From assembly GCA_009786455.1 (NCBI GenBank), contig WQTD01000017.1, positions 1-55,221 of the forward strand: a stretch of 55,221 nt of DNA, read 5' to 3'. A program made the translations under genes and the position numbers. This document shows, one piece after another, positions 1 to 55,221 of the stretch. The DNA is from Treponema sp. GTDB taxonomy: Bacteria; Spirochaetota; Spirochaetia; Treponematales; Breznakiellaceae. Each line of letters begins with the position of its first letter. Position 1 is the first letter of the stretch. The notes under the pieces were generated by a model. That model did no database searches and had not been told where the DNA came from. It was given only the letters and a program-made list of their open reading frames with translations.

Positions 1-231
1 TCCCCCCCCCCCCCAAACAAATATCTTTCTTATTTTGGTTGATTCTGCAAATAGAGAAAAGGTTTCGAGCAGTCTTGGACAGAACTGTCTCAGATTTTCA
101 TACCCTTTAATTCTTTTTCCTTTGTCCCAACGTAATTCTTTATCAGTTAAAACATCAAATAACGCTAAACTTCTTGTGTCTGAAAAATAATTTCGTACGG
201 TATTAACTTCATCAGTTGTATTATTAAACAT
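1..231 (-). CDS. Partial gene, N-terminal 77 codons, cut by window end in a poly-G run
   Basis: An open frame starts at an ATG at 231 and runs off the window edge with no stop. The visible protein ends in K-I-F-V-W-G-G-G-G, which resembles the first strand and glycine turn of a Rossmann-like domain. The neighbouring radical SAM protein has a similar N-terminal I-I-I-W-G-C segment. The last codons are encoded by a run of 13 G (13 C on the plus strand, 2-14). It is the last visible gene of the minus-strand polysaccharide locus, 29 bases after the radical SAM gene. I cannot name the family from 77 residues. The run could be a real slippage site or the place where an assembly stopped. Confidence 0.55.
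   Translation of the reverse strand, partial: MFNNTTDEVNTVRNYFSDTRSLALFDVLTDKELRWDKGKRIKGYENLRQFCPRLLETFSLFAESTKIRKIFVWGGGG
2..14. repeat. Homopolymer run of 13 C/G inside a coding region
   Basis: Thirteen consecutive C on the plus strand, read as glycine codons by the minus-strand partial gene. A change in run length would shift the frame right after the glycine turn of the presumed Rossmann motif. The run lies at the very edge of the sequence, so an assembly artefact is possible. Confidence 0.8.
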
Positions 232-260
232 ATTTAAAACCTCTAAATTTTATTTTTTTA

Positions 261-1682
261 TTAAATTTTCCCTGGTACATAAGCAAACTTATCAGTTCCA
301 GCGGGTAAATTTATAAAATCAAGCTTGCCCTGTTCGGCGGCTCCTTTAGTTGATCCTATCTGAAAACGGCAATGACCGCATACTTTATAAAAAGGCGCAT
401 GAATGTACTTGTATAGCCTTTCACGTAAATTATCCTTTATGGTTAAGTCGATATATTCATCTGAATAATCCGCAACGCCTAAAAAATGTACGGAATTCGC
501 AAAATCACAGGGGAATATTTTACCGTCTTTTAACTGATGACAGCGTGTATAAGATATTGCTTGAGTACATTCAAATATTTTTTTAATTAAAGAAGATTCG
601 TTGACATTAGTATCATACAAAGTGGATGGAATAGCCCATTCATTCATATAAGAACCTTCTGCATAGTACACATTGTGGTTTTTAACCAGTTCAATATTTT
701 TTTTAAATATTTCTGTAAAGTTTTCAGGTAAAGCCTTGAGATAATTATTAAAAGAAACGCAAATTCTGGTATCACTTAATCCTTCAAGTTGTTCAGGTTT
801 AATGGGACATACGCCATTTGTAGCAATGGAAATAAATCCAAATTTTTCATATTTTAACAAAGCTTTTATGATTAATGATATATCAGGGTGTAAAAACGGC
901 TCGCCGCCCATTACAGTTATGGAAGAAACAGAATCCACCGTAGAAAAAAAGTTGTCAATATCCCTAATAATATTTTCTACGGGGAAATTTTTCTTATCCT
1001 GCGGATTATATTGGCTCATATACGATGTACAGTATTTACAGGATAAATTGCATTTTTGGTTAACAATAAGGGTAACGCTGTTCATGTTTAAAGGATATTC
1101 CCTGTTTTTTGGCGGATATTTATAACTCATTAAATTAACTTGTCTTGGACAGAATATCTTTAGGCAGGGAGATTCCTTTAGACAAAAAATATTATTTATT
1201 CCTGTATCTTTACTGGAAGGACAAATTAAACCCATATATAAATGTCCGCCCAAAAAAACATTATAATACCCTTTACTTTTTAACTGCAATCTTATATTTT
1301 TCTGTATAACATTATTTGAAATACAAATAATGATTATTGTATTTTCTTTGTCATTTTCATCGTCAGAAAATGGAAGAGAAACCTTTTTTCCATTAATATT
1401 TTTAATTTCATCCGCGCGAATATCCCAAAGGTACGATATTTTTATTTTTTTTTGAGTCAAGTACTCATATATGGAAGCGCCAAGAGCTGAGCAACCCCAA
1501 ATAATTATGTTTTTAAAATTACTTAAATTATGCAAAAGTTCATATTCATCAATATTATCACCATTTTCCACTTTTTTAAAAAATTTCAAAAGATCTGTGT
1601 TACCAATTTGGTAATTAAAAGGTCTTTTAAAATGTATAGACATACCATTTTCATCAAATTCGTAGATATTATCTATTTCCAA
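261..1682 (-). CDS. Radical SAM protein with N-terminal Rossmann-like domain, polysaccharide locus
   Basis: Residues 56-90 look like a nucleotide-binding or Rossmann-like strand (I-I-I-W-G-C-S-A-L-G). The radical SAM core follows, with C211, C215 and C218 forming CX3CX2C (C-N-L-S-C-K-Y-C) and a G-G-E-P motif at about 259-262 that contacts SAM. Further cysteines at the C-terminus (C-D-F region near 395, C-G-H-C near 436-441) suggest an auxiliary cluster of the SPASM or twitch type. The start is a TTG at 1682, supported by AAGGAG ten bases upstream; the gene follows the glycosyltransferase with a 20-base gap. The substrate is unknown. By context it probably modifies a sugar or lipid-linked intermediate of the surface polymer. 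Confidence 0.75.
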   Translation of the reverse strand: MEIDNIYEFDENGMSIHFKRPFNYQIGNTDLLKFFKKVENGDNIDEYELLHNLSNFKNIIIWGCSALGASIYEYLTQKKIKISYLWDIRADEIKNINGKKVSLPFSDDENDKENTIIIICISNNVIQKNIRLQLKSKGYYNVFLGGHLYMGLICPSSKDTGINNIFCLKESPCLKIFCPRQVNLMSYKYPPKNREYPLNMNSVTLIVNQKCNLSCKYCTSYMSQYNPQDKKNFPVENIIRDIDNFFSTVDSVSSITVMGGEPFLHPDISLIIKALLKYEKFGFISIATNGVCPIKPEQLEGLSDTRICVSFNNYLKALPENFTEIFKKNIELVKNHNVYYAEGSYMNEWAIPSTLYDTNVNESSLIKKIFECTQAISYTRCHQLKDGKIFPCDFANSVHFLGVADYSDEYIDLTIKDNLRERLYKYIHAPFYKVCGHCRFQIGSTKGAAEQGKLDFINLPAGTDKFAYVPGKI

Positions 1683-1702
1683 TTTATTTAATCTCCTTCT
1701 AT

Positions 1703-2788
1703 CTAAATTTCTAAACTGCCTTCCGGCGGATCATAAGAAGCTGTTCTGTTCACAGTATAGGTCTTTTCAATCATACCTAAACGTTCAATTAATTTATCGT
1801 TTTTCAAAATAAGGCAATCATTTAATTCTCTGTAAATTTCTTCACTTACAATATCAGGTTTATATATAGGAGCAAGCAAAAGGTATTTATTGGCAATATC
1901 ATGTAAATTATTATAAAACATTTTAGTCGCATAACGCATGCACATACTGCCAAGTTTTTCTACAGCAATGTCTTTACGTTCAATAACTTCCTGAACATTA
2001 AAGGCCTTACCAACATTATAAAATTCATGTATCAATGTAAAATGCTCAAAAATTCCAAGTAAATTCAATTCAGACTCATTTGTTTCATTTCCAAAATGGG
2101 TACGGTATTGGCAAAGCGGTTTTTTTATATATGCGACATCGCCGACAAACGAATATAAAAAATTCCATGCCCAGTCTCCGGCTACAAAATAATTTCTGTA
2201 ATATGAGCCGACAGAAGAAGTTAATTTTTTGACATCAAACATTCGCTGTACAGGAACTGCAATTCCTGCCATCATATAAACTGCTGCCTGTTTTTTACCC
2301 TCTATAATGCAATTTTTATTATAAAACGGAGGTGTAAGACGTTTATTATCATTTTCATCTATTTCTTCCCTGTGAGTTATAACTGTGCTTAATTTAGGGT
2401 ATTTTAAAAATAAATTAATGCAGGTTTCAATGAAATTCGGTGATATTGCATCATCGCAGCCTAAAACATATTGATATTTACCGTCGGCAAAAATAGAAAG
2501 CCTTCCAGTATTATTGTCACTGCCTATATTTCTTTTATTTTTTGAAACTTCATAATAATATCCTTTTTCAGCGAATTTTTTCCTGTAAGATAAGGCAATT
2601 TCATAAGAATCATCATTTGAATCATTATCCCTGAATAAAACCTCAATATTGGGATATGTTTGGTTTAAAATGCTGTCAAGGCAGTTACCAAGATACCTTC
2701 CATAATTATAACTTGGGATTTTTATTGATACTAAAGGTAGTTCTTGTACGATATTCCCGGTTTTTTTTACGTTTAACATGTTGTTCAT
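1703..2788 (-). CDS. Family 2 glycosyltransferase (GT-A fold)
   Basis: The N-terminus has the typical GT2 entry L-V-S-I-K-I-P-S-Y-N-Y-G-R-Y-L followed by the acceptor-helix region S-I-L-N-Q-T-Y-P-N-I-E-V. A metal-binding segment L-G-C-D-D-A-I stands where GT2 enzymes have a DxD-like motif. It should transfer a sugar from a nucleotide donor in the cytoplasm during assembly of the surface glycan. The frame extends to a TTG at 2833, but that codon has no ribosome binding site. The ATGs at 2788 and 2779 are better, the second with AGGG nine bases upstream. A TATAAT lies just before this region. Donor and acceptor cannot be told from sequence. Confidence 0.8.
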   Translation of the reverse strand: MNNMLNVKKTGNIVQELPLVSIKIPSYNYGRYLGNCLDSILNQTYPNIEVLFRDNDSNDDSYEIALSYRKKFAEKGYYYEVSKNKRNIGSDNNTGRLSIFADGKYQYVLGCDDAISPNFIETCINLFLKYPKLSTVITHREEIDENDNKRLTPPFYNKNCIIEGKKQAAVYMMAGIAVPVQRMFDVKKLTSSVGSYYRNYFVAGDWAWNFLYSFVGDVAYIKKPLCQYRTHFGNETNESELNLLGIFEHFTLIHEFYNVGKAFNVQEVIERKDIAVEKLGSMCMRYATKMFYNNLHDIANKYLLLAPIYKPDIVSEEIYRELNDCLILKNDKLIERLGMIEKTYTVNRTASYDPPEGSLEI

Positions 2789-2833
2789 CCCTATTATAAA
2801 GAAATTAACAAATCTACTATATGGTTTATGCAA

Positions 2834-3141
2834 GGATATTTAACTATCAAGACATACATTATAATATTCAAGATAATCAGCATTATCTGCTTTTTAACAT
2901 TTATTGTCAATAATATAATCACATTTTGTGAAACATTCATATAAAAAAGAAAAAAGTGCCTTGTTATTAAACTGTGGGAGTATTATTTCACAGTAAAACT
3001 AAAATCAGCAGGTTTACATTGACCAATGGGGTAGCGCGGCTCGTAAAGTAGGATATTTCGTCCGGTAAGCCGGTTGTTTTATCAGCGATTTGAGCGTCAA
3101 GAAACTTGCAGGCTTTGGTTATGCTCACGGGATTAATATCG
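2834..3141. other. AT-rich gap with a gene remnant
   Basis: This 308-base gap separates the glycosyltransferase from the AlbA_2 gene. Its left half (to about 2985) is AT-rich and I see no gene in it. The right half holds the decayed coding fragment listed separately. The gap is probably a scar from insertion or deletion at the edge of the accessory island. Confidence 0.6.
2988..3128 (-). pseudogene. N-terminal remnant of a Nudix-hydrolase-like gene
   Basis: A minus-strand frame from GTG (3128) to TGA (2990-2988) encodes 46 residues, including G-L-P-D-E-I-S-Y-F-T-S-R and A-T-P-L-V-N-V-N-L-L-I. This resembles the start of Nudix hydrolases found in LPS and capsule loci, where a helical segment and a Y-F-x-S-R-x-T-P-x-V-N-V-D motif precede the catalytic Nudix box. 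The frame then breaks and no Nudix box (GX5EX7REUXEEXGU) is present. I infer a truncated relic left when the accessory island replaced the rest of the gene. The family call comes from memory of the motif only. Confidence 0.45.
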
Positions 3142-4308
3142 CTATAATAAAGGTCTTTTTATAATAACCTGAAATTGGTTTTCCTTTATTTTATTTTCCA
3201 TTATTATGTCAGGATATAATGAATAAGAACGCCTGATCCCTGTACCTAACCCTTTGTACGGTAAAATATACTGTAAAGAAGATAAAAGAATATTATTTCT
3301 TATAACAGAGACGCCGTTTTTAATATTTTCAATTGATAGAGAATTAGGTAATTTACCAGGGCTTATAATTTCTACTCTGTCTGTGAATATTAATACTTTT
3401 ATGGTAGAGGAAATAAAATAATCTCTATGAACTAATGCATTTACCAATAATTCTTCAAAAACTTCATAAGGGATTTCCCATTTAGTCAGACTATTAAATC
3501 CGTTTGTTTCCGGAATTTTTTTCATATTTCTTTTAATAAAATCAATGGTGCATTTATAAACATGAGAAATTGTCCCTTCAAATGCCGCTTCATTATCCTT
3601 GAATGTATTTTCAATAATGGAACCGTCAACAGAAACGCATTGAATGGAAAATTGCGGAAGATAGAAATGTCTTCTGCTGGAAAATAATAATAATCCGGCT
3701 AAAAGAAAAGCTCCATTTTGCGCCAAATTCAAATTTTCAAGTATTTGTTCAATGGAAATGCCATCATCAATAAATTCATTTGATTTCTTTTTATATTTTC
3801 TATATAAGAATAAATCCAATTCATCTGCATCAATATCATTAATTGAACTTCCCTTTATAAGCATTTCTTCGGCAAACAGTGCCCTGCTTTCCCTCAATAA
3901 ACGCGCTATTTCATCATTGGAAGTAACTTTTCGTTTATCAGCGCCGTTTTTTAAATAAATAGTTCCGTTTGAATCTTTATACGGCTTGGACAAGCCTTCG
4001 TCTACATTTACAATGATAAGCTGATTATTGTCTATTGTTACTGTTTCTGTTGTTAAAAAAACCGGAGGATATACCTTTTGCGAGGCGATATTCACAATTT
4101 GCTGATTTGTCTGCTGTATTTCACTGAAGGACAGCCCGTTTAATTCACCTGTTTTATCATTAACGCCTATTATAATTATTCCGCCCTTGGAATTGGAAAA
4201 CGCGATTAACTCATTTGCAAAGCTGTCCTGATGCGGCAGTCGTTCCTTTAACTGAACTGTGCTGGATTCGCCGCCTCTTATAATATCTGATAATTCATTT
4301 GAATTCAT
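3142..4308 (-). CDS. AlbA_2 (Schlafen AAA_4-type) putative DNA-binding regulator
   Basis: The N-terminal part has the AlbA_2 signature: G-E-S-S-T-V-Q-L-K-E-R near residue 13, then I-A-F-S-N-S-K-G-G-I-I-I-I-G-V-N-D. A middle region ends in L-V-N-A-L-V-H-R-D-Y, and the C-terminal half matches the RecG-like/HATPase_c_4 module found in these proteins. Family members are usually annotated as transcriptional regulators or ATP-dependent helicase-related proteins; the biochemical role is poorly known. I chose the ATG at 4308 rather than the longer frame to 4341. It sits one base after the stop of the tiny upstream ORF, and the AlbA_2 domain begins right after it. It forms an operon with the tiny ORF and the HipA-like kinase. 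Confidence 0.75.
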   Translation of the reverse strand: MNSNELSDIIRGGESSTVQLKERLPHQDSFANELIAFSNSKGGIIIIGVNDKTGELNGLSFSEIQQTNQQIVNIASQKVYPPVFLTTETVTIDNNQLIIVNVDEGLSKPYKDSNGTIYLKNGADKRKVTSNDEIARLLRESRALFAEEMLIKGSSINDIDADELDLFLYRKYKKKSNEFIDDGISIEQILENLNLAQNGAFLLAGLLLFSSRRHFYLPQFSIQCVSVDGSIIENTFKDNEAAFEGTISHVYKCTIDFIKRNMKKIPETNGFNSLTKWEIPYEVFEELLVNALVHRDYFISSTIKVLIFTDRVEIISPGKLPNSLSIENIKNGVSVIRNNILLSSLQYILPYKGLGTGIRRSYSLYPDIIMENKIKENQFQVIIKRPLL

Positions 4309-4309
4309 T

Positions 4310-4405
4310 TTATTCACAAAAATCTGCTGATTGACAGCCAATAACTATTACTTTAATAATCTGAATTACCATTTGCAGCGTTGCTTTAAACTCTATATCT
4401 GTCAT
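4310..4405 (-). CDS. Tiny ORF (31 aa) between HipA-like and AlbA_2 genes
   Basis: ATG at 4405, preceded by GGAG with a ten-base spacer, runs to TAA at 4312-4310, one base before the next gene's ATG. The protein starts M-T-D-I-E-F-K-A-T-L-Q-M-V-I-Q-I-I-K and then becomes C-rich without clear structure. The amphipathic start looks like a real small protein; the tail looks like the result of truncation. Translation of this ORF could be coupled to the AlbA_2 gene. It may be a shortened accessory protein of the HipA-like kinase or only a leader peptide. Confidence 0.4.
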   Translation of the reverse strand: MTDIEFKATLQMVIQIIKVIVIGCQSADFCE

Positions 4406-4431
4406 TATGAAAATTCTCCGGTATAACTCAA

Positions 4432-5598
4432 TTATAAACGGACTTTATTTAATATTTTTTCCAATTCCTTAATTCTGATACTGAATATGTCATTTAAGTT
4501 CTCTTTCTTTTTTTCTGTTATTTTTTCATTCTTGTCCAATCCATTTTTTACTATGTCAATGAATTCATTTCCTTTTTCTTTTGAATACCATTGCGGGTAA
4601 TCTATTAAATTTAACTTTTCATAATTACCGCCGCCCATCCACATGCATAAACTGTTAATGTTTTTATTTATATCATCAATATAATTTATATTATGACAAA
4701 AACTGTTTCCATTATCAAATATTGGGACAATTTTTATCCATTCAAGATTATCCGCATTTCGAATAATGCCGAAATTTCCGGTATGACGATCTGTATTTCC
4801 AATTAAATAATCCAAAATAATCATCTCGTCAATTCTGTCTTTGGCGTCATTAATTTCGTATTTTTTGCATATTTGTATAAATCTGTCGTATTCATTTCTG
4901 TTTTCTTTTAATTCCATATCAAGAACCGTTTGAGCGGTAATAAAATCTGTATTCTTGTCCGCCATACATTTACATATACTTAGCGGAATATTATTGCTTT
5001 TATTTCTTATCAGCCCGTATTCTACATGTTCAATGCCTGACAAGTCCATTAGATTTGAAGCAATATATTCATTGAAGGGTTCCTGCATTTCATCATACCT
5101 GCTTCCTTTAATTAAATATCTTTCATTTTCATTAATTATCCATTTTTTTCTTAAACTTCCGTCTACAGTCAAATCCGGAGCAATAACTATATCTTTTATA
5201 TTCTCATATACTCCGGAAAAATCAAAATTTACAACTTCCTTGAAATCATTAACAAAAAAATTGATGTCATTCCAAATTATATCAGCGTCAGATTTATGAA
5301 CCCAATATTGATCTGATAAATTAAGGGCGTATGAACCAAAAGACAATTCAACGGAACTTTTTACATCCATATCCTGTTGTATATTTGTTAAATCCGATCT
5401 TCCCCTCGGCAATCCCCTGTTTTCTATCCAGTCTGCCAATTGTTTAAACTGAGCTTCTTTTTTTCCTGAATATTTAACGCCGAAAGGCAGTCTTTTTTCG
5501 TCAAATACAGCGCCAAACTCGGATAATTCATAATCCTCATTCAATTTAAACAACAGCACAGGAACATTTTTATGTTTTAATATATATTCTTTATCCAA
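4432..5598 (-). CDS. HipA-like protein kinase
   Basis: The C-terminal half carries the HipA catalytic motifs: G-N-T-D-R-H-T-G-N-F-G at 267-277 (catalytic Asp and metal-binding Asn) and F-D-N-G-N-S at 294-299 (metal-binding Asp). The N-terminal 120 residues belong to a variant seen in HipA-domain proteins of Firmicutes and spirochaetes (N-R-G-L-P near 60, S-L-S-D-Q-Y-W-like segment near 95) rather than to classical E. coli HipA. It starts at TTG 5598 with AAGGA eight bases upstream. No HipB-like antitoxin gene is visible on either side, so a classical toxin-antitoxin pair is not supported. It lies inside the sugar locus, 46 bases after rfbH. Confidence 0.75.
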   Translation of the reverse strand: MDKEYILKHKNVPVLLFKLNEDYELSEFGAVFDEKRLPFGVKYSGKKEAQFKQLADWIENRGLPRGRSDLTNIQQDMDVKSSVELSFGSYALNLSDQYWVHKSDADIIWNDINFFVNDFKEVVNFDFSGVYENIKDIVIAPDLTVDGSLRKKWIINENERYLIKGSRYDEMQEPFNEYIASNLMDLSGIEHVEYGLIRNKSNNIPLSICKCMADKNTDFITAQTVLDMELKENRNEYDRFIQICKKYEINDAKDRIDEMIILDYLIGNTDRHTGNFGIIRNADNLEWIKIVPIFDNGNSFCHNINYIDDINKNINSLCMWMGGGNYEKLNLIDYPQWYSKEKGNEFIDIVKNGLDKNEKITEKKKENLNDIFSIRIKELEKILNKVRL

Positions 5599-5644
5599 AA
5601 CAAGGTTCCTTTCAACCGCAATATTTCAGCCGTCTGTTAATTTA

Positions 5645-7000
5645 TTAAATATTGCGTGAAAAAAAATCATGTATAACTTCAATAATGCGGTCAGTCATTT
5701 CATCCGTCATGCCGGGGTATACGCCGACCCAGAATGAATTATTCAGCACGCGGTCGGTATTTTCCAGTGTACCTGATATTCTGTAACCTGTTCCATTTTT
5801 TCGCATTTCATCAAAACACGGGTGCTTGACAATGTTACCTGCAAAAAGCGTTCTTGTCTGAATTTTATTATCCTCAATGTACCTTGTTAATTTATTTCTT
5901 GTTTTGGAGTTGCTCCCTTCCGGATTACAGGTAAGCATAAATCCAAACCAGCTTGGTTTTGAATTGGGGCAGGGCAGCGGAAGAATTAATTTTTCCGATA
6001 AATCCTTTAATCCGTTATAAAGACGCTGCCAGTTATAGCGCCTTCGTTCGACAAATGAAGAAAGTTTTTCAAGCTGCGCGCAGCCTATAGCAGCCTGTAA
6101 GTCAGTCACTTTTAAATTATATCCAAAATGACTGTAAACGTATTTATGATCATATCCTGAAGGCAGTTCGCCGTATTGTTTGTCAAAACGGCTGCCGCAC
6201 ATATTGTCTTTTCCGCCGGGACACACGCAGTCGCGCCCCCAGTCCCTCATTGATCTGATTATTTTATGAAGAAGCGAGTTGCCTGTATATACGGCTCCGC
6301 CTTCACCCATTGTTATGTGATGGGCCGGATAAAAACTGGATGTTCCTATATCGCCGATTGTCCCTGTATATTTTTCCTTTCCGTTAATGGTATATGACGC
6401 GCCAAGCGAATCGCAGTTGTCTTCGATCAGCCATAATTTATTTTTATTGCAGAATTCTTTAACCGCGTTTAAATCAAAAGGATTTCCAAGCGAGTGCGCA
6501 AGAAAGACAGCTTTTGTTTTTTTACTGAGTGCATTTTCAAGTAATTCAGGATCGATATTATACTGAGGTATTGTAATATCGATAAAAACGGGAATAGCGC
6601 CGTACTGCACGATTGGAGAAACTGTAGTCGGAAAAGCGGCTGCGACAGTAATGACCTCATCCCCTGGTTTTATTGCGCGATCTTCCAGAAGAGGAGAGGT
6701 CAGCGCCATGAATGCAAGCAGATTTGCCGATGAGCCTGAATTTACAAGAGAACAGTAATTACTGTTTATTTTTTCCGGAAAGACAGTTTCAAACTGTTCT
6801 GTATATCTTCCGGCTGTCAGCCAGAAATCAAGCGAGCTGTCTATAAGGTTTACAATTTCTGCCTTGTCAAAAACGCGGGAAGCGTAGGGAATACGCTGTT
6901 CAGCCGAACAAGGTTTTTGTTTATGAAAGATATCAGCATATTCTGCAGCCAATTTGAGGATATGTTCCCTTGCCTGTTGTTCGCTCATGTTTTCAAACAT
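5645..7000 (-). CDS. rfbH: RfbH/DdhC-like nucleotide-sugar 3-dehydrase
   Basis: A 451-residue member of the aminotransferase-fold sugar enzymes. The stretch S-F-Y-P-A-H-H-I-T-M-G-E-G-G (residues 222-235) has His227 where aminotransferases have the PLP-binding lysine. This swap is the hallmark of CDP-4-keto-6-deoxyglucose 3-dehydrase (E1), which uses PMP to remove the C-3 hydroxyl. A cluster of cysteines near 253-264 fits the iron-sulfur site of E1. E1 needs a reductase partner (DdhD/E3), which I do not see in the window. It lies 17 bases after the UXS-like gene, as the fourth gene of a cytidylyltransferase-dehydrogenase-decarboxylase-dehydrase series. The product is therefore a deoxy sugar, but its exact structure is open. 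Confidence 0.85.
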   Translation of the reverse strand: MFENMSEQQAREHILKLAAEYADIFHKQKPCSAEQRIPYASRVFDKAEIVNLIDSSLDFWLTAGRYTEQFETVFPEKINSNYCSLVNSGSSANLLAFMALTSPLLEDRAIKPGDEVITVAAAFPTTVSPIVQYGAIPVFIDITIPQYNIDPELLENALSKKTKAVFLAHSLGNPFDLNAVKEFCNKNKLWLIEDNCDSLGASYTINGKEKYTGTIGDIGTSSFYPAHHITMGEGGAVYTGNSLLHKIIRSMRDWGRDCVCPGGKDNMCGSRFDKQYGELPSGYDHKYVYSHFGYNLKVTDLQAAIGCAQLEKLSSFVERRRYNWQRLYNGLKDLSEKLILPLPCPNSKPSWFGFMLTCNPEGSNSKTRNKLTRYIEDNKIQTRTLFAGNIVKHPCFDEMRKNGTGYRISGTLENTDRVLNNSFWVGVYPGMTDEMTDRIIEVIHDFFSRNI

Positions 7001-7016
7001 TGCTTAAAACCCCGCT

Positions 7017-8111
7017 CTACCAAAAAAATTCATTTTTATCATTCTCTTTTAAATATTTTAAAAATCTTTGTATGCCTTCTTCAGCGTAAATAACCGGGTT
7101 ATATCCCAAAACACTCTTTGCTTTTGTTATATCAGGACAGCGGCGCTGCGGATTATTTGTTAAATAATGATTGTCAGATGATACTGTGTATTTAACCTGA
7201 CCTTTATAGTTAAAAATTTCCTTTCCCGCCTTTACATAGATTTGCGCAAGATCATTAACGGTAATTTCCGGTTTTTCGATTCCTATATTAAAATAATCAT
7301 ACTTTCCGTGCAGAAGAATTTTCAGGTATCCGCCTGCGGAATCGGCAATATGGCAGAATGTTCTTGTAGGGGATCCGTTTGACAGAATATCAATGTCATG
7401 TCCTTCAAAAACAGCCAGAGCGAAATCGGCGGGTACGCGTTTATCATTGAGTTTCATGCCAGGTCCGTAATTGTTAAAAGGGCGCGCAACGCTAACCGGC
7501 ATATTGTACTGCTGAGCGAATAACATGCACATTGTTTCGCCGAAGCGCTTTGATTCATCATAACAGGCTCTGGGTCCTGTTATTGACACATATCCGAAGT
7601 ATTCTTCCGGCGTTGGAATGTTTTTGCTGTCAGGGTCGCCGTAAATTTCACTGGAAGAAAAGAAAAGAAATCCTTTTATGCTTTTTTCCCTGTAAAAATC
7701 AAGCAGTTTCCTAAGCCCCCAAATATTGGCATCAAGCGTTTCAATCGGGTATTTCCTGTAAAAAACAGGAGAGGCAATTGATGCCATATGAATGATGTAA
7801 TTTGCGTTATCTGCAAATTGGACTTCTCCGATATTGCCGGAAATAATATCAAATTGTTCGATGACAAAAAAAGGATTACCTGTGAATTTTTCAAGCCATG
7901 CGGGTTTTCCAAGCATAAAATTGTCAAGTGCGATAACTTTCTTAATTCCCAAGTCGGAAGCGGTTTGCCTGAGAAAGTGCATTAGGTAATATCCAAGAAA
8001 TCCGCATGCGCCTGTTATTAGGATTACAGCGTCCCTTAACCTGCCTCTTTCGCCGGATGAAAGGGCGGAAAAGGTATGGGAAATATCAGTTTCAAGCTGC
8101 GTTACTGTCAA
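7017..8111 (-). CDS. UXS-like SDR (nucleotide-sugar decarboxylase/epimerase)
   Basis: An extended short-chain dehydrogenase with the NAD motif T-G-A-C-G-F-L-G near residue 34, S-S-S-E-I-Y-G-D, and the catalytic Y-D-E-S-K preceded by G-P-R-A-C. The G-P-R-x-C-Y-D-E-x-K-R context and T-R-T-F-C-H-I-A-D are typical of UDP-glucuronate decarboxylase (UDP-xylose synthase). They differ from RfbG-type CDP-glucose 4,6-dehydratases. It starts at TTG 8111, 28 bases after the dehydrogenase gene. With that dehydrogenase it would convert a nucleotide glucuronate to a 4-keto or xylo pentose. Which nucleotide it accepts (UDP or CDP) cannot be read from the sequence. Confidence 0.75.
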   Translation of the reverse strand: MTVTQLETDISHTFSALSSGERGRLRDAVILITGACGFLGYYLMHFLRQTASDLGIKKVIALDNFMLGKPAWLEKFTGNPFFVIEQFDIISGNIGEVQFADNANYIIHMASIASPVFYRKYPIETLDANIWGLRKLLDFYREKSIKGFLFFSSSEIYGDPDSKNIPTPEEYFGYVSITGPRACYDESKRFGETMCMLFAQQYNMPVSVARPFNNYGPGMKLNDKRVPADFALAVFEGHDIDILSNGSPTRTFCHIADSAGGYLKILLHGKYDYFNIGIEKPEITVNDLAQIYVKAGKEIFNYKGQVKYTVSSDNHYLTNNPQRRCPDITKAKSVLGYNPVIYAEEGIQRFLKYLKENDKNEFFW

Positions 8112-8139
8112 TTTATGTTACCCATTCCGCCTGTGTTTT

Positions 8140-9393
8140 TCATCCCAGAAAATATCTGCAGTCGATCCATTTTTTACGCGGGAATTCAGAACGCAGGCGC
8201 CTGTATTCTTCCCATGCAGTTACAAGGACAATAATGTCGCTCTCACTGCAAAGACTATTTTTATCTGTAAAATATTTTATGTTTTCAAAATGGTATAGAT
8301 CGTTAAATGTTTTATTTGCAGCCGGATCATGAACGTTTATATTTTTATAACCGTCTTTTTTTAACAAGGCGATTATCTTTGCCGAAGCGCTGTCCCTTAC
8401 ATCATCAGATTCAGGTTTGAAAGACAAGCCTAAAATGCCGATTTTTTCATTTTTATCCGCCGACGATTTTATTTTATCGGCAAAGAAGGAGGGCATCCCC
8501 TCGTTTACTTCAATCACTTTTTCAAGTATTTGCGGAGTAAAGCCGTACTGCTTTGCTTTTTCCGCCATGGCTAATGTATCTTTGGGCAGGCAGTATCCGC
8601 CGTAACCGCATCCCGGATAAATATAATCTGCGATGCCGGAATTTTTTAACCGTTTATCTTCATGTAAAATTCTAAACGCATGTCCCGTATCAATGTTTCC
8701 GATTTTGTCGCTTATCATTGACATCTCATTGGAAAAACTTATCATGGCGGCAAGCATGGTATTCGACAAATACTTGATAAACTCCGCGGTATTCAGGGAA
8801 ACAATATGCAGCGGCGCGTTAAACGGCTGATATATTATTTTTAATATCCTGCCGGCGCGTTCATCATTTGATCCGCAGACAATTCTGTCCGGTTTAATAA
8901 AATCATCCCAGCATTTTCCTTCGCGCAGAAATTCAGGGTTATTTGCAAGGGAAAAATTGCCGGAAATTTTCTTTACATGCAGGTAAGGCAGTATTTCATT
9001 CTGCGCCGTTCCAGGCGGCACAGTTGATTTTATTACCAGAACGCGGTAACGATTATCAGAAAGAACAGGAATAATACTGTCCAAAACGGAAAAAACAAAT
9101 GAAAGATCGGAAGAACCGTTTTCACTGCGCGGGGTGCCCACGCATAAAAATAATACATCGCTTTCTTTTGCGGCTTCAGCCGCGGTAGTAGCCGGAATGA
9201 AGTTTTTATTTAAATTGCGCGTTAGCGCTTCATCAAGTCCTGGTTCAAGAAACGGTAATTTCCCGTTTGAAATATTTTTAAGTCTGGATTCGTTTACATC
9301 AAATCCTCTTGTTAAAAAACCTTTTTCCGCAAATCCCAAAGCCGTTGTAAGACCTACAAATCCAAGACCGAAAACTCCGATGTTAAGCGTCAT
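8140..9393 (-). CDS. UDP-glucose 6-dehydrogenase family enzyme
   Basis: N-terminal NAD domain begins I-G-V-F-G-L-G-F-V-G-L. The conserved L-E-P-G-L-D-E, S-T-V-P-P-G-T and N-P-E-F-L-R-E-G segments follow. The catalytic cysteine lies in G-Y-G-G-Y-C-L-P-K-D at about residue 268 of the chosen start. The enzyme oxidises the C-6 hydroxyl of a nucleotide hexose to a carboxylate in two NAD steps. The start is the ATG at 9393, which overlaps the stop of the cytidylyltransferase (ATGA); the longer frame to 9432 lies entirely within that gene. Because its partner gene makes CDP-glucose, the substrate could be CDP-glucose rather than UDP-glucose. Confidence 0.85.
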   Translation of the reverse strand: MTLNIGVFGLGFVGLTTALGFAEKGFLTRGFDVNESRLKNISNGKLPFLEPGLDEALTRNLNKNFIPATTAAEAAKESDVLFLCVGTPRSENGSSDLSFVFSVLDSIIPVLSDNRYRVLVIKSTVPPGTAQNEILPYLHVKKISGNFSLANNPEFLREGKCWDDFIKPDRIVCGSNDERAGRILKIIYQPFNAPLHIVSLNTAEFIKYLSNTMLAAMISFSNEMSMISDKIGNIDTGHAFRILHEDKRLKNSGIADYIYPGCGYGGYCLPKDTLAMAEKAKQYGFTPQILEKVIEVNEGMPSFFADKIKSSADKNEKIGILGLSFKPESDDVRDSASAKIIALLKKDGYKNINVHDPAANKTFNDLYHFENIKYFTDKNSLCSESDIIVLVTAWEEYRRLRSEFPRKKWIDCRYFLG

Positions 9394-10169
9394 TTCTGCC
9401 AAAGAGCCCAGGGTGCGTATCCGTTTACCCACATGTCGGTTAATTCATTTTTATCGCGTAATGTGTCCATTGAACGCCAGAAGCCGGTATGTTTGTAAGC
9501 GTTCAGTTGTCCCGCCTCTGCAACTGATTCAAGAGGTTTTTTTTCAAGAATAGTGGGATTGCCTTCGCTTATATAATTAAAAAAGCTGGCTTCCATTATA
9601 AAAAACCCCCCGTTTATCCAAGAACCGTCCCCGGCAGGTTTTTCGGTAAACGAGCTTACCTTTCCGTCATTGTCAATTTCAATTGAACCGAAACGCCCTG
9701 TCGGCTGGACAGAGGTTAATGTTACAAGTTTCCGCGATTTTTCATGGGAACTTATCAGTTTTGGGATATTAATATCGCTTACGCCGTCTCCGTATGTAAG
9801 CATGAAACGTTCATTGCCGATGATGGCTTTTGCCTTTAAAAGACGCCCGCCTGTCATTGTGTCCTGCCCTGTATAAAGCATTGTTACTTTCCACGGCTCG
9901 GTGCGATGGTTGTGAATTTCAACAGAGTTATTGGACATATCAACTGTAATGTCAGAATAACGGGTATAATAATTTATAAAATATTCTTTTATTATATGTG
10001 ATTTATATCCTGTCAGAATGACAAATTCATTAAAACCCCAATACGAATAAATTTTCATTATGTGCCATAAAATGGGTCTTCCGCCGATCTCTACCATTGG
10101 CTTTGGAAGTAAATTTGTTTCTTCAGAAAGACGAGTGCCAAGACCGCCTGCAAGGATTACTGTTTTCAT
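9390..10169 (-). CDS. rfbF: Glucose-1-phosphate cytidylyltransferase
   Basis: Opens with the nucleotidyltransferase motif M-K-T-V-I-L-A-G-G-L-G-T-R-L-S-E-E-T and P-K-P-M-V-E-I-G-G-R-P-I-L, which in RfbF proteins follows this exact pattern. Other matches are T-Y-G-D-G-V-S-D (metal/sugar site), F-T-E-K-P near 177 and the C-terminal G-F-W-R-S-M-D-T-L-R-D. The length of 259 residues is normal. It makes CDP-glucose from CTP and glucose-1-phosphate in the cytoplasm. The ATG overlaps the wzt stop by four bases (ATGA), so the exporter and sugar genes are one transcript. Confidence in the function is high. Confidence 0.92.
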   Translation of the reverse strand: MKTVILAGGLGTRLSEETNLLPKPMVEIGGRPILWHIMKIYSYWGFNEFVILTGYKSHIIKEYFINYYTRYSDITVDMSNNSVEIHNHRTEPWKVTMLYTGQDTMTGGRLLKAKAIIGNERFMLTYGDGVSDINIPKLISSHEKSRKLVTLTSVQPTGRFGSIEIDNDGKVSSFTEKPAGDGSWINGGFFIMEASFFNYISEGNPTILEKKPLESVAEAGQLNAYKHTGFWRSMDTLRDKNELTDMWVNGYAPWALWQK

Positions 10170-10912
10170 GCGTTCACCAAAGCTCTTTTGTTTATATAAT
10201 CAAGGTATTCGCTGTGAACATCAGAAGGAGAGCCGTGTTTACGGACAAATCCTCCGTCTATCCATATGCTTCTTTCGCATAATTTTTCTATTTGTTCAAG
10301 GCTGTGCGAAACTATTACGATTGTTATTCCGCTTTCTTTAATATCACGCATTTTATTAAAGCACTTAATTTGAAAGCCGGCGTCTCCTACCGCGAGGATT
10401 TCATCAACAAGCAGAACATCGGCGTCAACATGGATGGCGACAGAAAACGCAAGCCGCGTATACATCCCGGATGAATATGTGCGTACAGGATTGTCAATAA
10501 ACTCGCGGATTTCCGAAAAATCAATTATCTGCTCAACGCGCCTGTCTATTTCCCTGCGCGTTAAACCAAAGATGGAAGCGTTAATATAAATATTTTCCTT
10601 GCCGCTCATGTCGGGGTGAAAACCCGCGCCAAGCTCTATAAGGCTTGATATCCGCCCTTTTATTTCTATACTGCCTTTATCGGGATACATTATCTGCGTC
10701 ATCAGTTTCAATAACGTGCTTTTTCCGCAGCCGTTTTGTCCGATTATCCCGATTGCTTCGCCTTTTTCTACTTCAAAGCTGATGTCATTTAACACCCATC
10801 TGTCTTCATAATGGCTGCGGTTTTTAAAAAGTATTTTTTCTTTTAAACTGTAGGTTCTGTCATAATAAATCTTGAATTTTTTCGCGACATTTTCCGCTGT
10901 TATCACAGCCAC
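10166..10912 (-). CDS. wzt: Polysaccharide ABC exporter, ATP-binding subunit
   Basis: Contains Walker A G-Q-N-G-C-G-K-S-T, the signature Y-S-S-G-M and Walker B V-L-L-V-D-E, plus the I-S-S-L-I-E-L-G-A-G-F-H-P-D-M-S-G segment typical of Wzt/TagH/KpsT exporters. At 248 residues it lacks the C-terminal glycan-binding domain of long Wzt proteins, so it resembles KpsT or TagH in layout. It powers export of the lipid-linked polymer with Wzm. The GTG start shares one base with the wzm stop and has GAGG seven bases upstream. Confidence 0.9.
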   Translation of the reverse strand: MAVITAENVAKKFKIYYDRTYSLKEKILFKNRSHYEDRWVLNDISFEVEKGEAIGIIGQNGCGKSTLLKLMTQIMYPDKGSIEIKGRISSLIELGAGFHPDMSGKENIYINASIFGLTRREIDRRVEQIIDFSEIREFIDNPVRTYSSGMYTRLAFSVAIHVDADVLLVDEILAVGDAGFQIKCFNKMRDIKESGITIVIVSHSLEQIEKLCERSIWIDGGFVRKHGSPSDVHSEYLDYINKRALVNA

Positions 10913-11694
10913 TACAGCACCTCTGCAAAACGTCTTTTTAATCTGCCGAAAATTAAAATACCGAAAATTAATATTACAATTCCGAATATTGCTGCGTGAA
11001 TCATCGTAAACATCTGGGGTACTTTCCCGTAATACAAAATGTCACGGTAAGCGTTAATAACCGGGGTCATGGGGTTAAGCATAAAAATTGGCATTAATTC
11101 ATCGGGAACAAGGGTAATCGGATACAATATCGGAGTTAAAAACTGCCATGCCATTGTAAGAATTCCCATAATGTGCTGCAGATCGCGGAAATATACGGTT
11201 ACGGCGGAAACCATAAAACATACTCCCAGCGCCATAATGTATTCCACTGCCATGATAACAGGTAAATAGAAAAACGCAACAATGTTTAATTGAATGCCGG
11301 AAACAAGAACAACGGCTATTACTACAACAAAGCAGTATAACATGTTTATAAAACTGCTTGTAACAAAATAAATCGGTATTACTTCCCGCGGAAAATGTAT
11401 TTTAACGATAAGATTTTTTTCATTGACTATAACTCCGGCTCCGGCGGACAGGCACGACGCGAAAAAGAGCCATGGCACCAGGGCGACAAAAAGGAAGAGA
11501 TAAAATTTTTCTATATTCGCACGCATGATGACTGAAAAAACCAGCGTGTATACAAGAAGCTGAAGAAGCGGATTTAAAAATGTCCATAGAAAACCCAATA
11601 CCGAGCCTTTATAACGCCCCCGTAAATCCTTTCTCACAAGGCTTGCTATCATTTCCCTGTAGGCGTATATCTCGTTAAATAATTTTATGTTCAA
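10912..11694 (-). CDS. wzm: Polysaccharide ABC exporter, membrane subunit
   Basis: An ABC-2 type permease with six predicted membrane segments. The amphipathic start L-V-R-K-D-L-R-G-R-Y-K-G-S is followed by L-G-F-L-W-T-F-L-N-P-L, the usual entry of Wzm/TagG/KpsM proteins. It forms the channel that moves the polymer across the inner membrane with the adjacent ATPase. The start is a TTG at 11694 with AGGA six bases upstream, eight bases after the Omp85-like gene stop. The tight spacing ties the outer-membrane barrel gene to the exporter. Confidence 0.9.
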   Translation of the reverse strand: MNIKLFNEIYAYREMIASLVRKDLRGRYKGSVLGFLWTFLNPLLQLLVYTLVFSVIMRANIEKFYLFLFVALVPWLFFASCLSAGAGVIVNEKNLIVKIHFPREVIPIYFVTSSFINMLYCFVVVIAVVLVSGIQLNIVAFFYLPVIMAVEYIMALGVCFMVSAVTVYFRDLQHIMGILTMAWQFLTPILYPITLVPDELMPIFMLNPMTPVINAYRDILYYGKVPQMFTMIHAAIFGIVILIFGILIFGRLKRRFAEVL

Positions 11695-11702
11695 AAGAAA
11701 TC

Positions 11703-13325
11703 CTAAAAATGAAAATCGGTTCCGATATATATTTCGTATTTTCCCGCTGTAGAACGGTTATATCCACCCTGCACGGCGTTAGCTGATTGTTCCTTGTTTG
11801 TTAAATTAAGATATGCGCCTATCCGCAGATGCAGTGAACGGACTAAATGCGGAAAAAAGATCGCCTCAAGACCGCCGGAAACAAGAAAATTGTTCAGGCT
11901 TAGGGATGTCTGATGGACAGGATGATGAAAAACGGCAATGTCAAAAACAGGACTTAAATGAAGATCAAAATTAAAATATCTGAAAAACTCCACGCCGAAC
12001 CATTCCGCAGGTTTCGCTTTTAATACCTTTACAGGGAAATCCATGTTAAATGAAATCATGAAATTTGCATTAACATTGCTGTCGGGAATGCCGCGCATTA
12101 CATCTCCAGCTTCGGTATGAATGTCAGAGAACAACCAGTGGCGGTACAGAAATCGGCAGGATAAGCCAATAAAAGCATCTGCAAAAATAAAATGACCTGT
12201 CATGTTTAGCTGGATATTGGTATGCCATGGATTGGTTTTGTAATGTTTTTCCCTGAAATAATAGGCGTATGCATTCCTGATATTTACAGATAGTCCGTTT
12301 TTAAAATCGTCCTTCCAGTCTATTCTGCCGAATCCAAGAGAGTGTCCAAAATACAATATCGGGAATGCCTTTAGATCATGTACATGCCCTGTTTCACACT
12401 CAGTTGTCAGCGGCCATGGAGACAGTGAATGCGGAATTGACGCGTTGATATACGGGACATAATGAATCTGCCCGTACCTGCCCGCTTCCACGCCTGTAGG
12501 TATTATCCAGTCTACAGAAGGATTGCTGGATAAATATAATCCTCGATGCGTATCACCGTAATGCTCTTTATCCGCGTCATCATATTCCTGATTAACAAAA
12601 AGCGATTCGCGGAAACCCGCGACAACGGTAGTCTTTCCTAAAGGCAGATTAACAGATAAACCGGCGGTATTTTTATAATACCATTGTTCGTCAAAATGAG
12701 GTTTATATTCAACATTATTACTGAAGACAAAATTCCAGCCCAGATCGAGAAACCTGAAAGGAGTGTCTGTATCAAGCATGAATGAATAATAGTTTCTTCC
12801 CTGTAAATCACGTCTGTAACCTATATCAAAACGCAGCGGCATCAACGTGCCGAAAAAATTATAGTCCCTTACGTTAAGCGTAACCCTAACCCCCGAATTT
12901 GTGTTAAAATGCGGACGGGGAAGGGCAAGAATGTTCCATGAGTCTTTTGCGGTAACCGCAAGATCAACAGGATATTTTCCGTCTGTGTTTATTTCGCCTA
13001 CGGTAAATTCAATACCGGCGCTTTGCAGGGCTCTCTGGTTATAAAGAAGCTGCTGTTTATCCTGAACATATTTAACAAGGTTATGATAACCTGTTATCTC
13101 ATCTCCCCTGTTAATTTCTCCCTTGTCCAGAAGCGCAAACTGACGCGTAATTCCCGTTATGTGAAAATCAACGGAATTGATAAAAAAAACCGAGTTTTCA
13201 TCGTATAAAACATGGACGGAATCCGTATATTCAGGAGAATCAACAGCATCTTCCGTTTCTTCCTGTGAAAAAGCAAAATGGATCAACAAAACGAAAAACA
13301 CAGGAAGAAAGGCAAATACTTTCAA
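11703..13325 (-). CDS. Outer-membrane beta-barrel with one POTRA-like domain (Omp85-like)
   Basis: A signal peptide (residues 1-20, ending F-A-F-S) is followed by a short linker. Residues about 47-130 have the POTRA pattern: a strand entering I-T-G-I-T-R, helix, G-E-I-N-R-G-D, L-V-K-Y-V and Q-Q-L-L-Y-N-Q-R-A-L, ending in V-D-L-A-V-T-A-K-D-S-W. The remaining 400 residues alternate aromatic and polar residues and end in F-H-F, as expected for a barrel with a terminal aromatic. I infer a small Omp85/TamA-like protein. Its place directly before wzm suggests a role in placing the polymer or a linked protein at the outer membrane. The start is TTG at 13325 with weak GGA upstream. Confidence 0.65.
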   Translation of the reverse strand: MKVFAFLPVFFVLLIHFAFSQEETEDAVDSPEYTDSVHVLYDENSVFFINSVDFHITGITRQFALLDKGEINRGDEITGYHNLVKYVQDKQQLLYNQRALQSAGIEFTVGEINTDGKYPVDLAVTAKDSWNILALPRPHFNTNSGVRVTLNVRDYNFFGTLMPLRFDIGYRRDLQGRNYYSFMLDTDTPFRFLDLGWNFVFSNNVEYKPHFDEQWYYKNTAGLSVNLPLGKTTVVAGFRESLFVNQEYDDADKEHYGDTHRGLYLSSNPSVDWIIPTGVEAGRYGQIHYVPYINASIPHSLSPWPLTTECETGHVHDLKAFPILYFGHSLGFGRIDWKDDFKNGLSVNIRNAYAYYFREKHYKTNPWHTNIQLNMTGHFIFADAFIGLSCRFLYRHWLFSDIHTEAGDVMRGIPDSNVNANFMISFNMDFPVKVLKAKPAEWFGVEFFRYFNFDLHLSPVFDIAVFHHPVHQTSLSLNNFLVSGGLEAIFFPHLVRSLHLRIGAYLNLTNKEQSANAVQGGYNRSTAGKYEIYIGTDFHF

Positions 13326-13526
13326 TAATTTAATCCATCAGGCAAAAATCAACCTTTCCGGAGGAAAAACCGGAAAAAAAGCGAGGTATTTTGAACCTGT
13401 CTGACCTTCATAAACTGTCAGACGGACGTTATATTCAAAGGCGGCCGTAACACGCTCCATGAATATATCGTTTTATTTCATTAATTTAGTATTTTTAGGC
13501 ATCTTATTCAAGAGTAGACTGGAATT

Positions 13527-14387
13527 TTATTCAGACAGGAGAAAAACATTTTCCTCAATGTTATTTATGAGGGCGTTTTTTGAGAATTCGCTTATATCAG
13601 TCTTGTTTTCCAGAAATGTTTTCCAGTTTTCAATAAAATCATGAGCCGTTTTTCTGTGTAATGGAAGTATTTTACCGTTTAATATGTCTTCTCCGTTCCT
13701 GTTTCGCAGGATTTTAGCGGTTTTATACACAATTCTGATGTCAGTTAATACGTTTTTTTGCGCTTTTGCCAGAAAAACCAGCACTTCACTGCTAAAAATA
13801 TCATTTCTGTAGAATTTTTTGTATATTGAATAGTCCCAATGATGCAAAGGCAGCCTGATTCGGGTCAATAATTCCTGATTTTGAAGATCAGTATGCTCAT
13901 CTGCGGAATGAAAGCGTGAAGCCGATACCCACCTGGTATTATGAGTGTTCCGCAGTTCATATTGGGCGTCAAGCGCAGTCAGAGGAGCGGGTAAATCGTA
14001 CATATGGGAAGTGGAACACAGATTTCCGCCGACAGTCGCAATATTTCTGACCTGAACGCCTGCGATATTATCCGCGCAGGTGCGTAAAATTTCAGGGACT
14101 ATTTTTCCAAGTCTTAAAATCCTGTTTATTTTTACCATCGCGCCGATTTCAAGATAATGTTCCGTTCTTGTTATCCTGTTTAGCTCTTCAAGATTATCAA
14201 GGCAAAGGACTACTCCGGGAAGATTGATGATATTGTTTCCCTGTTTCCTGATTAGATCGCTTCCTCCGGCAAATGGGACTGCTTTCGGAAAATGGTTCCA
14301 TACGGAGAACAGTTCATTGAACGACTCTGGGTAAAAAATCTGGTCAGGAAGCGTGTCCACACAGCCTCTTCTGCCTGAGATCGGCAA
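13527..14387 (-). CDS. Molybdenum hydroxylase FAD subunit (XdhB/CoxM type)
   Basis: FAD-binding domain of the xanthine dehydrogenase/CO dehydrogenase family: the V-P-F-A-G-G-S-D-L-I loop near residue 38 binds the pyrophosphate, and V-R-N-I-A-T-V-G-G-N-L-C-S is the second FAD signature. It passes electrons from the 2Fe-2S subunit to NAD or another acceptor. The frame starts at 14387, 44 bases inside the 2Fe-2S gene, but a GTG at 14360 just before the domain is also possible. At 286 residues it is of usual length. A 200-base gap follows before the Omp85-like gene. Confidence 0.85.
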   Translation of the reverse strand: MPISGRRGCVDTLPDQIFYPESFNELFSVWNHFPKAVPFAGGSDLIRKQGNNIINLPGVVLCLDNLEELNRITRTEHYLEIGAMVKINRILRLGKIVPEILRTCADNIAGVQVRNIATVGGNLCSTSHMYDLPAPLTALDAQYELRNTHNTRWVSASRFHSADEHTDLQNQELLTRIRLPLHHWDYSIYKKFYRNDIFSSEVLVFLAKAQKNVLTDIRIVYKTAKILRNRNGEDILNGKILPLHRKTAHDFIENWKTFLENKTDISEFSKNALINNIEENVFLLSE

Positions 14388-14829
14388 TTATATTTACGGC
14401 TTTTATGAGTCTTTCTGAATTTGTGCACCGGCATTTAATCCCTGAAAATCCCTTTAAAATCTCTTCCTTTGACGGAGCGCCGATATACGAAAGAAGAGCT
14501 TCCGTGCACAGGACTTTTCCAGCTTCGCAGTAGCCGCAATTTCCTGTATGCGCGTTAATGAATCCGTTCATTATTTCTTCATATTCGATTGTCTGTGAAA
14601 AACCCTCTATTGTGATTATTTCGCTGTTCTTGATTTTAAAAGCGGGAATCAGGCAGGCGGGACTTACCATACCGTTAAATAAAACCGAACAGGAGCCGCA
14701 TTGACCTGTCAGGCAGCCGGCTTTTGCGTTTAACAGTCCGAATTGTCCGCGTAAGATATCGATAAGCCTTATGCCGGCGCCGCAGCGGACAACTACATCT
14801 TCTCCGTTTAAAATAAAATTAATTGTCAT
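14344..14829 (-). CDS. Molybdenum hydroxylase 2Fe-2S subunit (XdhC/CoxS type)
   Basis: Two iron-sulfur sites are visible. The plant-type ferredoxin site has C39, C44, C47 and C59 (C-L-T-G-Q-C-G-S-C). The second, helical site has C98, C101, C133 and C135 (G-N-C-G-Y-C and K-C-R-C-T). The length of 161 residues is normal. It carries electrons from the molybdenum centre to FAD. The ATG overlaps the stop of the molybdopterin subunit by four bases, so the three subunits are translated together. Confidence 0.92.
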   Translation of the reverse strand: MTINFILNGEDVVVRCGAGIRLIDILRGQFGLLNAKAGCLTGQCGSCSVLFNGMVSPACLIPAFKIKNSEIITIEGFSQTIEYEEIMNGFINAHTGNCGYCEAGKVLCTEALLSYIGAPSKEEILKGFSGIKCRCTNSERLIKAVNIIADLRQKRLCGHAS

Positions 14830-16913
14830 TTAACGCCCGCCTGGGTTTCTGATCTTTTATGGCGTACCATTTCCCATATATCTTTTCTTTTTAAGGGGAT
14901 TGAAATAAAACTGTAATCCATTGCCTGGGAGACAGCCTGCATAAAAGCCGCAGGAACACATGTAAACGGAAGTTCTCCTATTCCCCTTGTTTCGCCGCTG
15001 TCGTCCGGAATAAAATCAATATGTATCGGCGGAATGTCGGCAGGGGAGGGTATTGAAAAATTGTAGTATTGATTTTCCGGCAGCGTTCCGTTTATATATT
15101 CGATATTTTCGGTATATGCCCAGCCTAGCGCCTGCGCCGCTCCTCGCGTAAGACTTCTCTTCGCCCTGTTAGCTGAAATGATCCTTCCGCCTGCGATTCC
15201 CATCCATACGCCGCGTATTTTGGGAATGCACTCTACGATGTCAATTGATACTTCGACAACAGCGCACGCATATCCCGGTTTTAAAAAAACGCCTGTATCC
15301 ATATACGCGGATGCAATAACGCCGTTTAAAAGGCTGCCGCTTGAAGGTTTGCTGCAGCGGCGAACAGTTAAAGGCAAAGGCGATTTTCCCTTCTGCTTTT
15401 TAATTGCAAGGCAGCATTTCTCTACAAGTTTTGTTACCGCCGTTATGTTACGTGAAGAGCAGGAAGGACCGCAATCAGGAGAGTTTTCAGTAATCAGGCG
15501 AATCATGCCTTGTTTCATTGGAATGATCTCCATAGCGGCTTTTTCCCAAATTTTTACGTAATCCTCTGAACTGCAAAGGCTTGTTCTTATTTCAAGAACG
15601 CCTTCTTTTGTCAGCGTCGCTTCAACATTACAGGAGCTTCTGTCATATAACATTCCGTTTCCCTGAAACCCGACGGCAATTCCAATTCCGCGCGGGTTTT
15701 CTCCTTTTTCCGGAATTCTTTCCCTGTAATTCTGACGCAATAACTCATATGATGTCCATTTCCTGTAATAATCACCGGATTTAGCTGTCAGATCGATCAA
15801 ATTATTAGTGTCGATTTGGTTTTTACACGTAATTATGTGATTTTTCCGCCATATCGCAGGATCTTGTTTAATCTTATCTGCAATTTGCGATACATGACGT
15901 TCAATCGCAAAGAATCCCTGCGAAAGCCCAAATCCGGAAAACGGTCCCTGCGGCGGGATATTTGAATTTACGGCATGCGCTTCTAATTTTAAATTGTCAA
16001 TCCGGTAATTTCCGATAACGCCAAGGCACATTAGATCAAGAATTTCATTATCATTAACCGAATGAGCGCCCATGTTGATGTTAATCAAAATTTCCGCTCC
16101 TGTAATATTCCCGTTGTTGTCAAAATTGCTTGTAATATCGATATTTGATTTGCAACGTTTCGGCGAATATTTAAAATCATCAACCCTGTTAAGAATGAGT
16201 CGGACAGGTTTTTTTGTAAGATATGTTCCAAGCGCGGCATGACATGCGATAAGCGACGGAAACCATAATTTTCCGTCCATGTGCAGGCTTAAAGCGGAAG
16301 GTTCCATGGAAATCATGGATTGATCCACAGCCAATACGCGGGACACGGAACGTTTTACATGATACGGCCATTGGGTCGCCGTTTTTACAACAAGCGTTTT
16401 ACCCGCCTGTTTTTTTTTATCTGATGTTTTGGAATACCACGTTATCGCTCCAGACGGTTCAGCGTACCATTGATCCTGAATTCCCGTTTCATAGCTGCAT
16501 GTAAATGTTTCCCCTGTTTTTTCACCGCAGTTTCCGATATTGATTTCCCTGACGATTCCGTTCGCATTATCTGCTCTGACGCCGTCAATCAAAAAAAACG
16601 GAATTTCTTCATCGGCGGCAACATTGATCATCGCCGCAAGTTCTTCTAGTTTTATTTTGTCAGGACCAAAAATAACGGCAACAGGTTCTCCCGCGTAGGA
16701 AAGTTTTCCGTCAGCAAGGACAGGCATGGCTGTTTCTTCGAATCTGTTTTCACCGGGAATATGCTTTGCCGTGACAACAGTGTAGTGATCCGGCAGTTTT
16801 GGCAGTACCAGATATTTCAAATAACCCTTTGCAACAGGGGATCTTATTGTAACTCCGTATAAAAGATTCTGCGGATAAATATCTTCCAGATAGACTGAAC
16901 TGTCTATTTGCAT
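14826..16913 (-). CDS. Molybdenum hydroxylase molybdopterin-binding subunit
   Basis: A 695-residue subunit of the xanthine dehydrogenase/aldehyde oxidase family with an a/b-hammerhead start and a C-terminal catalytic Glu647 in G-I-G-E-L-P-F-T. The segment that usually reads A-F-R-G-F-G-G-P-Q is here G-P-F-S-G-F-G-L-S-Q, losing the conserved arginine. The protein is somewhat shorter than typical members (about 750 residues or more). Substrate is therefore uncertain; xanthine is not assured. The gene overlaps the capD-like gene by ten bases (ATG inside its last codons), which ties this redox enzyme to the polysaccharide operon. Molybdenum cofactor genes are not present in the window. Confidence 0.8.
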   Translation of the reverse strand: MQIDSSVYLEDIYPQNLLYGVTIRSPVAKGYLKYLVLPKLPDHYTVVTAKHIPGENRFEETAMPVLADGKLSYAGEPVAVIFGPDKIKLEELAAMINVAADEEIPFFLIDGVRADNANGIVREINIGNCGEKTGETFTCSYETGIQDQWYAEPSGAITWYSKTSDKKKQAGKTLVVKTATQWPYHVKRSVSRVLAVDQSMISMEPSALSLHMDGKLWFPSLIACHAALGTYLTKKPVRLILNRVDDFKYSPKRCKSNIDITSNFDNNGNITGAEILININMGAHSVNDNEILDLMCLGVIGNYRIDNLKLEAHAVNSNIPPQGPFSGFGLSQGFFAIERHVSQIADKIKQDPAIWRKNHIITCKNQIDTNNLIDLTAKSGDYYRKWTSYELLRQNYRERIPEKGENPRGIGIAVGFQGNGMLYDRSSCNVEATLTKEGVLEIRTSLCSSEDYVKIWEKAAMEIIPMKQGMIRLITENSPDCGPSCSSRNITAVTKLVEKCCLAIKKQKGKSPLPLTVRRCSKPSSGSLLNGVIASAYMDTGVFLKPGYACAVVEVSIDIVECIPKIRGVWMGIAGGRIISANRAKRSLTRGAAQALGWAYTENIEYINGTLPENQYYNFSIPSPADIPPIHIDFIPDDSGETRGIGELPFTCVPAAFMQAVSQAMDYSFISIPLKRKDIWEMVRHKRSETQAGVK

Positions 16914-18361
16914 ATAACCTTGTATTTATGCAGTATGTCCTTGAGAAGCGCGGCGTTTCTGTAGTTCTGGGGGAGAGAAGGATCAAGACGGCAGACAGGA
17001 CGCAGTTCATCCAGAAGCTCCTGTACGTTAATCGCAAGAGGCGTCTTTCTGTTTATCTTAAGGATGCGGCTGTAATCTGTCAGGGAGGGCATTTCGTCGC
17101 CTGATAAAAGGGATTCGTCCAGGCGTTCTCCGGGACGAAGCCCTGTATACTCGATTTTTATTTCAGTTTCGGGTTCGTAGCCGTTAAAGCGAATCAGCTG
17201 TTCCGCAAGGTCGCGGATTTTTACAGGCTCTCCCATATCCAAAAGATAAAGACCGCCGTTTTCACCTACGCCGCCTGTTTTAAGAACAAGGGAACATGCT
17301 TCGCTGATTGTCATAAAATAGCGGCTCATGTCAGGATGGGTAATTGTAACAGGGCCGCCTTTTTCAATCTGCTGCTGGAAAAGAGGAACTATTGAACCGC
17401 GCGAACCAAGCACATTTCCAAAACGCACAACCGTGAAGCAGGAATTCCCCTTTACCCTTTCGCCAGCGGAAAGCACAATTTGTTCACAGATATATTTTGA
17501 CGTGCCGTATACTGAAACCGGTTGTACTGCCTTGTCGGTGGATATATGCACAAAACGCCTGACGCCGTTTTTAACAGCGGCATTGACAAGGTTTTCAGTT
17601 CCAAGAACATTGTTTTCGATAACCGCAACAGGATTTTCCTCCATCATTGGTACGTGCTTGTAGGCGGCAGTGTGGAAGATCGCTTCGGCTTTTAACTGTT
17701 TCAGAATATAATCAACATAATCGCTGTCTTTAAGTTCGCCGATTATCGGAACAAGAGTTGCTTTTTCGCCGACCCCCTCTTCCTGTAAAAGGCGCAGTTC
17801 CTTGTTAATCTGGTAAATTGAGTTTTCACCGTGCCCGAAGAGGTAAAGTCTTGCCGCTCCGCCTGATAAAAGCTGGCGGCACAACTCACTGCCGATAGAG
17901 CCGCCGGCTCCTGTTACAAGAACGCGCTTTCCCCGAAGGTAGGCAAGGCTTTCTTTCAGGTTGATAGTTACCGGTTTTCTGCCAAGCAAGTCTTGCAAAT
18001 CGATAGAGCGCATCTGTATAAGGTGCGCGTCTCCTTCGACAATTTGGGAAATTCCAGGCAGGATACGGATTTTCTGGAAATTAGCGTTTTTTAGGATTGT
18101 AAAAAGCTCTTTTAAAAGTTCCGTGCCGGCGCTCGGAATGGCAATTATCGCTTCATCCGCCGGATTGGTCTGCAGTAAAACAGAGGCGTCCTTAATAGGA
18201 CCCAAAATGGGAATATCGTCGTTCTTTTTTCCTATTTTTACAGGATCGTCATCCAAAAAAGCGACAACCTGTCCGAAAATACGTTTTTTCAGTATCTCTC
18301 TGGCAATTGTCTGCCCCGCAAATCCGGCTCCGATTATATATAAACGTTTTGACTTTTCCGT
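16904..18361 (-). CDS. CapD/FlaA1-type nucleotide-sugar dehydratase, apparently ACG start
   Basis: The soluble SDR core has T-G-A-G-G-S-I-G-S-E, the S-T-D-K-A segment and the catalytic V-Y-G-T-S-K. This matches UDP-GlcNAc 4,6-dehydratases of the CapD/WbjB/FlaA1 group, whose products feed surface-sugar synthesis. The first ATG, GTG or TTG codon in frame is a TTG at 18256. Upstream of it the same frame encodes L-Y-I-I-G-A-G-F-A-G-Q, a complete dinucleotide-binding motif that belongs to the family's N-terminal domain. The frame opens right after the TAG of the preceding gene. ACG at 18361-18359 has AGGAG seven bases upstream and is the best start candidate. No N-terminal membrane domain is present. 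Confidence 0.85.
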   Translation of the reverse strand, partial: TEKSKRLYIIGAGFAGQTIAREILKKRIFGQVVAFLDDDPVKIGKKNDDIPILGPIKDASVLLQTNPADEAIIAIPSAGTELLKELFTILKNANFQKIRILPGISQIVEGDAHLIQMRSIDLQDLLGRKPVTINLKESLAYLRGKRVLVTGAGGSIGSELCRQLLSGGAARLYLFGHGENSIYQINKELRLLQEEGVGEKATLVPIIGELKDSDYVDYILKQLKAEAIFHTAAYKHVPMMEENPVAVIENNVLGTENLVNAAVKNGVRRFVHISTDKAVQPVSVYGTSKYICEQIVLSAGERVKGNSCFTVVRFGNVLGSRGSIVPLFQQQIEKGGPVTITHPDMSRYFMTISEACSLVLKTGGVGENGGLYLLDMGEPVKIRDLAEQLIRFNGYEPETEIKIEYTGLRPGERLDESLLSGDEMPSLTDYSRILKINRKTPLAINVQELLDELRPVCRLDPSLPQNYRNAALLKDILHKYKVICK

Positions 18362-18364
18362 AAG

Positions 18365-18904
18365 CTATCTCCTGTTTTGAGCTCCCAGTGATTCAATTAC
18401 CTCAAAGGCCAGATCAACTGTAAATGAATCATTGTATAAATCAAGCTTGATTTTCGCTCTGCCTTTTCTCCTGTCAACCTTTACAATCTTTCCTTCAAGC
18501 CCCATTAAGGGACCTTCAGCAACAACAATACGGGCGTTTTCATTAAAGTATACCCTGGAAATTCCAGCAACGGGACCGTTATTTTTCAAAAAATGCATCA
18601 CTGTTTCCAGATCATGATCCGAAAGAGGGGTAATTTCCTGATTCGATTTTAGAAAACGGCAGAATCCTTCCGTACGCCTGAATTCCCATCGATATTTTGT
18701 TACTTCTTCATCATTATCTGCTTCTATAAATAAGTATCCGGGAAAAATAGCGGATAACGATTGTTTTACCTTTCCCTGTTTTCTGATATCAAGACGTCTT
18801 TGAGGGAAATATACAGGTAGATTGATGTCAGGGTGATGTGATTTTAACAGTTTGATGTACTTATTTTCCGAGCGGGTCTTTACCTGAATGGCGTAATAAT
18901 TCAT
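18365..18904 (-). CDS. NusG paralogue (LoaP/RfaH/UpxY type) processive antiterminator
   Basis: The 179-residue protein starts M-N-Y-Y-A-I-Q-V-K-T-R-S, the NGN-domain entry, with F-P-G-Y-L-F-I-E in the middle. A C-terminal KOW-like segment (V-V-A-E-G-P-L-M-G-L-E-G-K-I-V-K-V) completes the NusG layout. NusG paralogues that head polysaccharide or secondary-metabolite operons bind RNA polymerase and let it read through internal terminators; LoaP proteins are reported from Firmicutes and spirochaetes. I chose the ATG at 18904, because the frame upstream to 19156 has no domain. A TATAAT lies seven bases before this ATG and there is no ribosome binding site. It stops with TAG directly before the capD-like frame. 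Confidence 0.85.
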   Translation of the reverse strand: MNYYAIQVKTRSENKYIKLLKSHHPDINLPVYFPQRRLDIRKQGKVKQSLSAIFPGYLFIEADNDEEVTKYRWEFRRTEGFCRFLKSNQEITPLSDHDLETVMHFLKNNGPVAGISRVYFNENARIVVAEGPLMGLEGKIVKVDRRKGRAKIKLDLYNDSFTVDLAFEVIESLGAQNRR

Positions 18905-18911
18905 CGTTTTG

Positions 18912-18940
18912 ATTATAGAGATCATAACAAATTGTGAAAA
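18912..18940 (-). promoter_or_regulatory. Promoter for the NusG paralogue, leaderless geometry
   Basis: Perfect TATAAT at 18917-18912 with TTTTCA 17 bases upstream (18940-18935). The -10 box ends seven bases before the ATG at 18904, so transcription should start at or next to the start codon. It overlaps the control region of the divergent plus-strand gene. Confidence 0.65.
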
Positions 18941-18952
18941 GGGCGCCGATAA
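18925..18952 (+). promoter_or_regulatory. Possible sigma-28 promoter
   Basis: GCCGATAA (18945-18952) is a perfect match to the sigma-28 -10 element. TAAC at 18925-18928 is a partial -35 at 16 bases. It would serve the two exported-protein genes downstream. The off-length spacer and partial -35 make it only a candidate. Confidence 0.4.
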
Positions 18953-18968
18953 TGGAGACGGAGGACTA

Positions 18969-19451
18969 ATGAAAAAGAGCGTTGCAGCGGCATTATTGCT
19001 TGGAATAATATTGATATTTAAAGTTGAAGCTTCTTCAATCTCCTTTTTTGTGGTTGAAACAGGGCTTCCGGAGAATATGGGAGTTAATAAACATTCGCTT
19101 CTTTGGGAAGATTCCTTTATGGACGTATTTTTTGATTCTGGATATATAGTCAGCAATTATCCCATGATACGGTTTGATGCAAAACAGGAAGGCGGCATTC
19201 AGGATATTGCCCGTTTTGATGTTTTTGAAGCAATGGACGCGGGCGTTGATCTTGTTTTAATAGCAAAACTTGACTATTCATCTCCCATTGAGGCGCCGGA
19301 GGCAGTGTCGCTTTATGTATTCAAGGTGAAGCAGCATGAAATAATTTATGAAAGATCTTTTCAGGGGAAAAAATACGGTTCGGAAAAAGACGCCGTAAGC
19401 GATATAAAAAAAATCATAAAGGAATTGGCCAAGTTTGTTGTCAGACTGTAA
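18969..19451 (+). CDS. Exported protein of unknown function
   Basis: A 160-residue protein with a clear signal peptide (M-K-K-S-V then a hydrophobic stretch to about residue 20). Start chosen at ATG 18969 with GGAGG four bases upstream; the frame extending to 18909 adds only a non-hydrophobic tail. The rest is mixed alpha/beta with a run V-D-L-V-L-I-A-K-L-D-Y in the middle and a lysine-rich helix at the end. I do not recognise a family. It lies 12 bases before the SPOR gene, so the two are likely co-expressed envelope proteins. Confidence 0.7.
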   Translation: MKKSVAAALLLGIILIFKVEASSISFFVVETGLPENMGVNKHSLLWEDSFMDVFFDSGYIVSNYPMIRFDAKQEGGIQDIARFDVFEAMDAGVDLVLIAKLDYSSPIEAPEAVSLYVFKVKQHEIIYERSFQGKKYGSEKDAVSDIKKIIKELAKFVVRL

Positions 19452-19463
19452 GGGGAAATTAAA

Positions 19464-21161
19464 ATGAAAAAATATATTGCTATTTTTATCTTTGCGGCGC
19501 TTGTGATATTTCAAAGCGCCTCGCCGTGGGAAGGAGCGGCTTCCATTGCTCCTGAAGGAGAGCTTCCCGCCGCCGGTTTTTTTGTCTCGACGAATTCGTA
19601 CCCCAGAAACACAGTAGTTGATATTACAAATCTTGAAAACAATAAAGGTACCCGTGTTATTGTAGCGGGCAGTCTGGACAGTCCCGGTCTTCTTGCGATT
19701 GTTTCCCGCGAGGCGGCGGAATTAATCGGCATGAGATCCGGAGTTGTAAGCAGAATTAGAATGGTGCAGCCTTCGGAGCCGATTGCGTATGCGCGGTTTA
19801 CCGAAGGAATCGCTTCAGGCAGCCCCTTATTTGATTCAGGAGATTCGAGCATTACCGATATTTACGGTGAAGATACTTACATTCCTCCCGCTACCGCGGA
19901 AAAAACAGAGCCTGCATTAAGCGCTTTTACAGGACCGAGTTATACGCTTGAACCTGAATGGAGAAGCAAGGAGATTGTCGATTATCCGGTTTATGTAAAG
20001 GAGATGCCTTCAACATCGAAACCGGTGCAGGAAGCAGTTAAAGAAATTGAACCTGTTAAACCAGAACCTGAAATTATCAAGGAATCGAAGTATGTAGAAC
20101 CTGAACCGGTTTACGCCGCTGAGCCTGAGTACATTGAACCAGAGCCAGAATATATCGCCGAACTCAAACCTGAATACATATATGAGCCTGAACCGGTTTA
20201 TATCGCTGAGCCTGAGTATATAGAACCGGAACCTGAATATATCACCGAACCTAAACCAGAAATTACTGAGGAATCGAAGTATATGGAACCTGAACCGGTC
20301 TATGTCGCTGAGCCTGAGTACATAGAACCAGAACCGGAGTATATAGCAGAACCCAAACCAGAAATTATCGAGGAATCGAAGTATGTAGAACCTGGACCGA
20401 TCTATATCGCTGAACCTGAGTATATTAAACCAGAACCGGAATACATAGCAAAATCTGAACCTAAAATTATCGAAGAACCTAAATTTGTGGAACCTGAACC
20501 GGTCTATATTGCTGAACCCGAGTACATAGAACCAGAGCCGGAGTATATCGCTGAACCTGAACCTGAGTATATTGAACCAAAACCAGAGTCTATCGCCAAA
20601 CCTGAAAAAAAACTGGAGTATGTTACTGAAAAAACGCCTGAGCAAAAAGAATATGTACTGGTACCCTCAGCAGAACGTCCTCCCGAAAGCGGATTGTACG
20701 GAATTAATCCTGAAGATATTATTCCCGGAATATCAATACCTGGAATTACAACTCCGGCAGTCGCAACTCCAGTAACTCCAGCTCCAGCAGCTCCGGCAGT
20801 CACAACTCCGGTAACTCCAGCGGCTCAGGTAGCTATACCTTCTGCACCCCCTGTAATTGTAGTAATCGTTCCGCAGGAAAAAACTGTTCCTGCCGCTGCT
20901 GAAACAATATTTTCCATTCCGGGAATAAAAGAGCTTGAGCGCGGATCGTATTACGTTCAGTTAGCTGCTTTTTCATCTCCCGAATTAATAGAAAATACTA
21001 TCAAAAGAATCGATAACAGTTACGCGCCTGTTGTTTTTAAAGACGCCGATAATTTGTACCGCATTTTACTTGGACCTTTGAATCAGGGAGAAAGCGCAGC
21101 TATTTTACAAAGGTTTAAAAGTATCGGCTATACCGACGCTTTTATCCGTCATGTCAGATAG
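19464..21161 (+). CDS. Exported SPOR-domain protein with RlpA-like domain and E/P/Y repeats
   Basis: Signal peptide at residues 1-26. Residues 35-110 resemble a double-psi beta-barrel of the RlpA type (N-T-V-V-D-I-T-N-L, A-A-E-L-I-G-M-R-S-G-V), but the aspartate of active RlpA lytic enzymes is not evident. Residues about 195-392 are a Glu/Pro/Tyr repeat with a 34-residue unit. A Pro/Ala/Thr-rich linker follows. Residues 490-565 are a SPOR domain (Y-Y-V-Q-L-A-A-F-S-S, Y-R-I-L-L-G-P) that binds denuded peptidoglycan at division sites. AGGGGA stands before the ATG. It probably spans the periplasm with the repeat as a spacer. Confidence 0.8.
   Translation: MKKYIAIFIFAALVIFQSASPWEGAASIAPEGELPAAGFFVSTNSYPRNTVVDITNLENNKGTRVIVAGSLDSPGLLAIVSREAAELIGMRSGVVSRIRMVQPSEPIAYARFTEGIASGSPLFDSGDSSITDIYGEDTYIPPATAEKTEPALSAFTGPSYTLEPEWRSKEIVDYPVYVKEMPSTSKPVQEAVKEIEPVKPEPEIIKESKYVEPEPVYAAEPEYIEPEPEYIAELKPEYIYEPEPVYIAEPEYIEPEPEYITEPKPEITEESKYMEPEPVYVAEPEYIEPEPEYIAEPKPEIIEESKYVEPGPIYIAEPEYIKPEPEYIAKSEPKIIEEPKFVEPEPVYIAEPEYIEPEPEYIAEPEPEYIEPKPESIAKPEKKLEYVTEKTPEQKEYVLVPSAERPPESGLYGINPEDIIPGISIPGITTPAVATPVTPAPAAPAVTTPVTPAAQVAIPSAPPVIVVIVPQEKTVPAAAETIFSIPGIKELERGSYYVQLAAFSSPELIENTIKRIDNSYAPVVFKDADNLYRILLGPLNQGESAAILQRFKSIGYTDAFIRHVR
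20083..20640 (+). repeat. Degenerate in-frame tandem repeat, 102-bp unit
   Basis: Coding repeats of about 34 residues built on E-S-K-Y-V-E-P-E-P-V-Y and E-P-E-Y-I-E-P-E-P-E-Y. The units starting near 20271 and 20373 are exactly 102 bases apart; others differ by a few codons. It gives a long extended Glu/Pro/Tyr segment. Its opposite strand also stays open by composition, which is not a gene. Confidence 0.85.
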
Positions 21162-21184
21162 CAAATACCAAAACACATGCCAGC

Positions 21185-21213
21185 TTGACAAAGGCGGATT
21201 ATTTTAACATATT
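21185..21213 (+). promoter_or_regulatory. Promoter for tRNA-His
   Basis: Perfect TTGACA at 21185-21190 and CATATT at 21208-21213, spaced by 17 bases, about 24 bases before the tRNA. The fit to a vegetative promoter is good at -35 and moderate at -10. Confidence 0.6.
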
Positions 21214-21236
21214 AGAACTGTTCAAAATTAACACGC

Positions 21237-21309
21237 GGTGGATGTAGCTCAGGGGTAGAGTACAAGATTGTGGATCTTGTCGTCGCGGGTTCGAGACCCG
21301 TCATCCACC
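21237..21309 (+). tRNA. tRNA-His (GTG)
   Basis: Acceptor arm GTGGATG pairs with CATCCAC (21302-21308). The extra G at 21237 faces C at 21309, the G-1:C73 pair specific to tRNA-His. The anticodon loop TTGTGGA is closed by CAAGA/TCTTG. The T-loop TTCGAGA is standard. CCA is not encoded. Confidence 0.95.
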
Positions 21310-21334
21310 CAAAAAACCAGCGGCGGTGTCTTTA

Positions 21335-21408
21335 GCGCCTGTAGCTCATCTGGATAGAGTAACGGACTTCGAATCCGTAGGTAGCACGTTCGAGTCGTGT
21401 CGGGCGCA
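21335..21408 (+). tRNA. tRNA-Arg (TCG)
   Basis: Acceptor arm GCGCCTG pairs with CGGGCGC (21401-21407), discriminator A. Anticodon stem ACGGA/TCCGT encloses CTTCGAA with anticodon TCG, reading CGA. It lies 25 bases after tRNA-His and is likely co-transcribed. CCA is not encoded. Confidence 0.93.
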
Positions 21409-21448
21409 GTAATATTTTCTTGCATAAAATAAAATGTTTTAATATAAT

Positions 21449-21483
21449 GAGCTTGTTCCAAAAATTTAAATCCTGGAACAGCC
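21449..21483. repeat. Dispersed palindrome, copy 1
   Basis: Imperfect inverted repeat, TTGTTCCA pairing with TGGAACA around an AT-rich centre. It belongs to the family of intergenic palindromes in this window and follows the tRNA pair. Confidence 0.6.
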
Positions 21484-21495
21484 ACTGATGAGTTA

Positions 21496-21534
21496 GTGTT
21501 TGTCCATAAAGTCGGTTACTTTATAAATAGACAC
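21496..21534. repeat. Dispersed palindrome, copy 2 (CGGTT centre)
   Basis: A 17-base arm (21496-21512) and its imperfect complement (21518-21534) flank CGGTT; 13 of 17 positions pair. The arm motif TGTCCATAAAGT recurs in the copy near 35.85 kb. Confidence 0.7.
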
Positions 21535-21560
21535 AAGTTGATAAAAATCCGGAGATATTC

Positions 21561-21878
21561 ATGAAAAGCGACGTTCTTGAAATAACAGAAGATAAAAGCG
21601 AAGGTAAATACAGGCTTCATGCCAAAGGCCGCGTAGATTCAAACAGCGCGGATTTGCTTCTTTATAAACTGGAGAATGTCATTAAGGAAAATCATAACAA
21701 CATTATTCTTGACATGTCGCAGATTGAATATTTAAGTTCAATAGGAATAAGGGTTATTTTAAAAATATTTAAACAGGTAACGCAGGAAGGCGGATCATTT
21801 AATATAGAGCATCCGTCAAATATAGTCAGAAATGTGTTGGGTATGGTAGCCTTAAAGGAAATGCTTGTACCCGAATAA
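21561..21878 (+). CDS. STAS-domain anti-sigma factor antagonist
   Basis: The 105-residue protein is a single STAS domain. It has a strand ending G-R-V-D-S-N-S-A, then I-I-L-D-M-S-Q-I-E-Y-L-S-S-I-G-I-R-V, where a serine of the S-S pair is the usual phosphorylation site of SpoIIAA/RsbV proteins. It should switch between a kinase/anti-sigma partner and a phosphatase. The SpoIIE-HATPase fusion is encoded 90 bases downstream and is the obvious partner. GGAG stands six bases before the ATG. Which sigma factor or output it controls is unknown; the flagellar operon next door is suggestive only. Confidence 0.88.
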   Translation: MKSDVLEITEDKSEGKYRLHAKGRVDSNSADLLLYKLENVIKENHNNIILDMSQIEYLSSIGIRVILKIFKQVTQEGGSFNIEHPSNIVRNVLGMVALKEMLVPE

Positions 21879-21880
21879 TT

Positions 21881-21919
21881 GAGCTTGTTCCAAAACCCGG
21901 TTGGTTTAGGAGCAAACTT
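21881..21919. repeat. Dispersed palindrome, copy 3 (CGGTT centre)
   Basis: Arm 21881-21897 (starting GAGCTTGTTCC) and arm 21903-21919 flank CGGTT, with 13 of 17 positions pairing. It begins two bases after the STAS stop codon and may help end or stabilise that transcript. Confidence 0.7.
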
Positions 21920-21924
21920 TGGAA

Positions 21925-21949
21925 GAAGCGGTCAGAAGCCCGCTTTTTC
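21925..21949 (+). terminator. Rho-independent terminator after the STAS gene
   Basis: Stem AAGCGG/CCGCTT with an eight-base loop runs into five T. It is short but directly follows palindrome copy 3 and lies 19 bases before the SpoIIE gene, which might lower expression of that gene. Confidence 0.5.
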
Positions 21950-21967
21950 AATTAATATGGACAATAA

Positions 21968-24268
21968 ATGACGCAGGTTTATTCGCTGAGAACCAGAATT
22001 CTTGTTATAGTATTTGCGTTTATTTTGGTGAAAGGTTCCGCCTTTTTTGCATACACAATTGTTACGTCGGTAAATTATAAAATACTTCGCCTGGAAAGCA
22101 TTGAAAAAACAGTTGAGCTTGAAACAGAAAAATTAAACAAGACAGTATCGGAAATCGAAAAAGGAGCGGTGTTTTTCGCTATCGGCGGAATGTTAAGTTA
22201 CGCGCAATCGCAGGAAGAAGGCTCAAGCGCTGTTTATGAAAAATTTTCACAGGATTTTCTTTCAGGTTTTCCGGTTCCTGTAGGATGCGGTCTGTGGTTC
22301 GAACCTTATTCCCGTAATAACGATATGGTGCGCGCCGGGTTTTATGTTTTCTATGACAAAACGCTCGGAAAATACAGGATAGACGATTCCTTTTTTATTA
22401 ATGATTACGATTATCACCAAAAAAATTGGTATAAAGAACTTACAGAAGCGGATTTACAGCCCAACAGGGTTGTCTGGACAAAGCCGTATGTAGACGATTC
22501 AGGATCATTCAGCCTGATGACTACTGCCGGTTCGGGAGTTTTTGATGAAAACGGAAAACTAATCGCTATATCAACCATAGACTGGGAAATTGATAAAGTA
22601 TTGGAAGAGTTAGCTGCAATTAAGCCCACGGAAAACAGTTTTATTATGTTATGCGCTCCAAAAGATGATTATGTCATTTCAAGCACAAGAACAAGGAGCG
22701 TGACCGGGGCTTCAATAGAAAGCATACCCTGGGATATAACAGCAGATACTTTCGAATTTGAAGGAATTTCATATATGCGTTTCGGCAGATATATCGATAA
22801 TGGTTGGCTATTATCAATTCAAATTCCAGGAAACGAAATTTTTGCCGAGATGGAAAGGGATAACAGGATTTTTTCCGTTTTTATAGGCGCTGCGTCGATA
22901 ATGATGCTTGTTTTGGCGTTTTTCCTGATATCAAAATTTATCAATAATCCGTTAAAGCGGCTGACAACAGAAGTTTCGCAGCTTGTGTTCGGCAATCTTG
23001 ATAAACAGCTTGAATTTACTTCCAAAGACGAACTGGGAGTGCTTGCCGGCGCTTTTAATAAAGTTACAGGTCAGTTAAAAATATTCGTTGAAGATAATAT
23101 ACGCGAACATGCGGAAAATGAACGCATTAAGGCTGAATTAAACGTAGCGACGGAAATTCAGGAGAGCATGCTTCCCGGCGTTTTCCCTCCGTTTCCCGGC
23201 AGAGATGAATTTGATCTTTACGCTTCCATGTTCCCCGCAAAACATGTAGGCGGAGATTTTTATGATTTTTATTTTGTAGACAGGGACAATCTTGCCCTTA
23301 TTATTGCCGATGTTCTGGGAAAGAGCATTCCGGCGGCTCTTTTCATGGTTGTTACAAAAACGTTAATAGAAACCTGCAGCAGCACCAAAAGTCCAAAGGA
23401 AGTATTTGAGATAGTAAACAATAAACTCATGCAGAAGAACAAGGCGGAAATGTTTGTCACGGCTTTTATGGGAATTTACAATATTCCAACCGGCAGGTTC
23501 GTATACGCCAGCGCGGGTCATAATCCGCCCCTTATAAAAAAACGGGACGGCTCTTTTAAATGCCTGAAGACTGATCAGTGCATTGTTCTGGCGTGGATGG
23601 AAAACGCAAAATATACTGAAGATGAAATAATTCTGGAAACAGGAGATACGCTTTTTATGTACACAGACGGCGTTACAGAAGCGATGAACATGCGGCTGGA
23701 GCTGTTTTCAGAAGAGAGGCTTGTTGATGTTCTTGACAGAAACAGGGATGCGTCTGTAAAAGGATTATTGGACACTGTAAAAAAAGAACTGGATCTTTTC
23801 AGGGGAGAAGCCGAGCAGGCGGACGATATCACAATGCTTGTGTTTAAGATAACTGATCAAAAAGAAAAAAAACAACTTGAGCTTGAAGCAAAACCTGAAA
23901 ATTTAAACGATGCATTGAATTTCATAAATAACGAATTAAAACTGGCAGGAATGACAGCGGAAAAAATAAACGAGATGGATATAGCCGTAGAAGAAATTTT
24001 CATGAACATTACAAATTATGCGTACAAGCCTGAATCGGGAAACGCATGCATAACTGTCAGTACGTTTGATAAAATTTTGATAATATTTGAAGATTCAGGG
24101 AAACCCTATAACCCTCTTGAGCAGGCGCCGCCTGATCTTGAAAAACCCCTTGTTAACCGCGATGTCGGCGGTTTAGGCGTCTTTCTTGTAAAAAAAATAA
24201 TGGATAATGTTGAATATGACCGCCGTGACGGGAAAAATATCCTTACAATAATGAAAAACAGAACATAA
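21968..24268 (+). CDS. Membrane sensor with SpoIIE/PP2C phosphatase and C-terminal HATPase
   Basis: Layout of the 766 residues: TM1 about 8-30, an extracytoplasmic sensor region of Cache type to about 297, TM2 300-321, and a HAMP linker 322-375. A SpoIIE-type PP2C domain follows at about 410-625 (V-G-G-D-F-Y-D-F, Y-T-D-G-V-T-E-A, A-D-D-I-T-M-L). The last part, about 640-766, is an RsbW-like ATPase/kinase (I-A-V-E-E-I-F-M-N-I-T-N-Y, G-G-L-G-V-F-L-V-K-K). One polypeptide thus carries both the phosphatase and the opposing kinase of a partner-switch, with the STAS protein as likely substrate. No strong ribosome binding site precedes the ATG. Confidence 0.88.
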   Translation: MTQVYSLRTRILVIVFAFILVKGSAFFAYTIVTSVNYKILRLESIEKTVELETEKLNKTVSEIEKGAVFFAIGGMLSYAQSQEEGSSAVYEKFSQDFLSGFPVPVGCGLWFEPYSRNNDMVRAGFYVFYDKTLGKYRIDDSFFINDYDYHQKNWYKELTEADLQPNRVVWTKPYVDDSGSFSLMTTAGSGVFDENGKLIAISTIDWEIDKVLEELAAIKPTENSFIMLCAPKDDYVISSTRTRSVTGASIESIPWDITADTFEFEGISYMRFGRYIDNGWLLSIQIPGNEIFAEMERDNRIFSVFIGAASIMMLVLAFFLISKFINNPLKRLTTEVSQLVFGNLDKQLEFTSKDELGVLAGAFNKVTGQLKIFVEDNIREHAENERIKAELNVATEIQESMLPGVFPPFPGRDEFDLYASMFPAKHVGGDFYDFYFVDRDNLALIIADVLGKSIPAALFMVVTKTLIETCSSTKSPKEVFEIVNNKLMQKNKAEMFVTAFMGIYNIPTGRFVYASAGHNPPLIKKRDGSFKCLKTDQCIVLAWMENAKYTEDEIILETGDTLFMYTDGVTEAMNMRLELFSEERLVDVLDRNRDASVKGLLDTVKKELDLFRGEAEQADDITMLVFKITDQKEKKQLELEAKPENLNDALNFINNELKLAGMTAEKINEMDIAVEEIFMNITNYAYKPESGNACITVSTFDKILIIFEDSGKPYNPLEQAPPDLEKPLVNRDVGGLGVFLVKKIMDNVEYDRRDGKNILTIMKNRT

Positions 24269-24285
24269 AACCGCATCAAATTCCT

Positions 24286-24312
24286 TAAACAAGCGTTTTT
24301 ATTAGCCGATAC
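24286..24312 (+). promoter_or_regulatory. Sigma-28 (FliA) promoter of the flgN operon
   Basis: TAAA (24286-24289), a 15-base spacer and GCCGATAC (24305-24312) match the sigma-28 consensus TAAA-N15-GCCGATAA at 11 of 12 positions. It precedes flgN by about 60 bases, as expected for late flagellar genes. Confidence 0.82.
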
Positions 24313-24373
24313 ATAGAGAGGGGAATTGTCACAAGATTCCTTTAAATACGCGTGTTAAATTGAGGTTATGAAG

Positions 24374-24880
24374 ATGTACGAAAAATGCAGGGATATTCTG
24401 CTTCAGGAGTGTGAGCTGATTCAAAATGCGGCTGTCATACACGAAAAAATCCGAACGGCTGTAACAGGAAAGGACTGGACTGTCTTTGACGATCAACTGT
24501 CGGCGATGAATGAAATTGAATTAAAAATGGAAGCTCTTGAAAAAGAACGGGAGCAGTTATTTGTCATTTATGAAGCAATGGTTCATCAGAATAATTTTTC
24601 GCAAATCCTGGATGCGAAGGGACGATTTTATAAACTTGTCTCTGCGCTGCCTGAAGATCAAAGAAATGAACTGACGTCAATTTACCGCAGCCTGAAAATG
24701 GAATCAATAAAATTGCGTATGGCGAACGATACGCTTATGACATACCTGAACGGATTGAAAACCGCGCTTAAGGATTTTTTCGATCTTGCCTTTCCGGACA
24801 GAGCGGTAAAAACATATACAAATCATGGAACGCATTTTTCGCATGATATGCGCAGTATGGTTTTAAACAGCCAGTTTTAA
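24374..24880 (+). CDS. flgN: FlgN-like flagellar export chaperone
   Basis: A small, almost fully helical protein (168 residues) with long charged helices and heptad-like spacing (K-M-E-A-L-E-K-E-R-E-Q-L near 50-60). FlgN sequences are weakly conserved, so the call rests on this pattern and on the position directly before flgK, whose product is a FlgN client along with FlgL. Two ATGs compete. The second, at 24374, has GAGG eight bases upstream; the first, at 24368, has only two bases and is less likely. It acts in the cytoplasm, delivering hook-filament junction proteins to the export gate. Confidence 0.75.
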   Translation: MYEKCRDILLQECELIQNAAVIHEKIRTAVTGKDWTVFDDQLSAMNEIELKMEALEKEREQLFVIYEAMVHQNNFSQILDAKGRFYKLVSALPEDQRNELTSIYRSLKMESIKLRMANDTLMTYLNGLKTALKDFFDLAFPDRAVKTYTNHGTHFSHDMRSMVLNSQF

Positions 24881-24892
24881 CAGGAGATAAAC

Positions 24893-26782
24893 ATGACTTC
24901 AACTTTTATGGGATTGGAAATCGGCAAAAGGGGCATTCAGGCGCATCAAAAGGCGCAGGCGGTAACAGGTCATAACCTTAACAATCTTGAGACAAAGGGA
25001 TACTCCCGGCAAAGAGCCGAATTTTCCGCATTCGAGCCGATTTATCTTCCGGGGCTTAACCGTGCGGAAACTCCGGGTCAGATAGGGCAGGGTGTAGTAG
25101 TTGAACGTATTGAGCGGATAAGGGATCAGCTTCTTGACAAGAGAATAATTGCGCAGGCTTCCGAGCTTGGCTATTGGACAGCCCGCGATCGTTACATCAG
25201 CGAAATGGAGCAGCTTCATCTTGTGCCGGGATTAAATTCTGTCAAGAGCAAGATGGACAGTTTCTGGGACGGATGGCAGGAACTTTCGCAGCATGCCGCT
25301 GACACAGAATTCAGAACGGCTGTCATCGAAAGGGGAAAAACGCTGGTTGACGGCATTCATAATCATTTTAGCGGACTACGCCGTCTTCAGGATCAGGTGG
25401 ATTCTGATATTCAGATGAACGTATCAAGAGTTAATGATCTTTCGCGCCAGATTGCCGCTCTTAACGGCGACATTCAGCGCATAAAAGCGCAGGGAGACAA
25501 TCCCAATGATTTAATGGACAGGCGCGATTTATTGGTTGATGAACTGTCAACAATAATTGACGTAACAATAAATCAAAAAGACCCTGACGAATACATGGTT
25601 CATACATCAGGACATATTCTTGTTCAGGGACAAACAGGGCGCCAGTTTGAAATGAGAAAAGATATTGACAGCGAAGGTTTCGCCCATATTTTCTGGAAAG
25701 ACACAAGAAATGAAATTGTTTTTGCGAAGGGCAGCCTCGGCGCGCTTCTGGAACTTCGGGATGGAACTATCGAATTTGAAATACAGAATCTTGACAATAT
25801 GACGATGAACTTCACCGATCTTGTAAATGAGATTCACCGCAGCGCTTACGGCGCAAACGGAATGACAGGATTGAATTTCTTTTCAGAATATCCGTTTGTG
25901 ACCAATGTAAACGGAAATTATGATCGCTCCGGCGATGGAGTATTTGATTCAAGTTATATCTACAGAATAAACGGGACCAATAAACTTGAACCCCAGGCGC
26001 AGATTGGCTTTGACGGAGTGATAACGCTTTCCGCTTCCGACAGGCAGGTGCAGGTTCCCTATTATTCAACAGACACCGTTACGGATGTCATTACCCGCAT
26101 TAACAATTCAGGCGCGGAAGTTGTCGCCCGTCTTAATAGGGAAGGCAGTCTTTCGCTAAAGGGAACGCCCGCGGATCTTGTCGCAGGGCAAAGGGTTAAC
26201 CCCGATTTTGTTATACGTCATGTTGAAGACTCAGGGTACTTTTTGGCGGGATACGCGGGAATTCTTCAGCAGTCAGGCGCTGAAGGCGCTTACTCATGGA
26301 CACAGGCGGACGCTGTAGCTGTTCTCGCAGGCGGCGCGGAAAATTATGCGCTGGCTCCGATTGCACATCCGTCAGGATGGATCGAGGTAAATCCCTCGAT
26401 TCTAAAAGATCCGACATCAGTTGCGGCAGGATTCGGCTATAACGGGAATCCTGCAAATCCTGGAAACGGAGATGCCGCCGCCGCCATTGCGTCAATCAGA
26501 AACACCCAGGTAATGGTAGGGCGTCTTGCCACCTTCGACGATTATTTTGCGGATTCTACAGGACGCATCGCGCTATTGGGCGAGCAGTCGGGAATCAACC
26601 GCGCAACCCAGGATGTTATGATGAAAGATCTGTATGACAGAAGGCAGTCAATTTCCGGCGTCAACATAGATGAAGAACTTTCAAACATGATCCGCTATCA
26701 GCACGGATATAACGCGTCAGCAAGATTTATAACAACTGTCAATTCAATGCTTGATACATTGATTAACCGCATGGGTGTTTAG
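24893..26782 (+). CDS. flgK: Flagellar hook-associated protein 1
   Basis: The N-terminus M-G-L-E-I-G-K-R-G-I-Q-A-H-Q-K-A with T-G-H-N-L-N-N-L-E-T-K-G-Y-S-R-Q is the conserved rod/hook D0 helix of FlgK. The C-terminus Q-H-G-Y-N-A-S-A-R-F-I-T-T-V-N-S-M-L-D-T-L is the matching coiled-coil end. At 629 residues it is normal for spirochaetes. It joins hook to filament in the periplasmic flagellum. AGGAG precedes the ATG; it starts 12 bases after flgN. Confidence 0.95.
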   Translation: MTSTFMGLEIGKRGIQAHQKAQAVTGHNLNNLETKGYSRQRAEFSAFEPIYLPGLNRAETPGQIGQGVVVERIERIRDQLLDKRIIAQASELGYWTARDRYISEMEQLHLVPGLNSVKSKMDSFWDGWQELSQHAADTEFRTAVIERGKTLVDGIHNHFSGLRRLQDQVDSDIQMNVSRVNDLSRQIAALNGDIQRIKAQGDNPNDLMDRRDLLVDELSTIIDVTINQKDPDEYMVHTSGHILVQGQTGRQFEMRKDIDSEGFAHIFWKDTRNEIVFAKGSLGALLELRDGTIEFEIQNLDNMTMNFTDLVNEIHRSAYGANGMTGLNFFSEYPFVTNVNGNYDRSGDGVFDSSYIYRINGTNKLEPQAQIGFDGVITLSASDRQVQVPYYSTDTVTDVITRINNSGAEVVARLNREGSLSLKGTPADLVAGQRVNPDFVIRHVEDSGYFLAGYAGILQQSGAEGAYSWTQADAVAVLAGGAENYALAPIAHPSGWIEVNPSILKDPTSVAAGFGYNGNPANPGNGDAAAAIASIRNTQVMVGRLATFDDYFADSTGRIALLGEQSGINRATQDVMMKDLYDRRQSISGVNIDEELSNMIRYQHGYNASARFITTVNSMLDTLINRMGV

Positions 26783-26805
26783 CCGGCAGGACAACCCTGC
26801 TGGCT
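26781..26805 (+). promoter_or_regulatory. Hairpin between flgK and flgL
   Basis: Arms AGCCGGCAGG and CCTGCTGGCT pair over ten positions (one G-T) around ACAAC, then eight A follow. No T run is present, so it is not a normal terminator. It overlaps the flgK stop and may stabilise or process the mRNA. Confidence 0.6.
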
Positions 26806-26825
26806 AAAAAAAACGGAGGCTTAAA

Positions 26826-28076
26826 ATGAAAAGAGTGTCAAATGATATGCCGGTAACGGATATGAGTTTTTTTCTGCGCAGGCAGGAAGAAGCGCTGTCC
26901 AATATTCAAAAACAGATCGGCAAGCAAAGCAGATTGGCAAACTTAAGGGACGATCCGATTGCCGCATCCCACGCGGTCAGATACGAATCATTTCTTGTCC
27001 GGCTGGAAAGATTTGAGAAAAATACCCAGTACGCGATGGAGCATTTTGACAACACCTATACCCGCCTGGATGAATCAAATTCAATTCTCCAGCGTGTAAG
27101 GGAGCTTGCGGTTACAGGCGCTAACGGAATTTATTCGTCTGATGATCGAAAAATCATGGCAGTTGAAATTAATGAACTTTTAAAAGAACTTGTGTCAATA
27201 TCAAACGCTTTAGGTCCTGATACGAAACAGGCGTTTGCCGGAGACAAGGTTTTTACAGAGCCTTTCAGAATTGTCGAAGGAACGGCGGAAGGCGGCGGTG
27301 AGACAATGATTGTCCGCGTTGAATACCGCGGCGCAGGCGCTACAAGAAGGGCGGAAATCGGCGATAATATGTTTGTCGATCTTGATCTTGCAGGTGACAC
27401 GGCTTTCTGGGCGGAAAAAATGCGCATAATGTCTACAGTAGACGCTACAAATTACAGGGTGCAGGAAGCAAGTTCTTTTTATATTGACGGAGTTGAAATA
27501 ACAGCCGCGATTGGAGACACCCTGCCTGCCATTATTGCAAAAATAAATGATTCCGGCGCTCCTGTAAAGGCGTCAATCGATCCTGCGACAAGGGGACTTG
27601 TTCTTGAAGGAACAACCGCCCATCTTATCCGCGCCGAAGACAGTGTAAACGGCTCTTCTGTTCTTCGCGATTTGGGAATAATAAACGGCAATATGGTAAA
27701 TAATGCACCTAACTGGAACAATACCGCGATGGTTTCAGGCGGCTCTGTTTTTGACATGGTTATCCGCCTGCGCGACGCAATGCTGCGCAATGACAGCGAT
27801 TATATCGGGAGCCTCGGCATCGGAGGAATTGATCTTGCGCTTAACAATATAAACCAGAAAAGCGCGGAGGTCGGAAGCAGACAGGAACGCGCCGAGTTTG
27901 CGTGGCAGAGGATTAATATGGAAATACCGAATATTTCCGCCATGCTTCAGAGGGAAGCCGGTCTTAACATGGAAACAACGGCGATGAATCTTAAAATGGC
28001 ACAGTTTGCGCACCAGGCTACACTGCAGACAGCGGCAAAAGTTTTGCCTCCCACCTTACTGGATTTTTTGCGGTAA
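26826..28076 (+). CDS. flgL: Flagellar hook-associated protein 3
   Basis: Flagellin-like ends: the N-terminus has F-L-R-R-Q-E-E-A-L-S-N-I-Q-K-Q-I-G and the D-D-P-I-A-A-S motif characteristic of FlgL/flagellin. The C-terminus has the paired helix I-N-Q-K-S-A-E-V-G-S-R-Q-E-R and M-N-L-K-M-A-Q-F. The 416 residues include a variable middle domain. It caps the junction between FlgK and the filament. CGGAGG stands upstream of the ATG. It is the third gene of the sigma-28 operon. Confidence 0.93.
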   Translation: MKRVSNDMPVTDMSFFLRRQEEALSNIQKQIGKQSRLANLRDDPIAASHAVRYESFLVRLERFEKNTQYAMEHFDNTYTRLDESNSILQRVRELAVTGANGIYSSDDRKIMAVEINELLKELVSISNALGPDTKQAFAGDKVFTEPFRIVEGTAEGGGETMIVRVEYRGAGATRRAEIGDNMFVDLDLAGDTAFWAEKMRIMSTVDATNYRVQEASSFYIDGVEITAAIGDTLPAIIAKINDSGAPVKASIDPATRGLVLEGTTAHLIRAEDSVNGSSVLRDLGIINGNMVNNAPNWNNTAMVSGGSVFDMVIRLRDAMLRNDSDYIGSLGIGGIDLALNNINQKSAEVGSRQERAEFAWQRINMEIPNISAMLQREAGLNMETTAMNLKMAQFAHQATLQTAAKVLPPTLLDFLR

Positions 28077-28105
28077 TGCTGTAAAATACTGATACGGAGT
28101 TGATA

Positions 28106-28546
28106 ATGACGGTAAATACCAAGGCCTTTGGCCGGATTGAACTTGATGATAAACAGAAACTTGAAATTCCTCTGGGGCTTTTTGGATTTGAGGATTATAA
28201 AAATTTTATATTATTTGACGCTGAACATCAACCTTTTTACTGGCTTCAGTCGCTTGATGATCAGGAAATAGCTTTTATCCTTATTAACCCCTTTCTTTTC
28301 CGTCCTGATTATGAAGTTAACCTCAGCAATGAAGATCTTGCGGACATAGGAATTACATCTCCTGAAAAAGCGCTGATATTTGTAATTGTAACGATTCCCC
28401 AGGACGGAAGTTCATTGACAGCTAACCTTCAGGGACCTCTTGTGATTAACAGGGAAAAAATGAAAGGCATGCAGGGAGTTCTGTCTGACAACAAATGGAA
28501 AACCAAACATGATATCATGGCTGAATTTAAAGAGTCGGGGAAATAA
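28106..28546 (+). CDS. fliW: Flagellar assembly factor FliW
   Basis: The opening G-R-I-E-L-D-D-K-Q-K-L-E-I-P-L-G-L-F-G-F-E and the F-Y-W-L-Q-S-L-D-D segment are FliW hallmarks. FliW binds both flagellin and CsrA, relieving CsrA repression of flagellin translation as flagellin is exported. ATG 28106 has GGAG six bases upstream; a TTG at 28100 is less likely. It overlaps nothing but abuts csrA, as in most bacteria carrying this pair. Confidence 0.93.
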   Translation: MTVNTKAFGRIELDDKQKLEIPLGLFGFEDYKNFILFDAEHQPFYWLQSLDDQEIAFILINPFLFRPDYEVNLSNEDLADIGITSPEKALIFVIVTIPQDGSSLTANLQGPLVINREKMKGMQGVLSDNKWKTKHDIMAEFKESGK

Positions 28547-28780
28547 ATGCTGATACTTTCCAGAAAAATAAACGAAAAAGTTGTAATTGGAGACGATATC
28601 TCAATATCAATTATTGAAATCCGCGGCGATCAGGTCAGAATCGGCATTGACGCTCCGAAAAAAGTAAAAGTTTTCAGACAGGAAGTTTTTGACGCGATAA
28701 TGATGGAAAATAAAGCCGCTTCCAAATCGACTCCTGTTATACCGCACCTTGATTTTGGGAACGTTAAACAGCCGCAATAA
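28547..28780 (+). CDS. csrA: Carbon storage regulator CsrA
   Basis: [18 protein letters not shown] is the canonical CsrA start, with [17 protein letters not shown] near residue 42-58. CsrA binds GGA motifs in mRNA leaders and blocks translation. The ATG follows the fliW stop with no spacer, and its binding site (GGGGAAA) lies in the fliW end, so the two are coupled. A C-terminal tail of about 17 residues is longer than in E. coli. Confidence 0.95.
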
Positions 28781-28798
28781 ATCAGCCCGGGAAAAAAA

Positions 28799-29527
28799 TT
28801 GAAATCTCTGCCTCCTTATGAAATTGTTTATGAAGATGCGCGTATCATAGCGGTAAATAAATCATCAGGAATTTCTGTAGGTCAGGATCGATGGGATGAA
28901 GCGAAAGACAGGCTTGATAAACTTATTGAAAAAGACTTGAATATAACAAAAGTTTTTACAGTTCACAGGATTGATAAAGAGACATCGGGATTAATTATAT
29001 TCGCAAAAGACAGGGGAAACCATAAATTACTTTCGCTTGCCTTTGAGCAAAGGGAAGTTATTAAAAAATATATTGCCATTGTACGCGGCAGACCGTCATG
29101 GAAAGAGACAATCTGCGATTTACCTCTTGTTCCGGACGGCAATAAAAAACATCAGACAATTATTGATAAGTACAGGGGGAAAAAATCGTTAACGCGTTTT
29201 TTATGCACTGCGAACGCGGGAAATTACAGTATTCTGGAAGTTTTTCCTGAAACAGGAAGAATACATCAGATAAGAGTGCATGCCGCCGCACTGGGTCATC
29301 CTGTTGTTTGCGATGGTTTATACGGGAAAGAAAATCCTGTTAAGCTGTCGTCGTTCAAACGTTCATACAGGGGCGATCCTTACGATGAAAAACCTTTATT
29401 ATCAAGACTTGGGCTTCACGCTTACGAAGTCACTTTACCTTCAGGTCAGACATTTACAGCACCTCTTGCGAAAGATATGTCCAGTTTGAAAAAACAAATG
29501 GTAAAAAACAATAAAGTTGTTCGATAA
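28799..29527 (+). CDS. RluA-family pseudouridine synthase
   Basis: The catalytic motif H-R-I-D-K-E-T-S-G-L (Asp of the RluA family) lies near residues 58-67. R-I-H-Q-I-R-V-H-A-A-A-L-G-H-P-V and a G-L-Y-G-type segment complete the fold. No S4 RNA-binding domain is present, so it is a short form (242 residues) of the RluA/TruC type. The target RNA position cannot be told. The start appears to be a TTG at 28799 with GGGA upstream, 18 bases after csrA, so it may be read from the flagellar operon. A palindrome begins within its last codons. Confidence 0.85.
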   Translation: MKSLPPYEIVYEDARIIAVNKSSGISVGQDRWDEAKDRLDKLIEKDLNITKVFTVHRIDKETSGLIIFAKDRGNHKLLSLAFEQREVIKKYIAIVRGRPSWKETICDLPLVPDGNKKHQTIIDKYRGKKSLTRFLCTANAGNYSILEVFPETGRIHQIRVHAAALGHPVVCDGLYGKENPVKLSSFKRSYRGDPYDEKPLLSRLGLHAYEVTLPSGQTFTAPLAKDMSSLKKQMVKNNKVVR

Positions 29528-29547
29528 CTTCAGTTATTGAACAACTT
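29514..29547. repeat. Dispersed palindrome, copy 4
   Basis: Nearly perfect 16-base arms starting AAGTTGTTC and ending GAACAACTT flank a two-base centre, overlapping the stop of the pseudouridine synthase gene. A second palindrome, CTTTATAAAAATG with its complement, follows at 29548-29573. Confidence 0.7.
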
Positions 29548-29593
29548 CTTTATAAAAATGCATTTTTGTAAAGCTTTAGCCTGAAAAAATGCA

Positions 29594-29631
29594 GGACTTG
29601 TAGACAACCAACCGGGTTGTCGAACAAGTCC
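29594..29631. repeat. Dispersed palindrome, copy 5 (AACCG centre)
   Basis: Arms beginning GGACTTGT and ending ACAAGTCC, with GACAACC/GGTTGTC inside, pair almost fully. The centre AACCG is the complement of CGGTT, so this copy is inverted. It sits between the convergent pseudouridine synthase gene and pyrE and could end both transcripts. Confidence 0.75.
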
Positions 29632-29691
29632 AGTAAATAGATTCTGTTTATAATGTCGGTTACTTTACGGAAAGACTTCCGAAAAGATATT

Positions 29692-30282
29692 TCAGATTTT
29701 TCTTGAGCCTGGTTTAACGGCTGGAATTCCCTTTTTGCATAATGCGCATTCGGATACGTCCCAGTTACCGGCTGTAAGCCTGACAGAAGGATAGAACGGC
29801 CATAAAATATCGGATGCCTCTTCTGATCTTCTGTCCACAATGCAGGCAAGAGAAGATATTACAGCCCCAGATTTTTCAAGAGCGGCGGCGCATTCAAGCG
29901 ATGATTTTCCGGTTGTTACAACATCTTCGGCGATTAAAACATTTTGACCGTTTTTTACTTCAAATCCGCGCCTCACTGACATTACTCCGTTTTCATCCCT
30001 CTCCGTAAAAATGGCAGGAAGGGAAAGCTGGCGGGCTATCTCCCACGCGGCGATAATACCGCCCATGGCAGGTCCTGCTACAAAATCAATTTTGAGTTTT
30101 CCGTTTTTTATATCTTCTTTTATTTTAATTACGACATCCTCAAATACAGCCTGCGCTTTTTCAGGGTATTGCAAAAGTTTCGCGCATTGAAAATACCTGT
30201 CAGAGTGTCTTCCTGAACTTAAAAGAAAATGTCCTTCAAGCATGGCGCCTGTTTCGCGCAGTAACTCCGTTGTTTTTTCCAT
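29692..30282 (-). CDS. pyrE: Orotate phosphoribosyltransferase
   Basis: The PRPP-binding loop V-L-I-A-E-D-V-V-T-T-G-K-S-S (about 111-124) and the K-based catalytic region F-T-E-R-D-E-N-G-V-M identify it. G-P-A-M-G-G-I-I-A-A is the hood region. It converts orotate and PRPP to OMP in the cytoplasm. At 196 residues it is normal. AAGGAA precedes the ATG. It is the last gene of the pyr operon, six bases after pyrD. Confidence 0.93.
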   Translation of the reverse strand: MEKTTELLRETGAMLEGHFLLSSGRHSDRYFQCAKLLQYPEKAQAVFEDVVIKIKEDIKNGKLKIDFVAGPAMGGIIAAWEIARQLSLPAIFTERDENGVMSVRRGFEVKNGQNVLIAEDVVTTGKSSLECAAALEKSGAVISSLACIVDRRSEEASDILWPFYPSVRLTAGNWDVSECALCKKGIPAVKPGSRKI

Positions 30283-30287
30283 AAATG

Positions 30288-31217
30288 CTAATTCCTTATT
30301 GATATTTCACTTAACGATTTTATTTTATTGTTTTTCATGTAATTCTGTAGACAATCAATTATTTCAATCATTGCATGAGGATTGGAAAAGACAGCGGAAC
30401 CTGTCTGAACCGCGCAGGCTCCAGCCATAAGAAATTCAAGAGCGTCGTTGAAATTTGAAATTCCGCCGATACCGATCACGGGAACCTGCGCGTTTGCGTT
30501 TTTTAAATCGCTGAAAAGCTCCCAAACCATGCGAAGAGCAATAGGTTTTACGGCAGGTCCTGAAAGCCCCGCTGTTATATTGTCAAAAACAGGTTTCCGG
30601 CTGCCGGTATCTATTGCCATAGCCTTAAACGTATTAACAAGAGACAAAGCGTCGGCTCCTGCGTTAACGCAGGCAAGAGCGACAGAAGACAGAAAGGGAG
30701 CGTTAGGCGAAAGTTTTACAATAAGGGGTTTATCGGCGCATGCGCGTCGGACTTCAGAAACAAGAGAACCGGCTGTTTGCGCGTCAAGACCGAAAGCCAT
30801 CCCTCCTTTTTTAACATTGGGGCAGGAGATATTAAGTTCGATCATGTCAATGCACGTTTCATTTAAAAGAGACGCGCCCTTTATATATTCGTCAGCATCG
30901 GAACCTGAAAGATTGGCGATTACCGCCGGTCCCAAACCCGTGAGGAAAGGCAGTTCTTTTTCAAGGAAAGTAGGAATGCCTGGATTTTCAAGCCCAATCG
31001 AATTCAGAATACCGCCCGTTGTTTCCCAGATACGCATCCCGCTGTTTCCTGAACGCGGAAAAAGGGTAAGAGCCTTTGTGCAGATGCCTCCAAGCCGGGA
31101 AACGTCAAAAATATCCGAATATTCACGCCCATAGCCAAAGGTTCCGGAGGCGGCGATTACAGGGTTTTTTAGAATAACGCCAGATATGTTTACGGATAAG
31201 TCAATATTTTCATTCAT
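30288..31217 (-). CDS. pyrD: Dihydroorotate dehydrogenase, class 1B catalytic subunit
   Basis: FMN-binding TIM barrel with N-P-V-I-A-A-S-G-T-F-G-Y-G, the active-site loop L-N-I-S-C-P-N-V-K (Cys catalytic base as in class 1), and V-I-G-I-G-G-I-S-N. It pairs with PyrK and uses NAD. I prefer the ATG at 31217 over the TTG one codon upstream. The gene overlaps the end of pyrK by eight bases. The product, orotate, is used by the adjacent pyrE. Confidence 0.93.
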   Translation of the reverse strand: MNENIDLSVNISGVILKNPVIAASGTFGYGREYSDIFDVSRLGGICTKALTLFPRSGNSGMRIWETTGGILNSIGLENPGIPTFLEKELPFLTGLGPAVIANLSGSDADEYIKGASLLNETCIDMIELNISCPNVKKGGMAFGLDAQTAGSLVSEVRRACADKPLIVKLSPNAPFLSSVALACVNAGADALSLVNTFKAMAIDTGSRKPVFDNITAGLSGPAVKPIALRMVWELFSDLKNANAQVPVIGIGGISNFNDALEFLMAGACAVQTGSAVFSNPHAMIEIIDCLQNYMKNNKIKSLSEISIRN

Positions 31218-31986
31218 CAAGGATTAAATCTCCCGCCGGAAAAACAGGACCGTCCGCGCAGCAGCTGCGGTTTCCGTTTTTGGTTTTTACCGTGCAGCCA
31301 AGACAGGCGCCGACTCCGCACGCCATCCTGCTGTCAATTGACACATAACAGGGAATATTCGCTGTTTCGCAGAATTTCACCGCTGCTTTTATCATCTCTC
31401 TTGATCCGCATGCCAATAAAGCATCGTAATTTTCTTTGATGTCAATAAAATCAATAACCCGTCCTTGTACTGCGTTTACTCCGTCTTCAGCTGTAATTAC
31501 AAGTTTTTGCGCTTTTAAAGCGGAACCGAGAACAGTGTTTTCATTTTCCTTGTTTGTAAAACCGTTTTTAAAACCGGCGTAAAAATGAAAATCCATGTTT
31601 TGATTTTCAGCGATTAATGCGGCAAGAGGAGCGATTCCCGCGCTTCCGCCGACAAGAGCGATCCTGCTTTTTTTGGAATCAGGCAGAAAAGAAGCCCATG
31701 AATTTCCAAGAGGACCTGTCAGCTTTAATATTTCTCCTGTTTCAAGAAGCGCCATTTCCCTTGTTCCTGTTCCGACTTTTACAATAAGGAATTTTATCAC
31801 TTTTCCGGAAGGGTCATACTCAAAGACGCTGACAGGGCGCGGAAGAAAAACAGAAGTGCGCTGCGGCTTTAACATGAAAAACTGCCCGGCTTTTGGTGGA
31901 ACACCTTCCCAGCCTGCTTCCAGTATAAAAAAATCATCATTTACCTGGATATTATTTTTAACTATGCAATCCAAACTTTTTTTCAA
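31210..31986 (-). CDS. pyrK: Dihydroorotate dehydrogenase electron-transfer subunit
   Basis: Ferredoxin reductase-like: F-L-P-R-P-V-S-V-F (FAD), G-T-G-T-R-E-M, G-P-L-G-N-S-W. The 2Fe-2S cysteines lie near the C-terminus in C-G-V-G-A-C-L-G-C and C-C-A-D-G-P-V-F. It passes electrons from PyrD's FMN to NAD. The frame extends to 32025, but the TTG at 31986 has GGAG seven bases upstream and fits the usual PyrK start, so I use it. Confidence 0.92.
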   Translation of the reverse strand: MKKSLDCIVKNNIQVNDDFFILEAGWEGVPPKAGQFFMLKPQRTSVFLPRPVSVFEYDPSGKVIKFLIVKVGTGTREMALLETGEILKLTGPLGNSWASFLPDSKKSRIALVGGSAGIAPLAALIAENQNMDFHFYAGFKNGFTNKENENTVLGSALKAQKLVITAEDGVNAVQGRVIDFIDIKENYDALLACGSREMIKAAVKFCETANIPCYVSIDSRMACGVGACLGCTVKTKNGNRSCCADGPVFPAGDLILDE

Positions 31987-32052
31987 GATAATTCTCCGGA
32001 TTAAATCATAAAGAAATTGAACCAACCCTAAAAATGAAGTTTTGAAACAGCT

Positions 32053-32937
32053 TCAATTGTTTATTTCAGATAATATTTCATCGCGCATTTTTACAGCAGC
32101 TTTGTACGCGCAGGAAGCGGCAAAAGCGTTGTCCGCATTATCCGGATTTTCTTCCTTTTGCCAGGAGGTGATAATTGAACGCGAAGCGTTTACAACGCCG
32201 CCGTTTCCGTCTTTTAAAAGCAACGCCGCGTCTCCGGCTGCGCCTCCCTGGGCGCCGTAACCCGGAACAAGAAAAAAAAGATTGCCGCATGTCTTTCTTA
32301 TAAAGGAAGCTTCCTCTCTTTGCGTACAGCCTACGACAATTCCGAACAAGCCGTAACCGTTTTCGCCTTTATGCTCTCCGGCAAGATCAGATATTTTCTC
32401 TCCGACTGTATGATAAAGACGTTTCCCATTTGCAAGATCAAGATACTCAAAATCCTTCATGCCGGGATTGCTTGTTCTCATTATTACAAAAGCTCCTTTT
32501 CCCCTGGATTTCGCTTCCTTAAGCCAGGGTTCAATTGAATCCATTCCCATATAGGGGTTTAAAGTGACAAAATCCGCTTCAAAATCGCCGGAATAGTGCG
32601 CTTTCGCGTAACGTTGCGCGGTATCGGCGATATCGCCCCTTTTAATGTCGGCGATTACAAGGCATCCTTTACTGCGGATATATTTTAAGGTCTCACTGTA
32701 GGCACGGAGTCCCGCGACTCCCATTTCTTCGTAACAGGCAATCTGCACCTTAAAACATGCGGCTGCTTCCGCAGATGTGTCAATAAGCGCCTTGTTAAAC
32801 GCAAGAACAGCCTCGGCGTCATTTGCCGCTCTGCGCCTTTCGCGTGAGGGAACATAATCAGCGGCGGTATCAAGACCGATACATACATGCCCTTTTTCTG
32901 CGACAGCTTCATATAACAGATCAACGGCGGGCGTCAT
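32053..32937 (-). CDS. pyrF: Orotidine 5'-phosphate decarboxylase (type 2)
   Basis: The signature A-D-I-K-R-G-D-I-A-D-T-A-Q-R-Y-A holds the catalytic Asp-Lys-Asp triad of the long, type 2 PyrF subfamily. C-I-G-L-D is at the first strand and L-N-P-Y-M-G-M-D follows. The length of 294 residues fits this subfamily. It makes UMP from OMP. The ATG overlaps the pyrI stop by four bases. A 66-base gap to the pyrK start is the largest inside the operon. Confidence 0.93.
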   Translation of the reverse strand: MTPAVDLLYEAVAEKGHVCIGLDTAADYVPSRERRRAANDAEAVLAFNKALIDTSAEAAACFKVQIACYEEMGVAGLRAYSETLKYIRSKGCLVIADIKRGDIADTAQRYAKAHYSGDFEADFVTLNPYMGMDSIEPWLKEAKSRGKGAFVIMRTSNPGMKDFEYLDLANGKRLYHTVGEKISDLAGEHKGENGYGLFGIVVGCTQREEASFIRKTCGNLFFLVPGYGAQGGAAGDAALLLKDGNGGVVNASRSIITSWQKEENPDNADNAFAASCAYKAAVKMRDEILSEINN

Positions 32938-33368
32938 TTAAAATCTCCGGCAAAAATTATTTCATCGCAGTACTCGCAGCGGTACGTACGGCTTACAGGA
33001 TTTTCAAGATGAAAGATATGTGAAATATATTTTTCGGTTGAGCTTATACAGCGGGGATTTTTGCATATTAATACGTTTTCTACTTTCTGCGGAAGCTGAA
33101 GTTTGATTTTTTTCTTTATTTTTTCATTTTCGATAATGTTAACGGTTATATTGGGATCGATCAGTCCGAGAACATCAAAGTTTATGGAGATGGTATTGTC
33201 AATTTTAATAATATCCTTGCGTCCGCTTCTTGAAGAGGCTGCGTTTGCGACAAATGCGACATTGTGCGGAGTTTTGTCGAGGTTCAACCAGTTATAAATA
33301 CGAATGCCAAGTCCCGCTTTAATGTGATCGATTACGATGCCGTTTTTTATTTCATCAATGTTTAACAT
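32934..33368 (-). CDS. pyrI: Aspartate carbamoyltransferase regulatory subunit
   Basis: The zinc site is complete: C102 and C107 (C-K-N-P-R-C) with C131 and C134 (C-E-Y-C). The N-terminal allosteric domain has the I-D-H-I and G-L-G-I-R-I-Y segments known to line the nucleotide site. It binds CTP/ATP and regulates PyrB. Its ATG shares one base with the pyrB stop. A pyrBI pair implies feedback control of the pathway. Confidence 0.93.
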   Translation of the reverse strand: MLNIDEIKNGIVIDHIKAGLGIRIYNWLNLDKTPHNVAFVANAASSRSGRKDIIKIDNTISINFDVLGLIDPNITVNIIENEKIKKKIKLQLPQKVENVLICKNPRCISSTEKYISHIFHLENPVSRTYRCEYCDEIIFAGDFK

Positions 33369-34303
33369 CAGAGCGCTCCCAGAATTGAAGCCAGTAAAGC
33401 CATGCGGACATACATTCCGTATTTCGCTTGTTTAAAATACGCCGCTCTTGGATCAGTATCAATTTCAACTGCAATTTCATTAACTCTGGGAAGAGGATGA
33501 AGGATTATCATTTTTTCTTTTGCCGCTGACATTTTTTCTGTATTCAAAACATATGTATCTTTCAGCCTGATATAATCATCCTCATTGAAAAATCTTTCCC
33601 TTTGAACCCTTGTCATGTAAAGGACGTCAATTTCACCCACTGATTTTTCAAGACTTTCGGTTTCATTAAATTCAACATTATTTTTTTTAAGGATTCCCTT
33701 AATGTATTCAGGAATTACAAGTTCCAAAGGAGATATAAAAATCATTTTGATATTTTTATAACGCGCAAGGGCTTTTGCGAGGGAATGCACTGTTCTCCCG
33801 AATTTCAGGTCTCCGCAAAAACCGATTGTAAACGATTCAATCCTTCCCAGAAGCTGCCTTACTGTCAAAAGGTCTGTGAGGGTTTGCGTTGGATGATGAT
33901 GACCTCCGTCTCCGGCGTTTATGACAGGTGCTTCAGAATAACGGGAAGCAAGAAGAGCGGCACCTTCCTTGGGGCTTCTCATTACAATGGCATCAGCATA
34001 ACTTGCCGCCATTCGTATTGTATCGGCAAGACTTTCACCCTTTGCCGCCGAACTTGAGCCGGGATCGGCAAAACCTAAACAGCTTCCGCCAAGGCGCAGC
34101 ATTGCCGCTTCAAAACTCAGGCGGGTTCTTGTACTCGGTTCAAAAAAAAGTGAGGCAAGAAGTCTGCCTCGGCAGCTTTCGCGAAGGTAATCTTTGTTAT
34201 TTTCAATTTTTTCCGCGAGAGAAAAAAGATTTTCCATTTCCAAAAGGGAAAAATCTTCAGGTTCTATAAGGGATCGTCCTTTAATCTCCGGTAAAAGCGG
34301 CAT
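33368..34303 (-). CDS. pyrB: Aspartate carbamoyltransferase catalytic subunit
   Basis: Carbamoyl-phosphate site F-E-P-S-T-R-T-R and the H-P-T-Q-T-L-T-D-L segment are intact; H-P-L-P-R-V near the end belongs to the aspartate loop. It catalyses the committed step of pyrimidine synthesis. I use the ATG at 34303, which has GGGAGG three to five bases upstream; the frame to 34351 adds no family sequence. It heads pyrB-pyrI-pyrF-pyrK-pyrD-pyrE; pyrC and carAB are not in the window. Confidence 0.94.
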
Positions 34304-34362
34304 TAACCCTCCCTTTTTCGAAATAATAAACAAACATCCCTTTTTTTTCAATAGGTAAATCC

Positions 34363-34370
34363 ATTATAAT
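34363..34370. promoter_or_regulatory. Shared divergent -10 boxes
   Basis: ATTATAAT gives TATAAT on the plus strand (34365-34370), six bases before the ATG of the membrane protein, and TATAAT on the minus strand (34368-34363), about 60 bases before pyrB. The -35 regions are weak on both sides. The two genes may compete for polymerase. Confidence 0.55.
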
Positions 34371-34376
34371 CAGTTC

Positions 34377-35825
34377 ATGAACGGCGATTACGGGAAAATT
34401 GTTAATACCCTGAAAAAAAGGAAGAAAGGAACAACCGCCGCCGATTTATGTGCAGATACCGCTCTTCCTCTTGAAACAGTGCGCGAACTGCTTCCAAAAG
34501 CTGCTGATGAATATTCAGCGCATCTTCAGGTAAAGGAATCAGGAGAGATACTTTACAATTTTCCGAATGGTTTTTCCAGCCGCTACCGGGGAGCGGGCGT
34601 AAAAATAAAAAAAGCGTTTTCAGTTTTTAAAAAAGTTTCAAAAACCGTTTTGGTTTTTCTTTTTAAATTCTGGATAATGATGATGTTGATAGGGTATTTT
34701 CTGCTGTTTATAGCGCTTATTCTCGGAAGTATCTTTATATCAATCGCCGCGCAGTCAAAATCGTCTGATAACAGAAGAGGAGGATCCTTTTTTGGATTTG
34801 ACCTGTTTACGCTTATATGGAGGATTTGGTTTTTACAGGAGATGACAAAACCCCGCGGTTATGCCCAGGTTTATGTCAAAAAAAAGAATACAAGAGCCAT
34901 GCACAAAGCGATTTTTTCTTTTGTATTCGGTGAAGAGGATGCCGATAAGGACTGGCAGGAAAATGAAGACAAAGCCGTTATTTCATATATTCAGGCAAAC
35001 AGGGGAGTAATATCTCTTGCCGAGTATATGATTTTCACCGGCAAAAACAGTCTCGAAGCCCAAGAGGGTCTGCTCTCGTTCTGTTCACGTTTCAGCGGCA
35101 GCCCTGAACCGACAGATGAAGGAACTATCGTCTACCGTTTTGACGATCTTCTGTTACGCGCAGATTCAAAAAATTACGCGGAATTATCGCCTATAGTAAA
35201 ACATCTTAAAATATTTTCATTTAACAGTAAAAAGATGAATGTCTGGTTTATCATTATTAATGCTGTAAATCTTGTCTTCGGTTCATATTTTTTATTCAAC
35301 TCGCTTAATACAGGCATGCTTGTAACCCAGGCGCAGTATGAAAGTGCGTCCTATCTTTACGCTTTTACCCATATGCTGTTTGAATTATTCACACAGTATC
35401 CTGCGTTTGTTATGTTTATCGGTTTGGGAATAGTCCCGTTTATTTTTTCCCTTCTTTTCTGGATAATTCCCGCTGTGCGCAGCTGCCTCTTAAAAAAGGA
35501 AAATGAAAGCATAAAATTTTCCAATTATAAAAAACTGGGGTTTAATAAAATATGGTCAAATCCTTTTAATTTTCAAACCGGTAAAATTAAAATCCCCTCT
35601 GATGAATTCTCCCCGAAAGATATCAGCGGCGCACAGGATCGCCTGATAAAAGAATTCGCAGCTGTATCAAATGTCGAAGTTGAACAGAGCGAAACAGGAG
35701 AGATTTTTTATTCTTTTAACGAAGTCGACGCTGAAAAAAAAGCGCTTGAAAAATACCGAAGCAATATTGATCCAGGGCAGTATAAACTTGGAAGCACGGT
35801 ATTTGACACGACAGAAAGAGTTTAA
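34377..35825 (+). CDS. Membrane protein with repeated winged-helix-like segments
   Basis: Two TM regions, each about two segments (residues near 85-130 and 285-370), separate three soluble parts. Each soluble part ends in a similar hairpin: S-G-E-I-L-Y-N-F-P-N-G-F, E-G-T-I-V-Y-R-F-D-D-L and T-G-E-I-F-Y-S-F-N-E-V. The helices before the first two look like a winged-helix fold. I know similar uncharacterised proteins in spirochaetes and cyanobacteria but no function. The gene has no ribosome binding site; a TATAAT ends six bases before the ATG. A palindrome follows its stop codon. Confidence 0.65.
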   Translation: MNGDYGKIVNTLKKRKKGTTAADLCADTALPLETVRELLPKAADEYSAHLQVKESGEILYNFPNGFSSRYRGAGVKIKKAFSVFKKVSKTVLVFLFKFWIMMMLIGYFLLFIALILGSIFISIAAQSKSSDNRRGGSFFGFDLFTLIWRIWFLQEMTKPRGYAQVYVKKKNTRAMHKAIFSFVFGEEDADKDWQENEDKAVISYIQANRGVISLAEYMIFTGKNSLEAQEGLLSFCSRFSGSPEPTDEGTIVYRFDDLLLRADSKNYAELSPIVKHLKIFSFNSKKMNVWFIIINAVNLVFGSYFLFNSLNTGMLVTQAQYESASYLYAFTHMLFELFTQYPAFVMFIGLGIVPFIFSLLFWIIPAVRSCLLKKENESIKFSNYKKLGFNKIWSNPFNFQTGKIKIPSDEFSPKDISGAQDRLIKEFAAVSNVEVEQSETGEIFYSFNEVDAEKKALEKYRSNIDPGQYKLGSTVFDTTERV

Positions 35826-35830
35826 ATAGA

Positions 35831-35865
35831 GTCTGTCCGTAAAGTAACCAACTTTATGGGCAGAC
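35831..35865. repeat. Dispersed palindrome, copy 6 (AACCA centre)
   Basis: Arms GTCTGTCCGTAAAGT and ACTTTATGGGCAGAC pair at 13 of 15 positions plus two wobbles, around AACCA. It shares its arm with copy 2 in the opposite orientation. It lies between the membrane protein gene and a tRNA. Confidence 0.75.
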
Positions 35866-35873
35866 ACTAAATA

Positions 35874-35902
35874 TTGACCATTAATGTTATTTAATATAGA
35901 TT
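35874..35902 (+). promoter_or_regulatory. Promoter for tRNA-Arg (CCG)
   Basis: TTGACC (35874-35879) and TAGATT (35897-35902) with a 17-base spacer, 13 bases before the tRNA. Moderately good vegetative match. Confidence 0.6.
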
Positions 35903-35915
35903 TTAAAACACTTAA

Positions 35916-35989
<74 letters not shown>

Positions 35990-35996
35990 ATTTTTT

Positions 35997-37388
35997 CTAT
36001 ACAAAAAAATCCCGCTGCTGACCTGTGCTTATTTTTTCTAAGTTTTTTATCGTTTTGCGTCTGACTGATTCATTTGATATATTGGGGATTTCATTTTTAA
36101 TCATGGAGGCGGCTTTCTCCCTGAAATGAGCATCGCCGTAATCAATGGAGTACTCGCAGAGAGTCATAAGCGCGTTCGGAAGACATACATTCCCGATTTG
36201 CCCTGATTTCGCAAGGGACATAAATCTGTCTCCCGTTCTGCCGCTTCTGTAACAGGCTGTGCAGAAACTTGGAATGTATCCGTCGTCAATAAGTTCTCCT
36301 ATGATCGAAACGGCGCTTCTTTCATCGTTAACGAAAAATTGAGGGGTTATTATTTCATTTCGCCGTCTTTTTTGATAGCCGCCGACCTCGGTAGCGGAGC
36401 CTGCGCTTATCTGCGATATTCCAAGCTGCAGGAGTTTTCTTCGCATATCGCGGTTTTCTCTTGTTGAAAGAATCATGCCTGTAAAGGGAACAGCAATACG
36501 GATTACTGCTGTGATTTTCGCGAAGGTTTCATCATCAACAAGATTTGAAAAATCATTGATGTTCATTCCCGAAGCAGGACATAAACGCGGAACAGAGATC
36601 GTGTGAAAGCCGGTATTGTATTTTTTTTCAAGATGCTCGTTATGAAGCAAAAGCCCCATGACATCAAAATAAGGATCAGATAAACCGAAAAGAACGCCGC
36701 CTCCTACATCGTCAATTCCCGCGTTCTGCGCACGGTCAAAGGCGTTAAGATGCCAGTTAAAATCCTTCTTCGGTCCTGAAACATGAAATTTATTATATAC
36801 AGTTTCATTGTATGTCTCCTGAAACAATATGTAAGTTCCAATGCCTGCGTTTTTTAATTTTTTATAATTTTCTTCTGTAGTTGCCGCTATATTAACATTG
36901 ATGCGGCGTATCTCTCCGTTTTCAAATTTCATTTCATATATTGTTTTTATGCAATCAAGAATATAATCAATGGAGCACTCCTTTTCAGATTCGCCTGCTT
37001 CAAGCGCAAGACGTTTATGTCCCATTTTTTCAAGAATTTTCACTTCTTCGCGGAGCTGCTCCATTGTGAGTTTGCTGCGTATAAAATCATGTGATTGATT
37101 GAAACTGCAGTACGTGCAGCGGTTTACGCAATAATCGCTCACATAAACAGGCGCGAACATGACAATCCTGTTTCCGTAAATTCGCCTTTTTATTTTTCCG
37201 GCTGTTTTATAAATCCGTTCAATGAATTCCGTATTTTCCGTTTTTAATAGAGCGGCAATCTCGCTGTGAGCAAGAGTTTCTCCGCTGTCCGCTTTATCAA
37301 GCGCTTTACTGATTATTTCATCGTTTGCATTTTTTGCGTTTTCAAGAAGATCAAGAATATATTTTTGATTAATAAAATTCAGTTCCAT
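35997..37388 (-). CDS. hydG: [FeFe]-hydrogenase maturase HydG (tyrosine lyase)
   Basis: The radical SAM motif is C87, C91 and C94 (C-V-N-R-C-T-Y-C). The C-terminal auxiliary cluster of HydG, CX2CX22C, is visible in C-T-A-C-Y-R-S-G-R-T-G-D-R-F and the later G-N-V-C. This separates it from ThiH, which lacks the C-terminal cluster. HydG splits tyrosine to give the CO and CN ligands of the H-cluster. Length 463 is normal. A CTGACA-N17-TATAAT promoter ends seven bases before the ATG with no ribosome binding site. HydF is encoded 1.5 kb away; hydE and the hydrogenase are outside the window. Confidence 0.93.
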   Translation of the reverse strand: MELNFINQKYILDLLENAKNANDEIISKALDKADSGETLAHSEIAALLKTENTEFIERIYKTAGKIKRRIYGNRIVMFAPVYVSDYCVNRCTYCSFNQSHDFIRSKLTMEQLREEVKILEKMGHKRLALEAGESEKECSIDYILDCIKTIYEMKFENGEIRRINVNIAATTEENYKKLKNAGIGTYILFQETYNETVYNKFHVSGPKKDFNWHLNAFDRAQNAGIDDVGGGVLFGLSDPYFDVMGLLLHNEHLEKKYNTGFHTISVPRLCPASGMNINDFSNLVDDETFAKITAVIRIAVPFTGMILSTRENRDMRRKLLQLGISQISAGSATEVGGYQKRRRNEIITPQFFVNDERSAVSIIGELIDDGYIPSFCTACYRSGRTGDRFMSLAKSGQIGNVCLPNALMTLCEYSIDYGDAHFREKAASMIKNEIPNISNESVRRKTIKNLEKISTGQQRDFFV

Positions 37389-37395
37389 CCGGATA

Positions 37396-37424
37396 ATTAT
37401 AATGATGTAAATAATGTTTGTCAG
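37396..37424 (-). promoter_or_regulatory. Promoter of hydG, leaderless geometry
   Basis: CTGACA (37424-37419), 17 bases, TATAAT (37401-37396). The -10 ends seven bases before the hydG ATG, so the transcript should begin at or beside the start codon. Confidence 0.75.
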
Positions 37425-37436
37425 TATGAGGTCTTT

Positions 37437-38765
37437 TCAAAAATTCAGTTTTTTCATACGGATAACAAAGGCGATGACCAAAGGCACCAACGCGCCCGCC
37501 CAGGCAAGAGGATTTGCCCAGCATATGCCTGTAAAACCAACCGCTCTGCCGAGAATAATGGCGGCGAAAATACGCATTACAAGTTCCATAATACCGGCGA
37601 TTGTCGGCGTTACGCTGTCTCCAAGACCAAGCAGCGACTGTCTGATAATAAAAAGCATGGCTAGTAGAATATAAAAACTGCTGTTTATAATTAGATATGT
37701 ATGCGCCATTGAAAGTATTTCGATGGAATCCCATCCAAGGAAAATGCCCGGAAAAAAATAACCGGAGAATAAAAAAACAAGCGCGATCGTTACGCAGTAA
37801 ATGACGGCAATGATCGATACCTGCGCTATGCCTTTACGAATGCGGCCGATTTGACGGGCGCCGTAGTTCTGGGCGGTATACGTTGTCATTGCTCCGCCGA
37901 AAGACATTAGCAGCATGAAGGCGATAACGTCGATTCTGTTGGCTGCGGTAAACGCGGTTACAGCCGATGTGCCAAGCTGGTTAAGCGCGTACGTTACGGT
38001 TATTGATCCGATGGCGATTATGCTCATTTGAAATCCGACAGGAAGCGCTATTTTGAGATGGCTGGTTATTTCCTTTAAATCAATGCGCCATTCTGCGGAA
38101 GTTATATGCAGTATCGGCATTTTTTTTATGATGAAAACAAGGCATAAAGAGCCTGCCGCAAATTGTGATATAACTGTAGCAAGCGCGACTGCGCGCAGTC
38201 CTTTTTTTAAAACAAGAATAAAAAAAAGATCAAGCAGAATATTCAGGATACAGGCGATACCAAGAAAATATAAAGGAGTGCGGCTGTCGCCTACAGCGCG
38301 CAGAATATTGGCGAAAAGATTAAAAAACATGGCTGTCGGAATTCCCCAGAAGATTGTAATGATGTAAATATGCGCATTATCAATAATTTCTGCGGGTGTC
38401 TGCAGAAACTCAAGCAAGGGACGGGCTGATAGAACGCTTATAAATGTCAAAACAACAGCAAGCCCTATGCTTATTATAATCGTTGCCGCGAAACTTTTTT
38501 TTACGCCTTTTATATCTCCGGCGCCGAAACGCTGGGAAGTGATGACGGCGGCTCCTATTCCGAAACCGTTTATAAAGCCCAATATCAAAAAATTGATGCT
38601 TCCCGTACTGCCGACCGATGCAAGAGCGCCAAGACCGATTGTCCGTCCGACGATGTAAGTATCAAAAATATTGTACGACTGCTGAAATAAATTCCCGAAA
38701 AAAAGAGGAATGGTAAAAACAAGAATTACAGTTAAAGGATTGCCGACTGTGAGATTTTTAACCAT
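37437..38765 (-). CDS. MATE-family multidrug/Na+ efflux transporter
   Basis: Twelve hydrophobic segments in two similar halves, with the MATE start P-L-T-V-I-L-V-F-T-I-P-L-F-F-G-N-L-F-Q-Q and I-V-G-R-T-I-G-L-G-A-L-A-S-V-G, typical of the DinF/NorM-like branch. It should export cationic compounds using a Na+ or H+ gradient at the inner membrane. AAGGAG stands eleven bases before the ATG. It lies between hydF and hydG on the same strand, but hydG has its own promoter, so a role in hydrogenase maturation is not implied. Substrate unknown. Confidence 0.9.
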   Translation of the reverse strand: MVKNLTVGNPLTVILVFTIPLFFGNLFQQSYNIFDTYIVGRTIGLGALASVGSTGSINFLILGFINGFGIGAAVITSQRFGAGDIKGVKKSFAATIIISIGLAVVLTFISVLSARPLLEFLQTPAEIIDNAHIYIITIFWGIPTAMFFNLFANILRAVGDSRTPLYFLGIACILNILLDLFFILVLKKGLRAVALATVISQFAAGSLCLVFIIKKMPILHITSAEWRIDLKEITSHLKIALPVGFQMSIIAIGSITVTYALNQLGTSAVTAFTAANRIDVIAFMLLMSFGGAMTTYTAQNYGARQIGRIRKGIAQVSIIAVIYCVTIALVFLFSGYFFPGIFLGWDSIEILSMAHTYLIINSSFYILLAMLFIIRQSLLGLGDSVTPTIAGIMELVMRIFAAIILGRAVGFTGICWANPLAWAGALVPLVIAFVIRMKKLNF

Positions 38766-38793
38766 GATGCAGTATTCTCCTTACGCACACACT

Positions 38794-38832
38794 GGACTTG
38801 TCCTGCAACCCGGTTAGTTGTCATGCAAGTCT
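38794..38832. repeat. Dispersed palindrome, copy 7 (CGGTT centre)
   Basis: Arms near GGACTTGTCCTGCAAC and GTTGTCATGCAAGTC flank CCCGGTTA. It shares its outer arm with copy 5. It lies in the gap between hydF and the MATE gene. Confidence 0.65.
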
Positions 38833-38894
38833 TGCATTTTCCCGCTTTAGTACCTTTGGTACTCAGGCTGCAAAAAATAATTTTTTGTATGGAA

Positions 38895-38924
38895 GCCGTT
38901 CAGAAACTGAAGTTTCCGGACAAC
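38895..38924. repeat. Dispersed palindrome, copy 8 (CTGA centre)
   Basis: GTTCAGAAACT and AGTTTCCGGAC flank GA, giving the recurring centre ACTGAAGT. It lies just after the hydF stop. A short hairpin AGTACC/GGTACT occurs nearby at about 38849-38866. Confidence 0.55.
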
Positions 38925-38928
38925 TCCA

Positions 38929-40125
38929 TTATTTTTTAAACACTTCAATACTGCGCTTCAGGATTCCCTTTATATGCGCGATGGTTATACCGTAATTGGT
39001 AAAAGGAATATTGTTTTTTTCCGCGTGATATTTTCTGTATGACATTTCACGCTGGTTTAACATGCATCCGCCGCAGTGAATGATAATGCTGTACCTGGAA
39101 ACATCTTCAGGAAAATCGCCGCCCGAACAAAATTCAAAAACAGGCTTCCTTGAAATATGTTCTTCTATCCAGCAGGGAAGTTTAACCGTGCCTATATCGT
39201 CGCATTGTCTGTGATGCGTACACCCCTCGCAGACAAGAACTTTGCTGCCGTCTTTTAGTTCATCGATCGCTTCAACGCCATTCACCGCGCTTTTAAGGAA
39301 ACCCCTGTAACGCGCGAATATGATCGAGAAGGAAGTAAGAGGCATATCCTCTGGAACAATCTGCGAAACCCTGCCGAATACCTGACTGTCTGTAATCACC
39401 AGAGCCGGCTTTTTGCCGAGTCCGGAAAGCGTTTCTTCAAGTTCAGTTTCCCTTACTGCGATTACTACGCAGCCTGAGTCAAGTGCGTCCCGCAGCACCT
39501 GCTGCTGCGCGAGAATAATACGTCCCTTCGGCGCGGCTTTATCAATAGGAATTACAAGAACGATAAAATCATTGGGACTGACAAGATCGCTTATAAGTTT
39601 TTTATCAGATTCATCTTTAACGGCAAGAGACGCTATTCTTTCCTTTAATAAATTGACGTTGACGCCTGTTTTTGCGCTTACCGAAAGCACATCAGTAAAA
39701 AAATCAGGTAACTTCCTTTCATCCGGGAAAATATCGGTTTTATTTCGCGCAATCAAATAAGGTACATTTCTTTCTCTGAAAAGATCAATAAGCCGTGTTT
39801 CAGGCTCAAAATCGGAATGAATTTCACCGTCAAGGACAAGGATCGCAACATCGGTTTTATTAAGAATCTGCCTTGCTTTTTTAACGCGCTGTTCTCCGAG
39901 CATCCCTTCATCATCAAAACCAGGAGTATCAATGATAACAACAGGACCTACGGGAAGAAGTTCCATGGATTTTAACACAGGATCGGTTGTAGTTCCCTTT
40001 ATACTGCTTACAATTGCCAATTTTTGGGCTGTTACGGCATTAACAAGGCTTGATTTACCGGCATTCCGGCGTCCGAAAAAGGCAATTTGAACACGGTCAG
40101 AAGAGTGCGTTTGATTCAGGTCCAT
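38929..40125 (-). CDS. hydF: [FeFe]-hydrogenase maturation GTPase HydF
   Basis: The GTPase domain has P-loop G-R-R-N-A-G-K-S-S at 18-26, the switch threonines K-G-T-T-T-D-P, D-T-P-G-F-D-D and N-K-T-D. The C-terminal cluster-binding domain has C-E-G-C-T-H-H and C-G-G-C-M, the HydF 4Fe-4S ligands. HydF is the scaffold that hands the di-iron subcluster to HydA. The ATG at 40125 fits the family start. A TATAAT ends six bases before it and there is no ribosome binding site; the longer frame to 40155 is unlikely. Confidence 0.93.
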   Translation of the reverse strand: MDLNQTHSSDRVQIAFFGRRNAGKSSLVNAVTAQKLAIVSSIKGTTTDPVLKSMELLPVGPVVIIDTPGFDDEGMLGEQRVKKARQILNKTDVAILVLDGEIHSDFEPETRLIDLFRERNVPYLIARNKTDIFPDERKLPDFFTDVLSVSAKTGVNVNLLKERIASLAVKDESDKKLISDLVSPNDFIVLVIPIDKAAPKGRIILAQQQVLRDALDSGCVVIAVRETELEETLSGLGKKPALVITDSQVFGRVSQIVPEDMPLTSFSIIFARYRGFLKSAVNGVEAIDELKDGSKVLVCEGCTHHRQCDDIGTVKLPCWIEEHISRKPVFEFCSGGDFPEDVSRYSIIIHCGGCMLNQREMSYRKYHAEKNNIPFTNYGITIAHIKGILKRSIEVFKK

Positions 40126-40131
40126 TATGGT

Positions 40132-40137
40132 ATTATA
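40132..40137 (-). promoter_or_regulatory. -10 box of hydF, leaderless geometry
   Basis: Perfect TATAAT ending six bases before the hydF ATG. The -35 at 17-18 bases is weak (TTATAT or TTTATA). Mirrors the arrangement at hydG. Confidence 0.55.
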
Positions 40138-40190
40138 TACAGAAATTTCCATCAATATAAAGAGACGGAAAATGCCGATAAGGTAATAAT

Positions 40191-42959
40191 ATGATTTTTT
40201 TGTTCTTTTTCCTGAAATTCAAGTCGCAATTAAAGCGGACAAGACCGGATATTATAAGGCAGCTTGATGAAACCCTTATCCGCGCTATTAATGACGCAGG
40301 CGGTAAAATAACGGGAGACAGGTTTGTAATTTCAGCGATTTTTGATGAAGAATCGATTGGTTTCTGGCTTGATATTTATATCCTGATTGAAAACCTGAAA
40401 AAAATTATGGAAAACTCCAGGGAATATTTCGGTTATTCGCTTGTTATCACAAGTAAAATCCCGAATTCTCCGGAACTTTTAAGCCGTTTCCTTGCAAATC
40501 ACAGCGGCGTTTTTATTGACGATAAATCTGCAAAAAAATTTGTTCCTTATGCGAAATTTGAAAAACCTTCACAGTGGCTGAAAGGAATGAAGAGGCATAA
40601 GTATTCAAGCGGAAGTTTCTACCGGATTAATGAATTAAAAAATTTCAACAGCACGATAAAGGATGATTTGGATTTACAGGATGAGATAACCAGATTATTC
40701 GAACAGAGCGAAGATAAAAACATAATGATGATCGCTTTTGAATACGCGCAGGCGAGATCGGGATTATACAATTACTGCAGATACTTGAATAATGATTTTC
40801 CTGTGCTGTCGATAAGTTTCGGCAGTATAGGGATCGGCTCTATCGTTGACACATGGTCCCTTAAAATCCGTACAGTTTTGGATGCGGAAAAAACGAAAAA
40901 AACGGAAGCGAGGCAAAATACCGAACTGGAAGAAATTGACAGATTATGGGAACTTCTGTTCCGTGAACGAATCAGGGATGAGGTCAGCGAATATACAATC
41001 CGCTGTATCAGGCGTTTTCTGTATCTTATTATGCGAAACTATCTTTATGCCGCTTTAAGGAAAAAACGCACGCCGATTCTGGTTTTGGAAAACATGAATT
41101 TTGCAAGCAAGATAATCGCTGATATTATCCTTGAAACCATGGAAGTGATCAAAAAGGAAAATATCAGGGAGTTTACGGTTTTTGGAATTGCGGATAATGA
41201 GATTTCGCAGGACAAGCTCAGAAACTGGGAAACATTATTCAAAAAAACACTGAATATTGACGATAAAAACAGGCAGAGGATGGCATTTCCGAGGCTTTCA
41301 ACCGAATTATGGGAAATAATTTATTCGATTTCATATTTCGGAAAATATTTTTCTCCTGAAATATTCACCCGTCTTTTTGAGGAAAGCGATGTAAATACCG
41401 TTATGATTAACAGGGCTTTTTCGATTCTTGTAAGCCTAAGATTAATTGACAATATTTACGAACCAAAAATCATTAACAGACACATGGATGAATATTCTGC
41501 GGCTGTTCTGGAACAGAGGGCAGGCAAGGTAAAAGAGCTTGTTTGCAGCCGTCTCTTAAGCTGGGCAAAACGGCAGAATTTAAATCCCTGTTTTCGTCTT
41601 TTATCGATAATTTCCGGTCTTGATGGTTTGAATAATGTCGATGAAACGCTTCTTTTAAAATCATTTTTATCGGATGTTATCAACAATACTGTTACAGGAA
41701 TTAAAACGTCAATGACAAACGGGCAATTCACCGGGATTGTTCAGGAAAAAGAAACAGTAATGAGATATATCTTTGATACTTCAATGGCGCTGCATTCCGG
41801 CGGCGCCGAAGACATTGCGAAGGTTTTTTGTAAAATCACCGACGATAATATAAACAAACATTTTGAATCAAGTCCTGTATTAAAAGCTCAGATATATATT
41901 AATTTCAGCTCATGGTATCTCGGAAAGAACGAAAGAAACGAAGCGCTGAAAAAAGCAAAAGAAGCTGTTTTAATAGGACAGGACAATAATGCCTTCTGCC
42001 TGCCGCAGGCGTACCGTATGTTTTCCCTTGTATGTCTTTTGCAGCAAAAACCTCTGGAAACAATTGAATATATCGGATTTGCACTTTCAAATGCTGAGAA
42101 AATCGGAAACTACAATGAGTTGTCAATATCGTATTATTACGCGGCGGCAGCGCAATTTCTCTACGGAAATATTTACAGCGCGTCAAAATTTATTCAGAAA
42201 GCGATTGAGAAATCGCTTGAAGCCGGAAGGTGCGAATGGGCTGATAGAAGTTATTTTCTTGAAGGAAGAATAAAGTTTGAACTTGGATATTATCAGAACG
42301 CGCTTGAAATATTTGAATTTATTAAATATACGCCATTTGGAAAAAGATCAAAGGAAAAAGACGATTTATTAAGCGCGTGGATATACCGCAGCAAGGTATA
42401 TATCGGATATCCTGATACTCCAAAACCCGCAGGCTCAAGTTTTGATAATGATTTTTTTGAAATAGAAGCGGCTTATTTTTCAGGCGAATACAGAAAGGTT
42501 TTGGAGCTTGCAAATTCAATCAGGCAGCCGGCTGAAAAAAACTTTCTTTACACAGAGCAGGCGGACTGGAGCAGCGGATTTGCGCAATGCGAGTATCTTT
42601 ATTTTACGAACGGTGAAATACAAAACAGAATGATCTGTCTTTTTTATTCGCTTGCATTATGCAAAGTTTCTGCCGGAGGAATTGATGACGCCATACAGGG
42701 AATTCAAAACATTATTCGTGATGAAAATTTATGCGAAATTGATCCATGGGACGCTTTTTATTTCTTTGCGAAGTACATGGTCCTCGAACAGACAGGAGCG
42801 GATATGGTTGATTTAAGCACCGCGGTCAGCATGGCTTTTAAGCGGCTTCAGCGGCGCGCAGGACGCATAGAAGATATTGAAACCCGCAGGCAATACCTGA
42901 ACGGTCCCCGATGGAATCAACTGCTCAGCGTTGCGGCAAAAGAATTCAAGCTGATTTAA
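40191..42959 (+). CDS. Large TPR-containing protein of unknown function
   Basis: 922 residues without signal peptide, despite a hydrophobic first ten residues. The N-terminal 450 residues have a possible degenerate ATPase-like or signalling fold, with no Walker A motif that I can find. Residues about 560-800 contain TPR-like helix pairs (A-L-K-K-A-K-E-A-V, A-S-K-F-I-Q-K-A-I-E-K-S, A-L-E-I-F-E). I do not recognise a named family; it is probably a spirochaete protein for protein-protein contacts. AAGG precedes the ATG by seven bases. GCCGATAA at 40174-40181 matches a sigma-28 -10, but TAAA is only 12 bases upstream. Confidence 0.75.
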   Translation: MIFLFFFLKFKSQLKRTRPDIIRQLDETLIRAINDAGGKITGDRFVISAIFDEESIGFWLDIYILIENLKKIMENSREYFGYSLVITSKIPNSPELLSRFLANHSGVFIDDKSAKKFVPYAKFEKPSQWLKGMKRHKYSSGSFYRINELKNFNSTIKDDLDLQDEITRLFEQSEDKNIMMIAFEYAQARSGLYNYCRYLNNDFPVLSISFGSIGIGSIVDTWSLKIRTVLDAEKTKKTEARQNTELEEIDRLWELLFRERIRDEVSEYTIRCIRRFLYLIMRNYLYAALRKKRTPILVLENMNFASKIIADIILETMEVIKKENIREFTVFGIADNEISQDKLRNWETLFKKTLNIDDKNRQRMAFPRLSTELWEIIYSISYFGKYFSPEIFTRLFEESDVNTVMINRAFSILVSLRLIDNIYEPKIINRHMDEYSAAVLEQRAGKVKELVCSRLLSWAKRQNLNPCFRLLSIISGLDGLNNVDETLLLKSFLSDVINNTVTGIKTSMTNGQFTGIVQEKETVMRYIFDTSMALHSGGAEDIAKVFCKITDDNINKHFESSPVLKAQIYINFSSWYLGKNERNEALKKAKEAVLIGQDNNAFCLPQAYRMFSLVCLLQQKPLETIEYIGFALSNAEKIGNYNELSISYYYAAAAQFLYGNIYSASKFIQKAIEKSLEAGRCEWADRSYFLEGRIKFELGYYQNALEIFEFIKYTPFGKRSKEKDDLLSAWIYRSKVYIGYPDTPKPAGSSFDNDFFEIEAAYFSGEYRKVLELANSIRQPAEKNFLYTEQADWSSGFAQCEYLYFTNGEIQNRMICLFYSLALCKVSAGGIDDAIQGIQNIIRDENLCEIDPWDAFYFFAKYMVLEQTGADMVDLSTAVSMAFKRLQRRAGRIEDIETRRQYLNGPRWNQLLSVAAKEFKLI

Positions 42960-43040
42960 AAAATTTTCCAAAAAAAATTTAACACAGAAACACGGAAAAA
43001 AGCAGTACTTGTAAAAAGAGTGCAGGTTTATCCTGTAATG

Positions 43041-43069
43041 TTGACACTTTTTTGGAATTATTATATATT
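43041..43069 (+). promoter_or_regulatory. Promoter of tRNA-Met
   Basis: TTGACA (43041-43046), 17 bases, TATATT (43064-43069), 11 bases before the tRNA. Near-ideal vegetative promoter. Confidence 0.85.
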
Positions 43070-43080
43070 GTGCGGTACAT

Positions 43081-43153
43081 GGCGGTGTAGCTCAGGTGGT
43101 AGAGCAAACGGCTCATATCCGTTCGGTCGCAGGTTCGAGTCCTATCGCCGCTA
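43081..43153 (+). tRNA. tRNA-Met (CAT), elongator type likely
   Basis: Acceptor arm GGCGGTG pairs with CGCCGCT (G1-T72 wobble), discriminator A. Anticodon stem AACGG/CCGTT holds CTCATAT. The T-stem has one C-A mismatch. The acceptor pairing at 1-72 argues against an initiator, which has an unpaired C1; a tRNA-Ile with modified CAT cannot be excluded. Confidence 0.88.
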
Positions 43154-43154
43154 T

Positions 43155-43195
43155 ATCCTGATTAATCCGGCATGGATAAATCAGGATTTTTTTTT
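43155..43195 (+). terminator. Rho-independent terminator after tRNA-Met
   Basis: Arms ATCCTGATTAATCC and GGATAAATCAGGAT pair strongly around a five-base loop and lead into nine T. It separates tRNA-Met from the promoter of tRNA-Pro. Confidence 0.9.
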
Positions 43196-43201
43196 GTTGT
43201 A

Positions 43202-43230
43202 TTGATTATAAAAGTAAAAATCAATATCAT
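43202..43230 (+). promoter_or_regulatory. Promoter of tRNA-Pro
   Basis: TTGATT (43202-43207), 17 bases, TATCAT (43225-43230), ten bases before the tRNA. Good vegetative match. Confidence 0.75.
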
Positions 43231-43240
43231 TATTCCGTAC

Positions 43241-43313
43241 CGGAGGGTTGGATAGTGGCTATTCCGCCTGGTTTGGGACCAGGATGTCGGGGGTTCAAAT
43301 CCCCCCTCTCCGA
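43241..43313 (+). tRNA. tRNA-Pro (TGG)
   Basis: Acceptor arm CGGAGGG pairs with CTCTCCG (one G-T), discriminator A. Anticodon stem CCTGG/CCAGG encloses TTTGGGA with anticodon TGG. The T-arm GGGGG/CCCCC is perfect. It ends two bases before the stop codon of the convergent oxidoreductase gene. CCA is not encoded. Confidence 0.95.
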
Positions 43314-43315
43314 AA

Positions 43316-44338
43316 TTACCGCCACCTTTTAACGCTGCTTAGGTATTCTATTACTCTCAGTCCGTCGATTGCTCCGGATACAGGCGAAAGCTGCGAATTG
43401 CGTACACAGGAGACTGCGTCTTCCAGCATGTTGGCGAAATATCCTGTAGGACCGCTGAATTTTTCGCCTGTGTCTTTTAATGAACGGAATTTTTCCGCGT
43501 AAGGGCTTGGAACGCTTTCGAAGACTTCAAAAACGCCGTTCCCGATACGAAGCCGTCCTTTTTCGCAGGAAAATTCAATCTCAAAAACCAAATGATCCCG
43601 TCCTGAGCCAATTTCCAAAATAACCGGAATAGGTTTAATTTTTTCCGCGTTTTTACGCTCTGGCGGCAACGAATTTGGATATAGTTCACCTTCCAGCCAG
43701 GCGGTTCCGTTATGCGAAGAAAGTTTCGCTCCCCATCTTCGCCTGTGTTTAAGTATGCCGCCAGTTAGAAACATAATTGTGTCCGCAAGATGAGTTCCGT
43801 CATGCCAAAATTGATCAATAAGCCTTCTTGTTTTTCCCATGTACAGAACCGCGCGGACGGAGGCAAGGGAACCATATTTTTCTTCTTCCAGAATTTTTTT
43901 AACGCGGATATAATCAAGCGAATAACGGCGCTCATGATTTACGATGATTTTTGTTTTTCCCTTCCGGGAAAGATACGCAATCTTTCGTGCATCCTTAAGG
44001 TTATCTGCAAGAGGCTTTTCGCATAGAACAACAGGAACCTGCATATCTGAAGCAAGCCTGCAGTAAAAGTAATGGCTGTCCGGATGAGTTGCTATTACAA
44101 GAATATCTGGTTTTTGGCTTAATAGCATTTCCTGAGCGTTTTGAAAAACAGGAACATTCCATTTTTCAGAGAAAAGACTTCGGCGCTCCCCGTCAATGTC
44201 GCAGCCCGCGGCGAGCATGCAACCGCTGTTAGCTGCAATTGCGCCGGCATGTGTACAGGGTTTTTCGCGAAGGGAATCTTCTTCAAGAAGCGACGCTATG
44301 CGTCCAAGCCCGGCAATGACAGCTTTAATCTTCTGCAT
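43316..44338 (-). CDS. Gfo/Idh/MocA-family oxidoreductase
   Basis: N-terminal Rossmann start A-V-I-A-G-L-G-R-I-A, the conserved C-E-K-P-L-A (catalytic Lys) near residue 121, and a C-terminal domain with W-H-D-G-T-H-L-A-D, where the His is usually catalytic. These NAD(P)-dependent enzymes act on sugars, inositols or sugar-like substrates. The start lies inside the last codons of the RND pump gene (14-base overlap), so both are on one transcript, although a shared function is not obvious. Substrate unknown. Confidence 0.85.
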   Translation of the reverse strand: MQKIKAVIAGLGRIASLLEEDSLREKPCTHAGAIAANSGCMLAAGCDIDGERRSLFSEKWNVPVFQNAQEMLLSQKPDILVIATHPDSHYFYCRLASDMQVPVVLCEKPLADNLKDARKIAYLSRKGKTKIIVNHERRYSLDYIRVKKILEEEKYGSLASVRAVLYMGKTRRLIDQFWHDGTHLADTIMFLTGGILKHRRRWGAKLSSHNGTAWLEGELYPNSLPPERKNAEKIKPIPVILEIGSGRDHLVFEIEFSCEKGRLRIGNGVFEVFESVPSPYAEKFRSLKDTGEKFSGPTGYFANMLEDAVSCVRNSQLSPVSGAIDGLRVIEYLSSVKRWR

Positions 44339-47300
44339 TTTCAGGAGATTCCTGTTCCGCGCCTGACGGCAGTTTCATTTTGTTTTTTTTGCTGCGCCAC
44401 GAATTAAAAACTGAATACATAATCGGCGTAATAAAGATTGTCATGAACGTGCTTACCATCAGTCCGCCGACAAATGTTTTTCCGATAGGCTGAATTGTAT
44501 CCGCTCCTTCTCCGGGGAAAAATGCGATGGGAGCCATGCCGAGTATTGTGGTAAGGCTTGTCATTAAAATCGGGCGCAGACGCCTTCTGCCAGCTTCCGT
44601 AACGGCATCCAGAACTGTCATGCCCCGCGCACACAGGGTATTTGTGTAATCAACAAGCACAATACCGTTATTTATTACAACTCCTACACAGGCAATGATC
44701 CCCACTATAGAGAACATTGTCATGGCCTGCGCAGAAAATTTATATATCCATATTACTCCTATGAAAAGGAGAGGTATCGAAAAAATAATTATTAACGGAT
44801 CGACAAATGATTCAAATTGGCTTGCCATTATGCCGAATATCAGGAAAACCGCCGTCAGTACAATTATTAAATACAGATTTGTATAGGATTGAATTTCCGA
44901 CGCTTCACCCAAATAACGTATCGTCACCCCTTCGTGCGGAACATGGCGATCCCTTATTGTTTCTTCAAGACGGCGCTGCATATCAGTGACGGCAATTCCG
45001 GGCTCCAGCCCTCCTGTTACGCGAAGAACGCGTTCCTGTTTTTCGCGGCGGATTGAAGATGGAGCCCTTCCTTCGGAAATGTTGGCGACATTGGAAAGCG
45101 GGACGCGCGTTCCGTTGCGGCTGATGACAGAAATTGCGTCTAGATTGGGAAGTCCCTGCCTGTCTTCTTCCCTAAGACGCACCTGTATATTCAAAAGTCT
45201 GCTTCCGTGACTCATGGTTGTCGCTGTCTCTCCGTCTATTGCCGCGCGTATTTCCTGGGCGATGGCGGAAAGGGAAAGTCCGAAACTGGAAGCGCGGTCA
45301 CGATCAATTTCTATAAGCAGTTGAGGCGCTCCTTCGTCAAGATTTACGGTTGGATTTTCTATTTCCGGCAGATAATTCATCATTATGTGCTGGATATCTA
45401 CGGCTGTCGCCATTAAAGCGCTGTAATTTTTTGAGCTGACAGCTACGACAATAGGAGATGAACTTCCCATTCCACGCCCGGCCCTGAAGCTAATCCGTGT
45501 TCCGGGAATTGAGTTAAGAAGGGGAGTAAGTTTTCTGATTATATCATCAGGCGTATCTGTCTGCCGGGAAGGAGGGGGAAGGGTAAGCTGAATAGACCCC
45601 TGGTTTGTTCCGCTGCGAGAGGCTGTCAGAATTATGTTATTATAACCCTGCACTTCGTGTTTAACAACCTCTTCAATGTCAAATAAAACTTTTTCCGTTA
45701 CATCTATAGCGGTTCCCCTGGGCAGTGATACGTTAAGTGTAATATTATCGTCTGTGCGCATGCGGACATACATGTTAAGGCCGATGCCGCCGAACTGAAG
45801 AAGAGAATACGCAAGAATTAAAACGACAAGGGACAGAATTACAAGCTTGTGCGAAAGGCAGTAAACAAGAGCCTGTTTGTATTTATTTTCCAGAAGCCTG
45901 AGGAAAGATTCAATTTTATCGTCAATAAATTTTGCGATTCTGTTTTTCAGGGGTTTTTGTTTTCTTGTGTTTAATTTGAGGATGGAACCTGAAAGACTGG
46001 GAACAAGCGTTACGGCGACAACAAGGGAAACAGACAATGAAATGACTACTGTAAATATCAGGTCGCTGAACATAAGCCCCATTTCCTTAAGATCATACCT
46101 GTAAATGATTATCGGAATAAAAACGCAGAGAGTCGTAACTGTCGATGTTGTTATTGCGCGTAACATCTCGCGGCTTCCTAGAATTGCGGCGACGCTGCTT
46201 TTTGCGCCTCTTTCGCGGTAGCTGTGTACGTTTTCAAGTATTACTATACTTGCATCCAGCGTCATGCACATGCCCATGATAAGACCTGTCAATGTCATCA
46301 GATTAAGGGTAAAACCGAAAACAGACATTGACATAAGCGTCAGGAGAATCGAAATCGGAATTGAAAGTCCTATGATAAGGGTTGCCTTGATATTACGAAG
46401 GAAAAGCATCAGTATAATCATTGCCAGCGCCGCGCCCTGTATTGCATTTGCGTATACCTGGCTTAACGTAGCCCGTATCATGGACGTGTTATCTGAAAGA
46501 ATCTGCAGGGTAATTCCCTGCGGAAGGGAATCGTTTATCTCTTCAAGAGCCGCCTGAATCCTGTCCGATACGCTGATCTGATTGCTTCCGCTTTCGCATG
46601 TCACCTGAATATAAACTCCGCTTTGTCCGTTTACATGAACCCTGGAAGCGTTGTCATTGTAACCCATTGATACATCGGCGACATCTTCGATTCTGATTAC
46701 CTGATAACGGGTGGTGTTGGGTGTATTGATCGTTCTTACGGCAAGTCGCTTGATCTGTTCAATGTTTACAAGTTCCTCCTGGGTCATTATCTGGTATTCG
46801 CGAGTTCCGCGCCTTAGATTTCCGCCTGAGGACAGAACATTCTGTCCTTTCAGCGAAGCGGAAATATCGCTCAATGTAAGATTAAAAGCGGCAAGTCTGT
46901 TGAGAGAAACTTCAACCTTGACTATCTGGGTAGTGCCGCCTGTAACTTCAGCGGCGGCGACCCCTTCAATTCTTTCAATTGCCGACTGTATTTCGTCTTC
47001 TGCGAAAAGACGCAGTTGATCGGGAGGATAATTTCCCCTGACAACAAGGCGCATAATCGGCATCGCGCTCATGTCAAAACGGCGCACTATCGGAGTCTGA
47101 ACTCCTTCGGGGAGGGAGTTAACAAGCCTGTTTAAAAGAACCTGCGCGTCATTAACAGCCTTGTCCATATCTGTGCCGTAAGCGAACTCAAGGTTTATCG
47201 AACTTGATTCAAATTGGGAGTTACTCGTCATGTTCACAAGCCCCCTTGATGAAGAAAGGGAACGTTCAATGCGCTCTGTTACGTTTCTCTCAACATCGGC

Positions 47301-47468
47301 GGGTCCCGCTCCTGGAAAACGCGTCCAGACCGATAATACCGGTCTGTCAACGGAAGGATATAAATCCATTGTGAGATTTTGAAGAAGAGTAAAAGATATG
47401 CCTATTATCAGTATAAAAAGAATAACGATTGTAACAGGACGCTTGACTGAGTATTCAATAATATTCAC
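44325..47468 (-). CDS. RND efflux pump, inner-membrane subunit (AcrB/HAE1 type)
   Basis: 1047 residues with the RND start M-N-I-I-E-Y-S-V-K-R-P-V-T-I-V, the periplasmic entry Y-P-S-V-D-R-P-V-L-S-V and two sets of TM helices. G-M-C-M-T-L-D-A-S-I-V-I-L-E-N stands in the TM4 region, where proton-relay acids are expected. It exports lipophilic compounds with the adaptor and TolC-like protein encoded just upstream. The start is a GTG at 47468 with GGAAGG ten bases upstream. The pump genes run outer-membrane, adaptor, pump in transcription order. Confidence 0.93.
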   Translation of the reverse strand: MNIIEYSVKRPVTIVILFILIIGISFTLLQNLTMDLYPSVDRPVLSVWTRFPGAGPADVERNVTERIERSLSSSRGLVNMTSNSQFESSSINLEFAYGTDMDKAVNDAQVLLNRLVNSLPEGVQTPIVRRFDMSAMPIMRLVVRGNYPPDQLRLFAEDEIQSAIERIEGVAAAEVTGGTTQIVKVEVSLNRLAAFNLTLSDISASLKGQNVLSSGGNLRRGTREYQIMTQEELVNIEQIKRLAVRTINTPNTTRYQVIRIEDVADVSMGYNDNASRVHVNGQSGVYIQVTCESGSNQISVSDRIQAALEEINDSLPQGITLQILSDNTSMIRATLSQVYANAIQGAALAMIILMLFLRNIKATLIIGLSIPISILLTLMSMSVFGFTLNLMTLTGLIMGMCMTLDASIVILENVHSYRERGAKSSVAAILGSREMLRAITTSTVTTLCVFIPIIIYRYDLKEMGLMFSDLIFTVVISLSVSLVVAVTLVPSLSGSILKLNTRKQKPLKNRIAKFIDDKIESFLRLLENKYKQALVYCLSHKLVILSLVVLILAYSLLQFGGIGLNMYVRMRTDDNITLNVSLPRGTAIDVTEKVLFDIEEVVKHEVQGYNNIILTASRSGTNQGSIQLTLPPPSRQTDTPDDIIRKLTPLLNSIPGTRISFRAGRGMGSSSPIVVAVSSKNYSALMATAVDIQHIMMNYLPEIENPTVNLDEGAPQLLIEIDRDRASSFGLSLSAIAQEIRAAIDGETATTMSHGSRLLNIQVRLREEDRQGLPNLDAISVISRNGTRVPLSNVANISEGRAPSSIRREKQERVLRVTGGLEPGIAVTDMQRRLEETIRDRHVPHEGVTIRYLGEASEIQSYTNLYLIIVLTAVFLIFGIMASQFESFVDPLIIIFSIPLLFIGVIWIYKFSAQAMTMFSIVGIIACVGVVINNGIVLVDYTNTLCARGMTVLDAVTEAGRRRLRPILMTSLTTILGMAPIAFFPGEGADTIQPIGKTFVGGLMVSTFMTIFITPIMYSVFNSWRSKKNKMKLPSGAEQESPENAED

Positions 47469-47509
47469 AAATTAAAAACCTTCCTTTGGCCGTCAGTCAG
47501 CCCGGCTGC

Positions 47510-48424
47510 CTAAAAAGCTATGCGAACAGGATCGCCGTCTGAGAGAAAATTCTGTCCTGCGCTTACAACATTTTCTCCAACGCTGACACCGCCCAGAATT
47601 TCAACATAATCTTCGCTGTCTAGTCCGAGAGTTACCTCCCGCCGCCTTGCAATATTGTCTTCATCGACAACAAAAACAATCCAGGAACCGTATGTGCTGA
47701 TAACGGACGTTCTCTGAATGACAGGAACATCAACTTTTCTGTTTGTAATGAGGCTGATAGTCGCAAACATCCCTGCCTTGATGCGCGGATCCAAATTGAT
47801 AAAACGAAGCCGTATTTTTATTGTCCTTGTTACCGGATCCAAAACAGGACTTACTTCAAACACTTCGGCGTTAAATGTTTCGCCGCCGGCGGCTTCAAGG
47901 GAGACCAGAGCCCTCATACCGCCTGTTACAGAGGAGGCAAATCTTTCCGGTACAAATGTTTCGATGACAAGGGAAGAAAGATCTCCGACAGCGTAAATTC
48001 CTGACTGCGCTGAAACAGTGTCACCCGCGCTGAAAGGAACGTTTATTACTGTTCCTGAAACTGTGCTGACAACAGGACTTTGTGAATAAACTTCACCCGG
48101 TCTTGAAGGATCGATCATCGCCACAATATCGCCGCGGCTTACCCTGTCTCCGATTGCAAATCTTGTCTCCGCGAGCCTTCCCCCGACAGCAGGAAAAATC
48201 GTCACCTGGTTACGTGCAAGTATTTCTCCGTTTATGATAACGCTTTTTTCAATCGTCCCCAGCGATACAGGCGCAACACGAACGGTAGTCGCCGATGCCC
48301 TGGGTCTTTGCTGCATTCCGCTGTTTTCCTTATTCTCCGGAACAAACATGTTCAGAAAAATCAAAACAGCGAATACGGCAATAAGGAATAAAATTACAAT
48401 TGTTATTATTTTTCGTTTATTCAC
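47510..48424 (-). CDS. RND pump periplasmic adaptor (membrane fusion protein)
   Basis: One N-terminal membrane anchor (residues 6-27) is followed by barrel-sandwich halves (I-F-P-A-V-G-G-R-L-A-E and G-D-R-V-S-R-G-D-I-V-A-M-I-D). A short hairpin region, beta-barrel and membrane-proximal domain complete the 304 residues. The helical hairpin is nearly absent, giving a short adaptor. It bridges pump and outer-membrane channel. The GTG start lies inside the last codons of the TolC-like gene with GGAG six bases upstream. Confidence 0.9.
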   Translation of the reverse strand: MNKRKIITIVILFLIAVFAVLIFLNMFVPENKENSGMQQRPRASATTVRVAPVSLGTIEKSVIINGEILARNQVTIFPAVGGRLAETRFAIGDRVSRGDIVAMIDPSRPGEVYSQSPVVSTVSGTVINVPFSAGDTVSAQSGIYAVGDLSSLVIETFVPERFASSVTGGMRALVSLEAAGGETFNAEVFEVSPVLDPVTRTIKIRLRFINLDPRIKAGMFATISLITNRKVDVPVIQRTSVISTYGSWIVFVVDEDNIARRREVTLGLDSEDYVEILGGVSVGENVVSAGQNFLSDGDPVRIAF

Positions 48425-49739
48425 CTTGGACTCCGTAATTATCTATAAGATTTTTCCAGTCGATATTAAGCGCGGCGGACAGATCCAGAATCATGTTAAA
48501 GTAGGAAAGTTCCGTTTGAATTAAGCGCCCTCTTGCATTTGTCATGTTGTTACGCGCATCTTCAAGGACAAGCGATTCAACTGATCCGTTGTTAAACGCG
48601 TGTTCAGTCAGCTGGTAATTCCGCGTCGCGGCTTCAAGACTCAGGCGCGCAATGAGGATGCTGTCCCACGAATTGTGAAGGAGGGCGGAAAGCGAGCTTA
48701 TCTGCGTTTTGGCGGAATTTTCTGCGATAGTCAAATCAATCTTCGCTTTTTCAAGCGTATCAGACGCCCTTGTTATACTTTGGTATCTTGAGGTTCCGGG
48801 AATCCATGAATCAACAGGAATGGAAAGACGTGCGCTTGCGCTTAACGAATCAGCGAACGGATCAAAACTGGAGCTGCTCCAGTCAATGCCCAAATTAAGG
48901 GACGGAGCGCGGTTTTGCCAGAAGGTCTGCCTTTCAGCCATCGCAAGCCTTTCAATTTCCTGATTGCCGCGGATAATATCCGGGCGGAGAGGCAGGTACT
49001 TTTGGATGAGGGAGCACGAGTCAGCTTCAATTCTGACAAGGCTGGTTTCACCGGACAACTCCAAATTATCATTTGCGCTGATGCCGAGCATGGCGCAGAA
49101 TTCAGACATATTATTGTTATGCGCAATTCTTGCCGCGCTGAGACTGTACCGCGCGTTTTCAAGGGCAAGCCGGCTTTGAGTGAAAGAAAGTTCGCCGACA
49201 AGTCCGTTTCTGAAAAGCGTTTCGCTTCTTGAGTACTGCCTCTGCGCAAGAGAAAAAACTTCTTCAAGAAACAGGAGGTTGTTTTTTTCCGCGACAAGCG
49301 AAAAAAATATTTTTATAATCTGGATTGATAATTGATTGCGCGCGTCTTCGTACTTAAGGATATTTCCCTGATGGGCAAGCTGTATACTTTTAATTGTAAA
49401 TGAAATTCCTGCGTTAAGACCGAGACTGACGCCGAAACCGATGCTGTAATTAAAGCCGTAGCCTGCTGTCTGAACCGGATCACTGAACGGAGACCATCTG
49501 TAACCTATACCGGCGTTTGCATTTATGGACGGGAAAATTTCCGACCAGAGATTTCTTTCAGAATAACCGCTTGAAGCAAGGTCAATCTCTGTTTTTTTAA
49601 GGGAAAGGTTGTTTTTTAAAGCTAGTGAAACGGCATCTTCAAGGGTAAGTTCGCTGCGCTGTGCAAAAATGCATAAGGAAACGCAAAAAAACAAAAAAAA
49701 AGCAAGAAAAATTGAATTTTTGCGCAAATTTAACCTCAT
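48417..49739 (-). CDS. TolC-like outer-membrane efflux protein
   Basis: Signal peptide to about residue 27, then two repeats of the outer-membrane-efflux fold: L-T-L-E-D-A-V-S-L-A-L-K-N-N-L-S-L-K at the start and long helices with A-R-Y-S-L-S-A-A-R in each half. Length 440 is typical. It forms the exit duct of the tripartite pump. No Shine-Dalgarno precedes the ATG. An extended -10-like TGGTATATC ends eight bases upstream, so this may also be a leaderless transcript, with less support than the others. Confidence 0.9.
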   Translation of the reverse strand: MRLNLRKNSIFLAFFLFFCVSLCIFAQRSELTLEDAVSLALKNNLSLKKTEIDLASSGYSERNLWSEIFPSINANAGIGYRWSPFSDPVQTAGYGFNYSIGFGVSLGLNAGISFTIKSIQLAHQGNILKYEDARNQLSIQIIKIFFSLVAEKNNLLFLEEVFSLAQRQYSRSETLFRNGLVGELSFTQSRLALENARYSLSAARIAHNNNMSEFCAMLGISANDNLELSGETSLVRIEADSCSLIQKYLPLRPDIIRGNQEIERLAMAERQTFWQNRAPSLNLGIDWSSSSFDPFADSLSASARLSIPVDSWIPGTSRYQSITRASDTLEKAKIDLTIAENSAKTQISSLSALLHNSWDSILIARLSLEAATRNYQLTEHAFNNGSVESLVLEDARNNMTNARGRLIQTELSYFNMILDLSAALNIDWKNLIDNYGVQGE

Positions 49740-49820
49740 AAATTAAAGATATACCATAAATAGAAAATTTATTACAGTCATAATGGTTACACAGAGCGAA
49801 ATTATGAAGATTTTAATCTA

Positions 49821-49858
49821 AGGCAGTTTTCCCAAAAGCTGAAGTTTTGGGAAAGCCT
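49821..49858. repeat. Dispersed palindrome, copy 9 (CTGA centre)
   Basis: Arms around TTTTCCCAAAA and TTTTGGGAAA flank GCTGAAG, framed by AGGC/GCCT. It sits between the DUF4130 gene and the TolC-like gene. Confidence 0.7.
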
Positions 49859-49866
49859 CGATTATT

Positions 49867-50637
49867 TTATTTTTCCGGTAGGTATTTCCAATAGCGTTTT
49901 GGCATTAACTGGCGCTGTAAGCCGGGATTGTTCCGATCTTCATTGTTGATCGTCTTGTGGTAATGTTTCCAGAGTTCTTCCCAGTCATCAGTTTTATTTT
50001 CTTCGCATGAAAAAGTTTTTGCATGCAGGATCGAAATTTTTGCTTTTTTTCCGGGAGTACGGGAAAGGGACAAACTTCTTTTTTTATCAGTGACAGACCA
50101 TGCGCTCTTGCCGAAACGGGAAGTAAAGTACATGCCAAGGCAGGGAAGTATAAAATGATCGGGTTCGCATTCAGCGGAAAATACGCCTTTTTGATCAGGG
50201 GAAAAACGAAGTAGCCCCATCATCCTGTGAACTTCATGTCCTGTTTTTCCGGCGGCGTTTAACACAATACGGGTATCAGAATCAGTGCGGTCAGTGATTA
50301 TTCTGTTTGCCGTGCGCTGCTTATCTTCCTGATTGGGAAGATTCCGGCAGGCGTCAAAAATTTTTCCGCCGAAAGACAGTATTTCCTTTTCTACGGGCAG
50401 TTCGCTTAACCATGCGTGAAGCAAAATATCAAAGGCGTTAAATGAAATATTAAAAAACACATTCATGCTGGCATCAAGAAGGCAGCGGTTAAACCCGTTT
50501 GAAAAATAGGATGTTACAAATTCAATGTCAGTGCTTTCATACCGGCAGGATACATCGTCATTCAAATTAAAAAAATCATCGCCGCTACCGCAGGGTTTAT
50601 TATCACATAACGCTGAAAAAAAATCGCGCAAATTCAT
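49867..50637 (-). CDS. DUF4130 (TIGR03915-type) putative DNA metabolism protein
   Basis: The C-terminal signature is clear: W-E-E-L-W-K-H-Y-H-K-T-I-N, then R-N-N-P-G-L-Q-R-Q-L-M-P-K-R-Y-W-K-Y-L. F-S-P-D-Q-K-G-V-F and C-E-P-D-H-F-I-L-P lie in the middle. Members are found next to a radical SAM/helix-hairpin-helix protein, as here, and the pair is thought to act on DNA, perhaps as a glycosylase-like repair module; this is not experimentally settled to my knowledge. The ATG at 50637 is preferred over a TTG at 50646 that overlaps the upstream gene. Confidence 0.85.
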   Translation of the reverse strand: MNLRDFFSALCDNKPCGSGDDFFNLNDDVSCRYESTDIEFVTSYFSNGFNRCLLDASMNVFFNISFNAFDILLHAWLSELPVEKEILSFGGKIFDACRNLPNQEDKQRTANRIITDRTDSDTRIVLNAAGKTGHEVHRMMGLLRFSPDQKGVFSAECEPDHFILPCLGMYFTSRFGKSAWSVTDKKRSLSLSRTPGKKAKISILHAKTFSCEENKTDDWEELWKHYHKTINNEDRNNPGLQRQLMPKRYWKYLPEK

Positions 50638-51935
50638 GTTTATCAAAACTCAAAGAGGGGCAGTTGGAGTCCCGCGCCGTCAGTATCAGAGAGCAGGCGG
50701 CGGATACGCGCAGGATCATCAGGGCGTTCGATATAGTTCCCCGACGCTGTCATGAAATAACGGGCGCGTTTTACCGCCGCTCCGATTTTATGAAGGTTTT
50801 CAATCGTTAAACTGCGGGACCTTCGCATCTCAATTACCCGCCTTGCGGTCTTTGCTCCAATGCCTGGAATACGAAGAAGGGTTTCATAATTGGCGCGGTT
50901 TATTTCTACCGGGAAAAAATCCAGATTGTTAAGCGCCCAAACTGTTTTCGGATCCAGTTGAACGTCGAGGAAAGGCTGATCATCAGTCAGGATTTCATCC
51001 GCGCTGAAATGGTAGAAACGAAGAAGCCAGTCAGCCTGATACAGGCGGTGCTCCCTGACAAGCGGCGGGCTTATTGATTCAGGCAGGCGGGGATCTGCGT
51101 AATTGGTATTGGTTGTTCTGTGTGTTAAATTTCCAGGATGAATAAATGCAGAATAATAAACGCGCTTGAGCGAAAACTTATTGTAGAGCGAACTGGTTAA
51201 ATTTATGATACGCCTGTCGTCTTCACCAGTCGCCCCTACAATAAGCTGGGTGCTTTGTCCCGCAGGAGAAAACCAGGGGGATGAAACTTTCCCCTGCGGA
51301 AGGAATCTGCTTTTTTTCTTCGCTTCTTCAGTTTCGCATCTTACATTTGAAAAATCATTCATGGCTCCGATAATATCTTTTTTTGATTTTTCCGGCGCAA
51401 GACAGTTTAAACTTTTTTCGGAGGGAAGTTCAATATTAACGCTGAGCCTGTCTGCCCATTTTCCGGCTTCGCGGATCATTTTTTCGCCAGTGCCGGGAAT
51501 AAGCTTTAAATGGATGTAACCACCGAAACCCATTTCCGTGCGAAGCGTTTTTGCAGTTTCTGTCAGTTTTTCCATCACGATATCGGGGTCTGAAAAAATC
51601 CCCGATGATAAAAAAAGCCCTTCTATGTAGTTACGTTTGTAAAATTCACATGTCAGCTCTGCAAGTTCCTTTACGGTAAAACTTGATCGTTTAATATCAG
51701 CCGATGCGCGGTTTACACAATAGGCGCAGTCATATTTACATGCATTGGAGTAGAGCACTTTTAAGAGGCTTACGCATCTGCCGTCCTGCGTCCAACTGTG
51801 GCAAACACCGGAGGGAAGGGTAGCGCCCATTTTCCCGCCTTTAAACCCGCTACTTCCTGATGTCGCGCAGGAAGCGTCATATTTTGCAGCTCCTGAGAGT
51901 ATGGAGATTTTTTCGTGTAGATCGACCGCGCCCAT
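50637..51935 (-). CDS. Radical SAM/HhH protein, putative DNA repair or modification (TIGR03916 type)
   Basis: Radical SAM cysteines C66, C70 and C73 (C-K-Y-D-C-A-Y-C) are preceded by other conserved cysteines at 45 and 54. The C-terminal part has helix-hairpin-helix L-R-I-P-G-I-G-A-K-T-A-R-R-V, a DNA-binding element. It pairs with the DUF4130 gene in one transcript (coding end at 50643). The promoter is excellent (TTGACA-N17-TATAGT) with a palindrome across the -10, and the -10 ends eight bases before the ATG. No ribosome binding site is visible. The control site suggests the pair is induced by some signal, possibly DNA damage. Confidence 0.85.
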
Positions 51936-51941
51936 TTAAAG

Positions 51942-51958
51942 ATACTATACAATAGTAT
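51942..51958. promoter_or_regulatory. Operator-like palindrome ATACTAT-N3-ATAGTAT
   Basis: A perfect 7-base inverted repeat with a three-base centre covers the -10 box and part of the spacer of the radical SAM/HhH promoter. Its position and symmetry fit a repressor dimer site. I do not recognise the binding protein; I see no second copy. Confidence 0.65.
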
Positions 51959-51972
51959 AGATAATCTGTCAA
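51944..51972 (-). promoter_or_regulatory. Promoter of the radical SAM/HhH gene, leaderless geometry
   Basis: Perfect TTGACA (51972-51967), 17 bases, TATAGT (51949-51944), then eight bases to the ATG at 51935. Transcription should start within a base or two of the start codon. Confidence 0.82.
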
Positions 51973-51973
51973 G

Positions 51974-52012
51974 TGAGCCTTTTCCAAAAACTGAAATTTT
52001 GGAAAAGCCTCA
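51974..52012. repeat. Dispersed palindrome, copy 10 (CTGA centre)
   Basis: Arms TGAGCCTTTTCCAAAA and TTTTGGAAAAGCCTCA pair at nearly all positions around a CTGAA centre. It lies just upstream of the radical SAM/HhH promoter. Confidence 0.75.
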
Positions 52013-52017
52013 AGTAA

Positions 52018-52055
52018 TAAAGTTTGTTTCAAAAATTAAAATTTTTGAACAACCT
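52018..52055. repeat. Dispersed palindrome, copy 11
   Basis: AGTTTGTTTCAAAAATT pairs with AATTTTTGAACAACCT with one gap. It lies 40 bases after the stop of the phenylacetate-CoA ligase gene, next to copy 10. Confidence 0.55.
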
Positions 52056-52098
52056 AAAATTTTAACCAAATAAGCGTTTTGCGGATAATCCGGTGTTA

Positions 52099-53412
52099 TC
52101 AAACATCCCTGGGTCTGTTGTCTTTTACGCGGACAGCTTTACCTTCGGAGATTGGCAGCGAGCCGCTTTCATGGAGTTCTACTTTTGGGTTGATTGATAT
52201 CGAAGCCTGTAAGGTATCCTTGATTTTTTCCCTAAGCGCGTTCAACGGACGGGAGTCGTCCATGAAAATTTCCGCGCTTACTTCCGTTTTAACTGTCAGC
52301 TTGTCAAGAGCGCCGTCTTTTTCTACAACGATCAGATAGTTGTTCCCAACTTCTTTCATTGCCATGATAACTTCTTCAATCTGGCTGGGGAAGACATTGA
52401 CTCCGTTAATTATGAGCATGTCGTCGCTTCTGCCTGTTATGCGGTGAAGTTTCCGGTGGGTTCTTCCGCAGGCGCAAGGCTCAGTATAAAAGGAAGTGAG
52501 ATCCCTTGTGCGGTAACGTAAAATTGGAGTAGCTTCACGGCAGAGGATTGTAAGAATAAGCTCTCCTGTTTCGCCATCCTTGACAGGTTCAAGGGTATCG
52601 GGGTTTACAATTTCGGCGATGTATCCGTCTTCCCAGATGTGAAGACCGTCCTTACACTGGCATTCAAAAGCAACGCCCGGTCCGTTCATTTCAGATAACC
52701 CATATGAATTATAAACATCGACTTTTAATAAAGTTTCAATTCGTTTTCTTGTGTCTTCAGAATAAGGCTCTGCTCCCCCAAACGCTTTTTTAATGGAAAG
52801 ACTGCTTCTTTCCACGCCCGCTTCCTTCATTTTTGTTTCAAGGTGAAGAAGGAAACTCGGCGTTGCGTGTAACACTGTCGTTCCGTAATCCTGCATCATT
52901 TTAAACTGGCGCGTGGTGTTTCCGGCTCCTGCGGGGATTACAAGCATTCCCACTTCTTCGCCGCCCTGATGGAATCCAAGTCCTCCTGTAAAAAGACCGT
53001 AGGTTATCATATTTTGAAATACGTCAGTCTTTGTGCATCCCGCTCCGTAAATGCAGCGCGCCATAAAGCCTGCCCAGTTTTTTATATCCTGCCGGCTGAA
53101 ATAAATTACAGTGGGCGTTCCTGTCGTTCCGCTTGAAGAATGAAGGCGAATAACTTCGTCGCGCGCAATAGCCAAAAAACCGTACGGGAATCCGTCCCGC
53201 AGATCGTTTTTTGTGGTAAAAGGAATCCTGTTAAGGTCTTCAAGGGTTCTGATATCGTCCGCGCTTTTTATGCCGTTTTTTGAAAGCCGTTCTTTATAAA
53301 ACGGCGCGCGCAGGGAGATCTCTATTTCTGTTTTAAGTTTATTTAACTGGAGGGATTCCAGTTCATTTCTCGGCAGTTTCTCAATTTCAGGATCCCAGTA
53401 TTGAAAGTTCAT
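52099..53412 (-). CDS. paaK: Phenylacetate-CoA ligase
   Basis: AMP-forming ligase with P-loop S-S-S-G-T-T-G-T-P-T near residue 92, Y-G-L-S-E-M-N-G-P-G, R-T-R-D-L-T and the C-terminal G-R-S-D-D-M-L-I-I-N-G-V-N-V-F-P-S-Q-I-E. Length 437 is standard. It activates aryl acids such as phenylacetate or indoleacetate with CoA and ATP. In anaerobes the pair with indolepyruvate oxidoreductase links aromatic amino acid breakdown to acyl-CoA or ATP formation, and the ligase may run in the ATP-forming direction. Its ATG overlaps the iorB stop by four bases. Confidence 0.9.
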   Translation of the reverse strand: MNFQYWDPEIEKLPRNELESLQLNKLKTEIEISLRAPFYKERLSKNGIKSADDIRTLEDLNRIPFTTKNDLRDGFPYGFLAIARDEVIRLHSSSGTTGTPTVIYFSRQDIKNWAGFMARCIYGAGCTKTDVFQNMITYGLFTGGLGFHQGGEEVGMLVIPAGAGNTTRQFKMMQDYGTTVLHATPSFLLHLETKMKEAGVERSSLSIKKAFGGAEPYSEDTRKRIETLLKVDVYNSYGLSEMNGPGVAFECQCKDGLHIWEDGYIAEIVNPDTLEPVKDGETGELILTILCREATPILRYRTRDLTSFYTEPCACGRTHRKLHRITGRSDDMLIINGVNVFPSQIEEVIMAMKEVGNNYLIVVEKDGALDKLTVKTEVSAEIFMDDSRPLNALREKIKDTLQASISINPKVELHESGSLPISEGKAVRVKDNRPRDV

Positions 53413-53999
53413 TTCTTTGCGGTATTGTGTTTACAGGAATGCTGCCCGAGCTTGAATGCCTTTTCGTTAGCTGCAATAATATTTGCGTCTTTTTTTGAAA
53501 AGACGCCGATGATTGTTTTTTCCAGCGTTTTTGCTTTTACCGGAAGGAAGCGGGAGGCGGCTCCAACCATCACTGTATTAACGGTTTTCGCGTTTCCCGC
53601 TTCTTTTGCCAGATTTTCCGCATCAACAAGCTGCCATGCAGGAAGACTTTTTATTGTTGACGTAATTTTTTCGATATCGGGATAGTTATCAATATTTTTA
53701 ACAGGTTCGGTATTTGTGACAAGACTGCCTGACGGTTTCAGATACGAAATATAACGCAGGCTTTCAAGAGGTTCCATCGATATGACAAGATCGGCGCTTC
53801 CTTTTGGAACAAGGTCGCATGCGATTTCACCGTCGGAGATGCGCAGATGGGAGAGGACGGCCCCTCCTCTTTGTGCCATTCCATGCACTTCGCTCTGACG
53901 CACATTGAAACCTTCGCTTAAAGCGGCGTGGGCAATTATTGAAGCGACAGAAAGAACTCCCTGACCTCCTACGCCGGATAAAATTACATCAAACTTCAT
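53409..53999 (-). CDS. iorB: Indolepyruvate ferredoxin oxidoreductase, beta subunit
   Basis: The gamma-type 2-oxoacid oxidoreductase domain starts V-I-L-S-G-V-G-G-Q-G-V-L-S-V, then S-E-V-H-G-M-A-Q-R-G-G-A-V-L-S-H. It works with the alpha subunit (TPP and Fe-S), whose gene is not in the window, to oxidise aryl pyruvates to aryl-acetyl-CoA with ferredoxin. Start chosen at ATG 53999, where the domain begins. A TTGATA-N17-GATAAT promoter ends six bases before it and there is no ribosome binding site. Length 196 from this start is normal. Confidence 0.9.
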   Translation of the reverse strand: MKFDVILSGVGGQGVLSVASIIAHAALSEGFNVRQSEVHGMAQRGGAVLSHLRISDGEIACDLVPKGSADLVISMEPLESLRYISYLKPSGSLVTNTEPVKNIDNYPDIEKITSTIKSLPAWQLVDAENLAKEAGNAKTVNTVMVGAASRFLPVKAKTLEKTIIGVFSKKDANIIAANEKAFKLGQHSCKHNTAKK

Positions 54000-54005
54000 G
54001 TGAGA

Positions 54006-54034
54006 ATTATCAAACAAAACAGGAAAAGTATCAA
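54006..54034 (-). promoter_or_regulatory. Promoter of iorB-paaK, leaderless geometry
   Basis: TTGATA (54034-54029), 17 bases, GATAAT (54011-54006), six bases before the ATG at 53999. The fit is good and there is no Shine-Dalgarno. Confidence 0.72.
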
Positions 54035-54083
54035 GGAAGGAAAGATGGAATATAAGACGCCTTTGATATGTTAATTTCCGTCA

Positions 54084-55209
<1,126 letters not shown>

Positions 55210-55221
55210 TTCGAAATATCT

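Follow-up and report, generated by a model that had tools for sequence, protein, structure and literature searches.

A probable ACG start codon for a capD-like gene at its junction with loaP in Treponema

Comparison of the window (the whole 55,221-nt stretch of DNA analyzed here) with related genomes indicates that a capD-like gene of Treponema sp. is very probably translated from an ACG codon (18359..18361, minus strand), located just behind the stop codon of loaP. The position of this start is strongly supported by its recurrence at the equivalent site in other genomes of the genus. We consider it likely that the codon is an inherited non-canonical start, placed at the loaP stop by a Shine-Dalgarno (SD) sequence in the loaP 3′ end, and that it keeps CapD low and tied to LoaP.

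The loaP-capD junction in the window

The capD-like gene (16904..18361, minus strand) runs for 485 codons from the ACG to a TAG at 16906-16904. ATG, GTG and TTG are absent from its frame over 36 codons, from 18364 to 18257 on the minus strand, and the first canonical codon, TTG 18256, lies 35 codons past the ACG. On the same strand, loaP (18365..18904) ends with ...CAAAACAGGAGATAG, and its TAG (18367-18365), which stands 3 nt ahead of the ACG, is in phase with the capD-like frame. The frame between the TAG and capD is open and continues as CTT ACG GAA AAG TCA AAA CGT TTA TAT ATA ATC GGA GCC GGA TTT GCG GGG, encoding LYIIGAGFAG directly downstream of the ACG region. The SD sequence, AGGAG (18369..18373, minus strand), lies within the 3′ end of loaP, 7 nt ahead of ACG 18361, and its best anti-SD duplex reaches -7.1 kcal/mol. 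The original prediction, which was made from the window alone, had described the lack of a canonical codon between the loaP TAG and TTG 18256, the ACG seven bases past AGGAG (18373-18369), the in-phase TAG and the dinucleotide-binding motif, all of which were confirmed on the sequence; its proposal that the ACG is the start is now backed by eight loci with ACG at the equivalent place and a ninth with ATT. The codons ATA, GTA and CTT directly ahead of the ACG were also considered as starts and ruled out, since ACG alone is common to the loci. The pN/pS ratio of codons 2-36 is 0.188, vs 0.16-0.19 downstream, showing equal purifying selection, and from this constraint we conclude that translation covers the stretch preceding TTG 18256.

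The capD-like protein matches Polysacc_synt_2 (PF02719, E 4e-112, 374.5 bits vs a cut-off of 20.2), and its closest solved structures are dehydratases of the WlaL/PglF type (WlaL chains, E 5e-81), which places it in the soluble UDP-sugar 4,6-dehydratase family. Like other members of the CapD/WbpM/PglF family, it combines an N-terminal Rossmann-like domain with a catalytic domain bearing a TDK motif; unlike typical members, it is 485 residues long and lacks the N-terminal membrane helices, because the frame opens with the Rossmann motif. The upstream product, called a NusG paralogue in the original prediction, can be specified as a LoaP-type antiterminator (NCBIfam NF033641 antiterm_LoaP, 149.8 bits vs a cut-off of 125; Pfam NusG, E 1e-14). 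We set its start at ATG 18904; translation could also begin at another in-frame ATG, 18925. Downstream of capD lie three hydroxylase-type genes for molybdopterin, 2Fe-2S and FAD-type subunits (14826-16913, 14344-14829 and 13527-14387), the first of which encodes a molybdopterin-binding large subunit resembling xanthine/aldehyde oxidoreductases (minus strand; MoCoBD_1, E 2e-35) and overlaps capD by 10 nt. The window and the six relatives read share the gene order loaP, capD and three hydroxylase-type genes whether capD starts with ACG or with ATG, so the operon as such gives no explanation for the start codon. As a separate observation, this xanthine dehydrogenase-type trio (13527-16913) follows loaP-capD within a polysaccharide gene cluster and is an unexpected companion for a sugar dehydratase.

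Start codons of capD across the genus and beyond

A close capD orthologue is present in 32 of the 40 genus genomes. ACG occupies the start site in eight loci, namely in G000 (the same assembly as the window, with a contig matching the window sequence), G031, G003, G025, G014, G038, G005 and G024, in the last of which the start is one codon shorter. G007 has ATT at this site and G030 has GTG, and the remaining orthologues use ATG, at the aligned codon or a few codons upstream; G003 carries two capD loci, one with ACG and one, copy b, with a canonical start. This comparison had been proposed along with the original prediction, and it returned ATG at the site in most genus orthologues together with the eight cases of ACG. 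In the nine non-canonical loci, the stretch from the upstream in-frame stop to the Rossmann motif of the conserved N terminus contains no canonical codon, the non-canonical codon is kept in relatives, and the SD stands at proper spacing (duplexes of -3.8 to -10.5 kcal/mol over the eight ACG loci and the ATT locus), as in conserved non-canonical starts of the infC and sigR kind. The named close relatives are Treponema sp. metagenome assemblies, whose isolate codes suggest termite-gut species. Outside the genus, in other genera of the family and order, an in-frame ATG precedes the motif in every locus read, in a scan of 91 loci that counts among them 6 from this genus itself and some repeats; orthologues starting downstream of the NAD motif, which the original prediction had named as evidence against itself, were not what these loci showed.

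On the capD protein tree, the non-canonical starts require three changes, with G007 (ATT), G014, G038, G005 and G024 in one clade, G025, G031 and G003 in another, and G000 by itself, and a single clade of all nine loci was rejected (p-AU 0.0003). Identity at 4-fold sites between the non-canonical assemblies is 0.32-0.58, with synonymous sites near saturation, indicating that these assemblies have long been separated. That C rather than T persists here does not reach significance alone (5 of 50 comparable two-fold sites hold C in all seven genomes), and we therefore do not present it as proven that weakness is selected. Judged from the sampled DNA, the non-canonical start of capD is lineage-specific, recurrent and gene-specific.

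In seven of the ACG genomes (G031, G003, G025, G014, G038, G005 and G024), the loaP TAA overlaps the A of the ACG by 1 nt (TAACG, or UAACG in the mRNA), and in G007 the loaP stop overlaps the capD start in the third frame. Stop and start thus overlap in eight of the nine loci and lie at +3 nt in the window, with the SD inside the upstream gene, which is the arrangement of a termination-reinitiation pair. At the equivalent junction, TAATG is seen in canonical relatives, among them G034, G003 copy b and G016. Overall, a loaP stop overlapping the start or lying ≤3 nt from it was found in 9/9 non-canonical vs 8/24 canonical loci (Fisher p 0.0009, uncorrected for kinship), and the association is not significant inside a 21-row subclade (p 0.10); independent pairs are too few. 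From this spacing we infer that capD translation would be coupled to that of loaP. A conserved RNA helix covering the SD or the ACG was searched for around the start, and none was found.

Other genes and the initiation apparatus

Across 455 kb from G000 and 284 kb from the ACG relatives, capD was the only gene found to have an ACG preceded by an SD and followed by a coding signature ahead of the first canonical start, the surveys covering genome stretches that amount to ~20% of G000. Likewise, the signal at capD exceeds chance: among the 178 genes of a filtered ORF set that have an orthologue in another genome of the sampled DNA, homology extended clearly past the first canonical start for capD alone (5 capD loci), the other flags lying mostly a few codons ahead of an obvious ATG. 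The scan that picked up capD also yielded a DUF6941 gene (PF22091; L176:529-912 on G000 contig C1, plus strand), whose start aligns with ATT. The corresponding codon is ATT or ATC in 22 of 30 genus loci and ATG in the other 8, as against ATG, GTG or TTG in all 30 loci read from other genera. A canonical codon stands further upstream in frame in 6 of the 22, which weakens the case for those six. The stretch ahead of the gene in G000 appears intergenic, with no obvious upstream partner, suggesting that a weak start in this lineage can do without coupling. With capD and DUF6941, the lineage thus has two or more genes with weak starts, that of DUF6941 being the more widespread.

Two further observations were made in these surveys. 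On the reverse strand of L164 (G014 contig C5), around position 5700, a frame resembling a sugar-nucleotide epimerase runs for ~45 codons before any canonical start and has a CTG after AAAGGA, a possible CTG start known from this one frame. Two orthologous genes, one in L158 (position 1360 on the reverse strand) and one in L166 (position 3357, forward strand), show homology reaching an upstream in-frame TGA 19 codons before the first ATG; either the TGA could be recoded or the genes could have a longer frame.

The initiator tRNA stem-loop with a CAU anticodon was found in G000 and in most genomes, and none with CGU was found in the genus. A special initiator tRNA reading ACG was thus rejected, in that the 40 genus genomes contain no GGGCTCGTAACCC stem-loop, a search that a variant stem would escape. 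In all 30 genus genomes read (L196-L225), the infC gene, encoding IF3, has a TTG start preceded by GGAGGNCAG or a sequence close to it, which rules out IF3 autoregulation through a weak infC start. In the IF3 protein, alignment columns 33, 135 and 138 hold residues particular to the clade.

Reinitiation on the ACG and its alternatives

We propose that a ribosome terminating on loaP, or its 30S subunit, would already be at the capD start site, where it would pair with the SD in the loaP 3′ end, and that ordinary fMet-tRNA(CAU) would then initiate at the ACG in spite of the middle-base mismatch. Initiation at the mismatched codon would be made possible by the strong SD and chiefly by the overlap of stop and start, and CapD output would be low and linked to LoaP synthesis. 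The all-64-codon study in E. coli reportedly found ACG to be a very poor start in reporters, and the codon is probably a genuinely weak translation start here. In E. coli, an excess of IF3 lowers reinitiation (PMC2268962), and unrecycled 70S ribosomes that stay on the mRNA lead to initiation at non-canonical codons just past stops (earlier work summarized in PMC2268962). On this view, the ACG would be inefficient, coupled to loaP and sensitive to IF3. A bolder version, which we hold to be rather doubtful, is that ACG evolved repeatedly at one junction so that CapD is made only by ribosomes arriving from loaP; if true, the ACG mismatch would block independent initiation and the UAACG overlap would let reinitiating ribosomes bypass start-codon proofreading.

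It is possible, though less likely than not, that the ACG is instead tolerated, being slightly harmful or neutral, and that the loaP overlap and a good SD yield sufficient CapD, such that T-to-C changes drift in repeatedly with no regulatory meaning. The three changes on the tree, the use of ATG by species with an equal UAAUG junction and the two-fold-site test would all fit such drift. However, ACG or ATT has been kept across species with saturated synonymous sites, although one transition restores ATG, and an ACG start was seen neither in other sampled genes nor in capD outside the genus. A lineage-wide relaxation of start-codon choice, through a changed IF3, 16S rRNA or initiator tRNA and affecting several genes, appears unlikely: the genus-restricted ATT/ATC of DUF6941 and the clade-specific IF3 residues speak for it, but only two clear cases emerged among ~345 genes of G000, which otherwise use ATG, GTG or TTG, infC itself has TTG in the 30 genomes read, and the initiator anticodon is unchanged.

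Three other readings find little room in the comparative data. Read-through of the loaP stop, or a frameshift there, would yield the NusG-CapD fusion suggested in the original prediction, and the in-phase TAG and open intervening frame of the window agree with it; yet the loaP stop occurs in all three frames relative to capD (0 in G000, 1 in most, 2 in G007), so that among the nine loci it is in phase only in G000. These differing frames exclude a conserved LoaP-CapD fusion, and we judge this reading very improbable. Still less credible is a sequencing or assembly error, also raised at the outset as a T-to-C error, or a fresh disabling mutation. The window's genome is indeed a draft metagenome assembly (2.35 Mb, 85 contigs, 86% complete), but eight ACG loci from separate assemblies and one ATT at the start site lead us to reject error for the group, and the capD-like gene is intact and under purifying selection. 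In plant plastids, ACG is a codon edited to AUG, and C-to-U editing would restore AUG here as well; we know of no C-to-U mRNA editing in bacteria, the ATT of G007 could not be converted to AUG in this way, and we give this idea almost no weight.

The proposed inherited, weak ACG start resembles known systems. It is close to Streptomyces sigR, which has a GTC start repressed by IF3 (PMC5472188), in being a gene-specific non-canonical start kept across a genus with a strong SD, mis-annotated by gene finders and belonging to an overlapping gene pair; it differs in its codon, in that sigR occupies the upstream position in its pair, and in that IF3 control was shown experimentally there and is inferred for capD. 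In sigR (PMC5472188) and in Staphylococcus cvfC1 and ccpN (PMC13009471), expression is both low and regulated owing to conserved weak starts combined with strong SDs. Near-cognate starts occur in infC (AUU/AUA), cvfC1 (AUU) and ccpN (AUA) (PMC13009471). As in those genes and pcnB, a near-cognate start and an extended SD would keep expression low, and AUU is also the codon of G007 capD and of DUF6941, but their mismatch is at the third position rather than the second as in ACG, and infC of this genus has TTG. The pcnB gene of E. coli likewise has an AUU start. Termination-reinitiation systems with UAAUG/UGAUG or AUGA (PMC6728339, PMC12548453) share the one-base stop-start overlap and the SD in the upstream gene; they restart on AUG instead of ACG, and for capD the coupling is drawn from spacing. 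Few natural bacterial non-canonical starts are known, and nothing relevant on a bacterial ACG start was found in the literature searched.

A dependence of the CapD level on weak initiation is plausible. Gene finders limited to ATG, GTG and TTG would truncate such proteins, in the case of capD by 35 residues, with loss of the nucleotide-binding motif. The recurrent, gene-specific use of ACG at a stop-start overlap would offer a natural setting in which to ask if ribosomes that reinitiate evade proofreading by IF3.
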